Below, piece by piece: positions 1-64,000 of a stretch of 64,000 nt of DNA (position 1 is its first letter; every line of letters begins with the position of its first letter). The stretch is from a virus: IMG/VR virus record IMGVR_UViG_3300042991_000236, positions 1 through 64,000 of that record. One strand, 5' to 3'. The notes under the pieces were generated by a model. That model did not search any database, had not been told where the DNA came from, and saw only the letters and a list, made by a program, of their open reading frames with translations. The translations under genes and the position numbers were made by a program.

Positions 1-492
1 GATGAGGTACTGGATAGCATAAGCCATTCACCCGCCTACAATAAAACTCTCACTGTCCTTGGAGATGAGTGGGATTCGGATAGCCGTACCATGTTGGCAC
101 AGACTCCGGAAGTAATTCGGACAATCAATACCCACATGGAAAACGGTATCTATGATCAGGTAGCCAGAGCTGTTCAGTACGAGCGTAGTCTTGGTAAATT
201 GGTGGGCGTAAATGACTATGAGGCATATCAGAGAGTTGGTACGTACATGCATGAAAACAATTTATTTGTTTCTGCCACTGCACCCCAACAGAAGAATGCT
301 TTAGAGACAAAGCCTGCTGACACCAGCGCGCAAGACGCAGCCGCAGCAGCTGATGCCGCAGCAAGAGCAGAACGTAAAAAAGCCGCAAGTCCGTCGCGGA
401 GTGGTAAGACAGCTGATGATAGCAAGGTCAACTACAATCCGCTTACGATGTCCGACGAAGAGTTTATCAAACTAAATAAATTGCACATCTAA
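1..492 (+). CDS. Head assembly protein, C-terminal part (N4 gp57-like position)
   Basis: An open frame enters from the left edge without a start codon and ends at 492, so at least the last 163 residues of a longer protein are present. The C-terminal third is rich in Ala and Lys (an Ala-rich stretch near 340-400, then a Lys/Ser segment), which looks flexible and acidic/basic rather than globular. It lies 24 bases upstream of the major capsid gene, the position of N4 gp57 and of scaffold-like proteins in many tailed phages. The assignment rests on position only; I recognise no domain. Confidence 0.6.
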   Translation, partial: DEVLDSISHSPAYNKTLTVLGDEWDSDSRTMLAQTPEVIRTINTHMENGIYDQVARAVQYERSLGKLVGVNDYEAYQRVGTYMHENNLFVSATAPQQKNALETKPADTSAQDAAAAADAAARAERKKAASPSRSGKTADDSKVNYNPLTMSDEEFIKLNKLHI

Positions 493-516
493 GGGTGTGC
501 CAAAGGATAATTAACC

Positions 517-2031
517 ATGCGTACTTACAATGACCCCGTTGGTGGGACCGATTCAGATATCGGTACCCAGATCGTTGTTGATCATTTTATTAAAACTGCA
601 CTTATCGAAGTGCAGAAAGAAAAGTTTTTCAGCCCGCTTGCTGACGTAACAGCCATGCCTAAAAACATGGGTAAGCGTATTAAGCGGTATCAGTATGTTC
701 CCCTCCTTGATGATGCCAACATCAATGATCAGGGTCTGGACACTGCCGGTCTCCCGGGTAACTTTGAAGCCACTCTTGTTGTACAGATGGCTGACGGTTC
801 GATCCCGAATATCCAGAATTCTCATGGTGTCCCGATCGGCAACAAGGTTTACTTTGTTGGTGAGGGCGCAACTGCTGCTCTTGCTTCTGATGCCTGTCGT
901 GATTCATTCATGACCTGGGCAAACCAGATTGTTGTAGCTGGCGGTCTGAATCTTGCTCTCGGCGTAAATGACGCCGGCTTTGCTACCGCAGTTGTTGCCG
1001 GTGCAGGTTCTGCATTTGATCTTGGTTTCCGTTTCTTCACTGCTGATGGCACTACCGTTATCAATGCCCCTCAGCTGGACGGCGTTGCCGTAGCTGCTTC
1101 TGGTAACCTCTATGGTTCCAGTAAAGATGTCGGTACCATCGCTGGTAAAATGCCGACTCTGTCTGAGACTGGTGGCCGTGTTAACCGGGTTGGTTTCACC
1201 AGGGTTGAACTGGAAGGTACTTTTGAGAAGTATGGTTTCTTCGAAGAGTATACCCAGGAATCGTTGGATTTTGATTCTGATGCAGAACTCGAAATGCACA
1301 TCAATCGTGAGATGATCTTCGGTGCCAATGAAATCACTGAAGACCTCCTCCAGATCGATCTGCTCAATGCTGCTGGCGTTGTTATGTATGCTGGTAGTGC
1401 TACTTCTGATGCCGGTATCAACGGCGTAGCTGCTACCCTGACTGAAGTTACCTATGGTGACCTCTCTCGTCTGTCGGTTGAACTCGACAATAACCGTTGC
1501 CCGAAAACCACGAAAGTTATTTCTGGTTCGCGTATGGTTGATACCCGCGTTATCCGCGGTGGTCGGGTTATGTATATTGGTTCTGAGCTCACCGAAACTG
1601 TTGAGCGTATGACTGATTACTTCGGCAACCAGGCATTCATTGGTGTTCAGCATTACGCTGATGCCGGCACCATCATGAACGGTGAGATCGGTACTGTTGG
1701 ACCGTTCAAGATGATTGTTGTTCCTGAGATGATGAACTGGACTGGCGCTGGTATGGCTGAAGGCGTCAACTCTGGTTACCGTGCAACCGGTGGTAACTAC
1801 GACATCTTCCCGATGCTCGTTGTTGGTGATGGTTCCTTCACCACGATCGGTTTCCAGACCAGTGGCAACACGGTCAAGTTCAATATCAAGCATGCCAAGC
1901 CTGGGTCTCCTGAGTCCTATGCAAATGATCCTTACGGCGAGACCGGCTTCATGTCGATCAAGTGGTACTATGGGTTCATGGCTCTTCGTCCTGAGCGTAT
2001 CGCTGTTATCAAAACTGTCGCTCGCCTCTAA
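517..2031 (+). CDS. Major capsid protein, N4-gp56 family
   Basis: This 504-residue protein forms the icosahedral head. The N-terminal part (roughly residues 1-70, with a sequence around KRIKRYQYVPLLDDANINDQG), the central SGSRMVDTRVIRGGRVMYIG region and the C-terminal GFMALRPERIAVIKTVARL end are characteristic of the N4-gp56-type capsid family. At 504 residues it is about 100 longer than I remember N4 gp56 to be. A Gly/Ala-rich stretch at about residues 100-195 is a candidate extra surface domain. It starts with ATG after AAAGGATAATTAACC and is followed by a GC-rich hairpin at 2053-2072. Codon use is clearly more GC-rich than in the flanking genes, as expected for the most highly expressed virion gene. 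Confidence 0.9.
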   Translation: MRTYNDPVGGTDSDIGTQIVVDHFIKTALIEVQKEKFFSPLADVTAMPKNMGKRIKRYQYVPLLDDANINDQGLDTAGLPGNFEATLVVQMADGSIPNIQNSHGVPIGNKVYFVGEGATAALASDACRDSFMTWANQIVVAGGLNLALGVNDAGFATAVVAGAGSAFDLGFRFFTADGTTVINAPQLDGVAVAASGNLYGSSKDVGTIAGKMPTLSETGGRVNRVGFTRVELEGTFEKYGFFEEYTQESLDFDSDAELEMHINREMIFGANEITEDLLQIDLLNAAGVVMYAGSATSDAGINGVAATLTEVTYGDLSRLSVELDNNRCPKTTKVISGSRMVDTRVIRGGRVMYIGSELTETVERMTDYFGNQAFIGVQHYADAGTIMNGEIGTVGPFKMIVVPEMMNWTGAGMAEGVNSGYRATGGNYDIFPMLVVGDGSFTTIGFQTSGNTVKFNIKHAKPGSPESYANDPYGETGFMSIKWYYGFMALRPERIAVIKTVARL

Positions 2032-2052
2032 TAGCGACATACAAATAGTATG

Positions 2053-2072
2053 GCCCCGGGGAAACCCGGGGC
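2053..2072 (+). terminator. GC-rich hairpin after the capsid gene
   Basis: An 8-bp perfect stem GCCCCGGG/CCCGGGGC closes on a GAAA tetraloop just after the capsid stop codon. The following bases (TACACTTTAATTG) are not a proper U tract, so a partial terminator or an RNA-stabilising/processing hairpin that raises capsid mRNA over the downstream genes is more likely than full termination. Confidence 0.6.
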
Positions 2073-2105
2073 TACACTTTAATTGATGATCTGAGGGGAT
2101 TTACT

Positions 2106-2724
2106 ATGCGCCAAGTTTACGCTAATACAACCAGCTTAAGAAACGCAGTTCGTGAGCTTCAAGGTTTTCGCCAAGTTATCGTGTCTGGTGCTGCTGCTTG
2201 GACCGATATTACCGTACCTGGTATCAGACAAGGTGATACGATTGTTTCTGTAGCTAATCTCACTGATCTGGCTATGATTGATGGTGCAGCTAGTAAAGCC
2301 CTGTCTAACTTTGCCGGAGATCTGGATACCATCATTGAGGCCCATACCGCAGGTATTGCTGGCAATCTCATTTCCATTACTGTTGTTGGTGACTCAGCAG
2401 CAGCAGCTGGCGTAACCATTGAGGTGGATGGTAATTTTGTAGTCATCCACTATGAGTCTGGTGTTTCTACAGTTGGTGATGTTGAAACTGCTATCACTGC
2501 TCTTGCAGGCGCAGATGACATCATTGATGTGAAGACTGCTGGTACTGGTGCAACTGTACTAACCGCGCCCGGTGACGATGTAGCTACTGTTACTTGACAG
2601 CGGATACGACGCCCTGGATGATGGGGTACCTACCATTACTGCAACAGGAAAGGTTCAATACCCTGTGACTACAGCAAATAAAAAACTTCTTATTACTTAC
2701 TTGGCAGCTCCGACAGACATCTAG
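2106..2724 (+). CDS. Head decoration/fibre-like protein, needs +1 frameshift
   Basis: The first frame encodes 163 residues and stops at TGA 2595-2597. The +1 frame starting at GAC 2596 continues for 42 residues to TAG 2722. Together they make a coherent 205-residue protein. The N-terminal part (VIVSGAAAWTDITVPGIRQG) and the C-terminal TITATGKVQYPVTTANKKLL look like the two halves of one small beta domain common in phage head-decoration and minor capsid proteins, with a repeat-type domain (HTAGIAGNLISITVV, about residues 75-160) inserted between. The switch lies at ACT TGA C, which resembles the prfB site CTT TGA C but lacks an upstream SD-like booster. A single-base sequencing error or real mutation is the alternative. 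It follows the capsid gene with SD GAGGGG. Confidence 0.65.
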
Positions 2725-2787
2725 TAAGATGCCTTAGCCTTAAACCCTAACAGTCGTCCGACACAAATACGGACAAGGAGAAGAAAG

Positions 2788-3441
2788 ATGAATGATGATA
2801 TCAGTAAAGAAGCAGAAGGTAAGGATGAGAGCACAGGCGCAGCCGAACCAATGGATGAGCTATCCATGCTGAAACAGCGCGCAGATCTCATGGGTATTAA
2901 GTACAGTCCCAATATTGGTGTAGCCTCTCTTAAAGCCAAGATAGAAGAAAAGAAAACAGCTCCTGTTGAGCCGGCTCCTGTTGATGCTGCTTACGCTGCT
3001 GAAGAACTAGCAACTATTAATGCAGCTGCTGCCGTAGCCAATGGTGATATATTTACCCAAGGCGTGAGAGAGACTCCGGCACAGATTAATATGAAGCGGC
3101 GCCAGGAAGCTTTGAAGCTTGTGCGTATTCGCGTAACCAATATGAATCCTCTCAAGGGTAACCTGAAAGGTGACATATTCTCGGTTGGTAATTCCCAGAT
3201 CGGTTTCATCAAGAAATTCGTTCCTTATAACGTAGATGCCGGCTGGCATGTTCCTCAGATTATTCTGACTCATATGCAGCAGAAGAAGTATATGACTCAT
3301 TATGAAGTGAAAATTGGTAATAAGAAGGTGAAGAAGCATCGCCTGGTTCCGGAACTGGCTATCGAGATTCTTCCTCCATTGACTGCAGCTGAACTGCAGG
3401 AACTGAAGCAACGGCAGCTTATGGCTTCTGGTGGTCAATAA
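2788..3441 (+). CDS. Virion-associated protein with HeH/LEM-like segment
   Basis: A 217-residue protein with SD GGAGAAGAA. Residues 1-70 are charged, and the SMLKQRADLMGIKYSPN segment with the following Lys-rich helix resembles the small HeH/LEM helix-extended-helix motif seen in phage head-tail proteins. Residues 70-110 are an Ala-rich linker. The C-terminal half (about 110-217) is basic and beta-rich (VRIRVTNMNPLKGNLKGDIF), and I do not recognise it. A protein of this kind follows the capsid gene in many N4-like phages. A structural or head-completion role is inferred from the operon position. Confidence 0.6.
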   Translation: MNDDISKEAEGKDESTGAAEPMDELSMLKQRADLMGIKYSPNIGVASLKAKIEEKKTAPVEPAPVDAAYAAEELATINAAAAVANGDIFTQGVRETPAQINMKRRQEALKLVRIRVTNMNPLKGNLKGDIFSVGNSQIGFIKKFVPYNVDAGWHVPQIILTHMQQKKYMTHYEVKIGNKKVKKHRLVPELAIEILPPLTAAELQELKQRQLMASGGQ

Positions 3442-3464
3442 TTCATTCTTCGGAGGATTAAGTA

Positions 3465-3929
3465 ATGTCTATATGTTTGCAGCCAGTAGATCTAAGTTTA
3501 TCGGGATGGACTCCCACAACGCTTCAGGCAGATAACATTGAAAATGGTGTAGGTGAGGAAGCCAAAAAACTTGCCACACCCTTGAAGAGTTTGACTTCTG
3601 AGACGATAGATGGGACGGGAGCATTTGATGTTTTGATGCGTTCAACGAAGCTGCACTTGCAGGCTGAGTATGAAGCTGGGCGCATTACTGGTGCTGATTA
3701 TGCTACCGTCTATCTCGGAGCTTTGACTGCTGTGCTGCAGACATCTATTCAATTCCTGTTGAACGAGCAGCAGGTGCATCGTTTAGCTGCCGAGATTGGA
3801 TTGATTCGTCAGCAGACAGTAACTGAATTAACCAATACAGAAGATAATATTCCGGTCGGTCTGGGATTTAATCATAGTCCTGTGGATATCGTTACCATTC
3901 CCTCTCTGGGACAAGGAGTACCTAACTAA
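3465..3929 (+). CDS. Virion protein of unknown function
   Basis: A 154-residue protein with SD GGAGGA. It is mostly helical from residue 45 on, with YLGALTAVLQTSIQFLLNEQQ and AAEIGLIRQQTVTELTNTEDNIP segments that phages often pair with the coiled-coil protein encoded next. Its stop codon overlaps the start of the next gene (TAATGG at 3927-3931), so the two are probably translated together and may form one complex. No catalytic motif is visible. Confidence 0.55.
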   Translation: MSICLQPVDLSLSGWTPTTLQADNIENGVGEEAKKLATPLKSLTSETIDGTGAFDVLMRSTKLHLQAEYEAGRITGADYATVYLGALTAVLQTSIQFLLNEQQVHRLAAEIGLIRQQTVTELTNTEDNIPVGLGFNHSPVDIVTIPSLGQGVPN

Positions 3930-4699
3930 TGGCTACTGAACCAGAAACTACGTCTTTATGTTATGACCCCTTGTCAGCCTATACACCTCCTGTAGGCCGA
4001 TTGCCTGTCTTGGGTAAGGTAAGGGCTCAGATAGATCAGATCAGAGCCTCTATCGTCAATGACGCGGCTCGTACAGCTAACGAGGTTCTCAAGATCGCAG
4101 CCGAGGTTGCTGCTCTTGAAGTAGAAAAAGAAAAGGTTGCTGCAGAAGTTCTACGTATCGCTGCTGAGAAGCTAAAGATAGACGCTGAGATTTTAGCTCT
4201 TGGTGTTGAGCGTGAAAAACTCCTGGTTGAGAAGGATAAGATTGCGGCTGATATCCTCTATATTGGAGTACAGGCTGACAAAGCGGCTGCTGAGAAACTG
4301 GCTATTGAAGCCAATATCATCAACGAAAATGCCCGTACAATCAATGATACAACCCGGGCAACCAACGATACCAATAAAACTGTTGGTGAACTCCAAGCAT
4401 TGGCTGATAAGACTCTGGCTGAAGTCGATCTCTTGGATCAGAAGACCCAAACTGAATTGGCACAAGTATCTGATACGGTAACTTCAGGTTCAGTATTTGG
4501 TGTAGTGGGTAAACAAAAAGATCTGTTTACTGCTCAAGCCGAAGGTTTTGCTCGGGATGCGGAACAGAAACTTGCCAAGATCATGGTTGATTCATGGGCT
4601 GTTCGTGGATCAGTAGATAGCTCTTTTGACACAGCTACATCTGGGCTGTCTGATTTAGAAGTTGCTGCTGTGCTTGCTAAAGCAAAAGCTGGAATATAA
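3929..4699 (+). CDS. Long coiled-coil virion protein
   Basis: A 256-residue protein. Residues about 30-195 are a nearly uninterrupted heptad-type coiled coil rich in Ala, Glu and Lys (repeats such as KIAAEVAALEVEKEKVAAEV). The C-terminal domain (GSVFGVVGKQKDLFTAQAEGF, then AEQKLAKIMVDSWAVRGSVD) is a conserved ending that I associate with phage structural proteins. Its start overlaps the previous stop codon. The length of the rod suggests an elongated internal, neck or tail component, but no specific role can be given. Confidence 0.6.
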   Translation: MATEPETTSLCYDPLSAYTPPVGRLPVLGKVRAQIDQIRASIVNDAARTANEVLKIAAEVAALEVEKEKVAAEVLRIAAEKLKIDAEILALGVEREKLLVEKDKIAADILYIGVQADKAAAEKLAIEANIINENARTINDTTRATNDTNKTVGELQALADKTLAEVDLLDQKTQTELAQVSDTVTSGSVFGVVGKQKDLFTAQAEGFARDAEQKLAKIMVDSWAVRGSVDSSFDTATSGLSDLEVAAVLAKAKAGI

Positions 4700-4710
4700 G
4701 GAACTAATGA

Positions 4711-7020
4711 ATGGGTCTGTTCAGTAGCAAGAAAACTATAACCGTTTCTGCACGGACCCTCAATTTACTTGAAGCACCTAAAAATATCTTTTTAGAGACC
4801 ATACTCAACTCTGTTGTTACCGGTGAACGACTGTCCACCAGTATCCTTAGTTTCCTACATAACAGTATCGTTATTAATGTCCCTCGTATATATGAGTATG
4901 CGAGGGATCATTATACTCTCGGCCTTCCTCAAGGCACTTCTCTCAATTATAATAATGCAGACCTGGATCGTATTGATGAGATCCTGGCCATTGAAATAGG
5001 TAGCTCTCCACCATTGAAGACAATGGGTGCTACCTATATGGATATCACTCCTGTCATATCTGTCTACCCACACCTCTATATTACCCGACAGTACAATCGA
5101 TTTACCAATCTGATAGGTAACCCTCCGGCCGGTATAGTTTGGCAGCAGGAGCCAGGATCTGGAAGCTTGAACGTAACTACAGCAAATAAAGAGGTTCGTT
5201 TACAATCTGCCAGTGTAGCGCTGGATGGAGTCAGTATTGATGTAGTTTATGGTTTATTTCTTGAACGTCCTGTGGTCATCCCAGGAGATGAATTCTATGA
5301 AGCAACGATAGAAATCCAGTTTGTTGAGGAATCATACACCTATACAGAAAATGTTCCATTAGCTGGAATAGCATCTATCACCTGGGGTGAAGAGTATCTG
5401 GTGGCCTTCTATAGAGAATACGATCAAGCTGGCGTGGTACCAATAAGCACTGATCGTCCTTGGTTATATCAGGTCAGTTCAAATGTGCATCCAGAATTGG
5501 CTCCAATAGATAATACGCCGGCGACGGTTGACTATTTTCCTGTAATCCCTTTGCGGTATTACAATAAAGACCTGATGAGTGAAGATTATTTTGAAACTCC
5601 TCTATACATAACCAGTAAAAAATTGGCCAAGTATGCTAATCTGGATTTGGATCTACTAGCAGAGAAGTTGAATAAGAACCCAAGTATCGGTGATATTGAC
5701 CATGCCTATGTAATGTATGGGGTCAATGTTAGAACAGAAGTGAAAGAAAGCTTATTATATCTGCATGGATTTTTTGAACAGATGTATGAAGCTCAGTATT
5801 CAAATGAACTCGAGTATCTAGATAAAGTTGGTACAGTTCCATATTATGGATTGGATCCAATAAATTCACTTGTATCTGGTTCTCTGGCTGGTAGTTCGTT
5901 TGAAGAGCACGGATTAAAGATATACCTTGATTATGACTACGTTACCTCTACTATTGCAGCCGGTCAGGTTGGTGATGGTAAGGTTGGAAATATTGAGAAA
6001 GAATTTATTGAGTACGGCCATGATGTTATTACCAATTATGACGCTGGAGAGGGTGGAATTATTGAGGTCATAAATCATATTCATAAAGGCGCAATTACTC
6101 TGCGCTTACAAACAGCAACTGATGTGGTGCATACAATTTCAGTTTATGGATTAGAGCATAGGAATCTGATCTATAAGAACCGATCTGAATATACGTCCAT
6201 GCTGGATGTTATCAGAGACCCGGATGAGAATAACCTGGTTATTCCCATACAGTTTAATCTAGCTCAGAGTATGAAATTTACAGTACGTATGAATTTATAT
6301 GCTGATGCGATGTTGATGATAATCAATACATACCAAGTAATCAAAGGTAAATGGTATACTGCTGATTGGTTTAAAGTAATTATGATTATTATAGCTGTGG
6401 TTCTTACTGTGGTGGCCTTGATGAGTGGCCAAGCTTGGGCTGTTACATTAATAGAGGCTGGTTACTCTACTCTTGCAGCATATGGTATTGTAATTGCTGT
6501 TAATATTATGATCAGTATAGCAGTGTCAATTGCAGCTAAATACTTAATTAAAACTTTTGGCCCAAAATTAGGTATATTCGCAACAGCCGTTTTAATGGTA
6601 GTTGCTATTATTGCTACAGGTGGTGCTTATTCAGGAGAGGCAGTAAATCAGTTTTTATTGATGACTGCTCAATACTGTCTTCAAGCAGGTGCTGCCTTAA
6701 TTGCGGCATCGAATGACTTTCTTATAGAAAAAGGCCAAGATGTTGTAAATGAGTATAAAGATTTTTCAGCTAAGCTTGAGGATAGATATAAAGAATTAAA
6801 GACTGCACAAGATCTATTGGACGAACCAGATTTCAATCCTCTGATGTTTGTACAGCCACCGAGATTAAAAATTGTACCAAATGAGTCTCCTGATCAATTT
6901 TATACTAGATGTTTGGAGCTTCCTGCATATACAATGTTCACGATTCATGAGCAAATAGAAAATTTTTGTGATACACATTTGAAGTTACCAAAAACAATGC
7001 CTAAAACAAATTACGCTTAA
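4711..7020 (+). CDS. Large virion protein with membrane segments
   Basis: A 769-residue protein beginning MGLFSSKKTITV, a start typical of a family of podovirus structural proteins. The first ~540 residues look soluble and mixed alpha/beta. Between about 553 and 650 there are three or four strongly hydrophobic segments (VIMIIIAVVLTVVALMSG, YGIVIAVNIMISIAVSIAA, GIFATAVLMVVAIIATGG), followed by a soluble helical tail. Hydrophobic helices in a virion protein suggest that it is ejected and inserts into the host inner membrane to help form the DNA (and RNA polymerase) delivery channel. That role is inference. SD is AAGGAA. Confidence 0.65.
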   Translation: MGLFSSKKTITVSARTLNLLEAPKNIFLETILNSVVTGERLSTSILSFLHNSIVINVPRIYEYARDHYTLGLPQGTSLNYNNADLDRIDEILAIEIGSSPPLKTMGATYMDITPVISVYPHLYITRQYNRFTNLIGNPPAGIVWQQEPGSGSLNVTTANKEVRLQSASVALDGVSIDVVYGLFLERPVVIPGDEFYEATIEIQFVEESYTYTENVPLAGIASITWGEEYLVAFYREYDQAGVVPISTDRPWLYQVSSNVHPELAPIDNTPATVDYFPVIPLRYYNKDLMSEDYFETPLYITSKKLAKYANLDLDLLAEKLNKNPSIGDIDHAYVMYGVNVRTEVKESLLYLHGFFEQMYEAQYSNELEYLDKVGTVPYYGLDPINSLVSGSLAGSSFEEHGLKIYLDYDYVTSTIAAGQVGDGKVGNIEKEFIEYGHDVITNYDAGEGGIIEVINHIHKGAITLRLQTATDVVHTISVYGLEHRNLIYKNRSEYTSMLDVIRDPDENNLVIPIQFNLAQSMKFTVRMNLYADAMLMIINTYQVIKGKWYTADWFKVIMIIIAVVLTVVALMSGQAWAVTLIEAGYSTLAAYGIVIAVNIMISIAVSIAAKYLIKTFGPKLGIFATAVLMVVAIIATGGAYSGEAVNQFLLMTAQYCLQAGAALIAASNDFLIEKGQDVVNEYKDFSAKLEDRYKELKTAQDLLDEPDFNPLMFVQPPRLKIVPNESPDQFYTRCLELPAYTMFTIHEQIENFCDTHLKLPKTMPKTNYA

Positions 7021-7040
7021 ACATATAAGGAGACCCCGCC

Positions 7041-7661
7041 ATGGCCAGTAAATTACAGATAGCCCCGGAAGCTCTTGGTTCATTTACGCAATCACAAGCT
7101 ACCCCCAGTTTTATAAGACCTGTATCTCCAGCTTATAAACCAGTTACTTCATTCAATCCCAGTTTTGGTAGTAGCTATAAAGCGCCTATAGGTAAACTTC
7201 CTCAATTAAGCTCAGCTGACTCTTTGAGTTCTTGGAATATACAAGCTCCAGATACAGCTGCTTCTGGTCTAAGTAATAGTTTAAGTATTGGTGGGCCTAG
7301 CACAGAACTGTCTGGAATAAATCCTGATTTTGCCCCAGGAGCAAAAACTCCTGGTATACCTGATATGGGTGGTAAATGGATGGATGGAGCCAATATTGGT
7401 TTAGGTTTCGCTAAAGTCGGTCTTGATGTCTACAATGCTCTTGAGCAATCCAAGATGAACAAGTTTATGAAGGGCTACTATGGCGATATGATGGATATGC
7501 AGAAATCTACCTTCGAGAATGAAGCCAAGATTACAAACGCTTCTATAGCCCAGCGTGAACAAAACAAACAGTCGGCTGCTGGTAATGCATTTGGTACAGC
7601 TGCGAGTGATGCAGCTGTTGCTGCAACTTTGGATAAATGGGGCGTTAAAGGAACTTTCTAA
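7041..7661 (+). CDS. Internal virion protein, unknown
   Basis: A 206-residue protein. The first ~110 residues are rich in Pro, Ser and Gly with little predicted structure. The second half is helical (KFMKGYYGDMMDMQKSTFEN, then NASIAQREQNKQSAAGNAFG). This layout, a disordered N-terminus plus a helical Gln/Asn-rich tail, resembles small internal (T7 gp14-like) ejection proteins and fits the position just before two large internal proteins. SD AAGGAGA precedes ATG at 7041. Confidence 0.55.
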   Translation: MASKLQIAPEALGSFTQSQATPSFIRPVSPAYKPVTSFNPSFGSSYKAPIGKLPQLSSADSLSSWNIQAPDTAASGLSNSLSIGGPSTELSGINPDFAPGAKTPGIPDMGGKWMDGANIGLGFAKVGLDVYNALEQSKMNKFMKGYYGDMMDMQKSTFENEAKITNASIAQREQNKQSAAGNAFGTAASDAAVAATLDKWGVKGTF

Positions 7662-7674
7662 GGAGATCATATAA

Positions 7675-9753
7675 ATGGGCGACATTAAGTACAAAGGCTT
7701 TAATGGCCTGGATGGTATGGCTCCTTTACAGCTGAGTCAAACGGCTACAGCCAATAGCTTTAAAGAAGCGCTGTCTGGAGTCGGTGAATTACTTAAAACT
7801 GTCGAGAAAGGGTATGTTGAAGATAATACTCTCAAGGTACAAGAGTATCTTCGCAACAATATCAAGAGTGCCGGCTTAGGAGCAGATGCTCCTGAGATAG
7901 ATCAGATTGCTGGTAGCTTTGGTAAACTGATTGATAAAGATGCTATCGGTAAAACGATTATCTCTACCCGGGAAAAGATGTTGGCTGATGTTGATGATAA
8001 GGCTCAACTTAAAGCTGGTCAGGTTATGCGTGAAAGTAATGGGGATATGCTTAAAGCGACCCAGGCTATTAACGATACGTATCTTGAGCATGGCGCTAAG
8101 CCTGGTTTGGCTATGCAGAAAGCCAAAGCTTTCCATGAAGAAAATAAGTTTATGCCTGAGCTTATTAAACTGGATGAGGATAAGCGAGTTGAGGCTGCTA
8201 TCAATAATGCCTATGCCCAGTCCCGTGAGAGTGGGGGTAAGTTCCTCATTGAAGACACAACGGCTGCAGCCCTAGCTGACAATCCTCCACAGCTTCGAGA
8301 AAAAATTATGAAAGGACTACAGGAGCGTGAGAAACTTGAACGTACACTCACAGGTAAAGAGGTAGAAGAGATCACATTTGCTGATACGACAGCATCCAAT
8401 TTGATAGCTGCTGAGAGGGCTAAAGGTGCCCAGCTAGAAGCAGCTGCTAAAGCTAAAGTTGATGCTATTGCATACAGTCCTGAAGGTGCTACAGAAGGTG
8501 CTAAGAAATTTGCTGCACAGATGGGTGGTCTTAATAAAGGTGTGGGAGAGGACGCTACTGGATCTTACTTTGCGTTTGGTAAAGATAATCTGGAAGATGG
8601 TGAAGTTCCCAACGCTTTGAATGAATTGAAGGTTCAGCTATTAAAAGGTGGCGTATCAAATGAAGATGCAGACGGCATCTTATTTCAAGCTTATAATGAG
8701 TCTCGGGTTGATGGGGCTGGTGGAGTTTATGTCAAGGCTGGTAAATTGAAAGCCGCTGCCGAAAATTATGCTCAGCTCTACACTCAGAAAATGGCAGCAA
8801 AAGCTGAGTATACAAATATACAAGCTGAAAATCTTAAGAAGCAACTGGCCCTTGAACAAGAACGTACCTCTATGGTTCATGGCATGCGTAAAGGCGCAGC
8901 TGATGCCAAGGTGTATGGTAAGTCATTCAACATTGCTGATAAGTTTGCCAGCACCCCATTCTATACCGCATCATCTCCTGGATTTCAGGATAGAGCAGAC
9001 CAGTATAGTAATCCCCCACAGCCTGCCACAATTCCTGGTGCACCCAATCAACTGACACCTGAAGCTATTGTAAATCAGACTGCTGCTAATGAGGCAGCAG
9101 CTGCTAAAGGGGCAGCTAATTTAAAAGCAAAGGTTAAACCTCTTGGAAATAAAAGATTACAGAATGTAACTACCGCCTTCTTTGATGACATAACTGGAAA
9201 GAATAACCCAGCGCCTGTAGTTAAGGATGGCACCGCAAAAGCCGGAATCAATGACAGTACGCCCGCTGGTCAAGTTTGGAACTTTGTTAAAAAAGCTGTG
9301 GGTGGAACATCTAAGGCTGAGGCATCTGTGTCATCTGCAGCTGATCCTATTAAATTTAAAGCAAATACTGAAAGCCTGATACAAAAGATAGGCAAACAAG
9401 AATCACGTGGGGATTATAAGACCAAACCAAATGAGCGTACTGGTGCACTAGGTAAATATCAAATTCTTCCTAAAAACTGGCCAAGTTGGAGTGAAGAGGC
9501 AGGGCTAAAAAAAGATGCACCACTTACCCCAGCTAATCAGGATAAGGTTGCAAAATTCAAAATTAACCAATATATGAAAATGTTTAATGGTAACCAGAAG
9601 CTGGCTGCAGCAGCATGGTATGCCGGGCCAGATTATGCTAAATCTATACAAAATGGTAAACCTTTGTATGACCTAAATAAAAGGCACGGCAAGAATGGTA
9701 CAGAACTCTCTGTTGCTGAATATGTAGCTAGTGTGATTAACTGGAATAATTAG
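7675..9753 (+). CDS. Internal virion protein with lytic transglycosylase domain
   Basis: A 692-residue protein. The first ~560 residues are largely helical and coiled-coil. The C-terminal ~120 residues are a transglycosylase SLT-type (lysozyme-like) domain: the catalytic Glu lies in IGKQESRGDY at about residue 576, followed by GALGKYQILPKNW and the conserved LAAAAWYAGP. The enzyme cleaves the MurNAc-GlcNAc bond of peptidoglycan. In a virion protein this locally opens the cell wall during DNA entry, as in T7 gp16, rather than at lysis. Lysis has its own amidase at 15051. It stands in tandem with the other ejection-type proteins. Confidence 0.8.
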   Translation: MGDIKYKGFNGLDGMAPLQLSQTATANSFKEALSGVGELLKTVEKGYVEDNTLKVQEYLRNNIKSAGLGADAPEIDQIAGSFGKLIDKDAIGKTIISTREKMLADVDDKAQLKAGQVMRESNGDMLKATQAINDTYLEHGAKPGLAMQKAKAFHEENKFMPELIKLDEDKRVEAAINNAYAQSRESGGKFLIEDTTAAALADNPPQLREKIMKGLQEREKLERTLTGKEVEEITFADTTASNLIAAERAKGAQLEAAAKAKVDAIAYSPEGATEGAKKFAAQMGGLNKGVGEDATGSYFAFGKDNLEDGEVPNALNELKVQLLKGGVSNEDADGILFQAYNESRVDGAGGVYVKAGKLKAAAENYAQLYTQKMAAKAEYTNIQAENLKKQLALEQERTSMVHGMRKGAADAKVYGKSFNIADKFASTPFYTASSPGFQDRADQYSNPPQPATIPGAPNQLTPEAIVNQTAANEAAAAKGAANLKAKVKPLGNKRLQNVTTAFFDDITGKNNPAPVVKDGTAKAGINDSTPAGQVWNFVKKAVGGTSKAEASVSSAADPIKFKANTESLIQKIGKQESRGDYKTKPNERTGALGKYQILPKNWPSWSEEAGLKKDAPLTPANQDKVAKFKINQYMKMFNGNQKLAAAAWYAGPDYAKSIQNGKPLYDLNKRHGKNGTELSVAEYVASVINWNN

Positions 9754-9774
9754 TAGGTCTACTAAGGAGTCTAT

Positions 9775-12700
9775 GTGGCTGATTCATCTATGCTTATTAA
9801 CTGGGGTGTACCAACAACAGGTAGCCCTTCTACTGCTCCTGCGCCTATTGCCAGCTTTGAATCTATCATGGGTAAAGACCCACGATACTTAAATGCTGAT
9901 GCTGCTGGTAAAGCTCGTATGGAGTTTGCCTATCAGCAGTTAGCTGAAGCTCAGGCTTTACAGGATCCGAACAATCCTCTTGTTGCAGAAGCTAAAGCTG
10001 CCCAAGCAGAAGCAGATAGCCAGGGTTTCTTGGCTAACATGTTTGATAAAACCATACGGTCTCACAAGCAAGCCTTTGATGTTGCTCCTCGAGTTGCCGA
10101 TGCAATGAATCCTGATGGATCCGTAGCTACAGACTTTGGAGCCTGGAGTGCGAAGTACTTTCAGAAGCAACAAGCTGCTCCAAGAACATATGAAGATAAA
10201 AAGCTTGATGCTGATCTGACTCAGAGAATCAAAGCATGGAATGATGGTGGGCCAACAGAAAAGGTTCAGGCAGCCTTTGGGATCCTCGGAGATATACTGA
10301 CCAACCCTAAAGCTGCTATGTACGCTGGAGCCGATTCTGCTTCGTCTATTACTGCAATGTTGCTGGGTGCCAAGACAGGTGGATTAATTGGTGGTGCTGC
10401 AGCTGGACCCGTTGGTGCTACTGTTGGTACAGTTGTAGGTACGGTTGGAGCTTCTGCTTCTCACTCTGCAGCCCTCAAGTTTATGGAACTGGTTCAGAAA
10501 GGTCTTGATGAAGACAAGATCCCATATACTGCTTCCAACATTCAATCCTGGATGGAAAATAACACAGATAAAGTTCAAGAATACCAGACCAAGTCTACCA
10601 AGTATGGCATGTCTATGGGCGTGGCTGATGCTGCCTTTGGCGCAGTTGGTGGTAAAGTAGCAACAACCTTCGAGAGAGCAGCGTTGCGACAAGCCAATGC
10701 TTCAGCATTGGCGCCAGTCGGAAAAGCTGCGATCTCTGAAATCGTACAAAAAACAGGATCAACAGTTGAGGATGCTACTCAAGCATATATCCAGTCTCAG
10801 GCTAGAAACACTTTAGCTACGCAAACATTCAAATCCAAGGTTGGCTATAAAGCAACTGGTCTGGGCACAGAGATTATCAGTGAGCCGGCCACAGAAGCTA
10901 TCGGTACTCTGTCAGCTGGTGAAGAGCTCTCTGCTAAAGAATTGATTATGGAGGCTGTTGGTGGTGTAGGTGCAGGACCATATGGGGCTGCAGTCAATAC
11001 ATCTATCTTTGGTACCAAGATAGCCGGTGACCAGACAAAGGCGTTTGCCAAAAAATTATTGGCCAGTACGCCTGAGTCCCGGGCAGCCGAAAAAGAACAG
11101 AAAGCTGAGATTAAAGCAGCGACTCTCCAGAGACAGTCTCCGGCACACTTCCAGAGAGAAGTTGCAGCGACTGATCCAACAGATCCGAAAGTTGATATGT
11201 GGGCTGACCATACAAATAAAGAAACCTATGATCCAATCAAAGCAGTAACTGTCCTGGCTAAGACAGTGGATCCTGATTCAACAGTTGTAGAGAAAGCTCG
11301 TGCCGTACAAAACACTTACCTAGATGAGCTAAATAAAGACTACGATAAGTACGACGAACTGCAGGCGCAATTCGATGCAGTTAAAGATAAAGATAAAGCA
11401 GCAGAAGTTAATCTCGAAAGTCAGCTAGTTAATCAAAGGGCTTTACTTAAAGAGAAACGTAGTGTGTACGACCAGGTAGCCGGCCAAGTTACTTTGATAA
11501 AGAATGCGGCTTTAGAGGTTGGTAAAGATAAACCAGTAGATACACCACTGGATAATCCGGCAACCATTAAACCAGATGATCTGACTGATCACATTACTCA
11601 ATCGTTTGGATCTCGTGATACGACGCCCGATGAGCAGATCACAGAACTCCTGAAGAGATCAGATCTATCAGCTGAACACAAAACCATGTTACAGGATATG
11701 GCTGACTCCAACGCTATCCGAAAGGTTATTACTGATAGAGCTACTAGTGGTAAGTCTATGGATCAGGTCAGTGCTGATATTTATCATGGTCCTAAAGGCT
11801 CTAAGTTCAAAGGTATTGACTCTTATAAACAAGGTGTCAGAGAAGCTCTTACTTCTGGTAATACTGTGCAATTAACCAAAGAGCTTGAAGGGCTTAAAGC
11901 TTTCAGAGATGCTCATGTTACCAAGGATCAAAATGTTACTGAGATCCTGGCAGCAATGAAAAGCAAAGAAGGCTTATCTAAAGAACAATCAGCAACCTAT
12001 CTTAAACTTCAGAGAGAAAATTCAAACTTTGAATTACATCCGATAACATCGGTTGGAATGGCAGGTAATATCAAACGAGAGGCTGCTGCTCTGAATGCTG
12101 AAGTAAAGCTTGCTGAGAGTCTCATAGCTGTCCATAAGACCAAAGGACAGGTGGTAGCCTCACCTACTCCGAGTTCACCCGTTGTGAGCGATTCTGCTTC
12201 GTCCAGTTTAGATATATCTAAATTATCTTTTCCTGAACTACAAAGTATGCACGTTGCAGCTACTGCAGCCATTAACGCAAGTGATAATTTAGATTCAAAT
12301 ATGGAGCAGTTGGCTATAAAAAAGCAGGTTACTGATGAATTAACTAGAAGAGGAGTTGATCTTAAAGGTAGGCCATTAGTCACAACGAGTTCGGCCTCTA
12401 CAGCCAATCCTGCTTCGTCCGAATCTTCTGTAAAATATGGATTTAAATTATCACAAGATAAACTTGGAAAAGACCAAGGTAAGGCTGATGTTGCTAATGC
12501 TTTTATCGGGTATGGTGCGCTGAATAGAAAGAGCTCAACCGGGCAATATGCGGCAGATGCTAAGTCTCAAAATATTCCTGTAAATGAGGCCATTACTCCT
12601 GATGCCACAACTCGTGCTTTTGTATCAGTATCTTCTGAGGGAATATATAATATACAAACCATAGAACAAGCGGGTCGCATACTTGATGCTGGTGGCACTG

Positions 12701-13665
12701 TTATTATGGATGCCTCTGGAACCAATAAAGGACAGTCTCATTCTCCTTGGAATGCTAAAGGTGAGGGTGCAGTACAGGACGCTTTAATAGCTAAATATGG
12801 TGCGCCTAAGAAATCTAAGCAGGGCTACAATGTTTGGAGTAATGTTGCAAACAAAGGTGGTGATTCCAGTGGCCAAGAAGAAGGGCGGGGGCAAGAGGTG
12901 CTAAAACCTGCAGAGCCTGTTGTAGCTGCTAAGCCCGTTAATCGTCCACACTTAAAAGATGCCAAAGTTGTTAATGGTATTCACATAATCAATAATGATA
13001 AGAGAGCTACCAAGGAACCAGCTGGTAGCTATGCTGATGGAACTATATTCGTAAACCGCGGTCTAGCGATCGAGGTGTACAATGAAAAGCGTAAGCAGGA
13101 TAAGCCTCATATTGCTCAGGTTATGGGCACCTACGCCGAATTTGAAGCCTTCCTTATAGCTCACGAAAAACATCATGTAGCCAATAAGCATCATGACACT
13201 ATGGAGAAACGTGCAGATGGCACTATTGATATTGATCATTTAAATAATAAAGCACTTGAAGCTGAGGCAAGTGTAGCTGCATTGACTCCTGAGCAGAAGA
13301 AAAAATGGAAAGAGCTCAATACAGCTAAGCCTACTTCAGAATCTAAACCAGGTTACACCGGTGATATCGATACTGACATTGACCTAGCAAATGCTGAGAT
13401 GGACGATGATAGTAGTTCGTATTATAACGAGGAAGGTATTGAATTTGCTGAAGCTGGATCCAATGAAATAAATGAATCGACTGATGAAGATTTCTCTGAT
13501 AGTTTACCGGTTAATAATATACCGGCTGCGGATCCTATCACTGTGTCGTATACAGATAGTATGGGTAACCTGGTAAATGATGTATCTTTTGACCAAGCAA
13601 TGAAAGATCTTGAGACCGAGATCAATGAAGCAAAAGCTATCCTTACGTGTTTTGGTTCTAAATAA
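9775..13665 (+). CDS. Giant internal virion protein with HExxH motif
   Basis: A 1296-residue protein starting at GTG 9775 after SD AAGGAG. Residues ~190-235 contain a Gly/Ala-rich amphipathic or membrane-active segment (GGLIGGAAAGPVGATVGTVV). Residues ~400-830 are helical and charged. Around 885-1026 lies a distinct globular domain (IGYGALNRKSSTGQYA, then GGTVIMDASGTNKGQ) that I cannot name. At 1130-1134 the sequence HEKHH forms an HExxH zinc-binding motif followed by Glu at 1162/1164, the pattern of a gluzincin-type metalloprotease. The C-terminus is acidic. It is probably packaged and ejected with the polymerase encoded downstream. The protease activity is inferred from the motif only. Confidence 0.65.
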   Translation: MADSSMLINWGVPTTGSPSTAPAPIASFESIMGKDPRYLNADAAGKARMEFAYQQLAEAQALQDPNNPLVAEAKAAQAEADSQGFLANMFDKTIRSHKQAFDVAPRVADAMNPDGSVATDFGAWSAKYFQKQQAAPRTYEDKKLDADLTQRIKAWNDGGPTEKVQAAFGILGDILTNPKAAMYAGADSASSITAMLLGAKTGGLIGGAAAGPVGATVGTVVGTVGASASHSAALKFMELVQKGLDEDKIPYTASNIQSWMENNTDKVQEYQTKSTKYGMSMGVADAAFGAVGGKVATTFERAALRQANASALAPVGKAAISEIVQKTGSTVEDATQAYIQSQARNTLATQTFKSKVGYKATGLGTEIISEPATEAIGTLSAGEELSAKELIMEAVGGVGAGPYGAAVNTSIFGTKIAGDQTKAFAKKLLASTPESRAAEKEQKAEIKAATLQRQSPAHFQREVAATDPTDPKVDMWADHTNKETYDPIKAVTVLAKTVDPDSTVVEKARAVQNTYLDELNKDYDKYDELQAQFDAVKDKDKAAEVNLESQLVNQRALLKEKRSVYDQVAGQVTLIKNAALEVGKDKPVDTPLDNPATIKPDDLTDHITQSFGSRDTTPDEQITELLKRSDLSAEHKTMLQDMADSNAIRKVITDRATSGKSMDQVSADIYHGPKGSKFKGIDSYKQGVREALTSGNTVQLTKELEGLKAFRDAHVTKDQNVTEILAAMKSKEGLSKEQSATYLKLQRENSNFELHPITSVGMAGNIKREAAALNAEVKLAESLIAVHKTKGQVVASPTPSSPVVSDSASSSLDISKLSFPELQSMHVAATAAINASDNLDSNMEQLAIKKQVTDELTRRGVDLKGRPLVTTSSASTANPASSESSVKYGFKLSQDKLGKDQGKADVANAFIGYGALNRKSSTGQYAADAKSQNIPVNEAITPDATTRAFVSVSSEGIYNIQTIEQAGRILDAGGTVIMDASGTNKGQSHSPWNAKGEGAVQDALIAKYGAPKKSKQGYNVWSNVANKGGDSSGQEEGRGQEVLKPAEPVVAAKPVNRPHLKDAKVVNGIHIINNDKRATKEPAGSYADGTIFVNRGLAIEVYNEKRKQDKPHIAQVMGTYAEFEAFLIAHEKHHVANKHHDTMEKRADGTIDIDHLNNKALEAEASVAALTPEQKKKWKELNTAKPTSESKPGYTGDIDTDIDLANAEMDDDSSSYYNEEGIEFAEAGSNEINESTDEDFSDSLPVNNIPAADPITVSYTDSMGNLVNDVSFDQAMKDLETEINEAKAILTCFGSK

Positions 13666-13688
13666 GATTTATTACATAGGAGTAAACT

Positions 13689-14093
13689 ATGCGATTACCT
13701 GGTGAAAATTATGATATTGGTTTTCCGATACCAAATAGTAAACCAGCAGCCTCAACTAAAGCTATTGAACAGGGGAGTACATTTACACTCCCCTTTTCTG
13801 TGACCTGTAACGATGCTTTGCACCACATAGCTATGACTTACAACGGTTTGAACAATGGAGCCGCAGGGCTCCTTTTATACATTGATGGGGTTTCTGTGGC
13901 AGGTACTGTAGCTCTTAATCAAACGCTTAGTGCTACTATAACTTCTACTGCAAATTTTCAAATAAGTGGTCGAGCCGGTGCCGATAGCCTTGCTGGTGGT
14001 CTTATTGACGACATCCAGATTTACAATTGTGCCTTACCCCCCTCGGATATCTTAAGAGTTATGGGAATGTTACATCCACTATGCAGAGTGTAA
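13689..14093 (+). CDS. LamG-like (concanavalin fold) protein, apparently truncated
   Basis: A 134-residue protein with SD TAGGAG. From residue ~45 on it matches the second half of a LamG_3/concanavalin-type lectin domain: LHHIAMTYNG, LLLYIDGVSVAG and FQISGRAGADSLAGGLIDDI then QIYNCALPPSDI are typical conserved strands. The first half of such a domain is missing and replaced by ~40 unrelated residues, so the gene looks like a remnant or a domain fragment. Such domains bind carbohydrate and occur in phage adsorption proteins. A hairpin with a T tract lies inside its 5' part (13771-13800). Confidence 0.6.
   Translation: MRLPGENYDIGFPIPNSKPAASTKAIEQGSTFTLPFSVTCNDALHHIAMTYNGLNNGAAGLLLYIDGVSVAGTVALNQTLSATITSTANFQISGRAGADSLAGGLIDDIQIYNCALPPSDILRVMGMLHPLCRV
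13771..13800 (+). terminator. Rho-independent terminator-like hairpin inside a coding region
   Basis: AGGGGAGT (13771-13778) pairs perfectly with ACTCCCCT (13787-13794) around an 8-base loop and runs directly into TTTTCTG. It looks like a complete intrinsic terminator, yet it lies about 80 bases inside the LamG-like gene. It may attenuate transcription into the lysis cassette. Confidence 0.5.
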
Positions 14094-14114
14094 ATTTGTG
14101 CGGAGGTTATATTT

Positions 14115-14510
14115 ATGATATTCCAGTATGAAAAAACTGGGCACCCTAGATGGAAGTATAGGGTGCTCAACTTTTATGTGTATGAAACTTCCTTTTATGT
14201 TTGCTGTCCTATAAGCAATACCTGGGTCTATTTAATTCCCAGACGCTTTCTTAAGTTAATAGAAAACTACCACTGGAATGGTTTAGATTTCTTTCCAGAT
14301 ATTGCATGGATGATGAGAGCAGGGGCGATACATGACGCCCTATGCCAGCTTGCTAATGAAGGATTGCTTTCTCGTAAAATTGCTGATAAAGAGTTCAGGA
14401 GAGTTTTGATTGAAGACTGTCCTGAAAAGCATAAAGACTTCTGGCTTACTGTAGTTGAAGCTATGTATCTTGCTGTACGGGCATATGCCATATTAAATCG
14501 TAAACACTAG
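14115..14510 (+). CDS. DUF1353 family protein
   Basis: A 131-residue protein with the DUF1353 signature: an N-terminal strand-rich part, WMMRAGAIHDALCQLANEG in the middle (the conserved HD-type segment) and KEFRRVLIEDC after it. DUF1353 proteins are common in phage structural/lysis regions, and their biochemical role is unknown. The gene sits between the virion genes and the lysis genes with SD CGGAGG. Confidence 0.75.
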   Translation: MIFQYEKTGHPRWKYRVLNFYVYETSFYVCCPISNTWVYLIPRRFLKLIENYHWNGLDFFPDIAWMMRAGAIHDALCQLANEGLLSRKIADKEFRRVLIEDCPEKHKDFWLTVVEAMYLAVRAYAILNRKH

Positions 14511-14517
14511 GAGCTTT

Positions 14518-15054
14518 ATGAAATTACAGCGAGTTATACCAACGATCATATTGGTTCTATTTGTTCTCAGCTTCTCAGTCGTATATGGAGCCACACAAGA
14601 AAAGTCAGGTTTGGCTGATCACATTACTGATATCCAAGGAATTGGTATTTATATCGCCAAAGTTGTAGTAGCTTCCATAACAGGAATGGCTACTGTTATT
14701 TGGTTTCTCAGTAATATTGTCTGGAAAAATTGGCAAAAGAAACAGACAGCCAGGTATGAGGAAATTGCTGGTGAAAAAGATGTACTTCTTCAGACTCTAT
14801 CTAAAGAAAATCAACAGCTTCTCAAAGGTCAAGACGCCCTCTTAGAAAATCAAATGATTCTTCGTAAATCAATAATACATATACATCTGGATACTCGTAA
14901 AAAGTTTGAACGAGTCGTAGGTGTAATGGGTGAATGTAAATCTTGTTCTCAAGCTGTGGAAAACTACAATTATAAAGCAGAACATAGACTGGTACTTGAT
15001 AGTGAGAATGATCATTGGGACGTAAATAACATTCCTAAAATGGAGAAGCCATGA
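14518..15054 (+). CDS. Membrane protein with coiled coil, lysis region
   Basis: A 178-residue protein. A hydrophobic N-terminus (IILVLFVLSFSVVYG, residues ~10-25) ends in a signal-peptidase-like VYGA. A second transmembrane helix covers ~45-65 (VVVASITGMATVIWFLSNIV). A charged coiled coil (about 70-130) and a Cys pair (CKSC) follow. Its stop overlaps the start of the amidase gene (ATGA). Position and topology suggest a lysis accessory or superinfection-type membrane protein. I do not recognise a family. Confidence 0.6.
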   Translation: MKLQRVIPTIILVLFVLSFSVVYGATQEKSGLADHITDIQGIGIYIAKVVVASITGMATVIWFLSNIVWKNWQKKQTARYEEIAGEKDVLLQTLSKENQQLLKGQDALLENQMILRKSIIHIHLDTRKKFERVVGVMGECKSCSQAVENYNYKAEHRLVLDSENDHWDVNNIPKMEKP

Positions 15055-15482
15055 CACCTCAAGGAATCATCGTTCATCACTCTTTAACCAAGGATGGAAA
15101 AGTTGTCGACTATGACGCTATCAAGCGTTACCACATGCGAGAGAAAGGTTGGTCTGATATTGGTTATCACTTTATTATTGAGCAGGTTGGTGATGAAGTA
15201 GTCACAATTGATGGCCGTCCATTACATATCTCAGGAGCTCACTGTATAGGCAAGAATAACTATGCCGGCATCTGTGTAGTGGGTAACTATGACATCGGTA
15301 AGGAAATCCTCTCAGACGAGAAAATGGAAGCTCTGGTGGCACTTACTGCAAACCTCATGATTATGTTTGATATCTCTATTGAAAAGATTAAACGTCACCA
15401 TGACTACCATCCAAAGTCTTGCCCTGGTACAGGATTTCCTTGGGAAGAGTATCTCGATCTGGTTCGTGAAACTTGTGGGTAA
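15051..15482 (+). CDS. Endolysin, N-acetylmuramoyl-L-alanine amidase
   Basis: A 143-residue protein of the PGRP/Amidase_2 fold, which cleaves the amide bond between MurNAc and L-Ala in peptidoglycan. Visible motifs are IIVHHS near the N-terminus (zinc His), GYHFIIE, then HHDYHPKSCPG near residues 116-127 with the second zinc His and the Cys ligand. The Tyr-rich active-site region resembles T7 lysozyme, which also inhibits T7 RNA polymerase. Whether this one does so is unknown. It has no signal peptide, so it should depend on the adjacent holin. Its start overlaps the previous gene by ATGA. Confidence 0.88.
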   Translation: MTPQGIIVHHSLTKDGKVVDYDAIKRYHMREKGWSDIGYHFIIEQVGDEVVTIDGRPLHISGAHCIGKNNYAGICVVGNYDIGKEILSDEKMEALVALTANLMIMFDISIEKIKRHHDYHPKSCPGTGFPWEEYLDLVRETCG

Positions 15483-15813
15483 GTTTGTCACTGAAATAGG
15501 ATCCAGAACTCAAAGAGCTATTCTTGGTTTAGTGGGTAAGAAATTCGTAGCCTGGTATGCAGCTACTTATTTACTGGTTCAAAATTATATAAATGGCAGC
15601 GAGTGGGTAATGCTCACCGTTGCCGTATTCGCACTACAGATTGCACAGAACAGATTCGGAGGCGGATATGCCATGGATTCAGGTAGTAGATGGAATTTTG
15701 GGTCTACGTATAGTCAAATGGGGGCTGCTAATCCTGGCCGTCATACTAATCGTAATGGCCGGAATGCAGATGTTCAAGATCCAGATGCTCAAGGCGAAGG
15801 TGATGGTGATTGA
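15466..15813 (+). CDS. Holin-like membrane protein
   Basis: A 115-residue protein. The start is uncertain: GTG at 15466 or 15475, both inside the end of the amidase gene. The region FVAWYAATYLLVQNYI and the following VMLTVAVFALQIAQN form two hydrophobic helices, followed by a polar, Gly/Asp-rich tail that overlaps the next gene in another frame. The position between endolysin and spanins and the two-helix topology fit a holin that permeabilises the inner membrane. The assignment is by context. Confidence 0.6.
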   Translation: MKLVGKFVTEIGSRTQRAILGLVGKKFVAWYAATYLLVQNYINGSEWVMLTVAVFALQIAQNRFGGGYAMDSGSRWNFGSTYSQMGAANPGRHTNRNGRNADVQDPDAQGEGDGD

Positions 15814-16045
15814 AGCTGAACGAGATTCAGCCAGGATCGCTATACAGATGCAGAACGAATCCGTGCAGGCGTGGAAAGATGACGCTGATCGCTTTAAGGC
15901 AAAAGTGGGTGATAGCAAGAAAGCTGCTGATGAGGTGGCTAAAGAGGTCAGAAAGACTCTTGACGATCTCAGTAAACAACATATCCCAACAGATTGCTCT
16001 GGTGCAGTTGCAGTTGCCAGAAAGTTCATGGCGGTGCCCCAATGA
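15668..16045 (+). CDS. i-spanin (inner-membrane spanin subunit)
   Basis: A 125-residue protein starting at ATG 15668 after SD GGAGGCGG. It has one N-terminal transmembrane helix (WGLLILAVILIVMAGMQMF) followed by a periplasmic coiled coil (AERDSARIAIQMQNES, then KAADEVAKEVRKTLDDLS). This is the classic Rz layout: with the lipoprotein encoded next it spans the periplasm and fuses the two membranes in the last step of lysis. Its stop codon overlaps the o-spanin start (ATGA at 16042), and its first half overlaps the holin-like gene. Confidence 0.8.
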   Translation: MPWIQVVDGILGLRIVKWGLLILAVILIVMAGMQMFKIQMLKAKVMVIEAERDSARIAIQMQNESVQAWKDDADRFKAKVGDSKKAADEVAKEVRKTLDDLSKQHIPTDCSGAVAVARKFMAVPQ

Positions 16046-16290
16046 AAATCATACTGATAACAGCCATTCTTCTATTGACCTCGGGTTGCTGCAGCCTCTT
16101 CTGCAAACCAATCTATATCCCAATCCCTGTTCCTCCTGTCAAAGTCAAACTCGAACCCAATGTCCCATGTGATCTGACAAATGATCAGACTTCAGATTCA
16201 GAAGTTGTACGGGCCATGCTTAAATGCATAGCTATGAAAAATGGATATATCAAGGATATGAAAACTCGACTGGGAGATTATATTCAATGA
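16042..16290 (+). CDS. o-spanin (outer-membrane lipoprotein)
   Basis: An 82-residue protein with a short signal peptide and lipobox, LLLTSGC, so it should be cleaved before Cys and lipidated. A Pro-rich stretch (YIPIPVPPVKVKLEP) follows, as in Rz1-type proteins, then a short helical end. Together with the i-spanin it disrupts the outer membrane. Its start overlaps the i-spanin stop and its stop overlaps the next gene start. Confidence 0.82.
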   Translation: MKIILITAILLLTSGCCSLFCKPIYIPIPVPPVKVKLEPNVPCDLTNDQTSDSEVVRAMLKCIAMKNGYIKDMKTRLGDYIQ

Positions 16291-16430
16291 GAGGTGGTAA
16301 AAATTGTGATCCTTGGCTTAACGGAAAATGTAACACCACATCCTGTAAATTCTGGGATCATTGTACTTTGATGAATGATAATGCTTTACCACCAGGAACA
16401 AATCCGAAAGATTATCAAGGTGATGATTAA
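16287..16430 (+). CDS. Small Cys-rich protein
   Basis: 47 residues with five Cys in the first half (CDPWLNGKCNTTSCKFWDHC plus the first NC), translated from ATG 16287, which overlaps the o-spanin stop. Similar Cys-rich peptides close lysis operons in other phages. It may bind a metal. No function is known. Confidence 0.5.
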   Translation: MRGGKNCDPWLNGKCNTTSCKFWDHCTLMNDNALPPGTNPKDYQGDD

Positions 16431-16463
16431 GCTATGGCTATAAATCAATAAATATTGTAATAG

Positions 16464-16494
16464 AATGGGGACAGTTATTTGTCTCCATTTTTGT
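16464..16494 (+). terminator. Rho-independent terminator before the virion RNA polymerase gene
   Basis: AATGGGGACA (16464-16473) pairs with TGTCTCCATT (16480-16489) with one G-T wobble, a GTTATT loop and a T tract TTTTT. It ends the lysis transcript, so the polymerase gene 20 bases downstream may rely on read-through or a separate promoter. Confidence 0.75.
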
Positions 16495-16513
16495 AAGTAT
16501 CCAAGGGGAACCT

Positions 16514-19500
16514 ATGTCAAAACTCACCAGCTGTATTATGCAGCAGAGTCTGCAAGCACAAGAGCGTATACCTAAAGAAGTCAAAATCTGGGCTTCTAAA
16601 GAAAAAATGAAAGAAGCCTCTGAAGCTCTGGAAATACATATACAAAAACTAGAGACTATTAAAAAGAGTGTTCAAGACCAATACGCTGATAAGCAAGACG
16701 CTTATAAAACACAGCCTGTTGAAAATTCTCTAGCGGCTTCCTATGTTAATCGAGCAGAAACAGATCCCACCAATGAACTGAATACGTTTAAAGTAAAACC
16801 TACCTTCTGGCAGAATCAGGTTCAGCGGTTCAGAAGTATGACTGCTGCAATCGCTCATATATTCTCTCGTGATGTAGTTACGGATGGAGAGAAAGCTGTA
16901 CTGAACCACTTTATGGAAAAAGGTGGATTTGGTGCAAAGATGAATGTAGCCATTAGAGATATATTCAAGATGAAAGGTATGGAGGCAGCAGGAAAAGCAA
17001 GTAGTTTTAAGTATCGTTACATGGATATGCTTCAGTATCTACCCGGGCACCCAGCTACCTTTAATAAGAAGGCTGATAGGGATGCTGCGACAGAGAAGCT
17101 ACAAAAAGAAGGTTATCTTGATTCAGCAACCAGGAACGCTATAGCCGCCACAGTCTATGAGTGGGTCGCCACTGATGGTAGGAGAAGCATAAGTCAAACG
17201 GAGCAGTCCTTGGGGCGTTTACTGAGCTTAGAAAAGGATGAGTCATTACCACGAAATGCATTTGAACTTTTAGAAGATGCAGGTACTCATGCTGAGACAG
17301 TAGCCAAGCAGATGGGTAGAACAATACTTCAGCGTATGAGCATTGCAGCCGGCCCTAAATCTGATTCTCTAGCACAGGCAAGGATGGAGTTATCTCTTGG
17401 TTACCTGGCTCTGGCTGCCATGGAAGAGATAGGTTTAATTGAACGACAGTCGATTATTGCTGACCATACAATAGATGCTAAAGCTGGTATGAATAAGAAA
17501 CAATTAGCAGCCAATCCTATTGGTATTGAGGCTTTAAAAAATGGTCACAATCTTACGAAAGAAAAACTTTTTTATAAGAAGGATGGTAGTAGGCCAGATC
17601 CAAAAGGATTGCTACTGATCAAAACAATAAGAGTTATTGATACTAAAACGCTCAAGGGTATTGAAAGTGTTTTTATGGATGGGCGCCAAGCTTTTGATAA
17701 GCTCTTTGCTAATGAGCCACAAGAATTTGGTGTTCGTTGGGTAGCTAAAAAAGTTAAGTCTTTCCGGATCGGGCGATCCAATGTTAATTCCAATACCGAG
17801 CAAACTAATAATCTAAATAATTATAACAGCATACCGTATCAGCGTAATGATGGCGCTATTGGTTTTCTGAAGTCAATGTGGAATCTAATTGATAGCCAGA
17901 AATCTGATGAAGAAAAAGATGCAATGACATCTGTATTTCAAGAGATGTTCGGGGCGCCTGCAGCTGACAATTTATTAGACCTCCACAAGAAAAGTAATGA
18001 AGGTATACGAAGAGGTATCACGCAAGATTTTCAGGACATACTTGATTTTGAAATCGAGCGTGAACGAACAGGCAATAATGAGTTTTACCCAGCATCAGAC
18101 TTTATGGTTCAGATGCGTATGATCATGCGTGGAGAGATCAATCCGCAGAATAAGAAAATGCATCGAGCTACATTTGCTCCTACTGGATTCCAGACAACTT
18201 TTAAGAAAGATCCAAAAGGTAAACTAGACCAAGCATTCCTTGAAGCTGTAGCAGTCGCATTTGACCTTGAGACGGGCAAAGGACTTCTAGGTGATGCTGA
18301 TGCTCAGGTTGCTGCATTGATGGACATCCTGAGCAATCCTGAGAATAAAAAATATGAAGCTGTATCTAAAGCAATCACAGCTATTCAAAAATATAACGTC
18401 AATGGCGAGATGACCGGAGCAATGTTGCAAGACATTGCGAACGGATCATCGGCCATTGACAATAAAGTAACAGGGCTTAAAGGTCTCTTCGAGTATGCCA
18501 GGTATGCCTCAGTAAAATCGGGTGAAGAATTCACTACCGATATGCATGCTGAGATCGATGGTGTCAGCAATGGTATTATTATTGGTATTATACAACTCCT
18601 TCCAGACAGTGCCGATAAACGTACTGTATTAGCTATGGCAGCTATGGGTGGGGTCAGTACAAGTGCATTTAAAGAAAGTTTAAATAAGCTTTTAATCAAG
18701 AATAACTTGCATGATGCCTATCAGCGCATGGCTAAAGAGTGGGCACTAAATATTGCCAACTTTAAGCATGACTGGGCTGTATCAAAAGATAAACAAGAAC
18801 AAGTCTTATTTAAACAAGCTATGGCATTAGGTGGAATACTTGGAGAGTTCCAGGATAAAGAAGGGGTTATAAATAATATAATTCGTAAGTTGTCCAAACC
18901 AAGAACTATGCAGATAGTCTTTGGTGCTGCTACGAAAGGGCAAATTAAATTATTCATGAGTGAGAGTGTTTTACATGATGGAATATATAAAAAAGTTGAA
19001 AAGATTATTGAAAGGGTACGTAAAGTAGATAAGGCAAATCCAGACCCACTATTAAGAGGGGACTTTACAAAGTTGATGGCTGATGTTGCACTCCTCACAG
19101 GTAACAAATCTTTCACGTTAGAAAAATATTTTGCTGTCAACAGCAAAGCAATTATCCTCAAAAACCTGCAAGCCTTCAAGCTGGAACAGACAGATATCAA
19201 TGCCCTGACTGAGGCAGTAGAGGCTACTTATGGCAAGGCTATGGAGGGCGCAATTGATACTATCTACGGAGCTTTAATTGAAGCACGTAAACCTTTAAAT
19301 GCTGTGGTTCAGTTAGCTGTAACTACCTACAACACTATTCTTAAAAAGTTGGTGGATATTAAAATTCAACAGCAAACTGATGACCTGGTTGTTATGAAAG
19401 CCCGAGTAGATGAGCTATCTAAACAGCTATACGATCCTACCTTTACTGGTGACAAAGAAGACATTTCCTCACGCCTGGCTCAGTACAAAGAAGACATGCA

Positions 19501-22500
19501 ATTCAAAGAAGATCCTACCGTAATTACTAAAGAGGATCTGGCTGACATACTTAAATCTATTGAACATCTTATTCCTAAAATAAAGACGCCTATTCATAAG
19601 GCTGGTAAAGGTAACGAGAGTTATTTGCCATTGGCAACTGTCGGCAAAAATAGAGCTTACAATAAACAAGCTGAAGTTGAACAAGAATACAACGGCAAAC
19701 TATCAAAATATGTAGGTCATGCTGAAGGTATTCCATATCTGGAAAACTCTGGTGTAGCCCCAGTTATTACTGCCATTCATATGATGGATTCTATGGTGGC
19801 TAATGGGTTGATGAAACAGAATACTCATTTCTTAAATAACCATGATGGTTTCTCACATGGAATAGGAGACAGTCAAATAATAGCTGATGCAGCCAATACC
19901 ATATTTGGTCAGATAATGACTGATTACAGTATTGCACAGGCGTTTGCTGACATGCATGAAGAGTTAGCAGCAAAAAGTAACGAGATGATGAAAGCTCTGG
20001 AAGTAACTTCAGATGAACTCCTTTATGGCACCAAAATAGATCCAAAGTCGGGACTGATGACTGGTGGTTTAATTAACGACAACGTCATAACATATGAGCT
20101 ATTGAAGACTGCTCAAATAGTAACTGATAAGCAAAGAAAGGAATTCATTGGAGAAGACTTTTTAGGGGGGGCAGAATATAAAAAAGCTTTAGAAGAGTTT
20201 ATGACTTTTGTTACTGAGTCTCTAGGAGATAGTGATGTAGATCAAATATTGGCTGCCCTTACAAAGAATATAAATAGTATGGCAGAACAGACTGCTAGAA
20301 ATAAAAAAGAAATTACTGACGCTGTGACTCACTGGGGTAATTACCCGTATCATGGACTGGGTGTAGATGTCACACCTACAAACACATCTGGTAAAGTATT
20401 TGGTGACATAGATACAAATACGGTTCTGTTCAATGATGAGACTATAAATGAAGTTGATAGATTAACTTTAAAAGAAAGAATGGAACAAGGCCATGGTTCC
20501 AGTGATACAGATGTATCCATAAACAAGGATGACTACGATCCTGTCCAGATTATTGATCGGAAAAATGTATTAGAAGTCTTGGATGCAATTGTTGATGTTG
20601 ATAAAGGATCTCCTCATATCAGTGTTCAAGATTCACCATCACATCTGAGCCATCTGAAGAAAATCCTCAGCTCTCTCGTGGCACCGGTGATGACTCAGGT
20701 TGAACTATTCATGGGTGAGCATAAGATAAACAATGAGACCCAGGGTATGTGGTCAGTCTCAGCTGATGGATCCAAAAAGATATGGATTCAAACTCAGCAG
20801 CGATCGACACTTCCCCCATCCGGTATGCTCAGCCATGGCATTCGTATGTCGACAGCTGAAGTTTATGTTCATGAGTTGGTTCATCATATTACCACTTCTG
20901 GATTAAAGAATTATCCTCATTTGCAAAGACAAGCAGAAGCTCTTCGTGAGCTGGCATATTCTGAGTTCAGCAAGATGTATGGTCAAGAAGCATACCGAGT
21001 ATTCATGAGCGACCCGAATGCCGACCTGACGGATCCTGCAAACGAATATGAGATAAAAGCAGCCAAGGCCAGATGGAAATACGTATTCAATTCAAAACGT
21101 AATCCAGATGGCAGCAATAATGGTGTACCTGAGTTTATCTCCCATGGCATAACCAACGAGAACTTCAAACGGGAACTGGCCAAGCTTACTGTTAGCCAGG
21201 AAATAATTGATGCCAGAAAATCCCTGCGAACAGTCTTCGGCCGAAATATGCAGGAGACAGTTGTTAATATTTTCACCTTGGTTACGAACTTTATTTATGA
21301 GCGATTCAATAAACAGCGTCACTCAGATAAAGTTGACCAGGAACTGGAAAACCTTGTACGAGCTATCTCATACACAGAGAGCAAGAATAAGACGATGTTG
21401 GCCCGGGCTGCTATAGCTCTGGAAGGAACACTTACAGCTATTGGTTTAACCATGGATGAAAAGATAGTTGGTAGGGCTAAGAAGATAATCAATAGCACAG
21501 CGGTTGGTAAAGCAGTAGAGGCAATAAAAGAATTTCCTGAATTAAACAATATGCTTTCTTATCAGATGAGGATTGCCCTCCATTGGTATCATAGCCAGCA
21601 GCAAGGATTGATCCCCGCTGTATGGTCAGAGATGCAAGGGGTGACAGAAAGAGTCAAGCCTCTCCATGATATGATCAGAATGGCTAAGTATGTCAGAGAC
21701 CATGCAAAGAATGAAGCTGCAGCTACTATCCGGAAAGACTTGAAAGCTTTATTTAAAGAGCCTCTGGATACATTTACCAAATCAGCCATCACAAAAGTGC
21801 TGCTTAAAACCGATGTCAGTTACCTGGTTGGTAAAGGCCTATCATCTCAAGTCATTACTGGTTATGTTTCCGATTCCTCTAAAAGAGAGGCTCGTATCAA
21901 AGAGATCCTTAAACAGATCAATCAGGATCCAAACCTTCAGCCATACGCACACTTCTTTGAGAATGCAGCTGATGACCTTGGTTACTTTATGATTAATAGT
22001 GTGCCCAAGAACTCAGTAGATGTACCTCTTATGAATGCCCATAATATTGTGGCAATAGCTGAGCGTACATATGACGCTGAACACCAGATAAAATCGTATC
22101 CTAACGCTGTAGATCTGGTTGAGCAGTTGGCAACTCTGTACTCTCTCCGATACGTTAAAGGATCTGACAGAAATGCAGCAGTCAAAGTCATGACTGAAAA
22201 CTGGTCAGCTATGGAAGATATCTTGAATCGGCATAATGCTTTAAAGGATCGTGCGTTCAAGGATACATTCTACGGTAATCCATACGAGATGACCAAGGGC
22301 TATACGAAACAGATCCTCAACTCTAGGATACAGTTCGAGATGGCGCATGTTGCGGATCCAACAAATCCAAATGATCCTACTCGTAAAATGTACGAAGACG
22401 CCGGCTATTACATGCAGATTTCTCCTCTGAAGAGGGATCCAAAGGATCCAGTACAATCAGATATCTATCTGTTCAAATCTACGCTGGGTACAGTTAATGA

Positions 22501-24247
22501 CCTGCAGCCCGGGATTGCTTCATTTACTCAGAATATTGGTCGAGGTGCTGTAGCGTATGATATCCAAGGACAGCTGGGTAACACAATCGATCCAGCTCAA
22601 GAAGCTGATAAGAATAATCAGATAGTTCTGGCCAGTGTGGAAGATAAAATTAAGGCAATGTTTAATCCAAGATCAGCCATGGATAAGGATAAATACAAGC
22701 ACAGCAATAATCCGGAAAACTACATGGTACCGAAGTTTAATCATGTAGGTAAAATGACTGAGATGCGTTACATGATGAATGAGCATACCAAGGATACCGT
22801 CCTTGAGCAGTTTTCAGAATTCGATGCAGTACTGGCGGCCATGACCAGTCAGATAATTGATAAGGTAGTGGCACCCAAGATAAACCAGGATCTGATTCTG
22901 GAGCTGAAGAGAATGGCAGATGATAAGGCCTTTGGTTTAAAAGCTCAGAGAGCTGCTTATGTAGAGATCTCTCCATGGTCGCCAGAAAAAAGATACAGAG
23001 ATATCTATCATCAGCTTCCTCCCAAGGCTCGTCAGAATATTAAATCTGAGTGGGGTGAGGATAGGATGTGGGTGGCTCAGGATGTAGTTGATCTGGCTTT
23101 TGGTCAACGTAAATACTCTCCAAGTGAGACCTTCGGTAAAACCAAACAGGAAAGAAACCTGTTTGAGAAGATATTGGTAGAAACGCTCAAATTAGCTCTA
23201 GGAACGACAAACTTTTTCAATGATACCCCGGCAGGGTCTATTGAGAATACGTCTGTCCAGGGCCGTGCTGTGCGTCGGGCTACTGCAGTTTATTCAACTA
23301 TGGCTCAATTAACCAAGATGGGTAAATCCAACATTGTTGTTAGGAACTTGCCAGTTATTGTAAATAATCATAGTAGTAATATGATGTATCTCAAATCCAG
23401 AGGAATAACTTTGGATGAGATCTTCAGACTTAATAAAGAAGCAGCTCTTGATATTCTGCAATATCAGAAGGATAAGTCTGAACTGGATTCCTGGATCAAT
23501 AAAAGAGAACTGATAGCCAGAAAGCATTCAGTGCCTCAGGCTGAACGTAATGTCCAGATCACAAATATCAATCGTAAGATTGCGACTCTTGAGAATCAGT
23601 TGGCATTGAATAAGGTCACGGAATTGGTGAAAGCTGGAGCAGTCCCAGGTGTTGTAGATGATGTGGAAATGGGACATACCCAGTCACCACATACCTACGG
23701 CGTTGATAAATTTCTTGATGATACATTGAGTGTACTTCCGGATAAGCTTCAGAGAGCCGGCAAAGCGTTATTTATGACTACAGATACTGAAGGCTTCAAG
23801 ATGATGAACAACGCCGTTAAGCTTACTGACTTTACTGGTCGATATGTGTTATACCACCATTTGACTGGTAAGAAAGGAATGAGTAAGGATCAGGCCATCT
23901 CTGAAGTTATGGATAATTTTATAAACTTTGATCTACCTACCCATCGGATGATTGGTATGCTAAATGAGATTGGTCTGGTAATGTTTTCCAAGTATCAGTT
24001 TCGAGTTCTCAAGCAGATAAAGAATGTATCGCTTGAGCATCCATTCTCTACGCTGGCTACCTACATCATTGGTAAAGCTATGGGTGACAATAATATTATC
24101 AATTCAATTCCATTGGTTACTAAAGATGTATTTCAGTCACTGGCTAATCCATTCTTTACAGCAGCAGGCTCTTTATCTGATATCGTAACAGTGGATGGTG
24201 TACAACTTGCGGGCGGTGTAATGGCTGACGCAATTACTCCGAATTAA
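16514..24247 (+). CDS. Virion-encapsidated RNA polymerase (N4 gp50-like)
   Basis: A 2577-residue, N4-type giant polymerase that is injected with the DNA and transcribes early genes from hairpin promoters. The T7-like core is recognisable: a T/DxxGR-type region with Arg ~539 (MRMIMRGEINPQ), motif A with Asp ~682 (AEIDGVSNG), motif B with Lys ~795 and the FG pair ~803 (KPRTMQIVFGA), and motif C with His-Asp 1110-1111 (NNHDGFSHG). Spacings match what I remember for the N4 mini-vRNAP. About 480 residues precede the core and about 1400 follow it. Within the latter, EVYVHELVHH at ~1449-1458 is an HExxH zincin motif not expected for a polymerase. N4 vRNAP is ~3500 residues, so this is a short version. 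SD AAGGGGA precedes ATG 16514. Confidence 0.9.
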   Translation: MSKLTSCIMQQSLQAQERIPKEVKIWASKEKMKEASEALEIHIQKLETIKKSVQDQYADKQDAYKTQPVENSLAASYVNRAETDPTNELNTFKVKPTFWQNQVQRFRSMTAAIAHIFSRDVVTDGEKAVLNHFMEKGGFGAKMNVAIRDIFKMKGMEAAGKASSFKYRYMDMLQYLPGHPATFNKKADRDAATEKLQKEGYLDSATRNAIAATVYEWVATDGRRSISQTEQSLGRLLSLEKDESLPRNAFELLEDAGTHAETVAKQMGRTILQRMSIAAGPKSDSLAQARMELSLGYLALAAMEEIGLIERQSIIADHTIDAKAGMNKKQLAANPIGIEALKNGHNLTKEKLFYKKDGSRPDPKGLLLIKTIRVIDTKTLKGIESVFMDGRQAFDKLFANEPQEFGVRWVAKKVKSFRIGRSNVNSNTEQTNNLNNYNSIPYQRNDGAIGFLKSMWNLIDSQKSDEEKDAMTSVFQEMFGAPAADNLLDLHKKSNEGIRRGITQDFQDILDFEIERERTGNNEFYPASDFMVQMRMIMRGEINPQNKKMHRATFAPTGFQTTFKKDPKGKLDQAFLEAVAVAFDLETGKGLLGDADAQVAALMDILSNPENKKYEAVSKAITAIQKYNVNGEMTGAMLQDIANGSSAIDNKVTGLKGLFEYARYASVKSGEEFTTDMHAEIDGVSNGIIIGIIQLLPDSADKRTVLAMAAMGGVSTSAFKESLNKLLIKNNLHDAYQRMAKEWALNIANFKHDWAVSKDKQEQVLFKQAMALGGILGEFQDKEGVINNIIRKLSKPRTMQIVFGAATKGQIKLFMSESVLHDGIYKKVEKIIERVRKVDKANPDPLLRGDFTKLMADVALLTGNKSFTLEKYFAVNSKAIILKNLQAFKLEQTDINALTEAVEATYGKAMEGAIDTIYGALIEARKPLNAVVQLAVTTYNTILKKLVDIKIQQQTDDLVVMKARVDELSKQLYDPTFTGDKEDISSRLAQYKEDMQFKEDPTVITKEDLADILKSIEHLIPKIKTPIHKAGKGNESYLPLATVGKNRAYNKQAEVEQEYNGKLSKYVGHAEGIPYLENSGVAPVITAIHMMDSMVANGLMKQNTHFLNNHDGFSHGIGDSQIIADAANTIFGQIMTDYSIAQAFADMHEELAAKSNEMMKALEVTSDELLYGTKIDPKSGLMTGGLINDNVITYELLKTAQIVTDKQRKEFIGEDFLGGAEYKKALEEFMTFVTESLGDSDVDQILAALTKNINSMAEQTARNKKEITDAVTHWGNYPYHGLGVDVTPTNTSGKVFGDIDTNTVLFNDETINEVDRLTLKERMEQGHGSSDTDVSINKDDYDPVQIIDRKNVLEVLDAIVDVDKGSPHISVQDSPSHLSHLKKILSSLVAPVMTQVELFMGEHKINNETQGMWSVSADGSKKIWIQTQQRSTLPPSGMLSHGIRMSTAEVYVHELVHHITTSGLKNYPHLQRQAEALRELAYSEFSKMYGQEAYRVFMSDPNADLTDPANEYEIKAAKARWKYVFNSKRNPDGSNNGVPEFISHGITNENFKRELAKLTVSQEIIDARKSLRTVFGRNMQETVVNIFTLVTNFIYERFNKQRHSDKVDQELENLVRAISYTESKNKTMLARAAIALEGTLTAIGLTMDEKIVGRAKKIINSTAVGKAVEAIKEFPELNNMLSYQMRIALHWYHSQQQGLIPAVWSEMQGVTERVKPLHDMIRMAKYVRDHAKNEAAATIRKDLKALFKEPLDTFTKSAITKVLLKTDVSYLVGKGLSSQVITGYVSDSSKREARIKEILKQINQDPNLQPYAHFFENAADDLGYFMINSVPKNSVDVPLMNAHNIVAIAERTYDAEHQIKSYPNAVDLVEQLATLYSLRYVKGSDRNAAVKVMTENWSAMEDILNRHNALKDRAFKDTFYGNPYEMTKGYTKQILNSRIQFEMAHVADPTNPNDPTRKMYEDAGYYMQISPLKRDPKDPVQSDIYLFKSTLGTVNDLQPGIASFTQNIGRGAVAYDIQGQLGNTIDPAQEADKNNQIVLASVEDKIKAMFNPRSAMDKDKYKHSNNPENYMVPKFNHVGKMTEMRYMMNEHTKDTVLEQFSEFDAVLAAMTSQIIDKVVAPKINQDLILELKRMADDKAFGLKAQRAAYVEISPWSPEKRYRDIYHQLPPKARQNIKSEWGEDRMWVAQDVVDLAFGQRKYSPSETFGKTKQERNLFEKILVETLKLALGTTNFFNDTPAGSIENTSVQGRAVRRATAVYSTMAQLTKMGKSNIVVRNLPVIVNNHSSNMMYLKSRGITLDEIFRLNKEAALDILQYQKDKSELDSWINKRELIARKHSVPQAERNVQITNINRKIATLENQLALNKVTELVKAGAVPGVVDDVEMGHTQSPHTYGVDKFLDDTLSVLPDKLQRAGKALFMTTDTEGFKMMNNAVKLTDFTGRYVLYHHLTGKKGMSKDQAISEVMDNFINFDLPTHRMIGMLNEIGLVMFSKYQFRVLKQIKNVSLEHPFSTLATYIIGKAMGDNNIINSIPLVTKDVFQSLANPFFTAAGSLSDIVTVDGVQLAGGVMADAITPN

Positions 24248-24257
24248 GGAAGGATAT

Positions 24258-27200
24258 ATGCCTGATAGAATAGTTGCCTTTCATTCAATGGTTTTCAGAA
24301 GGTCTTCTTATGTAATGACACCAGAAGATATTGAATGGCCTACTGGTGGCGTATATGAGTACCCAGTACCAGATAACGACTTCTGGACTCGCATACCTCT
24401 TCCAGGTGACGATCCTTTATATGTATCGATGCGTATCTTCACCAGTGATGGTTTGTTCCCTCAAGAGGATTTATGGAGTCCTCCTGTCTTATTTGTCAAG
24501 CATGGTGATAAAGGTGATACGGGTTCCAGTGGAGATGCTGGAGATGACGGTCTTCATGGATTAAATGGCGCGCCGGGTACACCAGGTAACCCGGGTATTG
24601 ACGGATCCAATGGTGTGGCTGGGGATGGTATTATATGGGCAGGTAATGCTTCTTCTCATCCAGCAAATGCTTACGAGAATGTGGCTTATTATAATACCAC
24701 GGATAAGAAGAGTTATATCTATCATGATGGTGTCTGGTACCAAATGACTATTGATGGTACGGATGGTCAACAAGGAACTCATAGTGCGATAGCAACTCTT
24801 TATAAGAAGAACACCAGCACTACAGTACCTCCTATCAGTTTCAGTGGAACTTTTACATATACCTTTGCTACAGCCCTATTATCTGGTGGTACTTTAGAAG
24901 GTTGGACACAAACTCTTCCTGCTAGTAACCCGGGTGAGTATATATGGGCTAAGCAGGCTTCTGCTGTATCTGAATTTGCTACAGACACTATTGAAGCTCA
25001 AGAGTTTTCTGGGGCTGTTGTAATTAGTGGTGTTGGTACTAATGGTGCAGCCGGCCTGGACGGAACCAGTGTTGTTTTTAAAGGGACAGTTGCTCTGATT
25101 GTAGATCTACCAACTACAGCCCCTGAAGGAGACCTCTACGTTGTTCTTGAAGATGGTAATGGTTATGTCAGTGATGGTGGATCTCCAACCTCAGTATGGA
25201 CTTCTGTAGGGGCAATTCAAGGTCCTCCAGGTGAACAAGGATGGTCAGTTCAGATTGTTTATCATGATGCTTCAGCAGCAGGAGCAGCTCCTACGTTACC
25301 CACTAATGCTGCAGGATCAGATAATGGTTGGTATGATGTTATAACTGCAGCAGCAAATTGGATGACTATTAAAGTTGACGATGGCACAGGAACTGTATGG
25401 GGCGCAGCTAAAAAGGTAACCGGTGTAGATGGTCTTAATAGCGCAACTGTCAGTCTTTATCAAAAGAGTACAAATGGATCCATACCTCCGGCATTACCCT
25501 CAGGTACATTCACTTATACATTTGCTACCAATCTACTATCCGGAGGTACTTTTAATTCTTGGGTACAATCAATACCTAGTATGAATAAAGGTGAGTATCT
25601 TTGGACAATCCAGGCTACAGCCAGTTCTGCTACTGCCACTGATGCCATACCTTTTACAGAATTTTCTTCACCAGTCATCTCATCAGCCAATGGTACTGAT
25701 GGTTTATCAATCGTTTGGCATGGAGAAGCTGCAGCACCTGAACTAGCATGGGAAATAGCAAACCATACCTATAAAGATACCACCAACGGTTGGGTGTATA
25801 TCTATAATGGTAGCGCTTGGGAATTAATGGTTTTCGATGGAAGTGATGGTGCAGATGGCGCAGATGGCGCAGATGGCGCACCAGGATTACCGGGAGCTGA
25901 TGGAACAAATGGTGATTCTGTTGATATTGTCTTTGTAAGAAGTGCGACTACTCCTGGGATACCGACAGCTTCTGTTGGTGTACCTTCAGCTCCTATACAA
26001 TGGTATTCAACTGTAGCAGGAGCAAATACTGCCGGAGGATCCAATATACCCTTATGGAGTAGTGTTGGGTACAAACCACAAAGCACTGGTGATTACACCT
26101 GGGATGCTCCAATCCGAGTAGATGGAGATAAAGTTGCTGAAGTGACAGTATACACTCGAGGTGTTCCTTCAACGGTTCCTACCGGAGGAACATATACGTT
26201 TGGTGCTGCTACTCCCTTAACGACATTACCTACTTCTACCGGAGCAACCTGGAGTCGTACGATTCCTACTGGTACTTTACCCGTGTATACCTCTCGAGCA
26301 GTTGTTTCAACAGTCTCTGGAAACACAGCAGCTGTACCAATCACCGGTTGGTCAACTGCAGTAATTATGGTAGAGAATGGGTCCATAGGAGCTACAGGCT
26401 TATCCGTATACATTACCTATAATGACGCATCAGCTTCCGGTTCAGCTCCTGCTTTACCTACTACCGTTGCCGGCACTAATAACGGATGGCATACAGCAGC
26501 AACAGCAGCTTCAAACTGGATGTCCCAAAAGATAGATACCAATCCCGCTACCTCAGCAACCTGGGGAGCAGCTATTAAGATCAAGGGTGTGGATGGAGCA
26601 ACAGGGGCTACTGGAGCAACCGGATTAACCGGATCAAGTGTTTTAGTTGTGTATGCTGATGCCATAGCCCCAGCCACTCCAGCTAATAGTGCAGGAGTAC
26701 CTTCAGGATGGTCTTCAATAATTCCGGGTACAGCGACATATGCTATATGGGAAACCACAGGTACAAGGGCCACTGGAGGGTCTGTATACGTTTGGACAAC
26801 TCCTGTGATATCTACTGCAGGATGGAGAAAACCAGGACAGACAACAATTGATGGTAATAAGATATATACCGGTAACGCATATGTGGATACTTTACAAATT
26901 AAAGGTAACGCCGTAACAATACCTTTAGCAGTGGAAACAACAACAAATTATACTGTGTATGTTGCGGGTGCTGGAATACCTGAACCAAATTGGATTGATG
27001 TTCCAAATGCTACTAAACAGTTGATAGTCCCAACTGGTCAAACATTTCCAATTATAATGCAATGTGCGTTTGAATTTGATTTAAACTATCCCACAGATGT
27101 AACTAGCATTTCTGGTATTCAATTTAGATTGGTATATTACAATACCGGTACGGCTGTTACTACACAAGTTGGTACTATACAAAGTCGGTTAGCTCAAGAA

Positions 27201-27416
27201 TATATAACAGTAGATGGTGGTGAAGGAGGACTGACTAATGTTGGTAGAATTTATGATGCTACAAAACATGGATTGATAAACATACTTGGAATTAGTAGTG
27301 CTTCCTTAGCTGCAGGGACATATAATTGTAAGTTACAGAAAAAACAATATAATTCTCGTGGATATTTAACTATATTTGCGGGGTGTACACTTACAATATT
27401 AGGAGCTAAAAGATGA
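24258..27416 (+). CDS. Tail fibre/appendage with collagen-like repeats
   Basis: A 1052-residue protein. Three Gly-X-Y collagen-like stretches are visible at roughly residues 83-121 (GDKGDTGSSGDAGDDGLHG), 528-555 (DGADGADGADGAPGLPG) and 777-794 (DGATGATGATGLTG). They are separated by repeated beta modules of the type AGSDNGWYDVITAAANWM and FTYTFATNLLSGGTF, which occur two or three times. Such Gly-X-Y segments trimerise and form flexible stalks in phage fibres. The C-terminal ~200 residues differ in character and are the likely receptor-binding tip. It is followed by a DUF4376 gene overlapping by four bases. Confidence 0.78.
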   Translation: MPDRIVAFHSMVFRRSSYVMTPEDIEWPTGGVYEYPVPDNDFWTRIPLPGDDPLYVSMRIFTSDGLFPQEDLWSPPVLFVKHGDKGDTGSSGDAGDDGLHGLNGAPGTPGNPGIDGSNGVAGDGIIWAGNASSHPANAYENVAYYNTTDKKSYIYHDGVWYQMTIDGTDGQQGTHSAIATLYKKNTSTTVPPISFSGTFTYTFATALLSGGTLEGWTQTLPASNPGEYIWAKQASAVSEFATDTIEAQEFSGAVVISGVGTNGAAGLDGTSVVFKGTVALIVDLPTTAPEGDLYVVLEDGNGYVSDGGSPTSVWTSVGAIQGPPGEQGWSVQIVYHDASAAGAAPTLPTNAAGSDNGWYDVITAAANWMTIKVDDGTGTVWGAAKKVTGVDGLNSATVSLYQKSTNGSIPPALPSGTFTYTFATNLLSGGTFNSWVQSIPSMNKGEYLWTIQATASSATATDAIPFTEFSSPVISSANGTDGLSIVWHGEAAAPELAWEIANHTYKDTTNGWVYIYNGSAWELMVFDGSDGADGADGADGAPGLPGADGTNGDSVDIVFVRSATTPGIPTASVGVPSAPIQWYSTVAGANTAGGSNIPLWSSVGYKPQSTGDYTWDAPIRVDGDKVAEVTVYTRGVPSTVPTGGTYTFGAATPLTTLPTSTGATWSRTIPTGTLPVYTSRAVVSTVSGNTAAVPITGWSTAVIMVENGSIGATGLSVYITYNDASASGSAPALPTTVAGTNNGWHTAATAASNWMSQKIDTNPATSATWGAAIKIKGVDGATGATGATGLTGSSVLVVYADAIAPATPANSAGVPSGWSSIIPGTATYAIWETTGTRATGGSVYVWTTPVISTAGWRKPGQTTIDGNKIYTGNAYVDTLQIKGNAVTIPLAVETTTNYTVYVAGAGIPEPNWIDVPNATKQLIVPTGQTFPIIMQCAFEFDLNYPTDVTSISGIQFRLVYYNTGTAVTTQVGTIQSRLAQEYITVDGGEGGLTNVGRIYDATKHGLINILGISSASLAAGTYNCKLQKKQYNSRGYLTIFAGCTLTILGAKR

Positions 27417-27943
27417 GAGTAGTTATATATCGATTAAATGATGGAAGTATACTTAGGAATGTAACAGGACCTATTGATCAAATTATTGATGAATGTCTAG
27501 AAGGCGAAGAGTATTATATAAATTGTCCTATAGGGACTACTCATATTATTAATAATGAACCTGTAACAATTATACCACCCCCACCTGAACCCATAGTACC
27601 AACTTTATTAGAAGTGAAAACTAAGAAATACTATGAGATGAAGACAGCAAGAGATATTGCTGAACTCCAAGGTTTCACTTATTTAGGAAAAACTTTTGAT
27701 AGCGACGTAAAGGCTATGAAGCGTATCACAACTGCAGTGCAAGCAGCTCAAGCTTATCCAGCATTTTCTGTTGAATGGGCATGTTCAGATAATACGACCA
27801 TCACTTTGGATGCTGCTCAAATGATTGCTATGCCAATATATATTGCTGCAACTGGTGATGCTATTCATACGAAATATAAAGGGCTTAAGGAGCAAATTGC
27901 AGCTGCTACTACAGTAGAGGAAGTTGAAGCTATTGTTTGGTAG
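27413..27943 (+). CDS. DUF4376 protein, tail fibre partner
   Basis: A 176-residue protein. The C-terminal ~110 residues are a DUF4376 domain: FTYLGKTFDSDVKAMKRI, then VEWACSDNTTITLDAAQM and a final VEEVEAIVW. Proteins of this type are encoded right after phage tail fibres and are often called tail fibre assembly or attached proteins. Its ATG overlaps the fibre stop codon (ATGA at 27413), which supports co-translation. It is the last gene of the late operon. Confidence 0.75.
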   Translation: MRVVIYRLNDGSILRNVTGPIDQIIDECLEGEEYYINCPIGTTHIINNEPVTIIPPPPEPIVPTLLEVKTKKYYEMKTARDIAELQGFTYLGKTFDSDVKAMKRITTAVQAAQAYPAFSVEWACSDNTTITLDAAQMIAMPIYIAATGDAIHTKYKGLKEQIAAATTVEEVEAIVW

Positions 27944-27964
27944 GATTGGATAAAGCAGAAAGGA

Positions 27965-27992
27965 AAAGCCCCTTATTCAGGGGCTTTCTTAT
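27965..27992. terminator. Bidirectional terminator between convergent operons
   Basis: AAAGCCCCT (27965-27973) pairs with AGGGGCTTT (27979-27987) around TATTC. On the + strand it runs into TTTCTTATTTG, and on the - strand into TTTTCCTTTC. It separates the rightward late operon from the leftward early/middle genes and can serve both. The stop codon of the - strand gene at 27973 lies inside the hairpin. Confidence 0.85.
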
Positions 27993-28098
27993 TTGTGAGG
28001 AGTTCTTTCATAGGTTGTTTACAGATAGCACACAGAGGTACTTCTGATTTGGCAAGTAATACCATCTTCGGGTAACATTGGCAGACGTAGTCTTTCAT
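27973..28098 (-). CDS. Small Zn-binding-type protein (41 aa)
   Basis: 41 residues with two Cys pairs (CQC near residue 6-8 and CAIC near 28) resembling a mini zinc ribbon. Its ATG overlaps the thyX stop codon (ATGA at 28095-28098). The gene runs into the terminal hairpin. No family recognised. Confidence 0.55.
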   Translation of the reverse strand: MKDYVCQCYPKMVLLAKSEVPLCAICKQPMKELLTNKKAPE

Positions 28099-28727
28099 AG
28101 CAGATCATCGAAAATAATGGGGATACGGGTTGACATATCCTTGAGTAAGGGGATAGCCACCTCTCTCATCTGAGGATGCGCTGCAGGGGCAGTACGGAGC
28201 TTGAAGAAGTGTCTCCATTCTCGTAGGTTTGCAGTCATGACTATCTCAGTCTTGAGGGAGTTTGGAAGTACCGATCGAGCTTGCTCAGGTTTCCAGCCCA
28301 TAGCTCTGAGTTCTTTATAAGATTGTTCGGATGCCCACATAGCAGATAACCAAGGCTCTCTATTGATGAACTTGGCCCAGTGTTCATCATACATTCCTGG
28401 TTCAACTTCAACCCATGGTGGAATAATAAATGCTATATGACCACCGGTATAATCACAGTATCTGGTCGACTCCTGAGAGTAGGATGCAATACGATGACGT
28501 ACGATCTCATGACTTATGCCACGGTCACAGATGAATCGGACAGAAGCCGATGCATGTTCCAATACGGACTCATGACCACGTTTCAGAATCATCTTCGCAA
28601 AGTCAGCTTTTGATTCTTCAGTAATTTTGGCTTCGCTTTTATAACAGCATCTACCACTTAGTTCTATAAGGTTAAGTGGATCTGAAGTTATTTGTAAAAT
28701 AGTGGATGACGCTTTTATTAATATCAT
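28095..28727 (-). CDS. thyX: FAD-dependent thymidylate synthase ThyX
   Basis: A 210-residue enzyme converting dUMP to dTMP with methylene-tetrahydrofolate and NADPH. The ThyX signature RHR-x7-S is present as RHRIASYSQES at residues 77-87, preceded by GHESVLEHAS (dUMP/FAD contact region). It supplies dTMP for phage replication independently of host ThyA. I choose ATG 28727: GGAGGG lies just before it inside the end of the upstream HNH gene, and the start overlaps that gene stop as ATGA. The longer frame upstream lacks its own SD. Confidence 0.93.
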   Translation of the reverse strand: MILIKASSTILQITSDPLNLIELSGRCCYKSEAKITEESKADFAKMILKRGHESVLEHASASVRFICDRGISHEIVRHRIASYSQESTRYCDYTGGHIAFIIPPWVEVEPGMYDEHWAKFINREPWLSAMWASEQSYKELRAMGWKPEQARSVLPNSLKTEIVMTANLREWRHFFKLRTAPAAHPQMREVAIPLLKDMSTRIPIIFDDLL

Positions 28728-29245
28728 AAACCCTCCGTTATATGCTTCCATGTATTACCAATAACAGCCTCTGTTATAGTCCAACGGCTAACATTAAATA
28801 AACTAGCTATCTTTGGATGGCTGAGTCCTTCTTTACTTAATTTTCTAGCAAGAATAACATTTTCATTTGTTAAAATTGCGGAATGGTTTCTTTCTCCTAC
28901 TTGTGCATCTCGCTCTTTAGTAAGCATATCTTGCATATTATCACGTTGGGTACCCAAAAAAAGATGATCTGGGTTCACGCACATCGTAACATCACATTTG
29001 TGACAAACTTGTAAGCCTGTTGGTATCTCACCTTTAAAAATTAAGTAAGAAGCTCTATGTGCCCATTCTGGGTAACCATTAAAACTGAACTGACCATAAA
29101 TAAAACCACTACCAGCTTTTCTAGTAGACGCTTGCCATATCCAACAATCGTTCGCATTTTTTAAAACTTTTTGTAAAAAGCGGTCTTCAACAGATTTCTT
29201 TTTGTAGACCATCTGTGTTGTCTGAATATGTTGTTTTTTAGGCAT
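28724..29245 (-). CDS. HNH homing endonuclease with C-terminal HTH
   Basis: 173 residues. The HNH core is in residues ~45-110: WAHRASYLIFKGEIPTG, then VCHKCDVTMCVNPDHLFLGT, a zinc-containing HNH type with the second His in NPDHL. The C-terminal ~40 residues (ILARKLSKEGLSHPKIASLF, then VSRWTITEAV) form a helix-turn-helix for target recognition. It is probably a free-standing homing endonuclease that cuts thyX-region alleles lacking it. It is placed directly upstream of thyX, supplies the SD for it and overlaps its start by four bases. Confidence 0.85.
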   Translation of the reverse strand: MPKKQHIQTTQMVYKKKSVEDRFLQKVLKNANDCWIWQASTRKAGSGFIYGQFSFNGYPEWAHRASYLIFKGEIPTGLQVCHKCDVTMCVNPDHLFLGTQRDNMQDMLTKERDAQVGERNHSAILTNENVILARKLSKEGLSHPKIASLFNVSRWTITEAVIGNTWKHITEGL

Positions 29246-29267
29246 GAGCGTGTCCTTTAAAGTTTTA

Positions 29268-29297
29268 ATTATAATGACACATTTGTAGCAACAAGTA
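29268..29297 (-). promoter_or_regulatory. Possible sigma70-like promoter for HNH-thyX
   Basis: A perfect TATAAT -10 box reads on the - strand at 29273-29268. A weak -35 (TTGTTG at 29294-29289 with 15-base spacing, or ACTTGT with 18) lies upstream. It sits 23 bases before the HNH start codon. AT-rich DNA makes chance matches common. Confidence 0.4.
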
Positions 29298-29320
29298 AAG
29301 AGATTTATAGCAAGGTAGGT

Positions 29321-29635
29321 TTAACCAGTAGCATGGAAATTCTCCTCTTGTAGCTCTTTCCATAATAGAAAGACTACATTGCATAATGCGTGGCTAAGAT
29401 GGCTATGACCACTTTCGGGATCTAATAGCTCACCTTGACGATATCTGGATAGATGTCGCAGTAAAGCGGCAAAATACCGATTTTTCATATCTGGGACTGT
29501 TTCCCATCCAGAAGGTTTACCGTATTTCTGGCAACCATACGTAAGTATTTTAGCCAGTTCATCCATACATTCAAATGGGATGAGATCATACTGTAGTTTA
29601 CCTTCATCAAATTTTTGACCTTTAGTGACTGACAT
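29321..29635 (-). CDS. dATP/dGTP pyrophosphohydrolase-like protein (DUF5664)
   Basis: 104 residues matching the DUF5664 pattern: GQKFDEGKLQYDLIPFECM at the N-terminus, LTYGCQKYGKPSGWE, then AALLRHLSRYRQGELLDPES and HLSHALCNVVFL. Relatives are all-alpha MazG-like NTP pyrophosphohydrolases that hydrolyse dATP/dGTP, and some work in alternative-base metabolism. No purZ or modified-base enzyme is visible here, so pool balancing next to thyX is the simplest role. Its ATG overlaps the stop of the upstream gene (TAATG). Confidence 0.8.
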   Translation of the reverse strand: MSVTKGQKFDEGKLQYDLIPFECMDELAKILTYGCQKYGKPSGWETVPDMKNRYFAALLRHLSRYRQGELLDPESGHSHLSHALCNVVFLLWKELQEENFHATG

Positions 29636-29814
29636 TAATCCTCCTGTTCTTTTTGTTCCCTACGATATCTCAAGATGACATAGATTATGAACCAGGAGAT
29701 AAAAATAGGAAGTACTGCCAGGATTAATGTAAAGCCGGCTACCGCCAAGCTTCCGACTAACATTAATCCCAGCAGCAGTGCCAGCGCCCTAAGTGCATCT
29801 AGCGCCTTTCTCAT
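29635..29814 (-). CDS. Small two-helix membrane protein (59 aa)
   Basis: 59 residues, mostly hydrophobic (LALLLGLMLVGSLAVAGFTL and LAVLPIFISWFIIYVI) with a basic/acidic tail RREQKEQED. It is tightly packed: the start lies two bases after the previous stop and the stop overlaps the next start. Function unknown. Confidence 0.6.
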   Translation of the reverse strand: MRKALDALRALALLLGLMLVGSLAVAGFTLILAVLPIFISWFIIYVILRYRREQKEQED

Positions 29815-29816
29815 GG

Positions 29817-30116
29817 CTAGTCCTTACCAAACAGGGGCTTCTCTTTGATGTCCTCTGTTTTGACTTCCGCGGTATCCGTAGCTACGGTCTCCTGCTGGAA
29901 AGACAAGCCAGTCGCTTCAGGAGCATCGGTGGTGATGTCAACGATGGTGTCTGCAACTGATGGTGTATTGGAGATATCGATGGTGGCCGACATCCCGTTA
30001 GGAGCACGGCCAGCAATCAGGGATACGGTGGTGTGACCGGTGATGCTGATTCCCTGGTTACCTATGAAGGATATAATAGCCTTCTTGATTTCAACTTCGT
30101 TCAACGTGATCTGCAT
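29817..30116 (-). CDS. N4 gp44-like protein next to SSB
   Basis: 99 residues starting at ATG 30116 after SD AGGAGGAAAG. An upstream in-frame extension lacks an SD and overlaps the SSB region. The fold is unknown. The tail is acidic (about residues 60-92) and ends EKPLFGKD. The SSB encoded just upstream ends with the similar TSLFG, so both may dock on the same partner. In N4-like phages a small gene (gp44) follows at this place next to gp45. Confidence 0.6.
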   Translation of the reverse strand: MQITLNEVEIKKAIISFIGNQGISITGHTTVSLIAGRAPNGMSATIDISNTPSVADTIVDITTDAPEATGLSFQQETVATDTAEVKTEDIKEKPLFGKD

Positions 30117-30231
30117 GATTTCTTTCCTCCTGGTATGATGTTTCTTGGTTGGTGGTGTCATTAACTTTTTAACAACCATGGAGGCTATCTGTAATCCAAA
30201 TAGCCCCCATGGACCGATAGGTGGCTTAAGC

Positions 30232-30975
30232 CTAGCCAAACAGACTGGTCTTAGGAGCTGCATCCCCTGATGCTACCGGAGCACCTTTAAGACCGGCACC
30301 TTTGACTTCGGTAGATTGATCATCAACCTGACCTTTCCACTTGGCCAGCCACTTGTCAGCAAAGTCAGCTGGGATCCCGTTCTTGATTTCAGACGAGGTC
30401 TTACGCTCAACCGGATCCAGGAACTTGTCAACCACGTTGGTTGAGTAGACTTTACCGGTAGCTTCATACTCACCAGTGGCAGCATTCTTGGCAGTCTTGT
30501 CCTGGATCTGATTGAGAACGGCGCCACAGATAGGCTTACCGACGAGGTCAACAAGCATGTCGACTTCAGTAGGCTTCTCGGTTTTGGTTTCAAAATCATA
30601 CAGCTTGATGGCGCGCTTCTCACTGGAAGCTTCGAGAATGCTTTTGCCGGTGACGATCTGAGCCAGTGCATCAATCAGGCTGAAGCCCGGGAGATTGAAC
30701 TGCTCTTTCTTACCGTCTTTTTCTTTCTCGTAGTAGGTTTTGTTACCCTTGGCATCACCAGAAGTGATGTACTCAGTCATCTTGATCTCACGATCTCCCT
30801 GAGTGGTAAGAACCAGGTTGACAGCCATGGCACCGGATTTTGCTTTGGTAACATAGGCATACTTGATGATAAGGTTGTAGATGTCAGAAGCCAGAGATTC
30901 ACGTTTCTGCCCTTTAACTTGATCCTTATCCGCGGTTACAGTTTTGCTGGTGTTTACTGAATCGAAAATTCCCAT
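30232..30975 (-). CDS. Single-stranded DNA-binding protein (N4 gp45-like)
   Basis: A 247-residue protein in the position and size range of N4 SSB. The N-terminal two thirds (DIYNLIIKYAYVTKAKSGAM, then VNLVLTTQGDREIKMTEYIT) fit a beta-barrel that does not resemble bacterial SSB. The C-terminal ~70 residues are polar and end APKTSLFG, like the interaction tails of phage SSBs. In N4 this protein coats ssDNA in replication and recombination and also activates host RNA polymerase at late promoters. SD AAAGGAG lies ten bases before ATG 30975. Base composition is GC-richer than its neighbours, as for the capsid gene, suggesting high expression. Confidence 0.82.
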   Translation of the reverse strand: MGIFDSVNTSKTVTADKDQVKGQKRESLASDIYNLIIKYAYVTKAKSGAMAVNLVLTTQGDREIKMTEYITSGDAKGNKTYYEKEKDGKKEQFNLPGFSLIDALAQIVTGKSILEASSEKRAIKLYDFETKTEKPTEVDMLVDLVGKPICGAVLNQIQDKTAKNAATGEYEATGKVYSTNVVDKFLDPVERKTSSEIKNGIPADFADKWLAKWKGQVDDQSTEVKGAGLKGAPVASGDAAPKTSLFG

Positions 30976-30984
30976 TTGCGTATT

Positions 30985-31379
30985 ACTCCTTTTGTTTGGA
31001 TACCCTGCCTATAGCAGTGGTGTTGGTAAATAAATTTAAGTGAAGATTTGGAAGAATGACAGCACCGGTAGGGGACGCGCCCAGGGCTAACTATCATTCT
31101 TCCTCATCCCCGCGTTCCCGTCTATTTCCGGGCTGTCAGGTTTCATGTTGTCAGCTTTCCTCTGTCAGGGTCCATTTAAGCCTACCAATTATAAGTTCTG
31201 GCGCGTAGCTCTGACTTTATTGGTTGCCGCATTATCCCATGCCTTCGCGGGTGGCTATTACCGCCCGATGGATACTCGAAATTAAAGTGGGTGATGATTC
31301 AACGTACACGGATTGGCTATCCACTCCTGAAGATTCTCAGGCAAGCAATTGGCAGTACCGGCTTTCGCTCACCACCCAC
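30985..31379 (-). other. Gene-free block A with nested inverted repeats
   Basis: About 400 bases without a credible gene. Visible repeats: GGAAGAATGA (31050-31059) with TCATTCTTCC (31094-31103); CGGGTGG/CCGCCCG near 31248-31267; GTGGGTGATGA near 31288-31298 with TCACCACCCAC near 31368-31378 (one mismatch), enclosing GGAT/ATCC and CCTGA/TCAGG hairpins. It could be the leader of the SSB mRNA or a structured RNA. I cannot assign a class. Confidence 0.5.
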
Positions 31380-31385
31380 AGCTGA

Positions 31386-31532
31386 TTAAGACTTTTTACC
31401 GCAGACAGTACAAACTGCTTTAGTAACTATTCCATGTGTAGTTACGTTGTGTACTCTGTTACCCTTGCCATACGTAGTATCTTGATAAGTATGTTCACAA
31501 GTACAATGACGTATTTCTGTTTTAGTTGCCAT
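31386..31532 (-). CDS. Small zinc-ribbon protein (48 aa)
   Basis: 48 residues with two Cys pairs, HCTC near residue 9-12 and CTVCGKKS at the end, giving a zinc-ribbon-like pattern. SD AAGGAG precedes ATG 31532 by eight bases. It lies between the RecA-like ATPase and the SSB leader. Function unknown. Confidence 0.6.
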   Translation of the reverse strand: MATKTEIRHCTCEHTYQDTTYGKGNRVHNVTTHGIVTKAVCTVCGKKS

Positions 31533-31548
31533 AATGCATTCTCCTTAA

Positions 31549-32277
31549 CTATTTGTGGTAATCGTGAAGACGTTGAAGCAGAAGTTCTGCATCATTATCT
31601 ATGAATGTTTCCTGTATGGACCACATGCCCATACTGGAACGGATACGATGATTAACAGTATCCTTGGTTATCTTGGTTTGATAGACATACTTGTATCCAA
31701 GAAGAGTATCTTCTTCGCTGATATTCAACATAGGATTGGCATAGTCTTTCAGAGCTGATAGAGCAACCTTACGAGCTGTAACGATGGTAGAGAAATAAGC
31801 TTCCACACCGTTATTCTTGGTGGCTCCCTTGATTGGTACCTTAGTTTCCACAACCATTTCATTTTCGTTGAGGACGTTAAGTACATGAGCTGTCATGATT
31901 ACGTTCTTGGTTGAACGAGCAACCTTGTCCTGCATGAGCTCTTTGAAGAACTGTTGATAGTTCTGCCAGCCTTTCATAGTATCGGCTGCTGGAAGGACGT
32001 ATACGCTCTCAAACATATCCATGAGAAACGTAAGGCTGTCGATCACTATTGTATGGATAGTAGGCATATTCTCGGCTTCTTCGAACGCCTGAAATACGAC
32101 CTTGGGATCGGTGACCTTTACCTGTTTGAACTTGGAAGGAAATGGTAATTTCTTGCCGGCTTCACAGTTCAGGTAAATTACACCTTCAGGATTGCGGAGG
32201 TTGCGGAGTGAGGCTGATTTACCTCCCCCACTTGGTCCACAGATCAGTACGAGATTGTCATTACAATCGTTTGGCAT
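31549..32277 (-). CDS. RecA/Sak4-like P-loop ATPase (N4 gp42-like)
   Basis: 242 residues. Walker A is GPSGGGKS at about residues 15-22 and Walker B is HTIVIDSLTFL. The segment KNVIMTAHVLNV matches the sensor strand of RecA-type ATPases such as AAA_24/Sak4. These are single-strand annealing or recombination ATPases usually encoded next to an SSB, as here. I choose ATG 32277 with SD AAAGGA over a longer frame that runs into the repeat block B. Confidence 0.78.
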   Translation of the reverse strand: MPNDCNDNLVLICGPSGGGKSASLRNLRNPEGVIYLNCEAGKKLPFPSKFKQVKVTDPKVVFQAFEEAENMPTIHTIVIDSLTFLMDMFESVYVLPAADTMKGWQNYQQFFKELMQDKVARSTKNVIMTAHVLNVLNENEMVVETKVPIKGATKNNGVEAYFSTIVTARKVALSALKDYANPMLNISEEDTLLGYKYVYQTKITKDTVNHRIRSSMGMWSIQETFIDNDAELLLQRLHDYHK

Positions 32278-32299
32278 ATTGGTTCCTTTTGAAATTGAA

Positions 32300-32540
32300 T
32301 TGCAGGCGGTCTTTATTACCGACACGCCGGGGAGTTTGGCAGCAACTCAGAATCGATCGAGGTGATTACTTTTACGGCACCAAAGCCTTTTCATCACGGT
32401 TGCATCTATCCTTTAACTGGTCTATCCGCCGATTCACTGACCTTTATTACACCGCCTGCAAATGAATTGTAGAATGGTAGAGAGACTTCTTTACGCCGTA
32501 GGATGTAAATACGCTCACGCTCTCCAGCTACCATTCTACA
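32300..32540 (-). other. Gene-free block B: two elements with long perfect inverted repeats
   Basis: Element B1 (32300-32461) is bounded by an 11-bp perfect inverted repeat (TTGCAGGCGGT/ACCGCCTGCAA). It encloses smaller hairpins (CGGT/ACCG at 32307-32321, GTGAT/ATCAC, GGC/GCC). Element B2 (32468-32540) is bounded by a 13-bp perfect inverted repeat (TGTAGAATGGTAG/CTACCATTCTACA) with inner AGAG/CTCT and TTTAC/GTAAA stems. Both lie between the primase and the ATPase gene. Neither has a U tract, so they are not simple terminators. Confidence 0.6.
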
Positions 32541-32545
32541 AACTG

Positions 32546-34726
32546 TTAAGCTCCACCTTGCTGGTAGTATTTCTTGGCTACCGTTTTCCGAATAGTCTGT
32601 TCGATCTCATCATTACTGAGAGGATTCTCTAGTTTCTCATTCAGACTGAGGATCTTCATGTCAATGTCAGCAAGAGCGTAGCCAGAGTCGACCAACATCA
32701 ATGCATATTTCAGAAGCTGGTTGTTACGATTGCCACTGGTGATGTTGAGCATGAACCAACGCTCTACACCGTTGAGATTCTGATGGCTGAGTATGAGCTC
32801 TTTACGCTCGTCATTCTTACTGGTACGAGGAATGAAGAGTAGGGCATCCAGCATCTCTCCTGTATTCACATGGATATCTGCTCCATCGTAGGTTGCCCAT
32901 TTCCTGGCGCGCTGACCGGTATCCGTATCACATTCGAATGGAAGCCAGTCATAGATGTTTCGCATGAACTCTTTGTAATCGAGCTCATTCAGCTTGAGAA
33001 TGTAGTTCATAGGCAGAACCAGTCTGAACCGATGCTCTTGAGCTGTGTGGCGTTTGGTAGTATGGATGGCATAGGTGTAATCTTTGAGCAGGACTTTAAC
33101 TGTATCCAGCTTAACGCCACCGTCGACATCCAGTACCAGAAGGTTAAACCCAGGCACCATTTCTTCCTCGGCTCTCCGGCCGCTGCTTGTATGATGGCTA
33201 CACCAGTGGTGATCAACCATTTTGAACAGCTCAGGAAGTTTGTCAAATGGTGCCTGAACATTCTCGTATCCAACAGCGAAGTCAGTGCTGTGGGATAGAT
33301 ACATCTTATCCAGCGAAGTAGGAACCAGGGTTTCACCAGAGATAAATTCGATATTGTTTTCGAACTTCCTCTTGATGATGACGGAATTCTTATAGCCCCA
33401 GGCTATAGCCAGTTGCATAAGATCCATCTTTAGAGCCTGAGACCCTTTGTAGAAGGGCAGACTCTCGGTGAGGTCTACGTGTGTTGCCTCACGATTGATA
33501 CTGGCCAGATACTTTGCCAGCTTCACATAATTCTTGTCCTGGTTCATCATGGCTTTGAATGCCTTGCCGGATTCTTCTGCCATGGCTATAGCGTGATACA
33601 GATTGTCTTCTGTGATCTCACCATGTCCGTCTATGAATGCTAGACCTCCAGCAAGTTTGAGGGCTTTGAAATACCGGTGACCGAGTTCAGCTTTGTAGAT
33701 CTCTTCATGGTCTCCGAGCTTGTCAGCTATATCTTCACAATGAAGCTTGTACTGTATGAGGAGAAGACTGACATCTTTTGATACCTGGATCTCTTTGCAG
33801 TAGTTGATCTCTGCAGCGAGAATAGCGAACCGGTTTGACAGAGAAGCAATCAGTGCTTCAGATGTAACACTGGTTAACTTGTCATAGATATCCGCGGCTG
33901 ACAGATGTTTATTACGTCCGGAACCTTTGGTATATCCAAAGAAACAGCGTCTGCCGTAACCGGTCTGAATAAATGTCCAGAATTCATCTTCAACCTTGGC
34001 GCCATCAAAGAGTTTGGCCGGCGTACCGAAGAGCATAAGGTTGGTTGGGGTCTTACCCTCAATCTCTTCCGATCGTACGTTCTCTTTGGTATTCTTGGTC
34101 AGTTTCTGCTTGACCTTGCCAACGTCAAAGAGTTCGAGGAAGGTTCCCAGTACGTCAACATTACCAAGTAAATTGGATCCGATCTCATCAATCTCCAGGT
34201 TCATGGCGCCGATGTTTGCCATCAGAAGCTTGTGACGCATCTGCTTCACGGCTGCCGTAGTACCTGAGTCAAATGAGAATGCCATTTTACCAAGACTTTC
34301 ATATTCCTTGACTGTCTGCAGATGCATTTCATCGAATTCGATCATAGGTGAAGTAAGGCTTGGGTTCTGGTTATGAATGTTTGTCCGTTTAACCGATAAT
34401 GCCCGGAGATTCTTTTCCGACAGCTTAGGAAGAGTTTCTTCAAAGAAGACGGTCCGGAATTTGTTAATGATGTGGTCTTCCAGTAAATTGGTACTATGAC
34501 CTTTACCTATACCGGAGAGCCCCAGGTTGATACCATAGAAATTGACAGGTATATCCCCCCTGTCTTTTGTCTTTATATGGACACGCATAGTGGCTGCCAT
34601 TTTACAGACGTAGTAACAGACCATCATCCGAAAGAATTGTGGGTTAGAGTTTTGTGTCTTCTCGCACAGTAACTCCACTATCCGTTCCGTCGTTGGATGA
34701 AAGGTCAGTTTGCTGAGATCCCGCAT
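32546..34726 (-). CDS. DNA primase (N4 gp43-like, AEP-type)
   Basis: A 726-residue protein. An N-terminal P-loop-like GLSGIGKGHST lies at ~69-79. An archaeo-eukaryotic-type primase core lies around residues 530-600: FNLLVLDVDGG (metal-binding DxD), then HTTKRHTAQEHRFRLVLPM with the sxH-like and catalytic basic residues. The C-terminus (LKYALMLVDSGYALADIDMK to IEQTIRKTVAKKYYQ) looks like a PriCT domain. It should make RNA primers and may also use its ATPase part as a helicase. ATG 34726 follows SD AAGGAGGAG and lies 83 bases inside the upstream gene. Confidence 0.8.
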   Translation of the reverse strand: MRDLSKLTFHPTTERIVELLCEKTQNSNPQFFRMMVCYYVCKMAATMRVHIKTKDRGDIPVNFYGINLGLSGIGKGHSTNLLEDHIINKFRTVFFEETLPKLSEKNLRALSVKRTNIHNQNPSLTSPMIEFDEMHLQTVKEYESLGKMAFSFDSGTTAAVKQMRHKLLMANIGAMNLEIDEIGSNLLGNVDVLGTFLELFDVGKVKQKLTKNTKENVRSEEIEGKTPTNLMLFGTPAKLFDGAKVEDEFWTFIQTGYGRRCFFGYTKGSGRNKHLSAADIYDKLTSVTSEALIASLSNRFAILAAEINYCKEIQVSKDVSLLLIQYKLHCEDIADKLGDHEEIYKAELGHRYFKALKLAGGLAFIDGHGEITEDNLYHAIAMAEESGKAFKAMMNQDKNYVKLAKYLASINREATHVDLTESLPFYKGSQALKMDLMQLAIAWGYKNSVIIKRKFENNIEFISGETLVPTSLDKMYLSHSTDFAVGYENVQAPFDKLPELFKMVDHHWCSHHTSSGRRAEEEMVPGFNLLVLDVDGGVKLDTVKVLLKDYTYAIHTTKRHTAQEHRFRLVLPMNYILKLNELDYKEFMRNIYDWLPFECDTDTGQRARKWATYDGADIHVNTGEMLDALLFIPRTSKNDERKELILSHQNLNGVERWFMLNITSGNRNNQLLKYALMLVDSGYALADIDMKILSLNEKLENPLSNDEIEQTIRKTVAKKYYQQGGA

Positions 34727-34931
34727 AATACTCCTCCTTTGTAGTAGTAAATTGTTCACGCTTGATATCAAGCATTTCGGCTACCAATAACCTGAGTACA
34801 GGTTGTAGCCTTTCTGTTATCTCATAGGCATGGATATTCAATGCATCCAAGGAGATTTGTTCCTGTGGGGATAGAGGAGATAGGGAAATGAATTTGGCTG
34901 TTATGTTGGTTTCCAATTGAAGCTGGCTCAT
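34644..34931 (-). CDS. Small protein overlapping the primase start
   Basis: 95 residues with SD GGGAGACTGAC before ATG 34931. It is helical (about 20-65) with an acidic, Ser/Thr-rich tail. It overlaps the primase gene by 83 bases in another frame, which suggests translational coupling. No family recognised. Confidence 0.6.
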   Translation of the reverse strand: MSQLQLETNITAKFISLSPLSPQEQISLDALNIHAYEITERLQPVLRLLVAEMLDIKREQFTTTKEEYYAGSQQTDLSSNDGTDSGVTVREDTKL

Positions 34932-34932
34932 G

Positions 34933-35409
34933 TCAGTCTCCCTGTGTGTAACGTTGACGGTCTTTTAAAGACACACGTTTGCGTTTGAAATCACAATGAA
35001 CTTCATATTTATCAGTAGGAAAACATTTTGTTATGACCTGTTCCAGCCAAGTCAATACAGCACTGGATGATGCAAATTTACCATCATCCATTCCTTTTTC
35101 AGGAAAAGGTACTTCATCTGCAAGATCATATGTTGAAGGACATTTCGAATTATATTCTCTGGGATGATCCCAGCAGGTAATCCACATTTTTTCTTTTGGG
35201 TCCCAAAATGGATCTGCATCTATACGGATGTTCGGGTAATAATGCATACCACCTACTGCTGCATAGCTGCTTATGGAGATGTCTACTCTGAGTTTTATAT
35301 CAGGAAATAGTTTGGATCGAAGACGATCTTCCCAGCCAGGATAATCAGCCATACATCCGCCAAAACAGCTGCCGGCACCGATGTACTTATTTTTTTGATT
35401 GGATGACAT
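34933..35409 (-). CDS. Unknown protein with N-terminal Cys motif
   Basis: 158 residues from ATG 35409 (SD AAGGAGAG). It has an N-terminal GAGSCFGGCMADY motif, followed by a Trp/Pro-rich middle (DADPFWDPKEKMWITCWDHP). The GSCFG-like start recalls Ser/Cys-dependent hydrolase motifs, but I see no full catalytic set. Its first 23 bases overlap the end of the methyltransferase-like gene. Confidence 0.55.
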   Translation of the reverse strand: MSSNQKNKYIGAGSCFGGCMADYPGWEDRLRSKLFPDIKLRVDISISSYAAVGGMHYYPNIRIDADPFWDPKEKMWITCWDHPREYNSKCPSTYDLADEVPFPEKGMDDGKFASSSAVLTWLEQVITKCFPTDKYEVHCDFKRKRVSLKDRQRYTQGD

Positions 35410-35852
35410 AAGCTTTCTCTCCTTCTTCACCAATTACACTGTCAGAGATGCGACTCATATAACCAAGATCATACAGCTCACCAAGATCATTCTCTTCATT
35501 ACGTGACAAGCCAAGATAATAAACAGTGCAACCAGATTCCAACGCCTTGAGTAATGCATTATGAATCCAGGCACCATGACAAGGTCGTGCTATTATGACC
35601 ACTTCGAAGTCCTTAAAATTAACATGTTCAGCATCAATAATATAGATTTCGGTGTGGGCCTTATCTCGATAATACAGATCAATCGGCATGTACTGTGGAA
35701 TGGTCTTTTGAAGCTTTGATGCCAGTAATCCAGTACCGGCCCCCAAGCTCTACAATCTTTAACCCTTTAAGTTTACTTTCCAGCCAGATTAATCCTTGGG
35801 CTGTTGGTGTAAAGAATGTTTGAGATGGAAGCGTATCAAACAGCTCTTTCAT
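35387..35852 (-). CDS. SAM-dependent methyltransferase-like gene with frameshift
   Basis: Two overlapping frames together encode one class I methyltransferase-like protein of about 154 residues. The first frame (ATG 35852, SD GGAGATC) ends in ESKLKGLKIVELG. The second continues AGTGLLASKLQKTIPQ. Joined, they give the SAM-binding motif I, VELGAGTGLLAS. The break falls in a run of five C (35740-35744 on the + strand), where four would keep the frame. Downstream DFEVVIIARPCHGAWIHNAL fits motif IV/post-IV. Either the homopolymer is miscounted, or the gene is broken, or frameshifting occurs. The substrate is unknown. Confidence 0.65.
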
Positions 35853-35853
35853 G

Positions 35854-36846
35854 TTAGATCTCCAGTAATCCGTCAGCAATTAACTGTTGGGCTTGCGAAC
35901 AAATGTTGATAGCAGCACAATAATTACAGGCTTTGGCCATACCTTTAACAATATCGATACAGCCGGTACTGCCATCTTTCAACAGACGAGTTTGAGCTTC
36001 AGCAAAACTGTCGAAGTTCTTGGTTGAACGATCTTTTGAGGCGGGATTCTTATAGTATTTGTAGACAGTAGGATCTTGCCAGAGTTCTTCCTTGGTACAA
36101 GGTGGCAGATCTTGTTCATCTTTCTTGAGATTGGCAGCGATGACTCTCAGCTGACCAGAGATCCACTGCTCTGTTTCTTTTAGAGACATCAGAGCTATGG
36201 GCACAGTCATCATACGATGTGGTGGGTAGCCCTTGTTGATCTCGATCTTCGATCTGAGCTTTGACCAGTCAGTGAATGTGTAGTTGACCAGCATACGATC
36301 ACTGGTGATGATATCCGGATTGAGCCAACGATAGATAGATCCCTGGATCTTATACTTTTCGTTATTGCTGTTCTTCATGTAGGCGTAGACACCGGTGGTC
36401 TTATGATCTTCCAGCTCTCCGTCACCAACAAAGTCGAACTTACCCACAACGACAAAACCATCAAGTGGCTTTTCAGCTCTCTGCTCGATATAAACAGGGA
36501 TAATATCTGGTACTGATTTGAGATCTTCCGGAGTTGGATTAACTCTGATTCTTTGAATAGTCTTTTCAGAGTATCCAAGTTTCATCAGTGCAGGAATGTA
36601 TCTTCTCTGTTCCCAGCAGCGTTCAATGCTGTCATGAATCGAGGATCCGAAACTGGATGCAACCAGGTCGCTGATATCGATTGACATATCCTTGGTTTCA
36701 GCTCGACTTGACAGAATGACTTGTCTAGGAGATTTCAACAACCTGGTTGCCGATATAGCATTTGGTCTTGGGTCGTAGTCATAGCTATCTGTAGCTAGGA
36801 ATACTGCCATGGATAATCCGATCTTGGTGTTATTTGTCAGCTTCAT
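35854..36846 (-). CDS. RecB/Cas4-like PD-(D/E)XK exonuclease
   Basis: 330 residues. The nuclease core reads SSFGSSIHDSIERC (His of motif I), GKFDFVGDGELEDHKTTG (Asp, then Glu-x-His-Lys as the PD-(D/E)XK catalytic group) and KYKIQGSIYRWL (QxxxY motif). The C-terminal cysteines (TGCIDIV, then ACNYCAAINIC) suggest a Cas4/AddB-type iron-sulfur cluster. N4-like phages carry such a nuclease in the replication block, where it should process DNA ends in recombination or degrade host DNA. ATG 36846 follows SD AAAAGGAG. Confidence 0.78.
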   Translation of the reverse strand: MKLTNNTKIGLSMAVFLATDSYDYDPRPNAISATRLLKSPRQVILSSRAETKDMSIDISDLVASSFGSSIHDSIERCWEQRRYIPALMKLGYSEKTIQRIRVNPTPEDLKSVPDIIPVYIEQRAEKPLDGFVVVGKFDFVGDGELEDHKTTGVYAYMKNSNNEKYKIQGSIYRWLNPDIITSDRMLVNYTFTDWSKLRSKIEINKGYPPHRMMTVPIALMSLKETEQWISGQLRVIAANLKKDEQDLPPCTKEELWQDPTVYKYYKNPASKDRSTKNFDSFAEAQTRLLKDGSTGCIDIVKGMAKACNYCAAINICSQAQQLIADGLLEI

Positions 36847-36909
36847 AAATCTCCTTTTCAAGTGACAGAAAAACCACACCTGGCGTATCCAGATGTGGGA
36901 GGTAAACTA

Positions 36910-36924
36910 ACTGCCGGAGGCAGT
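36910..36924 (-). promoter_or_regulatory. GGA-loop hairpin, candidate virion RNA polymerase promoter
   Basis: On the + strand (the template for leftward genes) ACTGCC-GGA-GGCAGT forms a 6-bp stem with a 3-base GGA loop, 63 bases before the nuclease start. N4 vRNAP promoters are 5-7 bp GC-rich template-strand hairpins with a 3-base purine loop. A short hairpin acting as an attenuator is the alternative. Confidence 0.45.
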
Positions 36925-36929
36925 GGAAC

Positions 36930-37334
36930 TCATTTTACAGAATAAATTTCTATTGCTACTCGAGGATTATGTCTGTCAATCCCGCCGAATTTGTATCCGG
37001 TTTCTACATAGTGTTCAAAAGTGTCATCAGGAAGTTTCTTGGCTTCGACCAGTGCATCCATAAAGAACTTATCATGAATGGAACAGACGTTGGGAGTATC
37101 AGTCTTTCTGGCAGATTTAGGGAATAAGATAAATCGTACAGCTACCTTCGATAATTCTGGAAGCTTGGCTATTTGCTCTTGCATCATACCCTTGTAAAGA
37201 ATTTTGACATCGTTCAGAGTAAACCGATTTGTATTTCTGTACGTGTTCAGGTTGAGGATCCAGGATTTATCATTCATGGTTTTGCGTGGGAGATAAACCA
37301 AGAGAGGGGAAGATAGCGTAGCAACATGCTCCAT
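36930..37334 (-). CDS. RusA-like Holliday junction resolvase
   Basis: 134 residues, the usual size for RusA. Conserved features: an N-terminal NLNTYRNTNRFTLNDVK (substrate-binding Asn/basic residues), then KTDTPNVCSIHDKFFMDALV and KLPDDTFEH, which carry the acidic metal-binding residues (D.. N..dK..DAL...DD). RusA enzymes cut four-way junctions symmetrically and resolve replication intermediates before packaging. ATG 37334 follows SD GAGGA inside the end of the preceding small gene. Confidence 0.72.
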   Translation of the reverse strand: MEHVATLSSPLLVYLPRKTMNDKSWILNLNTYRNTNRFTLNDVKILYKGMMQEQIAKLPELSKVAVRFILFPKSARKTDTPNVCSIHDKFFMDALVEAKKLPDDTFEHYVETGYKFGGIDRHNPRVAIEIYSVK

Positions 37335-37335
37335 A

Positions 37336-37500
37336 TCATCTTCCTCGCACTTTTCTAAGGTTATTGATGTAATCGTCAAGTTGCTGTTTGGTAAGTTCAA
37401 TACCATACAGCTCTTTGGCTTTCTTGAGGACTTCATCTGAATTGGTGGTTGTGTGGGCAAGAATGGATAACATCTGCAGGCGTTGTGCTTCAGTTATCAT
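37336..37500 (-). CDS. Small helical protein (54 aa)
   Basis: 54 residues, helical throughout (AQRLQMLSILAHTTTNSDEV, then KELYGIELTKQQLDDYINN). Its ATG overlaps the stop of the upstream gene (ATGA) and its stop lies one base before the resolvase start, so it is part of a coupled group. No family recognised. Confidence 0.6.
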   Translation of the reverse strand: MITEAQRLQMLSILAHTTTNSDEVLKKAKELYGIELTKQQLDDYINNLRKVRGR

Positions 37501-37775
37501 ATAAGACATCCAGCTATCTGATCATTACATAAATCGGTAGCATCCTTGAGCCCTCGCTGATACCACATTGCTTGCATATGATCAACGGTGCCACCGCACT
37601 TGATGCACTTGTATTTGGAGAATAGTTTTTCTTCATCTACAACTTTAAAATCATGCGGTTTTACACAACTGTTTAAAGATTGTATATTCGTTTTGACCTC
37701 GTCCAGAATACCCATCTGTTCTTCTTTGGGTATGCCGGAAACTTTTTCCATTGTATCGAAGAAATTGTGTGCCAT
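37497..37775 (-). CDS. Zinc-finger-type protein (92 aa)
   Basis: 92 residues. The C-terminal half has KYKCIKCGGTVDHMQ, a CxxC zinc knuckle, plus His and two more Cys (DLCNDQIAGC). The N-terminal part is helical. Probably a small nucleic-acid-binding protein of the replication block. Its stop overlaps the next start. Confidence 0.55.
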   Translation of the reverse strand: MAHNFFDTMEKVSGIPKEEQMGILDEVKTNIQSLNSCVKPHDFKVVDEEKLFSKYKCIKCGGTVDHMQAMWYQRGLKDATDLCNDQIAGCLI

Positions 37776-37793
37776 TTGATCTCCATAACTTTA

Positions 37794-38387
37794 TTAGGCG
37801 TATTGCCAGACAAATCCATGAGCTTCAGGTCTGCCGCCTTTACAGGCGTAATTTATATTTGTTCTACAAAATCCTGTATCTCTGGCAGCTTTAGAAATAG
37901 ATAAGTGTGTCTTCATATATTCGCCAGATAGTGTTAATTGTACGATTTTTTGGCATTGTCTAGTTACACGTTTACAGCTTTTTCGTTCTTCATAAGCTGC
38001 ATCATTATTTTCTTTCCAAGTGACTAATCGAATATTTGTGAAAGAGTAGCCTTCAGTAGAATTTATTCTATCCACTGAAGGTCTTAAATTTTTAACATAA
38101 CCACTTAACTCCCAATTATTAAACAGTCTGATTAGCCCGTTGGCATGTAGCCAATCAGACAATTCTTGTTTAGTGTACGTTGGTGGTTTATGCCCTCTTT
38201 GCACTGAAGCAGTTATTTCACCGTTGTATATATTTGAAATAATACCTGGGACAGTTTTATAGTATTTTTTAACATGCTCAGCAACACAGGATTTACATAC
38301 CAAACTGTGTCCATCTTTATTGCTGGGTGCGCGTGAAAACTCTGTAAGTAGTTTTAATTTAAGGCACCTTTTGCAATTTCTCTTCAT
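37794..38387 (-). CDS. HNH-like homing endonuclease, zinc-ribbon/NUMOD type
   Basis: About 197 residues from ATG 38387 (SD AAAGGA). The N-terminal zinc ribbon (CKRCLKLKLL, then CKSC) is followed by the core LRPSVDRINSTEGYSFTNIR, a DRI...GY..NI signature of a family of phage HNH-type nucleases. A C-terminal NUMOD1-like domain (LSISKAARDTGFCRTNINYA) binds DNA. It overlaps the last 29 bases of the polymerase C-terminal gene, and a paralogue of the same design lies at 56869-57531. It is probably free-standing and targets the polymerase 3' end. Confidence 0.75.
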   Translation of the reverse strand: MKRNCKRCLKLKLLTEFSRAPSNKDGHSLVCKSCVAEHVKKYYKTVPGIISNIYNGEITASVQRGHKPPTYTKQELSDWLHANGLIRLFNNWELSGYVKNLRPSVDRINSTEGYSFTNIRLVTWKENNDAAYEERKSCKRVTRQCQKIVQLTLSGEYMKTHLSISKAARDTGFCRTNINYACKGGRPEAHGFVWQYA

Positions 38388-39099
38388 GTTTAACAGTCCT
38401 TTCAAGTATTTGTTCTATACTGATGTAGTTAGGTAATGTACAGGCTTTACTCCAGTCTGGATAATAAATATCCAGATTCGCACCAAGTTTTACTGTCGGA
38501 TGTTGCAATTCAACAAGACCATCCCACTTCATACAATCAATCAAATTATCATTTACCCACTTAGTTATACCAGCAGTGTTCTTAAAAAACAAGTAAATTG
38601 AGTCATGAATTTGGGCACAGAGAAAGATGTCATAAATGTATGGAGAAGCCCATACCCTTTCCCTGAATTCATTGGCTGCCCGGGAGTTCAGTAGACCATA
38701 AGACTGACCCATCATATTACCAGCTGTACGGCCTTCAGCGGCTGCCTTGTATCCAAGCTTACCTGGACCATTCATCAGCAGTAAAAGCGTCCTGAGCCTC
38801 AATCCGAAGGCTCCTGTGACGTATCCATCAATCGTTGCCTGCTGTAACCGTGCAGCTACCCAATCATCAGCTTCCTTATAGAGCTCATGATAATTCGATT
38901 CAATCTTAAGAGCTGAATCCTTATCCAGACCAAGATTATTCATCAGGCCATGGAAGGTTCCCTGGTAGGTAAGCAGGAATGTAGGGGCCTTAGAGTCTTG
39001 ACGTTGCTTTGGATATTTGTCTTTGATGCTGTTGATGATCTCTGGTCGTAAGCCATTATCAATTTCTTCAATCATTTCATTACCAGTTAATTTAAACAT
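38359..39099 (-). CDS. DNA polymerase family A, C-terminal piece (motifs B and C)
   Basis: 246 residues. They contain the fingers/palm motif B region (RQDSKAPTFLLTYQGTFHG), the helix EGRTAGNMMGQSYGLLNSRA and motif C AQIHDSIYLFF with the catalytic Asp. The N-terminal piece (39561-42452) carries the exonuclease and motif A. Only the two together make a complete polymerase, which would have to assemble non-covalently. The start is ATG 39099 with SD GGGAG. It overlaps the stop of the intervening HNH gene (ATGTTTAA), so translation is likely coupled. The frame extends further upstream, but only as antisense-like residues inside the HNH gene. Confidence 0.88.
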   Translation of the reverse strand: MFKLTGNEMIEEIDNGLRPEIINSIKDKYPKQRQDSKAPTFLLTYQGTFHGLMNNLGLDKDSALKIESNYHELYKEADDWVAARLQQATIDGYVTGAFGLRLRTLLLLMNGPGKLGYKAAAEGRTAGNMMGQSYGLLNSRAANEFRERVWASPYIYDIFLCAQIHDSIYLFFKNTAGITKWVNDNLIDCMKWDGLVELQHPTVKLGANLDIYYPDWSKACTLPNYISIEQILERTVKHEEKLQKVP

Positions 39100-39583
39100 C
39101 ACCTCTCCCATGATTTGGATGGTAACCATAAAAAATTTCAGCGTCTTTTCTGGCTTTAATAGCCTCTTGTTTATCAAGGAAACGGCCAAGTGGAATTGGT
39201 TTAGATTCGTGCCAAATCATAGCCACCCACTTTTTACGTGATGCTGACCAGGACACACCAACAACACCTGACTGATTGTTCTTTTGTAGCCCACAGTTTC
39301 GATTATTATCTGTCATAGTGGCATCTCTTAAGTTGCCCCATTTATTATTTAATCTATTCTGATCTTCATGATCTACAAATTTAGGTAGTATACCGGTTTT
39401 CATTAGGTAGATTGCTCGATGAGTTTTTAAGGTTTTACCTTTAAAACCAAAGTATCGATAACCATCAGAACTAATATAACCGGCTTCTTCTCCAATTTTG
39501 CATTTACCTGATTGCTTCTTCCAGATGAGTTTTCCTTCTATCTCATCATAGTGAAAATACTCATGCAACTCTGTGTTTGTCAT
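39092..39583 (-). CDS. HNH homing endonuclease splitting the DNA polymerase gene
   Basis: 163 residues. The HNH core YRYFGFKGKTLKTHRAIYLM, then GILPKFVDHEDQNRLNNKWG and LRDATMTDNNRN (His ... Asp-His ... Asn-Arg-Leu-Asn-N) is followed by an AP2-like DNA-binding domain (SGVVGVSWSASRKKWVAMIW). ATG 39583 has a strong SD (AGGGGAG) that lies within the polymerase frame. The gene overlaps the stop of the N-terminal polymerase piece by 23 bases and the start of the C-terminal piece by 8. No intron core fits in the remaining space, so the endonuclease gene itself is the whole insertion. Confidence 0.88.
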   Translation of the reverse strand: MTNTELHEYFHYDEIEGKLIWKKQSGKCKIGEEAGYISSDGYRYFGFKGKTLKTHRAIYLMKTGILPKFVDHEDQNRLNNKWGNLRDATMTDNNRNCGLQKNNQSGVVGVSWSASRKKWVAMIWHESKPIPLGRFLDKQEAIKARKDAEIFYGYHPNHGRGDV

Positions 39584-42452
39584 AATACTCCCCTATTGGT
39601 CGTTGATTACCGTCAGGGCATAGTACCATCGTATCCGCAGTAAGTATATTAGTTTGTCCATCAAGTGTTATTTTAAATTTTCTACCTGCTGTTACTGCTT
39701 GTTGCAGATCAGGCATATCGTCTTTAAAGTAACTATAAGCTCTGATGGAATGGCCGTCGAAACCATCAAGGTAAACTGCCATCTTGTTGGTGTCTCTGGT
39801 AGTCAGAGCTGCAACCATATCTTCGAGAGAATTGAAGTCAGCTCCTCCAAAGAGCCATCCTGTAATACAACCGAAGCAACTTTTGATAAATTTGCCCCAG
39901 ATCGAGGTCGCAGGTAAATTTTGCAAGTTTGGATTTGAACTATTATGAGAATAAAAGCCACATGATAAATAGCTTTCATCATCAGCTACTGTCAGGTCAT
40001 ATACAGGAGTGCTTCCGCAATAGTTGATTTCCTTGATTTCAATTCCAGGCTGTCCTGCGCCTGCAAATAATGAAGTGTTTTGTGTCCTGAATTGGTAGTC
40101 AATGCAAGATTGTCTAATGCATTGTTCAACGGATTGTTGTCGATATGATGCACGATCATGTTGTCCGGTAACTGAAGTAGTCCCAGATGTTCCATCATTA
40201 CTGCTTGATGAACAAAAACTCTTTTGTCGTTGAAGAGTATAGTCAGATAGCCTTTGCAGTCTGAACACTCTCCTTTCCAATTTGGGTGCTGTTCTTTGAA
40301 CCTTCCCTTGATAGGGTTTTTGTCTCCTGTTTTTGAGGCCGAGTATTTTACTGCTTTTATTGCAGCAAGTTCGTCTTTGGACATATTCGTTCTCAACACA
40401 TGAGAAATATTGTGCAGAGTGGTTGCTAATGCTGTAGCAATATTTTCCATAGTCATCCCATTTTTTAATGACCGGTAAAGATGTAGAGTTGCTGTTACAT
40501 TTATTGGATTGGTTACCCATGCTTTGGATATTGACATTGAGGATCTCCTTTATTGTTTTCCATTCTCCAGAAGACAATAACACTTTATGGTCAGTTGTGC
40601 AAGTGAAAATCTTCCCATTACACAATCTGATATTAACCATGTAATCTAAGCCCTTGTAAATGGTATTAATCACAGGTTTCCAATTACCTTTATGGGTATA
40701 TACGTAGTCACCAATTTTAACTTGGTAAATGGGTATTTCTCCACGATTGGTAATAATAGGAGTCCATGGAGCTACACATGATAACCTTCCTGATACAGTG
40801 CCTCCGAGGTTGAAGTTACCATACAGTCTCCAGCTTCCATCAGGCATCTGTACTGCCTTTTCGAAAGCAGGTATGAATGATGTAAGTATCTTATCTACCT
40901 GAGCCAAGCCTATCAAGGATTTGATGATAGCAATGTATTCCAGGTTTTGAGTGTGGTGAAGAAGCTTTTCAAGAGTGTCTCCACCAGTGGCCGGCTGACC
41001 AGTATCAGTGGTATCTATGATTGGAAACTTCAGGTAATTATACAAAAGGTTAGCTACCTGTTGACCACTGTTCGGATTAAATCCAAGTCTCGTAATTCTA
41101 GGATCATCCATATTAAAGACTTTCTTCTTGGCCGCTGCAGTAAACTCCTCACACTTTTTAGCTTTAACCTCTAATTGACATTCCATGATCAGTTTGGAAT
41201 TATCCAGTTTAGCTTGGTATCCACTTCGTAGATCAGTCAGAGTTTTCTTTACCCGGGCTACTTCATCAGGAAAGATAGGCATGCCTACCAATTCAGTTTG
41301 AAGTAAGGTAATCAGGGAAGGCTTGAACAGCTCTTCATAGATTTTTAGTTGATCCTGCTTGACCATGACTGAATGGTATTTGTTATAGACATGCCAGCCC
41401 GCTAAGCAGTCTTTACCGTTATACTCCAGTAGCCTATCCAAAGGGATCTTATCTGTATCGCCTATATCTTCTTCAGCATAATTACCTAAGTAATCCGCAG
41501 ATAAAACTTTAAGCTTAAGGACATTCTCTACGGCATTATTGGTAGCCAGATAGGTGATCAGCTTGGTGTCATCGAAGTCTCTGGTGAGAGCTTTGATTCC
41601 TTGGATCATACCTACATAATCCTGGAGATTCTTCATCCAGAGCTCATACGTCAGAACCTTGAAATCATATCCTCCATTATGAGGAATGAGTTTACCTTTA
41701 TAGTTCTCGAAGAAGAGCATCAGCATATGTTTTACATATGAATTGAACGGCTGATTAATCACCAGATCTGTGCTTGGAAAGGATCCACGATCAACAGGGA
41801 ATGAAATAAAGTTATGCTTGTCCCAAGCAAAAGCGATTGTGGCAATACCACATGTCCAGAAGTCCAGACCTCTAGCTTCGATGTCAACTGTAAGTGCAGG
41901 CTTGGTGTGCAAGAATTCCAGTGCAGTAGCAATCTCTCCTAAAGTCATAGGATACTGAGCCGAGTGAATTACATTGGATCCTGGGGCTTCGTAGGTCCCA
42001 GAAAGGAACTGTTTGAGATAGCCTAGAGCATTGCTCATTTCCTTATCTGTATGGGGATTGTACTTAGCCGCGTTGTAATTAGGAGCGTAGAAAACATCGA
42101 ATTTGTTTTCATATCCCTGGAGTCCAGACTTGACAGCGTATCCAATAAGATCAGTAGCTGTCTTCTGCTTACCGGTCAGGTACTTAAAGTACTTTGCGTC
42201 AGTAACCAGAATAGTCTTGATGCCAAGCGTCAGGGTTGAACACAAAACTGTCTGAAGATGTTCTTTAGCCAGTGCTGCTGGGCATTTGTCATTGTCGTCA
42301 TACCAGAGGCTGTAGGCGATAAAGCCAGCAGGATTAGCTCCAAGAGGATCGATATAAGCAGTCTTAATTTTCTCACTATTGAAACTGGTTTCTTTGACGA
42401 GTATTGCGACTGAAGCAGAAGTTGGATCAGCCCCATAGATTGCGTGTTGCAT
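39561..42452 (-). CDS. DNA polymerase family A, N-terminal piece with intein
   Basis: 963 residues before splicing, 684 after removal of the 279-residue intein (559-837). The 3'-5' exonuclease is intact: Exo I ALTVDIEARGLDF, Exo II LIPHNGGYDFKVL, Exo III LLEYNGKDCLAGW. The polymerase part reads GTVSGRLS, then (after the intein) SSNPNLQNLP and motif A FGGADFNSLEDM with the first catalytic Asp. The frame ends at 39561 after IGEYYDKHRVA, about 60 residues past motif A. Motifs B and C are in the separate gene 38359-39099. N4 has a single unsplit gene (gp39). Confidence 0.9.
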   Translation of the reverse strand: MQHAIYGADPTSASVAILVKETSFNSEKIKTAYIDPLGANPAGFIAYSLWYDDNDKCPAALAKEHLQTVLCSTLTLGIKTILVTDAKYFKYLTGKQKTATDLIGYAVKSGLQGYENKFDVFYAPNYNAAKYNPHTDKEMSNALGYLKQFLSGTYEAPGSNVIHSAQYPMTLGEIATALEFLHTKPALTVDIEARGLDFWTCGIATIAFAWDKHNFISFPVDRGSFPSTDLVINQPFNSYVKHMLMLFFENYKGKLIPHNGGYDFKVLTYELWMKNLQDYVGMIQGIKALTRDFDDTKLITYLATNNAVENVLKLKVLSADYLGNYAEEDIGDTDKIPLDRLLEYNGKDCLAGWHVYNKYHSVMVKQDQLKIYEELFKPSLITLLQTELVGMPIFPDEVARVKKTLTDLRSGYQAKLDNSKLIMECQLEVKAKKCEEFTAAAKKKVFNMDDPRITRLGFNPNSGQQVANLLYNYLKFPIIDTTDTGQPATGGDTLEKLLHHTQNLEYIAIIKSLIGLAQVDKILTSFIPAFEKAVQMPDGSWRLYGNFNLGGTVSGRLSCVAPWTPIITNRGEIPIYQVKIGDYVYTHKGNWKPVINTIYKGLDYMVNIRLCNGKIFTCTTDHKVLLSSGEWKTIKEILNVNIQSMGNQSNKCNSNSTSLPVIKKWDDYGKYCYSISNHSAQYFSCVENEYVQRRTCCNKSSKILGLKNRRQKPYQGKVQRTAPKLERRVFRLQRLSDYTLQRQKSFCSSSSNDGTSGTTSVTGQHDRASYRQQSVEQCIRQSCIDYQFRTQNTSLFAGAGQPGIEIKEINYCGSTPVYDLTVADDESYLSCGFYSHNSSNPNLQNLPATSIWGKFIKSCFGCITGWLFGGADFNSLEDMVAALTTRDTNKMAVYLDGFDGHSIRAYSYFKDDMPDLQQAVTAGRKFKITLDGQTNILTADTMVLCPDGNQRPIGEYYDKHRVA
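39942..40778 (-). mobile_element. Intein in the DNA polymerase, containing an out-of-frame HNH gene
   Basis: The 279-residue intein starts with Cys (CVAPWTPIITNRGEIPIYQV, block A) and continues with block B CTTDHKVLLSSGEW. It ends with block F VYDLTVADDESYLSCGF and block G YSHN, followed by Ser as +1 nucleophile. Its insertion point is the strongly conserved GRLSS..PNLQN motif of family A polymerases. Between blocks B and F the in-frame ~180 residues are Gln/Ser/Arg-rich and look non-globular. The endonuclease (39992-40537) is encoded there in another frame. Confidence 0.9.
39992..40537 (-). CDS. HNH endonuclease nested out of frame inside the intein
   Basis: 181 residues with a good SD (AAAGGAG, seven bases before ATG 40537), entirely inside the intein coding sequence but in a different frame. 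It contains an N-terminal helical DNA-binding region (MTMENIATALATTLHNISHV) and the HNH core: a Cys pair CSDCKGYLTILFN, FVHQAVMMEHLGLLQLPDN, then MIVHHIDNNPLNNALDNLAL and NSGHKTLHY. It should cut intein-free polymerase genes and spread the intein. In ordinary inteins the endonuclease is in frame and released by splicing. Here it must be translated separately. Confidence 0.87.
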   Translation of the reverse strand: MSISKAWVTNPINVTATLHLYRSLKNGMTMENIATALATTLHNISHVLRTNMSKDELAAIKAVKYSASKTGDKNPIKGRFKEQHPNWKGECSDCKGYLTILFNDKRVFVHQAVMMEHLGLLQLPDNMIVHHIDNNPLNNALDNLALTTNSGHKTLHYLQAQDSLELKSRKSTIAEALLYMT

Positions 42453-42464
42453 AGAGGCTCCTGA

Positions 42465-42680
42465 TTAATAAGGTTTGTATCGATCTTTCTGATCTTGGTT
42501 TAAATCTAATGCTTCTTGAAGAATTTCTTCTGTAGGATTGAATGAATCAATATTATCAGCAGCCCAAAGAATATATCCAGGATCTTCCTCAAGGACTTCT
42601 GTAACGGATTCATATTTATGTTTACCAAAAGGGAACACATAATTGTAGTTCTGTTTGAGCATATCTCCGATGGTTGGCAT
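42465..42680 (-). CDS. Exonuclease X C-terminal/DUF3820-like small protein
   Basis: 71 residues. The sequence VFPFGKHKYESVTEVLEEDP and then GYILWAADN matches the small FGKHKG...EDPGYLxW domain found alone in phages or fused to exonuclease X and polymerases. It lies 12 bases upstream of the DNA polymerase gene, so it may be a polymerase accessory. SD GGAG precedes ATG 42680. Confidence 0.7.
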   Translation of the reverse strand: MPTIGDMLKQNYNYVFPFGKHKYESVTEVLEEDPGYILWAADNIDSFNPTEEILQEALDLNQDQKDRYKPY

Positions 42681-42689
42681 AAAGACTCC

Positions 42690-43005
42690 GATGTTAACAG
42701 ATTACAAGCTATAAAGAGGTTGGGTTGTGCCTACTCCTAATTATCCCTTACGCTCCCAGCACGGGTACTTGTAGCTCTGTAGTTTCTATTGGCGCCAGGC
42801 TTTTCACCCGGCTTGAAGGTTTCAAATTATTGAATGGGCGTCTGCCTTTAAAATCCCATATGTATCTGGACTCTCCCAGAGGTCACGCCGTTATTCCTGC
42901 TACTGGCTCCAGGCGTTCTCATGCCGCGTTTACTCCTACAGGTTTGGGCCAAGATCCTATCCCCACTTTAGGCTTGGAACGGCTCCTTTACGGATGGGGA
43001 CCGTA
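42690..43005 (-). other. Gene-free block C before the polymerase operon
   Basis: About 316 bases with no supported gene on either strand. A + strand open frame across it has no SD and an unnatural composition. Short hairpins are visible: TTTACGG/CCGTAAA at ~42988-43008, TCTGG/CCAGA near 42866-42881 and TTGAA/TTCAA near 42814-42826. The - strand has repeated GGAG-type sequences. It may be the leader of the DNA polymerase transcript. Confidence 0.45.
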
Positions 43006-43008
43006 AAA

Positions 43009-43431
43009 CTATTTGCCGAGATCCTCGATCTGCGACCGGCAGGATTCCAATACTTCGTAAGCCTTTTTGGGGCTGACGAGTTCAACAAGACCAATGGCAG
43101 TTCGAACCTTATATTCGAATGCGGTCTGTTTTTCTTCTAGAAGCTTACTGTGTTCTGTACAGGCATCGCACATGAGACTGTCAACAGTCTCCCCAAATGC
43201 ATTTTTAAAATCCTGTATGGCTTCATCGCGCATCTTTTCCAAAGCGTTTAGCTCTGCATCCAGATTATCCAGATAAGCTACGGCTTCGAGGAGTTCAGTA
43301 TTACCTGACTCTTTGATTGTGGTTTCCAGCTCAGGAGCCGGGAATACCTGATTGAGTTTTCTCCAGTGTCGTTTAATAAATACACCGACATGCTGGGCGA
43401 CGAATGACCTTGCCTCCGGAGTACATTCCAT
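43009..43431 (-). CDS. Unknown helical protein (140 aa)
   Basis: 140 residues, almost entirely helical, with a charged coiled-coil middle (LDAELNALEKMRDEAIQDF) and a Cys pair (MCDAC). It starts two bases after the stop of the upstream gene with no clear SD, so translation is probably coupled. No family recognised. Confidence 0.55.
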   Translation of the reverse strand: MECTPEARSFVAQHVGVFIKRHWRKLNQVFPAPELETTIKESGNTELLEAVAYLDNLDAELNALEKMRDEAIQDFKNAFGETVDSLMCDACTEHSKLLEEKQTAFEYKVRTAIGLVELVSPKKAYEVLESCRSQIEDLGK

Positions 43432-43433
43432 GG

Positions 43434-43952
43434 CTAGGCTGCTGCTACGGACAAAGCACGGAAAGCTTTGAGTTGACGAGCAAGCTCAAGAGATCCTTTA
43501 CGTGCGCGTACGCCGGCTGACTTATTACCAGCCAACTGTTTTGCTGCGTCCACCTTGAAATTGTCAATCAACTTCTCGATGATATCCAACTGCTCTTTCA
43601 TACATCCTCCTGATTTAACTTCTTTTATTTTCTCCTTAATAGGAGCTTGTGGAGCTTGTGGCTCAACAACTGGTTTACCTTCTTGAAGGCGCTCAAGTAA
43701 CTCTTTGAGCTGTTCTTGCATACGTAGTTCAAATTCTCTTGAGGCTATGATCCAGTCCTCTGGTAGATAGCCTCGATAAGTATTATCGATATGTTCGAAC
43801 TGACTTTGGATCTTTTTGAGTAAGTTATGACGCCGACTATTTGGTACAGCCAAAGCGATCATAATGTTGCAACAGATCTCCAGATGAGCCAATAAGCTCA
43901 TTTGGTAGGCATCCTGCTTGGTCATGGGGAAGGAGAGGTCTCGGTGGTTCAT
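43434..43952 (-). CDS. Two-part protein with histone H1-like C-terminus
   Basis: 172 residues. The first ~115 are helical and of unknown family. The last 55 (MKEQLDIIEKLIDNFKVDAA, KQLAGNKSAGVRARKGSLEL) match small Hc1/histone H1-like proteins of bacteria and phages, which bind DNA with a Lys/Arg-rich helix. An internal ATG at 43601 has a perfect SD (AGGAGGATGT), so the 55-residue H1-like protein is probably also made alone. The full-length start ATG 43952 overlaps the previous stop and has SD GGAG. Confidence 0.6.
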   Translation of the reverse strand: MNHRDLSFPMTKQDAYQMSLLAHLEICCNIMIALAVPNSRRHNLLKKIQSQFEHIDNTYRGYLPEDWIIASREFELRMQEQLKELLERLQEGKPVVEPQAPQAPIKEKIKEVKSGGCMKEQLDIIEKLIDNFKVDAAKQLAGNKSAGVRARKGSLELARQLKAFRALSVAAA

Positions 43953-44149
43953 TGCATTACTCCATTTATTTCACGCATTCTTTGTACGAATTTACCAAGA
44001 GCTTTCATAGTTTCCATACGAGCACCCTGTTTACTTAAACCGACTACTCTTCCGATATGGGAAAAAGATTCATATGCTTCCAGTTCAGCTGCTATCTGTT
44101 CCCCAAGAGAGTAATGCTGTTTCCAGACAACTTCTCTTGTGCTGGCCAT
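43949..44149 (-). CDS. Small helical protein (66 aa)
   Basis: 66 residues, helical, with a possible helix-turn-helix in ESFSHIGRVVGLSKQGARME, so it may be a small DNA-binding protein. The start overlaps the previous stop (TAATG) and the stop overlaps the next start (ATGA). Confidence 0.55.
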   Translation of the reverse strand: MASTREVVWKQHYSLGEQIAAELEAYESFSHIGRVVGLSKQGARMETMKALGKFVQRMREINGVMQ

Positions 44150-44319
44150 TATTTCCCCTTACGCATAACCTTTGCCAGGTCAGCTGAAGTGATTTCTGTT
44201 ACGCCATATTTACCTTTGGATGTCTGTGGCTTATAGAATAGTAAACCAAGGACATAGCCGATAAGAGCACCTACTATGAAAAACACCCAAGAGTTATCTG
44301 TTGCGATATTGATTGTCAT
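44149..44319 (-). CDS. Single-pass membrane protein (56 aa)
   Basis: 56 residues with one transmembrane helix (WVFFIVGALIGYVLGLLFY) and a basic cytoplasmic tail. The start overlaps the upstream stop (ATGA) and the stop overlaps the next start (TAATG), so it belongs to a tightly coupled cluster. Function unknown. Confidence 0.6.
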   Translation of the reverse strand: MTINIATDNSWVFFIVGALIGYVLGLLFYKPQTSKGKYGVTEITSADLAKVMRKGK

Positions 44320-44453
44320 AGAGCACCTTTATTTGAATGGTAGTTACAACTGGTACAGGCAAAACAGCGGGGACAGGTACGTTGACCCGGGGTTATGGTT
44401 AAACCACATACCTCACAGTGAGTGCAAGCATTTTCTTCAGGTGTGGGATCCAT
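44316..44453 (-). CDS. Cys-rich zinc-binding-type protein (45 aa)
   Basis: 45 residues with eight Cys in CxxC pairs (CTHCEVCG, CPRCFACTSC), a pattern for two zinc sites. SD GAGGTGAC lies before ATG 44453. Function unknown. It is one of several Cys-rich microproteins in the window. Confidence 0.6.
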   Translation of the reverse strand: MDPTPEENACTHCEVCGLTITPGQRTCPRCFACTSCNYHSNKGAL

Positions 44454-44456
44454 ATG

Positions 44457-45014
44457 TCACCTCGAGAGCAGAAGTAACTTATTCATCAGCATCTCTCGTA
44501 AGATGGCTATGGCCCCTTTGTAGTGTTGGATGATATCTTCAATGTTCTTTTTAGTTTCATCCATTGATGGGCGTTCAGATAAGGCTCCACCGTAATTGAT
44601 AAAATCATATTCTATGTCAGTGAAGAACTCTTTCAGATGGTTTACCAAAATAGACGGTAAGAGTGCATCCAGGACAATACCATTATTAGAGTAGCTAAGT
44701 ACTGCACGAAAGTAGTTGGAGACATCAATAATCCCAGAGTCACCACTACGTTTCATGATATTATCGTAGTCTTCATACAGTGAGTAATGAAGTGGTGGTG
44801 CATTTGCATTATTCATGGGAGCTGCAGTCACTGGTTCTTGAGGATGAATCTCACCCAGATAAAAGAAGTGCTTAGCACTGGTTTTACGGATGATACCATT
44901 CCTGATAGCCAATTCTTTCAAGCCTTCAGTTTCCACCTGTTGGATGTAACGAAAGGACTCATTCATTAACTGCTGATGAGCCATCTCTCTGAGTGAATTT
45001 ATTGTTTCGGACAT
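44457..45014 (-). CDS. Unknown protein (185 aa)
   Basis: 185 residues, helical at both ends with a central segment around HYSLYEDYDNIMKRSGDSG. It has no recognisable motif. It lies between the helicase and the small-protein cluster, with SD AAGGGC before ATG 45014. Confidence 0.55.
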   Translation of the reverse strand: MSETINSLREMAHQQLMNESFRYIQQVETEGLKELAIRNGIIRKTSAKHFFYLGEIHPQEPVTAAPMNNANAPPLHYSLYEDYDNIMKRSGDSGIIDVSNYFRAVLSYSNNGIVLDALLPSILVNHLKEFFTDIEYDFINYGGALSERPSMDETKKNIEDIIQHYKGAIAILREMLMNKLLLLSR

Positions 45015-45032
45015 TGCCCTTCTCCTATTGGA

Positions 45033-46376
45033 TCAGTAGCAATACCGATCCGGAAGATATCCGTAGCAGACCACTTGTTTGGCTGCCCGGGTTACGCCTA
45101 CATAAATCAATCTGGCTACGTCAGTCGCACTCCAGTTCCTACCAATATCGGCCAGATCCAAGAATACTGTTTCGTAAGTACTTCCCTGTGATTTATGGAT
45201 AGAACTTGAGTACACGGCTCTGAGATCGAACCAGTTCTCCTTGATCTCGAAGAATTTCTTCCACAAGGTTTTATCATCCTTGGCTTTAGCAGCCAGGTCT
45301 TTCATCAGATCCTTTGCGTCCTGAAAGTTATCAGGCATGAAGCTTACATAGGTGTCGTCTATCTCGATCATACGACCGAGGACTCCATACACAACTGTAG
45401 GTTGAGGGTTGATATGAGTGATGGTTACTTCGGAGTCTACAGACCTTGTATAGCTGCCATTTTCCTTGATGAATTCATTGGTGACTACAACCTCACCAAC
45501 TTCGAATCCAAGAGGTAAATTTAAAGCCTGTCTGATATGGTTGTTGTATTCCTGAACTCTTTCATTTGTCCAGGCCAGAACCTTGCTGGTAGAGGTATCC
45601 CAGTGAGGGTGTTTGAATGATGATTCGATCATAGTTTGAAAGGTAGGCCCCTTGACATGAATGACATCATGATTATTAAATTGGATCGGTTGAAATTTAC
45701 CAGTCTCAACTGTCCGTCTGAACTGAGTTCCTGTAGCCAGAATATGACCAGCATTACGGACAATTTCATCCAGGGATACCTTCGTACAATTTAACGCATC
45801 CATAGCAGAGAAACTCTGTCCTACCGGTGCCAACTGATATTTGTCCCCTATGTAGACAATCTTGGTTCGAGGATTATTGGTCAGGGTACTGCAGATAATC
45901 TCGTGCAACTCTTCACTGATGAAGGAAGCTTCGTCAACAAAGACCAGTGGTATAACATTGTCGAATACCGATAGAGGAGTCACACCGCCATTGGTAAATG
46001 TCAGATTGGTTTTACCGGTCTTATAATCATTGGTGACCTTGAGACCTAGCAGTGAGTAGATCGTATTGAGCTGGATATCTGAACGCATAGCCATCAGATC
46101 TGAAAGGAAATCATCGATCACATTGACAGCCTTATTGGTAGTCGCTGTGATCTTGATATCAAACTCTTTCACTTCTTTCTGGAGCAGAAGGCAGTAGGCT
46201 TTATACTTGGCATAGAAAGTCTCGAGTAGGTACTTGATCAAGAAACTCTTGCCAGTACCTGCTGCTCCCTGTATGACCAGGAAGTTCTCATCGCTAACCA
46301 AGAAATCCAGAAAAGCATTATTGGCTTTCTGTTGATCCTGGGTGAGTATTATTTTAGAAAGATTTTGGTTCGTCAT
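45033..46376 (-). CDS. SF1 DNA helicase (Dda/RecD-like; N4 gp37-like)
   Basis: 447 residues. Motifs in order: Q-like LTQDQQKANNAF, Walker A IQGAAGTGKSFLIK, Ia ITATTNKAVNV, Walker B VFVDEASFISEEL, motif III IVYIGDKYQLAPVG, motif V/VI YSSSIHKSQGSTYETVFLD and YVGVTRAAKQVV. This is a complete Dda/RecD2-type 5'-3' helicase that can drive replication fork or recombination unwinding. I take the second of two adjacent ATGs (46376) because the SD GGGAG is six bases before it. Confidence 0.85.
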   Translation of the reverse strand: MTNQNLSKIILTQDQQKANNAFLDFLVSDENFLVIQGAAGTGKSFLIKYLLETFYAKYKAYCLLLQKEVKEFDIKITATTNKAVNVIDDFLSDLMAMRSDIQLNTIYSLLGLKVTNDYKTGKTNLTFTNGGVTPLSVFDNVIPLVFVDEASFISEELHEIICSTLTNNPRTKIVYIGDKYQLAPVGQSFSAMDALNCTKVSLDEIVRNAGHILATGTQFRRTVETGKFQPIQFNNHDVIHVKGPTFQTMIESSFKHPHWDTSTSKVLAWTNERVQEYNNHIRQALNLPLGFEVGEVVVTNEFIKENGSYTRSVDSEVTITHINPQPTVVYGVLGRMIEIDDTYVSFMPDNFQDAKDLMKDLAAKAKDDKTLWKKFFEIKENWFDLRAVYSSSIHKSQGSTYETVFLDLADIGRNWSATDVARLIYVGVTRAAKQVVCYGYLPDRYCY

Positions 46377-46638
46377 CATGTACTCCCAGTAGTTTAATCA
46401 TTTTTTGTTCACGATATTCTTTTTGAGAAATGGTGCAAACATCTAATTCAGGCACCTTATCAATGAATTTAATAGGAGTTCCAGAATACTTTTTATCTAT
46501 GGCTTCGGCTCTTTCCAGACAGGCGAGTAAAGCTACACCATCTTTGTAAGGTAAGATTATATTGAAGCTATAATCAAAGCTGATGGTCATATAGCTCACG
46601 ACAGTATCTATTTCCGCATTGGTAATTGTTTTAGCCAT
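46354..46638 (-). CDS. Unknown protein (94 aa)
   Basis: 94 residues overlapping the helicase start by 23 bases. N-terminal strands (FDYSFNIILPYKDGVALLAC) are followed by a charged helix. No SD-strength match upstream of ATG 46638 beyond GGGGGG. No family recognised. Confidence 0.55.
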   Translation of the reverse strand: MAKTITNAEIDTVVSYMTISFDYSFNIILPYKDGVALLACLERAEAIDKKYSGTPIKFIDKVPELDVCTISQKEYREQKMIKLLGVHDDEPKSF

Positions 46639-46655
46639 GGTGTACCCCCCGTTAT

Positions 46656-47399
46656 TTAAACAGGTGTACCAAGGAGGTCACCCATACTTTCTTTTTGATG
46701 TTGCTCTCTGGTTATAACCAAATGCTCTTCACCATTGGAGCACAGAAAATAAACAGTATCATCCTCGCTCACACGGATAGTTCCATGTTTGTCAGCTTCA
46801 TGCAGAAACGTAATGGCAATAGGATATGATCCTTGAGCCAAAGTCAGATACCGTTTAAGGTTATCTCTTATCTTAGCTATGCCGGTAAGAACTTCATTGG
46901 CATATTGCTTTTTGGTTTCAAATTCAGTGATAATGGACTGGCGTTCTTTAAGAACAGACTGGTACTCTGAATCTTTTTCTTTCCAGTCGGCTAGCAATTT
47001 AGCTGTGCGCCCTACGTCATCTTTTATCAAAGCAAATGCTTCAGGAGTGTACGCAGGAATGCTTTTTATCTCTGGCCAATAGTATCCATCTCGTTCCATT
47101 GGTTTCATTACCTGAACGCTACTAGAGCTTTCTACAGCATAGATCCCTTTACAGACCATGGCATCAATAACATCCTGGGCATCGGTGACTGTTCTAAATC
47201 CCCAGTTGCCAACCTTATACAACATTGCATCAGGTTTACTACCAGCTGCGTCAGGTTTTGATCCTGGATGATCTGGAAGCAAACTGACGCCGGCATGAGC
47301 ACACTCTAGGTCGATGATTTGACGGTACTCTTCTGAATTATAGGATATGGTAATAAGCTCCTGAAAGGTAAGCTCTGATAATCGTTTTATGGGTTTCAT
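46656..47399 (-). CDS. Unknown protein (247 aa)
   Basis: 247 residues. Residues ~45-58 hold a direct repeat GSKPDA-x-GSKPDA. A coiled coil occupies ~125-190 (KEKDSEYQSVLKERQSIITE). The C-terminal part is strand-rich with EEHLVITREQHQ. It lies between the helicase block and the VWA protein, with SD GAGGAAACC. I do not recognise it. Confidence 0.55.
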   Translation of the reverse strand: MKPIKRLSELTFQELITISYNSEEYRQIIDLECAHAGVSLLPDHPGSKPDAAGSKPDAMLYKVGNWGFRTVTDAQDVIDAMVCKGIYAVESSSSVQVMKPMERDGYYWPEIKSIPAYTPEAFALIKDDVGRTAKLLADWKEKDSEYQSVLKERQSIITEFETKKQYANEVLTGIAKIRDNLKRYLTLAQGSYPIAITFLHEADKHGTIRVSEDDTVYFLCSNGEEHLVITREQHQKESMGDLLGTPV

Positions 47400-47407
47400 G
47401 GTTTCCT

Positions 47408-48574
47408 CTATTTCTTTTTGATGTTGTAGTGAATGGTTCTTCCATGATCACATGTCCATTTTGGATCATCATGGATAATCCATAGGATTGGGATATTCGG
47501 ATTTACTGGTTTGGTTTTGGTGAACTCACCATCAGTGAATACCAGAATCAGAGTTGGCCGATGTTCTGCTACCCAATCATGAACTGGTTGGATCCTTGTT
47601 CCTCCACGGCCAACAAACTTCAATTCCTTGAACGGGTTCTGATCATCTCTCAATTCCTGTGTACTCTTCAGGACAGTATTGAAGTCGATGACAGTTATCT
47701 TCTTTGGATGCATAGACTGTTGGATCTCAGCGATCTTGGAAATGAACACGTTGAATTCATCGTCAGATACGGAGCTGGATGAGTCAACAGCAATAGCTAT
47801 ATGAGGCAATGCTTCTGAGTGAGCCACCGGCATATAGTGAGCCGGCAGGAATCTTTTGTTTGGACGACGAAATGAATAGTCATCCTTGGCGAAATCGGTC
47901 AGGTAGTTCTGGAGAATCACATGCCAGGGGAGTGGCGGATTAAGAGTATTTGCCAACTCGATCTCTACTTCTCCCGGGATGCTCCCTGGTTCCTGCTTGG
48001 CCATCTTTGCTTGAGTGGCAGCGCGCAGTATGATCGTAGTTACCTCATCCTGAGTTACAGGATCTGTCCCTGATGCAGCCTGATCCGGATATGATACATC
48101 GCCACCATTCATTGGATTGGAACCGCACTTGGCTAGGATATTGGCTTTCTCCTGCTCGTTCTTTTTAACCAGGATGTCATAGACTGCTTCGGTAGTCATT
48201 CCATCATACTTGGCGTCTATCAGACCACCTTTAGGTAACGAGTATTTGGCTTTAGACAAGAACCCATTTATAACATAGTCAGCGGCAATATTCCACCATT
48301 GTGGATCTCTGGTACCGATTCGATGCATATGGTCAAAAGCTACATGAAGAACCTCATGTGCAAGAAGACCGATCCGTTCATTGGGTGTAAGGTCATTAAA
48401 GAAGTTCGGATTTATAAGAAGGGATCTGCCATCAGTCGCAGCTGTAGGACAGTCCTCAGTGATTGCTTGTTTGAGAGAGAAAAGAATAGTCGTGTAATAT
48501 ACAGTCGATTTCATCATCATCATAGTAATTTTAGCTATTTTTAAAGCATCTGTTGCGTCTGTGAGTATTGACAT
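47408..48574 (-). CDS. VWA-like protein with metallopeptidase domain (N4 gp25-like)
   Basis: 388 residues. The N-terminal half is a DUF2201-type putative metallopeptidase domain with LLAHEVLHVAFDH (HExxH). The C-terminal half is a VWA-like domain with the MIDAS signature DSSSSV (residues ~255-260), later GGGTRI-type GRGGTRIQPV and LVFTDGEF. Such proteins pair with MoxR ATPases, and the MoxR-like gene lies at 50007-51883, as N4 gp24/gp25 do. The pair may act as a metal-cofactor chaperone or host-remodelling system. ATG 48574 follows SD AGGAG; a longer frame has no SD. Confidence 0.8.
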   Translation of the reverse strand: MSILTDATDALKIAKITMMMMKSTVYYTTILFSLKQAITEDCPTAATDGRSLLINPNFFNDLTPNERIGLLAHEVLHVAFDHMHRIGTRDPQWWNIAADYVINGFLSKAKYSLPKGGLIDAKYDGMTTEAVYDILVKKNEQEKANILAKCGSNPMNGGDVSYPDQAASGTDPVTQDEVTTIILRAATQAKMAKQEPGSIPGEVEIELANTLNPPLPWHVILQNYLTDFAKDDYSFRRPNKRFLPAHYMPVAHSEALPHIAIAVDSSSSVSDDEFNVFISKIAEIQQSMHPKKITVIDFNTVLKSTQELRDDQNPFKELKFVGRGGTRIQPVHDWVAEHRPTLILVFTDGEFTKTKPVNPNIPILWIIHDDPKWTCDHGRTIHYNIKKK

Positions 48575-48611
48575 GAATTCTCCTATAAAGTATCGCTTTG
48601 AATAAATCAAA

Positions 48612-48710
48612 TCAGTGGCCGGAGGCCGCTTTTAACTCTTTACGAGTTTTACCACATCGAGCACATTTTGCCTTGTCCTTTGGAATCTTATTTCCACAAG
48701 TACATTTCAT
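48612..48710 (-). CDS. Zinc-ribbon microprotein (32 aa)
   Basis: 32 residues with two CxC/CxxC pairs (MKCTCGNKIP, KCARCGKTRK), a minimal zinc ribbon. SD AAAGGAA precedes ATG 48710. The last codons and stop lie in the GGA-loop hairpin at 48614-48630. Confidence 0.6.
   Translation of the reverse strand: MKCTCGNKIPKDKAKCARCGKTRKELKAASGH
48614..48630 (-). promoter_or_regulatory. GGA-loop hairpin, candidate virion RNA polymerase promoter
   Basis: AGTGGCC-GGA-GGCCGCT on the + strand forms a 7-bp stem (one T-G) with a GGA loop, 40 bases before the VWA gene start at 48574. Same loop and orientation as the hairpins at 36910, 52383 and 56792. It could also act as a weak terminator: the - strand continues TGATTTGATTTATT. 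Confidence 0.45.
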
Positions 48711-48985
48711 GATTGGTTTCCTTTAGCTTTAGCAATAGCTGAATTTGCATCATCAATAGCTTTCTGCCATTTACCACCTACTTCTCCATAAGTATTTATT
48801 GCTAAATCAGCTGTTGCTTGCATATGTAATACAGTCTGTTCCAACGCTTCAAGAAGATCCGGAGCTGCAGCGATTAAACGAGCATCATCTGGAGTATATG
48901 CTGCTGCAATGAATCTTCCTTCAGAATTTAATACTCCCCCAGACGACCAATCTTTACGTTTCCATGGTCCTGGTGAATGACTCAT
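48707..48985 (-). CDS. Conserved phage protein (HSPGPW...DARLIAAAPDLL family)
   Basis: 92 residues with the familiar phage signature SHSPGPWKRKD at the start and YTPDDARLIAAAPDLLEALE in the middle, then a C-terminal helix. This family is widespread in phages and has no known function. Its start overlaps the previous stop (ATGA) and its stop overlaps the next start. Confidence 0.75.
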   Translation of the reverse strand: MSHSPGPWKRKDWSSGGVLNSEGRFIAAAYTPDDARLIAAAPDLLEALEQTVLHMQATADLAINTYGEVGGKWQKAIDDANSAIAKAKGNQS

Positions 48986-49254
48986 TTTAGTTCTCCTTCT
49001 GGATTACTATGGTTGATAATTTCATGTGCATGAATTGACTGCATCAGATCATTTTCTTCTTGGTTCAATCTAAGTGTTTCAATATACTCTTCATATGTCT
49101 TTTCATTGATATAGAAGAACCACTCTTCCTTGGTGTAATTGATTCCATCATGATGATGGCTGCCACATTTAAGACAGTAAAAATGAGGAACTTTAGGTTC
49201 CTCTGATTTTCGGTAATAACTGAAGTTACTCATTTCTCTGCCACAACATTCCAT
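48982..49254 (-). CDS. Zinc-knuckle protein (90 aa)
   Basis: 90 residues from ATG 49254 (SD AAGGAAG). It starts MECCGREMSNF and has YCLKCGSHHHDGI, giving two Cys pairs plus His residues for zinc binding. A charged helix follows. A longer frame upstream is Ser/Lys-rich and lacks an SD. Function unknown. Confidence 0.55.
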   Translation of the reverse strand: MECCGREMSNFSYYRKSEEPKVPHFYCLKCGSHHHDGINYTKEEWFFYINEKTYEEYIETLRLNQEENDLMQSIHAHEIINHSNPEGELK

Positions 49255-49270
49255 ACTGGTACTTCCTTGG

Positions 49271-49645
49271 TTAGATTTTGATGAATGATGCTTTGACTTT
49301 CTCGATGAGAGAGACGACATCCGGGCTGTCCATCTGTGCTATGACCAGAGCATTGAAGATCTCATTGTCATACCGGTAAGGAACATTTACTTCAGTCTGA
49401 TTCTTACGCATTGACCTGGTAATATCACTTACTGTCAGCTTGGTCAGATCAGTATGCTTGCGAGCAATATACTCACGAAGGGCATTGTTCATAGTTTTAA
49501 CAGCTTTGATGGCCAATACAGCTGCAGGTTTATTCTGCTCATCCTGGATTATATCCAGTTCTTTCTGTTTACTCTCAGCAGCCTCCTTCAGTTCAGATAT
49601 GATACGAGCAGACAATGCAACCAGTTCTGTTTTATTCAATTTCAT
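49271..49645 (-). CDS. Unknown helical protein (124 aa)
   Basis: 124 residues from ATG 49645 (SD AAGGAG). The N-terminal ~60 residues form a coiled coil (RIISELKEAAESKQKELDII). The rest is helical with no motif. It lies downstream of the structured element at 49684-49774. Confidence 0.55.
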   Translation of the reverse strand: MKLNKTELVALSARIISELKEAAESKQKELDIIQDEQNKPAAVLAIKAVKTMNNALREYIARKHTDLTKLTVSDITRSMRKNQTEVNVPYRYDNEIFNALVIAQMDSPDVVSLIEKVKASFIKI

Positions 49646-49683
49646 TTGTTTCTCCTTGGTTATTTGATTTGGTTTATCGCCTT

Positions 49684-49774
49684 GCTGCCTACGGGATTTC
49701 CTCACTCATAATTAAAGTACCGTCGCTGGAAGCTCGGGTACTTTAATTCTTCGCTCGAAAATACCTACGGCAGC
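49684..49774 (-). other. Structured element E: 12-bp stem inside a GCTGCC/GGCAGC stem
   Basis: AATTAAAGTACC (49710-49721) pairs perfectly with GGTACTTTAATT (49737-49748) around a 15-base loop. An outer stem GCTGCC (49684-49689)/GGCAGC (49769-49774) closes the element with ~20-base internal arms. It lies between two genes and is not followed by a U tract, so a structured RNA or DNA element is more likely than a terminator. Confidence 0.55.
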
Positions 49775-49777
49775 CGG

Positions 49778-49975
49778 CTAGGAATAGTAACAGATCAAAT
49801 GAGTGGCATCTTTAGGTATGTCTTCTACCTTAATAATAACCTCATATTTGCTGTCAATTATGGTAGGAATATCGACCATGTTTTCTTTGTCACATGTATC
49901 CACACTAGGACAAATCTCAAAGTTGTCATTCTCAAGAAGTTTCAACTCTTTTACACCTACTACCCAAACATCCAT
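49778..49975 (-). CDS. Unknown small protein (65 aa)
   Basis: 65 residues, strand-rich and acidic, with two Cys (CPSVDTC) and a VIIKVEDIPKDATHLICYY ending. ATG 49975 has AGGA upstream. It could bind a partner protein. No family recognised. Confidence 0.5.
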   Translation of the reverse strand: MDVWVVGVKELKLLENDNFEICPSVDTCDKENMVDIPTIIDSKYEVIIKVEDIPKDATHLICYYS

Positions 49976-50006
49976 TCCTATGACACACCCCTTTATTAAA
50001 GTTTAT

Positions 50007-51883
50007 TTAAAAAATCTCGGAGGCAACCGCATGTGCCCAGTCTCTAATCGCAGGAACTTGAAGAAGTTCTTTCTTACGCTTGAGAGCTGCACGAATCGAT
50101 GTGGTACCGAATTCAAGTGGGAGCCTCTGTATGTACTTCATCAGAGCATCAGCACCCGCCTCGTCGATATATGACGCAACCATGTGGGATAGTGCATAAA
50201 GCAGAGCTGGATCTTCAGGTATGGTCATTCCTGTAGGATCTCTTTTGATGTCATTAATATTTGGCAGTGAAGAGCAGTAGCTCAGGTATGCATTGAACTC
50301 GTGAGCTATGCCGGCTGACAAGGTACCGATGAGAATGTCGAGAAGACCTGGAGTTACATCTTTCCCCTTGATCAGCTTAGAGGCAAATTCCCAAGTCCTG
50401 GGGCATGCAAAGGTAGAGTCATTATGATTTGGATCAAAGTTGTGAAGATGTTCAGGTCGGCCTTCCATATAGCTGACGATTCGGTGATCGATTCCGTTAC
50501 CGGTAGCCCACTCAATCCAGAGGCGCGCATCAACATCGAGTTCAAGATGAACCAAGCGTGATTGCATAGCTGTGCTCATGCGATTGACTATGGCGCCATC
50601 TGAAGCTTTGTTGCCAGCGCAGACTATCGCTACATTCTTATGTAGATGGTGGACACCTACCATTCTGTCTAATACTAATTTATACCTTATGTTCAATTGA
50701 GGTCGTTATTCTCAATTCGCACCATTACGTGCAGCTACATATTTCTATGCAGAGCAGACTATATCAACCTCTTCAGCGCATCTGTTAAGAGGGTTACCGT
50801 TTCGAGCCACTTGGCCCTACTCCCTTTCGGGATAGTCGTTGGACATTTAAGGAAAATTACGATTACGTGAAGTATCATTTATATTATCTAAAAGAGTATC
50901 GACATAATGGGCAGCTTCTTCTTCTGTATGGAAAGTTTTCCATCCATAAGAACTTTTTCCATCATGTCTGATAGATGCAGCCCATCGTTTACACGCTTTT
51001 GGATTTTTCACGTAAGTTACATTATTAAATCTCGATTTACCCATCTTAGTTTTTAAACCAGTTCTTACTGCATGTAACTGATTATGAGAACCATTGGATA
51101 TTTCTAAATTGGTGGCAGCATTGTTTTGCTTGTTACCATCAATATGATTCAATTCAGTACTTTGACAAAAATTTGGTATAAATGCTGTAGCAACCAATTG
51201 ATGAACAGAAAATGTTTTAGGATTATCACCTAATGACAAGCCAATTATAGAATAACCACGACGATTTATTTGTTGTCGAAGTATCTTACCATTCACCATT
51301 TTTACACAATTGTTTCTACATAAAACTTGTCTGGTTACGCTACGAATATTTCCTAGATTTGATACTTCGTACATACCAGTAAAGTCTTTAACATCTTTCC
51401 AAATTTCAGTCATAAATTCTCCTATTTAGTAACGGATTGTCTTTATGCTTGTACTGTACTATAAACTAATACAGGCGTCTACAAGATAATAAGAGTTCCC
51501 CATTTTAGGTAACTTTAGACCCAGGATTTCTCCTGTGAATGCCTATGTTGTTAAGCGGCTGCTTGCACGGCCAGAGGAGCTGATGGGAATTCATCCAAGA
51601 ATAGCAACCAGCCATCATAACCTGGTGGTGGTGTGTCCAGACCCTGGAGAGGGAAGTGAGCTGGCGGAGCATAGCCCATACGAGCACCGTCATGCGTAGG
51701 GAATCCGCAGAGATCCGTTGGGTCACACTGGGACAGTCGAAGATCGATAACCCAAAGTTTGAACTGTTTGGCTATGAATCGTAGGATGTCCGATTTACCA
51801 ATTCCAGGTGAACCAATAATATTAGGTACAAGACCAGCTGCCAGAATTTCTACTACTGCTTCTTGTAAAGCTTTTGCGTTCAT
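50007..51883 (-). CDS. MoxR-type AAA+ ATPase (N4 gp24-like), interrupted by a group I intron
   Basis: Exon 1 is 51883-51554 (110 codons) with Walker A IIGSPGIGKSDI and Walker B LLFLDEFPSAPLAVQAAA. Exon 2 is 50684-50007 (225 codons), beginning YKLVLDRMVGVHHLH with sensor 1 VAIVCAGNKASDGA and an Arg-finger region SRLVHLELD. Spliced, the 335-residue protein is a complete MoxR-type AAA+ ATPase. Such ATPases work with VWA proteins, here the product of 47408-48574. Both partners are conserved in N4-like phages. The intron lies right after the Walker B/motif region, a typical conserved target. Confidence 0.85.
50685..51553 (-). mobile_element. Group I intron with HNH gene in the MoxR-type ATPase
   Basis: The 869-base insertion begins after GCT (51554) and ends in G before TAT (50684), which restores the frame. 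A P7 pairing is visible: GACTAT in CAACGACTATCC (near 50839-50829) with ATAGTC in GATATAGTCTG (near 50766-50756). Between them are CCCGAAAGGG and a P8-like CCTCTT/AAGAGG hairpin. The last base is G and the exon ends in T, as group I introns require. The HNH gene occupies 50847-51413. P1 and P3-P6 were not fully assigned by eye, so the exact splice points carry a few bases of uncertainty. Confidence 0.82.
50847..51413 (-). CDS. Intron-encoded HNH homing endonuclease (NUMOD4-HNH)
   Basis: 188 residues. The N-terminal NUMOD4 motif (EIWKDVKDFTGMYEVSNLGN) precedes the HNH core (FSVHQLVATAFIPNF, then LNHIDGNKQNNAATNLEI and SHNQLHAVRTG), and an AP2-like C-terminal part follows (NVTYVKNPKACKRWAASIRH). 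It lies wholly inside the group I intron and should cut intron-less alleles of the ATPase gene. SD AGGAG precedes ATG 51413. Confidence 0.9.
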   Translation of the reverse strand: MTEIWKDVKDFTGMYEVSNLGNIRSVTRQVLCRNNCVKMVNGKILRQQINRRGYSIIGLSLGDNPKTFSVHQLVATAFIPNFCQSTELNHIDGNKQNNAATNLEISNGSHNQLHAVRTGLKTKMGKSRFNNVTYVKNPKACKRWAASIRHDGKSSYGWKTFHTEEEAAHYVDTLLDNINDTSRNRNFP

Positions 51884-52236
51884 TTGTTCAATTTCTCCTT
51901 ATGTAAATATTTGTATAGTTCACTAGCAAAACAATCTGGATTTATATAATCAGAGGGCAGACAAACATTATTTTGTACAAAAAAATATTCATCATCTGGT
52001 GGAGCTAAACACCAAAGGGACATAACGAAAAGTTTCCACCAATCTTGTGTTTGAGACCATCTCCAAAGTTTTCCAAAACCAGACCATGAGGAAAAAGTGT
52101 GATTCTCCACGTCAAAATCAAAATAACGTGGATCGTTGTTTCTTCCACAATGTTTACAATCAGTTTGACCTGGACCTGATTCATGCCAGCATTCACCCAT
52201 AGCTTCAGTTAGAAACTTATCTCTTTTCTGGTTCAT
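51880..52236 (-). CDS. Conserved phage protein of unknown function (118 aa)
   Basis: 118 residues from ATG 52236 (SD AAGGA). The pattern MGECWHE, a CKHCG pair, then FSSWSGFGKLWRWSQTQDWW is common in phage early/middle proteins and has no known function. The Cys pair plus His suggest a zinc site. Its stop overlaps the ATPase start (ATGA). Confidence 0.6.
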   Translation of the reverse strand: MNQKRDKFLTEAMGECWHESGPGQTDCKHCGRNNDPRYFDFDVENHTFSSWSGFGKLWRWSQTQDWWKLFVMSLWCLAPPDDEYFFVQNNVCLPSDYINPDCFASELYKYLHKEKLNK

Positions 52237-52360
52237 CACTTATCCTTTTAAATTCCCATGTGAAATAACATCCACCATGACAAACTCTTATTGCTTTGTA
52301 CCCTGGTGGTACTCTTGGTGGGGTTGATTGTTGTTTTCTTAAAATTTGATTCTGAATCAT
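52217..52360 (-). CDS. Small protein (47 aa)
   Basis: 47 residues, Pro/Gln-rich at first (KQQSTPPRVPPGYK), then VCHGGCYFTWEF with a Cys pair. SD AAGGAG before ATG 52360. It overlaps the start of the next gene by 20 bases. Function unknown. Confidence 0.5.
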   Translation of the reverse strand: MIQNQILRKQQSTPPRVPPGYKAIRVCHGGCYFTWEFKRISDEPEKR

Positions 52361-52382
52361 ACATACTCCTTTTGTACAAAAC

Positions 52383-52395
52383 TCGCCGGAGGCGA
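52383..52395 (-). promoter_or_regulatory. GGA-loop hairpin, candidate virion RNA polymerase promoter
   Basis: TCGCC-GGA-GGCGA on the + strand forms a 5-bp stem with a GGA loop, right after a stop codon and 23 bases before the next start. The template base 12 positions from the loop centre is C (52377), preceded by an A-rich spacer, which resembles the layout of N4 promoter P2 as I recall it. On the - strand it is followed by GTTTTG, so a weak terminator is possible. Confidence 0.5.
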
Positions 52396-52623
52396 TTACT
52401 CCTCTGGAACTACTGATTGGATTTTACATCCACAATGTCGGGATCTGCCCTCACGTAGAGAGGCGTACCACATATCTTTTTCAACACCGCAGAGACATTT
52501 AGCCAGAACATAGCCTTTCTTGTTGGAATGGCCGATTACAGTCCAGGCATAGTACATTTCACCTACTCGATTCTTTCTACAACTGTCTGGTGCTAGTGCT
52601 CCCCATCGTTTAGAGGATCCCAT
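52396..52623 (-). CDS. Orphan zinc domain of an HNH/AP2 homing endonuclease
   Basis: 75 residues resembling only the N-terminal Cys domain of AP2/HNH endonucleases: RVGEMYYAWTVIGHSNKKGY, then CLCGVEKDMWYASLREGRSR and HCGCK. The complete endonuclease at 58815-59486 has the same domain at its start. No HNH or AP2 part follows, so it is a remnant or a stand-alone DNA-binding domain. Likely start ATG 52623, overlapping the previous gene. Confidence 0.55.
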   Translation of the reverse strand: MGSSKRWGALAPDSCRKNRVGEMYYAWTVIGHSNKKGYVLAKCLCGVEKDMWYASLREGRSRHCGCKIQSVVPEE

Positions 52624-52804
52624 CACGCCACCCAATCCTTTTTGAAATCTCAGGTGTAAACCAGCCTTTTGATATAAAAGAATCCCGGAAGTATGTACCA
52701 GTGTCTCCTTGAAGCAAAGGTTCACCTGGTTTAGCAAACCGCCATATACGAGCCATTTCTTCTTGAGTCATGGCATCTATTATTGCTTTCTGTTCAGGTG
52801 TCAT
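52610..52804 (-). CDS. Small phage protein (64 aa)
   Basis: 64 residues with MTQEEMARIWRFAKPGEPLL and FISKGWFTPEISKRIGW, a pattern I associate with short phage proteins of unknown role. Its start overlaps the ligase stop (ATGA) with SD GGGGAGGG. Its end overlaps the next gene. Confidence 0.6.
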   Translation of the reverse strand: MTPEQKAIIDAMTQEEMARIWRFAKPGEPLLQGDTGTYFRDSFISKGWFTPEISKRIGWRDGIL

Positions 52805-53946
52805 TCACCCTCCCCGGTAAACCGTAGGAGTTTGTTGAAGTCAGTATCCAGATCTGTAGCCACATCAGTTGTACCTTCATATTGAGGCTGAAATAAGGAT
52901 CCACCCTCATAGTAATACTTGTAGCGGATCTCAACATAATCTCCTACCAGGGGCATATCATAGTTAGCCGGTATAGTTACATTACCAACATCAACCCAAT
53001 GATGCGCTTGTGAATTCCAGCAGATCAGAGCGACACTTCGTTTCCCCTCTGTAATACTGACTACCCGGGCCTGTGTATGCTGCCAGAAGATGACTTTAAG
53101 TTGATCACCTAAGCGGTTAGGTCTTCCTGGCTTATGGATTGCATCCAGTCGTTTGAATACAACTCCCTCACCACCATTGGCTTTGACCTTATCCCAGAGT
53201 CTCTGTTTAGCTCTGGTTCCCTCATAGAGAGGAATAATCTCTGTTGAGGCATTCCCATATTGAATATGGAAATTAACCAATGCATTAAATCTCTGCCGGT
53301 AAGTGATGTCCTTGTAGGAGTATTGGTTATATCTGAGGATATCAAAGATATACAGCTTGCTGCCGATAGCCTCACCATCCAGTTGTAGACTGTCTACCGG
53401 TTTCCTGAAGGTAACAAATGTAGGAATCAAGAAACCAAGCTTATTGGCTGCCCGAGGCTCTTTATTTACCAAATCAATTAAGACTGTATGGCGCCTACCA
53501 TTCTTCTTCTCTTGAGCTCCCCAAGCATCGTCATTGATGTACTGTTGAGCCTCTTCTTCAGAAATCTCGTTGAGGAGCTGAGGTAAAAAGCCGGAAGGGA
53601 TTTTCTCCGTACGCCGGGTAGAAGTGTCAGTAACACTAAGCAGCACATCATTTTTCATGATGGCCGTTACAGTAGTATCTCCGGAGCCTGGGTCTACAGT
53701 AATTCTATGCCCCCAGATATTACCGCTGATACCATCAGCTATCTGGTAACCCTTGTTGAGCTTTTCCATGAATTTCTTCTGGAATTCGGTTGCAGCCTTT
53801 ACTTCGCTGGCAAGTGTTTGTTTGGATATATTCAATCCAGAACCGCGGCGGCCGTAAGCAACATGAAGATCTGCTCCGTTCTGTAGAAGATGATAGACCT
53901 TATCAGATCCCCCACCGGTGAAATGTAAATCAGCTTTCTGTGTCAT
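52801..53946 (-). CDS. ATP-dependent DNA ligase with N-terminal WGR domain
   Basis: 381 residues. Residues ~15-70 form a WGR-type domain (KVYHLLQNGADLHVAYGRRG). The ligase core has motif I EKKNGR with nucleotidyl Lys ~147 (Asn in place of the usual Asp), motif III LDGEAIG, IIIa YIFDILRYN, motif IV GEGVVFKRL and motif V QLKVIFW. The C-terminal part is an OB-type domain. It seals nicks in DNA using ATP. WGR domains bind DNA ends or nicks in other proteins, so the fusion may help nick recognition. SD AGGAG precedes ATG 53946. Confidence 0.85.
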   Translation of the reverse strand: MTQKADLHFTGGGSDKVYHLLQNGADLHVAYGRRGSGLNISKQTLASEVKAATEFQKKFMEKLNKGYQIADGISGNIWGHRITVDPGSGDTTVTAIMKNDVLLSVTDTSTRRTEKIPSGFLPQLLNEISEEEAQQYINDDAWGAQEKKNGRRHTVLIDLVNKEPRAANKLGFLIPTFVTFRKPVDSLQLDGEAIGSKLYIFDILRYNQYSYKDITYRQRFNALVNFHIQYGNASTEIIPLYEGTRAKQRLWDKVKANGGEGVVFKRLDAIHKPGRPNRLGDQLKVIFWQHTQARVVSITEGKRSVALICWNSQAHHWVDVGNVTIPANYDMPLVGDYVEIRYKYYYEGGSLFQPQYEGTTDVATDLDTDFNKLLRFTGEGE

Positions 53947-53948
53947 GG

Positions 53949-54134
53949 TTATCTCCTGTATTTGTCTTCATTTCTTATTGCGAACATGATTGCTTGATCT
54001 CTGGATCTGAAACTGGCGACATTTTTTCCGTTAAGCATGTCTACAAAATAGACAGTATGATAATTACCAGACCGATCTTGCATGATATCGGTTGGCTCAA
54101 CCTGGAGTGATTTGTTTTTGAAGATGATGTTCAT
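53949..54134 (-). CDS. Small protein (61 aa)
   Basis: 61 residues, a compact strand-helix protein (DRSGNYHTVYFVDMLNGKNV, then FRSRDQAIMFAIRNEDKY). It is packed between the radical SAM gene (4-base overlap) and the ligase (2-base gap). No family recognised. Confidence 0.55.
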   Translation of the reverse strand: MNIIFKNKSLQVEPTDIMQDRSGNYHTVYFVDMLNGKNVASFRSRDQAIMFAIRNEDKYRR

Positions 54135-54865
54135 AAATTTCTATGGCCTTTTTCAGGCATGAGTGCATTCTTGTAACAACCGGACCAATCGAGAGCTTGT
54201 TCCCAATCATCAGTTGGTTCTGTCCAACTTCGTTTAAAATGCTTAGGGTTTATTTTACCGTTGTAGTGTAAATGCCCATCTCTAACATGTCCAAGTAATG
54301 GTGCATCAGGACATGAGCATGCTCTAATATCTCCCCAAGGTTTGATCATAAAACCACCACAACATTCATCAACCATGCCTAAGCCTTTACGCTTGGCTCG
54401 ACCGATATTCATGATTTGTGGTACCTGAGACACATCCCTGGTTTTAAATGGAGAGCTAGATATTTGATTTCTTTTAGTGAAGAACTCACGAATTTCTGTT
54501 TTCTGGCGTTTATGCCAGTAGTCAATACTTAAGTCGATAGACACAGCCCAGCTGCTGTATATTTCATTCATCTCACTAGCAAAATCAATCATGTCCCAGA
54601 CTTTCTTGGTGGCCAATCCATTTGTAGCAAACCAGATAGATGCCTGATTATCCATACCAAGGATTAGTTCAATCATCTGTTTGATTCTCGGATGCATTAA
54701 TGGTTCACCACCACCAAAGGTGTAATACTGATCATCTCGAAGAAATTTCATTGTATCCAGAAATGTTCCCCAATCCATATGTGAACCTACACCAGGCCGG
54801 CAACCAAAAGCGCAGTGATTGCAAGCTTGATTACACTTTGTTGTTATTTGAATATAACTTGCCAC
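54131..54865 (-). CDS. Radical SAM protein
   Basis: 244 residues from GTG 54865 (SD AAGGAG, six bases). An alternative longer frame has no SD. The Fe4S4 motif TTKCNQACNHC (Cys 11, 15, 18) is near the N-terminus, followed by the SAM-binding FGGGEPLMHP (GGEP motif) and IWFATNGLA. C-terminal cysteines (ECCGGFMIKPWGDIRACSC) resemble a SPASM-like auxiliary cluster region. Such enzymes make radical-based modifications of peptides, nucleotides or RNA. The substrate is not evident: no precursor peptide or queuosine-type gene lies beside it. Its stop overlaps the next start. Confidence 0.85.
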   Translation of the reverse strand: MASYIQITTKCNQACNHCAFGCRPGVGSHMDWGTFLDTMKFLRDDQYYTFGGGEPLMHPRIKQMIELILGMDNQASIWFATNGLATKKVWDMIDFASEMNEIYSSWAVSIDLSIDYWHKRQKTEIREFFTKRNQISSSPFKTRDVSQVPQIMNIGRAKRKGLGMVDECCGGFMIKPWGDIRACSCPDAPLLGHVRDGHLHYNGKINPKHFKRSWTEPTDDWEQALDWSGCYKNALMPEKGHRNL

Positions 54866-54875
54866 GTCTATCTCC

Positions 54876-55130
54876 TTATTCAGGAGATAGTATCTCCTGT
54901 GGTTCAATGATTACGTTATGGTATGTGCGATGCCCTTTTAGTACAGGCATATCGTGATGAAGTGAACGTATGGTATATGTCTCACCTGGCGCCCAGTCTT
55001 TGGATATCTCATTAATAAGAATCCGATCGATAATGAGCTTACCTTTGTTTCGGTAGAGCCGACAGTGAATGTACTTGGTTCCCCTACGAATGACTGTATA
55101 GGTGGCAATGTAATTCGTATGCGTGATCAT
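54876..55130 (-). CDS. Unknown protein (84 aa)
   Basis: 84 residues, strand-rich and basic (YIATYTVIRRGTKYIHCRLY, then APGETYTIRSLHHDMPVLKG). It lies ten bases upstream of the radical SAM start and may be its partner or substrate, but nothing in it proves that. SD GAGGATC. Confidence 0.5.
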   Translation of the reverse strand: MITHTNYIATYTVIRRGTKYIHCRLYRNKGKLIIDRILINEISKDWAPGETYTIRSLHHDMPVLKGHRTYHNVIIEPQEILSPE

Positions 55131-55351
55131 AGATCCTCTTTTATGAAGACAGGGATATCCAGCTTCTGAGCAATAGCTCTACATTCCCAGCAGGGCTCTG
55201 ATCCCCAGCCACGAATGGCATTCATCTTGCGATCGATTGCTTGAGACTTGGCTGTTCTTTTAAATCCAGCCAGGTCATGAACACCTGAATCCATAAGATG
55301 CAATAGCTCTCTCTTATTCAGGGCATGGAATGGATGTTTCTGTTTTGCCAT
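55127..55351 (-). CDS. Unknown small protein (74 aa)
   Basis: 74 residues from ATG 55351 (SD GAGGTGGAAG). Basic N-terminus, an HTH-like helix pair and a late Cys pair (PCWECRAIAQ). It overlaps the upstream gene by 38 bases and the next by 4. No family recognised. Confidence 0.5.
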   Translation of the reverse strand: MAKQKHPFHALNKRELLHLMDSGVHDLAGFKRTAKSQAIDRKMNAIRGWGSEPCWECRAIAQKLDIPVFIKEDL

Positions 55352-55472
55352 CTTCCACCTCAATTATTTCATATTTGACTAAGGGCTCACCGTACTTAGC
55401 GATGTACTTCTGAAGGATGTCATAATCTCCATCTTCAGTTCCTGTCGGCCAATGGTATCTGACTTTCTTCAT
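55314..55472 (-). CDS. Small protein (52 aa)
   Basis: 52 residues beginning KKVRYHWPTGTEDGDYDILQ, with SD AGGAG before ATG 55472. Start overlaps the previous stop (ATGA). No family recognised. Confidence 0.5.
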   Translation of the reverse strand: MKKVRYHWPTGTEDGDYDILQKYIAKYGEPLVKYEIIEVEDGKTETSIPCPE

Positions 55473-55690
55473 CTCATTCTCCTGTAGCCTGGGTGTTCTG
55501 ATTCACTGTATTTGATACTAGTATCTGGGCTACATGGATTAAACCACCCCATACTTGGAGGATGAAATGCACATACCCAGGCACTGATGAATTTGGTGAT
55601 CAGGTGTAGATCTGAAGTTCTGCAGCCAATAGTTTTAGCCAGCTGAACTACATTGTAGAGCTTAGCTCCACCAGGTATGATTTCGAACAT
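55469..55690 (-). CDS. Unknown protein (73 aa)
   Basis: 73 residues from ATG 55690 (SD GAGGAG). It has an aromatic and Cys-containing C-terminal half (AWVCAFHPPSMGWFNPC). Start overlaps the previous stop by one base. No family recognised. Confidence 0.5.
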   Translation of the reverse strand: MFEIIPGGAKLYNVVQLAKTIGCRTSDLHLITKFISAWVCAFHPPSMGWFNPCSPDTSIKYSESEHPGYRRMR

Positions 55691-55872
55691 CACTCTCCTC
55701 GTTTCTTAGCTTCATTGATACAGTTTTGACATTCTTGTTCAGGATCCAAAACTGTACATACTGTATGAGCTCCCATGAATGACATAAGATTTATCAGTTT
55801 AGTAGCATGGTCATCACAACATGCTGTTATACCCGAGGGTGTATGAACGAATTTGGTAGCAGGATATTTCAT
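55690..55872 (-). CDS. Cys/His-rich small protein (60 aa)
   Basis: 60 residues with TACCDDHATKL and ECQNCINEAKK, two Cys pairs and a His that could bind zinc. It shares one base with the next gene. Function unknown. Confidence 0.5.
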   Translation of the reverse strand: MKYPATKFVHTPSGITACCDDHATKLINLMSFMGAHTVCTVLDPEQECQNCINEAKKRGE

Positions 55873-55880
55873 AATTACTC

Positions 55881-56159
55881 CTAGAAAGGATTGATTTTAG
55901 GGAAGTACCCTTGACGGATCCTGGTTTCCCATTCACCGCATGTAATGGCGCTGAGCATAGTAAGGTGAGTGTCTATGGTTTTTCGTCCAATGTGAACGAT
56001 ATATCGACCTTTTACTTTTTCAATATTGACGTTGGGCAGTTCAGCTCCATACCAGAGGAAACCAAGTAATTCAGTTCTACCATCTGCGTATTTATTTCTT
56101 TTGGCTTTAACCTCTCTAACTGTCCAATTGGTTCGTAACCTGGCATGACCTAACTGCAT
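55881..56159 (-). CDS. Unknown protein (92 aa)
   Basis: 92 residues from ATG 56159, chosen because AGGAGGAAAC precedes it. A longer frame reaches into the upstream gene. Strand-rich (LGFLWYGAELPNVNIEKVKG, then GRYIVHIGRKT). No family recognised. Confidence 0.5.
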   Translation of the reverse strand: MQLGHARLRTNWTVREVKAKRNKYADGRTELLGFLWYGAELPNVNIEKVKGRYIVHIGRKTIDTHLTMLSAITCGEWETRIRQGYFPKINPF

Positions 56160-56328
56160 TTGTTTCCTCCTCATGTTCGTACCAGAATCTACGTTTATAA
56201 CAGCAATCCCGGGCTTGCTTAAATGTGTTATGTGAAAGATCACAACGTCGGCATGGGTAGGTTGGATGGCCCATAATATTCCGTAGTCTATCTTGGGCGG
56301 TCATAAAATCTGTAATTTCCCTATTCAT
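56116..56328 (-). CDS. Zinc-finger-type protein (70 aa)
   Basis: 70 residues. The region YPCRRCDLSHNTFKQARDCC has two Cys pairs and His, a zinc-finger-like pattern in a basic protein, possibly a transcription or host-interaction factor. It overlaps the next gene by 44 bases. Confidence 0.5.
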   Translation of the reverse strand: MNREITDFMTAQDRLRNIMGHPTYPCRRCDLSHNTFKQARDCCYKRRFWYEHEEETNAVRSCQVTNQLDS

Positions 56329-56329
56329 C

Positions 56330-56434
56330 TCATCCTCCGGAGAATGCTTGAAGTACTGTTTGGATCATAATGATCAACAGCATTAAGGCGAAGCAACAAC
56401 AGGCCGTTACTGCAGCCACAAGTTCTTTATTCAT
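56330..56434 (-). CDS. Small membrane peptide (34 aa)
   Basis: 34 residues, a single hydrophobic helix with a CCC triplet (AAVTACCCFALMLLIIMIQT). SD GAGAGGG precedes ATG 56434. Probably an inner-membrane peptide of unknown role. Confidence 0.5.
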   Translation of the reverse strand: MNKELVAAVTACCCFALMLLIIMIQTVLQAFSGG

Positions 56435-56435
56435 A

Positions 56436-56594
56436 CTACCCTCTCTCTTTTTGTTTTCCACATTTTGAGCACTCATACCAAGTATTGGGAGTTAATGGCT
56501 GACCTTTTACAGTCCATTCATGATCACATAACAGTTCTACATAGTTCATTTTCCTGGCTATAAGGTCTTTTGCAACTAAACTAAACAAACTCAT
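56436..56594 (-). CDS. Zn-knuckle small protein (52 aa)
   Basis: 52 residues. A helical N-terminus is followed by CDHEWTVKGQ and YECSKCGKQKERG, a Cys/His set for one zinc. It is the first gene after the promoter-like region 56595-56806, so it heads a transcript. SD GGAG before ATG 56594. Confidence 0.6.
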   Translation of the reverse strand: MSLFSLVAKDLIARKMNYVELLCDHEWTVKGQPLTPNTWYECSKCGKQKERG

Positions 56595-56661
56595 AAGTTC
56601 TCCAGTAGTTAACCTATAAGTTAACTTTTTGACTATCTAAGATACGTGTAGAGTTTGACTC

Positions 56662-56711
56662 TTTTTGACCAGTTAGGTGTCAGGGTAGTGTTATGCCCTT
56701 TTGGTCAAAAA
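56662..56711 (-). repeat. 10-bp inverted repeat element upstream of 56594
   Basis: TTTTTGACCA (56662-56671) and TGGTCAAAAA (56702-56711) are perfect inverted repeats, with an inner GGG/CCC stem. Nearby - strand sequences TTGACG and TTGACC resemble -35 boxes. It lies in the 274-base gene-free stretch 56595-56868 and may be an operator or structured leader. Confidence 0.45.
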
Positions 56712-56791
56712 CGTCAAAGTTATGTGTTATGTTTGGGGTGTTTTGAAGGTACTCTTTTCCTGTATAAATATCTACAAGAAATTGTGCAACA

Positions 56792-56806
56792 ACAGCCGGA
56801 GGCTGT
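56792..56806 (-). promoter_or_regulatory. GGA-loop hairpin, candidate virion RNA polymerase promoter
   Basis: ACAGCC-GGA-GGCTGT on the + strand is a 6-bp stem with a GGA loop. It lies just downstream of the strong terminator 56821-56870 and upstream of a 50-gene-scale leftward run, the best context among the four. The template base 12 positions from the loop centre (56787) is C, as at 52377. Confidence 0.55.
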
Positions 56807-56820
56807 AAGTCAGGCTGGAG

Positions 56821-56870
56821 TATAAAAAGTTAACTGCCTACCCAATTAAGGATAGACAGTAGTTAACTTT
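56821..56870 (-). terminator. Strong rho-independent terminator
   Basis: On the - strand AAAGTTAACT-A-CTGTCTATCC pairs with GGGTAGGCAG-TTAACTTT (about 20 bp, two G-T, one bulge) around TTAATT and runs into TTTTTATA. It ends the transcript of the HNH gene 56869-57531. Confidence 0.85.
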
Positions 56871-57531
56871 AAGAAAGAATTTCATGATTGATGTTTGGGA
56901 TGGTTGAGTAACGCCATTTATAGCCATAAGCATGAGTTCTTAGGTAATTTCTATAAGTCCCGTCAGGTCTCTTTTGTGGTTGTATCTTTTGATTACAAAC
57001 ATCATGGATATTTATTCTGCATGTTACTCCAAGATGTCTTGCTGCCGCAGCAACTGAGTGAAATCTTTGAATAAAATTACCATCCATATCTAGCATATCT
57101 ACAGCATGATTGTGCTTTGTATTGGTGCCATTAAACGTATCATTGCTATACCGTTGAATGTTCTGTTTAGAAGTACTGAGTTGGATATTATCCAGTCGAT
57201 AGCTTATTCGGTCATTAATTCGATCAATAGATGGTTTAATATCTTTTGTATAATCAGAAATTTCCCAAGCTTTAAATAGTTGATTGAATGCTGGTTGCGC
57301 TATAAGCCAAACATGGAGATCTTCGGCTGTATAAGTAGGTGGTGTATACTGTCTCTTTTTAGATATCGCTCGCTGATGTCGAAGCATCTCTTTTGCCAGT
57401 CCTATTGATGTGCGATGATAACGTTTTCGACATTCTTTACATTCGTTTTGTAATCCTAGTAACCCAAAGGAATACTTATGAAAATTGTCAATTGATAAGT
57501 CTTTTTTACAGCATGCACATTGTTTTGTCAT
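56869..57531 (-). CDS. HNH-like homing endonuclease, zinc-ribbon/NUMOD type
   Basis: 220 residues from ATG 57531 (SD AGGAG). It is built like the protein at 37794-38387: a zinc ribbon (CACCKKDLSIDNFH, then ECKECRKRYH), the core IKPSIDRINDRISYRLDNIQ and a NUMOD1-like C-terminal domain (FHSVAAAARHLGVTCRINIH). It stands alone between two terminators downstream of RNA polymerase II subunit 2, so it is a free-standing cassette. It may target the 3' end of that gene. Confidence 0.75.
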   Translation of the reverse strand: MTKQCACCKKDLSIDNFHKYSFGLLGLQNECKECRKRYHRTSIGLAKEMLRHQRAISKKRQYTPPTYTAEDLHVWLIAQPAFNQLFKAWEISDYTKDIKPSIDRINDRISYRLDNIQLSTSKQNIQRYSNDTFNGTNTKHNHAVDMLDMDGNFIQRFHSVAAAARHLGVTCRINIHDVCNQKIQPQKRPDGTYRNYLRTHAYGYKWRYSTIPNINHEILS

Positions 57532-57541
57532 GGCGTCTCCT

Positions 57542-57578
57542 AAAAAATTTGGTGTACCCTCATAGAGAAGGTACACCA
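57542..57578 (-). terminator. Rho-independent terminator after RNA polymerase II subunit 2
   Basis: On the - strand TGGTGTACC pairs with GGTACACCA around an 11-base loop and is followed by AATTTTTTA. It lies 32 bases after the RNA polymerase II gene and just before the HNH gene 56869-57531. Confidence 0.8.
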
Positions 57579-57609
57579 TTATCATAAAGTATTCAAGTCA
57601 TAAAGTACT

Positions 57610-58818
57610 CTATGACAAAAAGTATTCTGATTTCATGATCTCGTCACCAAGATTGTTCGAGGCTTTGGTGTAATTGAAGGTAGGGTCATTCCTTACCTCT
57701 CTGATGATCTGTACGCCTACGTTGCTGTCAGCAAGCTCTACGAGGATATCCCTGTAGACCTCTCTCATTTCATTGACGTAATTCGGATGGCACTTGAATG
57801 CGTCATGGATAGTTAATACAGGGAATGAAGGACGGGTAAGTGTTTCATCGATTAATGCAGAGAGTTCAATTCTGTATCCAATCGAGAATTCAAGTACATT
57901 GTTCTCTGTAATGAATTCAACTCCACGTAAACTTAAGAATCCATGATCTCTTGCCGAGACTTCAATTGGATGTAAGATCATTGGATTGGATGGTTTATTA
58001 CTGGCATGACCCAAAATACAGTCTACTTCAAGTAATCGAGCACGATCGTAGTTACAGCGTCTGACAGTCTCTCTTACTAGAAATCCATCAGTGGCGTGAA
58101 CCATGTTGGCGGCAACCGCAAGACCAAATTCTGAACCAATATTCTCCTCATAAATATATGTCAGTGTGGAATGATCCAGTTCATCAATCTCGATCTTGGC
58201 CTTACATTTCTGTAACACCGGTACACGAGCCTGGAAGCCATCAGGTAGCGTATGACTGTGAACCAAGGCATTAGGTTGCCAAGATGATAAGAGTTCCTGC
58301 ATAAGGAAGCATGCTCCAGGAGCTACCAATTCTTGAGCCTTATAGAATGCATAAAGCTCATTGGTTTCCTCACCAAATATCCTCTTAGGTGTTGCTACAG
58401 ATCCATAATAATGGGTCATCGTAGCAGATTTAGCATCAGCTCTCGGAACTGTTACATCACTGGGTAACATGGCATTCATGGCTTTAGTACATTCTCCATA
58501 CATATCCATTCTCTTGGATCCAATAACACCAGTATTGGAGCTGGTTACATGACAGCCCGTAAGGATGCCAAGGATGGATATGCCTGATGCACATGCGTCT
58601 AGCTCTACAAGGAAACCTGATGGCCTACCTGCAAGAGCGTCTTCAAGAGCTAATACACCGGCAAGGAACTGAGCAGGTTTCTCTGCATAGGCAACCTTAG
58701 CATGCAGATCCTTAATCGAATCTACCCAAGCTATGCGCTGTTTGAAGGACTTCTTATCAAGTCCGTATTGGTTGGCTATATCTATTTTGATGTATTCCAA
58801 CGCTGAAAAACGTATCAT
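57610..58818 (-). CDS. RNA polymerase II large subunit (N4 gp16-like, T7-family)
   Basis: 402 residues carrying the catalytic half of a T7-type RNA polymerase: motif A FLVELDACASGI (Asp 74), motif B RADAKSATMTHYYGS (Arg 126, Lys 130, Tyr 138), a T7-like NMVHATDGFLVRE, and motif C LTIHDAFKCHPNY (His 338, Asp 339). The fingers/palm N-terminal part is supplied by the separate subunit at 59778-60584. In N4 the gp15/gp16 heterodimer transcribes middle genes and needs gp2 for promoter melting. ATG 58818 overlaps the upstream HNH stop (ATGA). Confidence 0.9.
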   Translation of the reverse strand: MIRFSALEYIKIDIANQYGLDKKSFKQRIAWVDSIKDLHAKVAYAEKPAQFLAGVLALEDALAGRPSGFLVELDACASGISILGILTGCHVTSSNTGVIGSKRMDMYGECTKAMNAMLPSDVTVPRADAKSATMTHYYGSVATPKRIFGEETNELYAFYKAQELVAPGACFLMQELLSSWQPNALVHSHTLPDGFQARVPVLQKCKAKIEIDELDHSTLTYIYEENIGSEFGLAVAANMVHATDGFLVRETVRRCNYDRARLLEVDCILGHASNKPSNPMILHPIEVSARDHGFLSLRGVEFITENNVLEFSIGYRIELSALIDETLTRPSFPVLTIHDAFKCHPNYVNEMREVYRDILVELADSNVGVQIIREVRNDPTFNYTKASNNLGDEIMKSEYFLS

Positions 58819-59486
58819 ATAGGCTCCTGTATTTTATGTGGAAGTTGATGATCTAAAATATATTGATTTCTGTATGTCACAGCAGCATGCTCTGTGGGGA
58901 AGATACCAAGATGGATATTTTGAAAATTAACACAAATTCTTGCTCTCCATCTATTCTCCCCAATACAATTGATACCCATAAAATTGAATTTAGTATTTGA
59001 CATTTTATTACGATTAGCTTGTTGAACTGGTTTGGTAACCCAACGACAATTATCAGGTGAATACCCTAAATCATTATTTTTACGGTCTAGTTCTAATGCT
59101 TCGTTAAAACCATTTTGTCGGGCCCACTGAGCGAATACAGCATACTCTGACCATTCTTGACATATACTGATTCCTCTTGCACCATACCGAGAATACGCTT
59201 TCGACTTGGGATTATTACACCTCTGATTCATCGATTTCCAGCGTTTGTAAAGGGTGGATAATCCAGATTGGAGAGCCTCTCCATGTATGGTTTGATCTTT
59301 AAATTGATCGCACCCACATGAATAGACTCTTCCTGATCTGACATTTCCTAGTAACATGACCTTTTTATTACCGCATTTACAAAGGAACAGAGCTTCACGA
59401 CAGTTCTGTTTCTTTCTGGGTGTGTCACCTAAATAGGTCAATCCATTAAACTGATCACCAATAGTTACTGTAATTACTTTTGGCAT
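58815..59486 (-). CDS. HNH/AP2 homing endonuclease between RNA polymerase II genes
   Basis: 223 residues. A Cys domain (CKCGNKKVMLLGNVRSGRVY, then SCGC) is followed by RWKSMNQRCNNPKSKAYSRY, GISICQEWSEYAVFAQW and ALELDRKNNDLGYSPDNCRW (the ELDRKNN..GY...NC core). A C-terminal AP2 domain (NRWRARICVNFQNIHLGIFP) follows. It sits directly before the large subunit gene and overlaps its start. SD AAGGAG precedes ATG 59486. Close relatives are common phage homing endonucleases. Confidence 0.85.
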   Translation of the reverse strand: MPKVITVTIGDQFNGLTYLGDTPRKKQNCREALFLCKCGNKKVMLLGNVRSGRVYSCGCDQFKDQTIHGEALQSGLSTLYKRWKSMNQRCNNPKSKAYSRYGARGISICQEWSEYAVFAQWARQNGFNEALELDRKNNDLGYSPDNCRWVTKPVQQANRNKMSNTKFNFMGINCIGENRWRARICVNFQNIHLGIFPTEHAAVTYRNQYILDHQLPHKIQEPI

Positions 59487-59506
59487 ATAAACTCCTTAAT
59501 TTATTA

Positions 59507-59543
59507 GTTATTTATATATACACTATTGGTGATCGAATGTCAA
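59507..59543 (-). promoter_or_regulatory. Near-consensus sigma70 promoter
   Basis: On the - strand TTGACA (59543-59538) and TATATA (59520-59515) are separated by exactly 17 bases. The -35 is perfect and the -10 matches four of six. A start near 59508 would give a short leader to the HNH gene at 59486 and then RNA polymerase II subunit 2. It would allow host RNA polymerase to transcribe this part. Confidence 0.65.
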
Positions 59544-59565
59544 TTAGTCATATAGTTAGTCATGA

Positions 59566-59781
59566 TTATTCTCCTGTAAGTAATGAGTCCATTAAGGACT
59601 TCTGTAAGCATGCAGATAAATCTCTCGCACATGGAATGCAAATATGCTGATAGAAGTCACTACCAGCTTTACGAGACGTAAGGGTGATCAGTTTTCCTCT
59701 ATTAGATAAAGTGCATATCTCACACCAGACACCTTTATTAGCGTCAAGTTCAGTCATGATCAATCCCTGTTCATGTATCAT
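59566..59781 (-). CDS. Zinc-finger-type protein (71 aa)
   Basis: 71 residues (or 63 if it starts at the next ATG, which has SD AGGGA). It contains WCEICTLSNRGK and HICIPCARDLSACL, two CxxC pairs. The first ATG overlaps the stop of RNA polymerase II subunit 1 (ATGA). A small zinc protein beside RNA polymerase II could be a transcription accessory, but I cannot show it. Confidence 0.55.
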   Translation of the reverse strand: MIHEQGLIMTELDANKGVWCEICTLSNRGKLITLTSRKAGSDFYQHICIPCARDLSACLQKSLMDSLLTGE

Positions 59782-60584
59782 AATTTCACGATCTCCTTAT
59801 TGGCTAACTGAACGATAGCCTTTTTGTATGAGCTTCCTTGGTATCCCACGCAGTAACCGCTGGCGTAACAGCGTCCACGAGTATCATTGGAGTGCTCAAG
59901 ATAGAAGAGGTTTCCCTGTTGTTCTATGAGCTCATAGATGCCCTTAGAGTGTTCCACGAATGTATCCCAAGCATCTACCTGCTCTTGGGTTTCATGTACG
60001 TTGGTGGTAGTTTCAGGCATGCTCTCGATGATCCTGAGTTCAAGACTCAAGGGTATGTTGTTCATGCGATTGATATGATCAACGCATACATCACCCTCAT
60101 GTTGTTTAAATCTGGATCCAAGGATCTGAGATTTAGTGAGAGGCTCTGGCTCTTCAAACACTGGCATGTGCTTGATGAACTGAGGGATCTGTACTCGGAG
60201 CACATGATCGGTAGTAATCATCATAGTCTTATCCGATGTTTTGGTAATGACTATGAGTTCACACTGGTAAGCCAATGCTATCATTTCAGCGGCTGTCTTG
60301 ATTCTATCGAGAGTATCAGCACACTTCACATGATTAGCTATGGCGCCTATCATAGCCTGATAGGTGATACCATTCGGATGAAGCAGAGCCATAGCAAACA
60401 TATGATAGACAACCTCATACAGCTCTTCTACTTCAGGACTCCATTCAGCCAGTCTCTTGTTCTTACTGGCGTAGTGATGACTCATGTAACACCATTGATC
60501 CAAGGTTTCAACAGTGTCCTGTATATCCTGTATGAATGGGTTATGGTCAAAATAGTTCATCAGCCATTTAATTTCTGGTTGCAT
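59778..60584 (-). CDS. RNA polymerase II small subunit (N4 gp15-like)
   Basis: 268 residues, the N-terminal half of a T7-type polymerase. The C-terminal region FYLEHSNDTRGRCYASGYCV carries the DxxGR motif that contacts the RNA-DNA hybrid near the active site, followed by KKAIVQLANKEIV. The length is practically that of N4 gp15. It has to assemble with the product of 57610-58818 to be active. In N4 both are early genes made by the virion polymerase. SD AAGGAG precedes ATG 60584. Confidence 0.87.
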   Translation of the reverse strand: MQPEIKWLMNYFDHNPFIQDIQDTVETLDQWCYMSHHYASKNKRLAEWSPEVEELYEVVYHMFAMALLHPNGITYQAMIGAIANHVKCADTLDRIKTAAEMIALAYQCELIVITKTSDKTMMITTDHVLRVQIPQFIKHMPVFEEPEPLTKSQILGSRFKQHEGDVCVDHINRMNNIPLSLELRIIESMPETTTNVHETQEQVDAWDTFVEHSKGIYELIEQQGNLFYLEHSNDTRGRCYASGYCVGYQGSSYKKAIVQLANKEIVKL

Positions 60585-60585
60585 A

Positions 60586-60753
60586 TCATTCTCCTTGTAT
60601 ATAATTCATAAATTTGTTGAGACTATGAACATATCTCTGTAATTGCTTACGCTCATACCTCTTGAGCTTAAATGGATTGGAATACGACAAACCAGCATCG
60701 AATGCTTTGAGTTTAATTATATAATTCACTGCTTTAGTTAACTTCTCCGCCAT
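60586..60753 (-). CDS. Small basic protein (55 aa)
   Basis: 55 residues, helical and basic (ITKAVNYI-type N-terminus, then FKLKRYERKQLQRYVHSLNK), from ATG 60753 with SD AGGAG. It ends one base before the RNA polymerase II subunit 1 start. Function unknown. Confidence 0.55.
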   Translation of the reverse strand: MAEKLTKAVNYIIKLKAFDAGLSYSNPFKLKRYERKQLQRYVHSLNKFMNYIQGE

Positions 60754-60763
60754 AGACTTTCTC

Positions 60764-60979
60764 CTATTCAGGTGGATTGAGTTCTTCATATGGGTTACCA
60801 TCAAACATTTTAGCCAATGGCGAAATGATGTATTCGCCATCAACATAACTTATTGCACATACCGCAATTACTGTATTACCAGTAACCTTGTCAGTACACT
60901 CAACAAGGGCTAGATCTCCATTCTTGGCCGCTTTAATAATAGTTTCCAGATTACTTTGATAACCTTTCTGAATTGCCAT
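60764..60979 (-). CDS. Conserved early phage protein (71 aa)
   Basis: 71 residues with the pattern AKNGDLALVECTDKVTGNTV and SPLAKMFDGNPYEELNPPE, which I know as a small conserved protein of many phages with no known function (DUF6117-like). SD AAAGGAG before ATG 60979. Confidence 0.7.
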   Translation of the reverse strand: MAIQKGYQSNLETIIKAAKNGDLALVECTDKVTGNTVIAVCAISYVDGEYIISPLAKMFDGNPYEELNPPE

Positions 60980-60996
60980 AGATTTGCTCCTTTAGT

Positions 60997-61033
60997 GGAA
61001 AATATGACAGCTACCCTTTTCAGAGTAGCTGTC
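60997..61033 (-). terminator. Terminator-like hairpin
   Basis: GACAGCTAC (61006-61014) and GTAGCTGTC (61025-61033) form a perfect 9-bp stem with a 10-base loop. On the - strand it is followed by ATATTTTCC. It follows the gene 61048-61368. Confidence 0.7.
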
Positions 61034-61047
61034 GAAAGAGGTGACTA

Positions 61048-61368
61048 CTAAGCGGCTTTCTTGATTACAGTGATCTTACTGATATCAAGCTGAGCAGGCT
61101 TTTCGTGGTGAAGGACAATGCGAAGACGAGCATTGACCATAGCAGAACCATCATTCTCGGTAGCGAGCTGGATCAGAGCCTTGTCTTCAAGGGTCAGATA
61201 CTCGTTATCAAGCAGAGAGAAGCCTCTGTTGCTACGCAGGACAGCATTACCTTCATCATCAACAATCTCCCAGTTGACGAATGCAAGGACTTTGGTTTTC
61301 TCTTTTGCAAGAGCAGGTTTACCGGATGTTACTTTCGATGCTGCAGGGACGAGGGTTGGTCTAGCCAT
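61048..61368 (-). CDS. Early protein of unknown function (106 aa)
   Basis: 106 residues with a basic N-terminus and a beta-rich body (KVLAFVNWEIVDDEGNAVLR, then RGFSLLDNEYLTLEDKALIQ and ARLRIVLHHEKPAQLDISKI). It lies between a promoter-motif copy (61411) and a terminator, so it forms a single-gene early transcript and is likely well expressed. SD AAGGAG. No family recognised. Confidence 0.6.
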   Translation of the reverse strand: MARPTLVPAASKVTSGKPALAKEKTKVLAFVNWEIVDDEGNAVLRSNRGFSLLDNEYLTLEDKALIQLATENDGSAMVNARLRIVLHHEKPAQLDISKITVIKKAA

Positions 61369-61410
61369 GGTGATAGTTCTCCTTGATAGTGTTACAAGAT
61401 ATGGACAGAG

Positions 61411-61455
61411 TCCGAATATATAAAAAAGGTTTAGGCTTTAGTGTGTGCCTTTAAA
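61411..61455 (-). promoter_or_regulatory. Conserved early promoter motif, copy 1
   Basis: On the - strand: GGCACACAC, then AAAGCCTAAACCTT, TTTTATATATTCGGA. Two further copies are at 61831-61880 and 63686-63720, sharing AAACCTT(Y)(Y)T(K)ATATAT(K)(Y)GGA. Each lies at a transcript start. Copies 1 and 2 also share the upstream GCACACAC element. The recognising polymerase is unknown. Confidence 0.55.
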
Positions 61456-61483
61456 CAAAGGACAAAGCCCTCCGAAGAGGGCT
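61450..61483 (-). terminator. Rho-independent terminator
   Basis: On the - strand AGCCCTC-TTCG-GAGGGCT is followed by TTGTCCTTTGTTTAA. A UUCG tetraloop and 7-bp stem give a good intrinsic terminator, following the gene 61566-61808. Confidence 0.8.
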
Positions 61484-61565
61484 AAGAGTGAAATGAGTAT
61501 TACGAGGATAGTTGGTGGGTAACTGCTGATTAGGGCATAAGGTGCTACCTCCGTATACTGTAAGA

Positions 61566-61808
61566 TTATTTGAAGAATGAACCGCCTGATTTACCAGCAT
61601 AGGTGGATTTGCTGGAAGAGCTTTTGCTTTTGCCTTTACTGCTACCGCCGAAGAATGAACCACTGGATGTACCAGAGCCCTTACTGTAGCTCTTACCGGA
61701 CGACTTGCTATAGCTTTTACCAGAACTCTTACCAGAGCCTGAGCCTTTAGCGTATACCGGTGCTACAGCCATACAACAGATAACCAATGCAATCATAAAA
61801 CTTTTCAT
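61566..61808 (-). CDS. Secreted Ser/Gly/Lys-rich protein
   Basis: 80 residues. An N-terminal signal peptide (SFMIALVICCMAVAPVYA, cleavage after VYA) is followed by ~60 residues made almost only of Ser, Gly, Lys and some Phe/Tyr (GSGSGKSSGKSYSKSSGKSY and related repeats). It should be exported and is disordered and very basic. It has its own promoter-motif copy and terminator, so it is a separate early unit. The role could be envelope modification or surface masking; that is speculation. Confidence 0.65.
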   Translation of the reverse strand: MKSFMIALVICCMAVAPVYAKGSGSGKSSGKSYSKSSGKSYSKGSGTSSGSFFGGSSKGKSKSSSSKSTYAGKSGGSFFK

Positions 61809-61830
61809 AACTACCTCCAGAGATATTTAG

Positions 61831-61880
61831 ATTCCGAATATATCAAGAAGGTTTGAGGTTTTAAGTGTGTGCTTTTTGAC
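61831..61880 (-). promoter_or_regulatory. Conserved early promoter motif, copy 2
   Basis: On the - strand AAGCACACACTTAAAACC, then TCAAACCTTCTTGATATATTC and GGAAT. It differs from copy 1 at few positions and lies 23 bases before the start of the secreted protein gene (61808). Confidence 0.55.
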
Positions 61881-61908
61881 TAAAAGAAAGGGAGCCGAAT
61901 GGCTCCCT
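61881..61908 (-). terminator. Rho-independent terminator
   Basis: On the - strand AGGGAGCC-ATTC-GGCTCCCT is followed by TTCTTTTA. It ends the transcript of 61937-62116 just before promoter copy 2. Confidence 0.85.
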
Positions 61909-61936
61909 GGTGATACTGAGATGAATGAGATTATTA

Positions 61937-62116
61937 CTAGATACCATCCATCAGTTTCTTTCTGTCCTTAATAACATTGATAGCAGCGTCAACATTATGA
62001 GGATTCTTAGCAGCTACTGCGTGAGGATCAATAGTCTTCTTCTTTGGATCATTTGGATCAATCATTCTCGGTTTCATTACTTTCTGTACAAGTGCTCCTA
62101 GTCTTGATTCAGCCAT
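61937..62116 (-). CDS. Small early protein (59 aa)
   Basis: 59 residues from ATG 62116 (SD GGAGATGACC). Basic, with MAESRLGALVQKVMKPRMID and a central DPNDPKKKTIDPHAVAAKNP. No family recognised. Confidence 0.55.
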   Translation of the reverse strand: MAESRLGALVQKVMKPRMIDPNDPKKKTIDPHAVAAKNPHNVDAAINVIKDRKKLMDGI

Positions 62117-62164
62117 GGTCATCTCCTTTTAAATAAAAAGAATATAGACCATCTATTTGTCTAT

Positions 62165-62243
62165 GTCCAGACAAGACGTTCCAGAGGGCTTGTCCCTCTG
62201 GAAGAGTTTTTCCTGCATAGGAAAAACTCCAGTCTTGTTGGAC
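62165..62243 (-). other. Three-way-junction element F
   Basis: Nearly every base pairs. The outer stem GTCCA-(G)-ACAAGAC (62165-62177) pairs with GTCTTGT-TGGAC (62232-62243), 12 bp with one bulge. Arm 2 is TTCCAGAGGG/CCCTCTGGAA (62179-62203) and arm 3 is GAGTTTTTCCT/AGGAAAAACTC (62204-62229). Arms are directly adjacent. It could be a processed RNA, a terminator pair or a protein-binding DNA structure. Confidence 0.7.
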
Positions 62244-62250
62244 AGCAGAG

Positions 62251-62448
62251 CTATTTACTCAATAAATCACGAAGCTTGATGAACTCTTCATAGGTACGAG
62301 TTGCACGATATTCAGCACTACGAAGTTCTGCAGATGCAGATGCGTAGTCACCTCTTTTATGAAATAGAAGGGCTGTTCGAATAGCTTCCATAGTGCTATC
62401 TGCAAAGCGCTTAAATAGCAGTTCTTTGTTGTGAATGTTTACATCCAT
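62251..62448 (-). CDS. Small helical protein (65 aa)
   Basis: 65 residues, helical (ADSTMEAIRTALLFHKRGDY, then SASAELRSAEYRATRTYEEF), resembling a TPR-like helix pair. ATG 62448 has no good SD and lies inside the overlapping 22-residue frame at 62411-62479, which has one, so coupling is possible. No family recognised. Confidence 0.5.
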   Translation of the reverse strand: MDVNIHNKELLFKRFADSTMEAIRTALLFHKRGDYASASAELRSAEYRATRTYEEFIKLRDLLSK

Positions 62449-62479
62449 CGCATGAATAATTGTTAGGTGCCTGTTCCAT
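62411..62479 (-). CDS. Possible leader microprotein (22 aa)
   Basis: 22 residues, MEQAPNNYSCDGCKHSQQ plus four, with a CxxC pair and a strong SD (GAGGGGAG) before ATG 62479, one base after the previous stop. It overlaps the start of the gene at 62448. It may be a real Cys microprotein or a leader for coupled translation. Confidence 0.35.
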   Translation of the reverse strand: MEQAPNNYSCDGCKHSQQRTAI

Positions 62480-62480
62480 A

Positions 62481-62699
62481 TCAGCTCCCCTCTAGTGATT
62501 GCTTATGAAAGACATGATCTCTCATAGCTGGCGTATGAAACTCTGGATGTCCAATCCTGAAGGCTTCCCAATAAGCCTCAACACAATAGTCACATGTGCA
62601 GGGCTCGTGATCTCCTGATCTCTCTTTTATAAGAGCGATAGCAGTGAGTATGTTGACTATTAATAGACAACAGATGAATAGGGCTGTTAGCTTGCTCAT
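62481..62699 (-). CDS. Membrane-anchored Cys protein (72 aa)
   Basis: 72 residues. An N-terminal hydrophobic helix (LTALFICCLLIVNILTAIAL) is followed by a soluble part with CTCDYC and several His. It is probably anchored in the inner membrane. SD GAGGAGAAAG before ATG 62699. Function unknown. Confidence 0.55.
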   Translation of the reverse strand: MSKLTALFICCLLIVNILTAIALIKERSGDHEPCTCDYCVEAYWEAFRIGHPEFHTPAMRDHVFHKQSLEGS

Positions 62700-62773
62700 G
62701 AGACTTTCTCCTCTTGGTTAAGGTGATGGTAGCCTCTGCAGTCTAAAGACGACGTACAGAGGCACCTGCTTCG

Positions 62774-62860
62774 TTAGGGTTTAGGGAAGTATGATCCACA
62801 CACTGTCCCCTCTTTAGCTCCGGTACACAATGATGCTAAACAGCAGTTCTTGCAACTCAT
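62774..62860 (-). CDS. Cys-rich microprotein (28 aa)
   Basis: 28 residues, MSCKNCCLASLCTGAKEG then TVCGSYFPKP, with five Cys, a possible metal-binding knot. SD AAAGGAG before the start. The ATG overlaps the stop of the upstream membrane protein gene (62857-62860). Bases 62701-62773 between this gene and the next hold a CCTCTG/CAGAGG inverted repeat. Confidence 0.5.
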   Translation of the reverse strand: MSCKNCCLASLCTGAKEGTVCGSYFPKP

Positions 62861-63066
62861 GATTTCATTCTCCTTTCAGCCTCTCTGAAGCCGTCAGCCA
62901 TAAAGTCATGGAACCAATGGATAGCCAATGCTACAAGCATGATGGCTATGGGTAAGAGTATGCAGATAATAGCAATCTTCAGTTCCATATAATCTGGAGA
63001 TGCATATCTCTCTGCGTAGATTGAACCAACGATAGCGAATATAGCGGTGTAAATAATTGACTTCAT
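62857..63066 (-). CDS. Small membrane protein (69 aa)
   Basis: 69 residues with two hydrophobic helices (IIYTAIFAIVGSIYA and IAIICILLPIAIMLVALAIH) and a charged C-terminus (FREAERRMKS). SD AAGGAGATAG. An early inner-membrane protein of unknown role. Confidence 0.6.
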   Translation of the reverse strand: MKSIIYTAIFAIVGSIYAERYASPDYMELKIAIICILLPIAIMLVALAIHWFHDFMADGFREAERRMKS

Positions 63067-63083
63067 ACTATCTCCTTATGAAA

Positions 63084-63109
63084 TGAGTAAGGCGCCATTG
63101 CTGACGCCT
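63084..63109 (-). terminator. Weak terminator-like hairpin
   Basis: AGGCG (63090-63094) and CGCCT (63105-63109) flank a 10-base loop. The - strand continues TACTCATTT. It follows the gene 63121-63414. Confidence 0.5.
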
Positions 63110-63120
63110 GTTAGAGTTAA

Positions 63121-63414
63121 CTATTTGGATGCTGGTGGCCAGTAGATGAGCTCACCAACTACCTTCTTGAGGATGATGTGACATTTGTAGTCACGGGCTT
63201 TAGGTACACTGGACTTCATCACACCCTGATAGATATTCAGGGTAGGATGTTTCTTCAGGAAGAATACACCTTTCGAAGTGACCAGTTTGACGGTGCTAGA
63301 GTCTTCAATAGTGACAGACACTTTACCGTCCATATCGGAGAACAGATAAACTTCTTTGCTAAGTTTAACGATCTCATTCAGGGCATTGACGCCAACCAGC
63401 TTCATTTTAGTCAT
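63121..63414 (-). CDS. Early protein of unknown function (97 aa)
   Basis: 97 residues, strand-rich (KVSVTIEDSSTVKLVTSKGV, then FFLKKHPTLNIYQGVMKSSV and YKCHIILKKVVGELIYW). SD AAAAGGAG precedes ATG 63414. It is the first gene after promoter-motif copy 3 and a long multi-hairpin leader. No family recognised. Confidence 0.6.
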   Translation of the reverse strand: MTKMKLVGVNALNEIVKLSKEVYLFSDMDGKVSVTIEDSSTVKLVTSKGVFFLKKHPTLNIYQGVMKSSVPKARDYKCHIILKKVVGELIYWPPASK

Positions 63415-63439
63415 GGAACTCTCCTTTTGTTAGTTAGTA

Positions 63440-63690
63440 GAATAGTGATACGGAGAGCTACTCCGCTTCTGGTGAATGACTCACTAGCTAGGTGAGCTGT
63501 CGGCTAGTCAGCCAAACGTGATACAACAGTAGTGACTAATCTACTGAGGTTGCTACAGTGCTCACCTAAGCCTGTGAGGGTAGAGTAGTTGTACAGCCGG
63601 CACAATGGCCTAGTCGCTTACAACTCAACACTCTCGCATGGAGTGCTGCACGAAGAGGCATGTTAGCCTCACATTAGGATATTGGATATC
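63440..63690 (-). other. Multi-hairpin leader region G
   Basis: A gene-free stretch with a series of short perfect hairpins: CGGAG/CTCCG near 63452-63466, CTCAC/GTGAG near 63480-63496, GGCT/AGCC near 63509-63520, CAGTAG/CTACTG near 63527-63546, GTTGTA/TACAAC near 63588-63623, CACTC/GAGTG near 63629-63645, GAGGC/GCCTC near 63655-63670 and GGATAT/ATATCC near 63676-63690. It would form the 5' leader of the 63414 gene if transcription starts at the motif near 63690. Confidence 0.5.
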
Positions 63691-63720
63691 CACATATATA
63701 AGAAAGGTTTGAGCCTTTAC
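63686..63720 (-). promoter_or_regulatory. Conserved early promoter motif, copy 3
   Basis: On the - strand GTAAAGGCTCAAACC, then TTTCTTATATATGTGGATATCC. It shares the AAACCTT...ATATAT...GGA core with copies 1 and 2 but lacks the GCACAC element directly upstream. Four tandem copies of that element lie about 45 bases further upstream. Confidence 0.5.
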
Positions 63721-63765
63721 CACCAGTGCGAGATTTATAACTTACATTGGAATACTATCTAGATG

Positions 63766-63813
63766 GTGTGCCTTTGGGTGTGCCTGTAAGTGTGCTTTTA
63801 AGTGTGCCTTAAG
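63766..63813 (-). repeat. Four tandem 12-base repeats
   Basis: GTGTGCCTTTGG, GTGTGCCTGTAA, GTGTGCTTTTAA and GTGTGCCTTAAG follow each other exactly. The shared GTGTGCYT core also occurs once next to promoter copies 1 and 2. This looks like an array of protein-binding sites upstream of promoter copy 3. Confidence 0.7.
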
Positions 63814-63821
63814 GGAAAGCT

Positions 63822-63847
63822 TAAGCCCACTCCGGAGAGTGAGCTTA
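63822..63847 (-). terminator. Terminator-like hairpin
   Basis: TAAGC-C-CACTC/GAGTG-A-GCTTA with a CGGA tetraloop: ten base pairs and one mismatch. It comes directly after the last partial gene. The - strand continues AGCTTTCCCTT, a poor U tract. Confidence 0.55.
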
Positions 63848-63851
63848 GGTG

Positions 63852-64000
63852 CTATGCAAGCTGCAAGGATTTACGCTCGGCGCGTACCTCTTCCAGTTGC
63901 TGTGAGATCATCTCGTTAGATAGAGATCTCAGTCCTACAGAGGCATCAGCTGCGATACCTGTGATGTTCTCAACAGCTATGAAAGCGTTGTTGAGTGCGC
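63852..64000 (-). CDS. Early protein, C-terminal part only
   Basis: The last 48 residues of a gene that begins beyond the right edge: helical, with ALNNAFIAVENITGIAADAS and EMISQQLEEVRAERKSLQLA. It ends at TAG 63852-63854. Not recognisable from this fragment. Confidence 0.6.
   Translation of the reverse strand, partial: ALNNAFIAVENITGIAADASVGLRSLSNEMISQQLEEVRAERKSLQLA

Follow-up and report, generated by a model that had tools for sequence, protein, structure and literature searches.

The question raised by this locus is whether a polymerase intein and an HNH homing endonuclease can be read from the same bases in two different frames, with both frames maintained. The window that we analysed, a stretch of 64,000 nucleotides, is part of a virus record of 66,881 bases, and the features of the window described below are all on its minus strand.

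An intein in a divided polymerase gene

The host open reading frame (39561-42452) encodes the N-terminal part of a family A DNA polymerase, intein included (DNA_pol_A, 9e-18; phrog_17, 6e-86). It is 963 amino acids long and continues without interruption through 40778-39942, a stretch of 837 nt without a stop codon. The top tblastn matches placed the polymerase nearest to those of N4-like (Schitoviridae-like) podophages. Translation, Hint blocks, intein-free alleles, AlphaFold and Foldseek all indicated an in-frame intein of 279 amino acids (39942-40778; residues 559-837 of the ORF), inserted at GRLS^SSNPNLQN. The original prediction had described an intein with complete blocks at the GRLSS..PNLQN site, and its coordinates hold: translation revealed Cys1, the TxxH of block B (CTTDHKVLL, which contains the predicted TTDHKVLL), VYDLTV, a C-terminal SHN and a +1 Ser. 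The splicing residues are C1, T61-x-x-H64, H278-N279 and the +1 Ser; among 20 relatives of the intein, C1, T61, H64, D261, H278 and N279 are invariant. The intein is absent at the same codon in two related polymerases, L007 (80% identical) and L008 (66% identical).

AlphaFold, with 20 related inteins, predicted a confident Hint domain made up of residues 1-83 and 243-279, with disorder between them. The IntN half (residues 1-83; 40530-40778), which contains blocks A and B, has a pLDDT above 90 for nearly all of residues 1-80, and the conserved IntC half (residues 243-279; 39942-40052), which ends in HN before the +1 Ser, has a pLDDT of about 90 over most of its length. The in-frame linker (residues 84-242; 40053-40529) has a pLDDT below 50 throughout, is predicted to be disordered and is the coding space of the HNH gene. 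The best PDB matches of the model in Foldseek were the NpuDnaE and gp41-1 inteins (best E 1.6e-5). Judged from its sequence, the polA element is an intein with complete Hint blocks, and protein splicing is inferred.

Removal of the intein would leave 684 amino acids, as predicted, which compares well with the 685 of L007. The length thus stands, whereas the product cannot be the whole polymerase: it is the N-terminal part only, because the gene is interrupted farther downstream by a second HNH gene (phrog_99; 39583-39092). This second gene, whose ATG lies within codons of the upstream polymerase part, cleanly divides the polymerase into the ORFs 42452-39561 and 39189-38359, and it is a genes-in-pieces polymerase. 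The C-terminal part (38359-39126; DNA_pol_A, 1.9e-9) is a separate ORF that is listed from 39189, with a start that is likely near 39126. Undivided polymerases of Pseudomonas and Achromobacter phages match across the joint, and the split is also found in L007 and absent from L008. No group I intron was detected at the split. An endonuclease VII-like homing-type nuclease gene (phrog_1035; 37794-38405) follows directly after the polymerase, which makes three nuclease genes in 3 kb, and a weak HNH-like match lies elsewhere in the genome (51036-51239).

An HNH gene nested in the intein

The HNH homing endonuclease gene (39992-40537; HNH_3, PF13392, 4.4e-11; phrog_7545, 7e-21) encodes 181 amino acids in phase +1 to the intein frame, its start being the second base of an intein codon. 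It extends from the end of IntN into IntC, with which its final ~20 codons overlap. As had been predicted, it has its own ATG and its own Shine-Dalgarno sequence, AAGGAG (40545-40550), 7 nt before the ATG. Across the nested family described below, Shine-Dalgarno pairing upstream of the HNH starts exceeds the background (p = 8e-11), the motif is present in 19 of 25 nested genes, and the start region M-S/A-x-S-K is conserved. In a profile of 20 nested relatives, H130, H131, N139, N143, H152 and H156 are invariant. The model of the HNH protein has a mean pLDDT of 84, and its best PDB match is I-HmuI, which is weak by E-value (E 0.47, probability 0.90). Cutting or nicking of the empty polA site by this protein is inferred from relatives such as I-PfoP3I (PMC3428280).

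A family of nested genes

Single-sequence searches of viral contigs found no close relatives of the HNH protein, and the nested family came to light only through a DNA pattern of the splice junction. This pattern, which is blind to the nuclease, describes the junction alone (HN followed by Ser or Cys, two further residues and PNLQN) and was searched for in viral contigs. The resulting census of 44 stretches and the window contained 18 distinct polA inteins whose +1-nested HNH gene fits a single profile and 11 in which an HNH motif lies in frame; two (L204 and L224) have a DUF559 nuclease in phase +1, and none has an HNH gene in the third phase. In a mini-intein (L234), only the out-of-frame tail of an HNH gene is left, which is what the homing cycle predicts. 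Similarity searches added further nested cases in polA, including a Salinibacterium MAG contig (L116). In a decayed copy from Erythrobacter (L117), the HNH frame is open and the host frame has gained stops, as expected where the polymerase no longer matters. One locus with an open +1 frame and without a Hint or polymerase match (L084) was left out as possibly due to chance.

The median identity of the HNH proteins is 0.42, whereas that of the C-exteins among the carrier polymerases is only 0.27, a difference of the kind that horizontal movement would give. No co-conversion tract was visible around the insertion in comparison with the two relatives at hand.

Selective constraint in two frames

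Over the HNH gene of this phage, the intein frame contains no stop codon, while 10.1 were expected and the minimum in 2,000 synonymous shuffles was 3; the same frame of 12 other HNH genes contains 7-26 stops. In phase +1, the only source of a host-frame stop is a T-ending nuclease codon followed by AAn, AGn or GAn. In the HNH gene of this phage, none of the 51 codons in such stop contexts ends in T, compared with 43 of the 129 others. In the 25 nested HNH genes, codons ending in T account for 0 of 1,208 before AAn, AGn or GAn and for 720 of 3,334 elsewhere (Fisher p ~2e-107). The 25 encoded proteins have diverged to identities of 28-71% (median 42%). No wobble-T avoidance was found in 11 intron-borne HNH genes, which have 7-26 stops in that phase. 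The open host frames of the wider set were partly chosen after similarity searches; the loci picked by the junction pattern are free of this bias. The original prediction suggested that an HNH gene had invaded a mini-intein in a frame that leaves the host frame open. The nesting is borne out, but the frame is not open by chance, since the Ts that would make stops have been purged.

Selection on the HNH frame, for which a check had been proposed, is clearly present: its codon-phase signature (0.466/0.382/0.622 at the three positions) has an excess of change at third positions. When change in the two frames was compared across relatives, as had also been suggested, the HNH frame behaved as a protein, while the identity of the intein frame in the body of the overlap was 0.219, compared with 0.211 in a stop-free synonymous simulation. 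A function for the in-frame linker was rejected and none is needed, because its identity among relatives is no higher than in that simulation. In the HNH/IntC overlap, intein-frame identity was 0.376 versus 0.214 simulated, which indicates that both proteins are constrained there. The HNH frame evolves as a protein, the intein frame that it overlaps is, in the body, merely kept free of stops, and both frames are maintained by selection.

Phase +1 can always be purged because every codon ending in T has a synonymous codon ending in C. In the other sense phase, stops would be unavoidable at every Met that precedes K, N, T, I or M, a combination present in 23 of 25 nested HNH proteins. We propose this difference as the reason that a single phase is used.

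Group I intron relatives

The relatives of the HNH protein that were found and opened in GenBank phages are all group I intron genes in polA, and for this reason the nested form is known so far mainly from metagenomic phages. In seven opened loci, the intron lies 12 or 17-18 nt downstream of the intein insertion point, in the codons of GRLSSxxPNLQN; in Vibrio MJW it lies slightly farther on, and the intron of Pf-WMP3 occupies a different polA site (PMC3428280). In the phylogenetic tree, the intron-borne HNHs formed one well-supported clade (100/98), with the nested HNHs clustered outside it; the placement of the root and of a few long branches is uncertain. Since related HNHs occur at one polA motif in both introns and inteins, this nuclease lineage appears to have been carried by an RNA vehicle as well as a protein one, and the direction of the swap is not resolved. 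The original suggestion of an HNH invasion needs modification: the nesting did not arise recently in this phage but belongs to an old and widespread family, whose nearest kin are group I intron HNHs at the same motif.

Nesting has also been found with other nucleases and in other host proteins. The DUF559 (Vsr-like) nuclease ORFs in the two polA inteins mentioned above (L204:2089-3141 and L224:2154-3098; 315-351 residues) have no T in 115 and 96 stop contexts. Unrelated HNH genes are nested +1 in a methylase intein (L094:3004-5553; T in 0 of 86 stop contexts) and in a terminase intein (L182:2893-5478; 0 of 59). In a Calothrix MAG (L134:98-3124), an HNH gene is nested +1 in a 1009-aa ORF, with no T in 80 stop contexts. 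It is probable, though well short of certain, that frame-nested inteins are a fourth natural configuration beside the full-length, mini and split forms; that they arose several times (with HNH and DUF559 nucleases in polA and with unrelated HNHs in the methylase and terminase inteins), always in the one phase that can be purged synonymously; and that the same polA HNH lineage has switched between inteins and group I introns that share one conserved DNA target.

Proposed mechanism and alternatives

We consider it very likely that the element is a mobile intein that encodes its splicing and homing functions in two frames that overlap. The two frames, the dual constraint, the conserved start region, the conserved site and the recurrence of the arrangement are directly observed, while splicing, internal initiation, cutting and homing are inferred. 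Frame 1 would be read straight through as polymerase-IntN-linker-IntC-polymerase; the Hint halves would fold around the disordered linker of 159 residues, and self-excision would join GRLS to SSNPNLQN. For frame 2, a second ribosome would enter at the gene's own Shine-Dalgarno and ATG to produce a free 21-kDa HNH endonuclease. At the same conserved motif, this protein may cleave or nick polA alleles that lack the intein, and repair would then copy in the intein together with the nuclease gene, which would occupy the position of the in-frame endonuclease of ordinary inteins. Host-frame stops from a wobble T (nnT followed by AAn, AGn or GAn) can always be removed by synonymous T-to-C changes, and the family has eliminated every one.

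Internal initiation may not apply to every member, since 6 of the 25 nested genes have no obvious Shine-Dalgarno. This gap could also be taken to favour programmed +1 frameshifting at the end of IntN, which would yield the HNH as a polymerase-IntN-HNH fusion and would need to occur just where the HNH frame opens, a few codons before its start. We regard frameshifting as improbable, however, given the conserved M-S/A-x-S-K start and the Shine-Dalgarno in 19 of 25 genes (p = 8e-11); moreover, such a fusion would use up polymerase. A somewhat better case, though still an unlikely one that we count among the rejected readings, can be made for an HNH that no longer homes within an intein that still splices, the nuclease being a passenger or having a different function, for instance in competition with co-infecting phages. 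Cutting has not been shown and no recent co-conversion was seen, but the family has kept both the HNH residues and the codon signature of a protein, and the occurrence at the same site in unrelated polymerases points to continuing mobility.

Two further readings have next to no support. A sequencing or assembly error, by which one indel on either side had displaced the HNH of an ordinary intein from its frame, might be entertained in view of the in-frame HNH inteins known at the same site in the census, but it is refuted by the nested family. The original prediction had accepted that an in-frame version in relatives, explicable by a one-base indel, would overturn it. None was found: the phase is identical in at least 18 independent contigs, which together with the wobble-T purging, which an error cannot produce, upholds the independent encoding of the HNH in another frame of the intein. 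In addition, both frames are constrained in the IntC/HNH overlap of ~20 codons, so no indel position restores one frame. The possibility of an ORF-bearing group I intron that only fortuitously resembles an intein draws on the intron-borne nature of the nearest HNH genes. It was rejected as scarcely tenable, in view of the 837 nt without a stop, the full Hint blocks and their predicted fold, and the lack of any group I intron core match within the element at E up to 5, a search in which the phiL7 intron control was found at 31.7 bits. This lax search was used with its control because Rfam gathering thresholds missed even known phage introns, and their silence was not relied on alone.

Significance and comparison with known systems

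In the favoured dual-frame mobile intein, the nuclease is uncoupled from the intein: it can be made without splicing, and its evolution can be that of a free protein, although its bases double as part of an interrupted polymerase gene, and the price is a strict codon constraint. The family provides clean natural cases of long gene overlaps, with protein-level constraint on one frame and mere freedom from stops in the other, a testable reason for the use of one phase, and a route for nuclease swaps between introns and inteins. Longest-ORF annotation hides such nested nucleases. If splicing is as inferred, natural inteins of this kind should tolerate ~160 residues of arbitrary linker.

Searches of an open-access library yielded no intein whose nuclease is encoded out of frame, and novelty is provisional because subscription papers and preprints were outside the search. 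The nearest described cases are the ShiLan domain and the Pacc40 gp60 insertion, out-of-frame HNHs in mycobacteriophage DNA methylases that are thought to home (PMC11855218). As in the polA intein, the HNH lies within an uninterrupted host gene, in a different frame. No splicing domain was found there, however, and the insertion is therefore thought to stay in the protein, whereas the polA element has a Hint domain. The ShiLan-type HNH occupies the third frame (offset 2), as confirmed in ShiLan and Mantra, not phase +1; it lacks wobble-T avoidance, and no Shine-Dalgarno is reported for it. Four phage or prophage DNA methylases (L071, L098, L106 and L161) have a zinc-finger HNH nested +1 without a Hint domain or intein; these insertions are ShiLan-like, yet they use phase +1 where ShiLan uses the other phase.

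Inteins are classed as full-length, mini or split (PMC7765530), and conventional full-length inteins carry an in-frame homing endonuclease domain (PMC7765530, PMC6801210). Like them, the polA element has a Hint domain with a nuclease between IntN and IntC; however, their nuclease is inside the intein polypeptide, whereas here it is a separate overlapping gene. With the HNH in phase +1 and not in the intein frame, the full-length criterion is not met; nor is the split criterion, as the intein halves are not on separate ORFs. In the split inteins of the 'fractured genes' of Dassa et al. in 2009, a free-standing endonuclease gene reportedly lies between the halves. A separate nuclease ORF between IntN and IntC is likewise present here, but the halves of those inteins are apart, whereas the polA intein frame is continuous. 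A split polA intein in our material (L024, near 10699-11900) has a GIY-YIG-like ORF immediately preceding its separate IntC ORF, with 54 stops in the corresponding frame. Another polA intein (L022, near 6285, reverse strand) has IntN and IntC in different frames, through either a natural split or a frameshift.

Among group I intron nucleases, the HNH of phiL7 P45 is homologous to the nested HNH (39%, E 1e-16), and introns of this type use the same polA motif as the intein, but with an RNA vehicle 12-18 nt downstream. I-PfoP3I of Pf-WMP3 (PMC3428280) is also a homologous HNH in a polA group I intron, at another polA site. The intron-borne polA genes have 7-26 stops in phase +1, whereas the nested genes are stop-free. 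The dual-coded, frame-nested mobile intein appears, provisionally, to be an undescribed arrangement of a known kind of mobile element.
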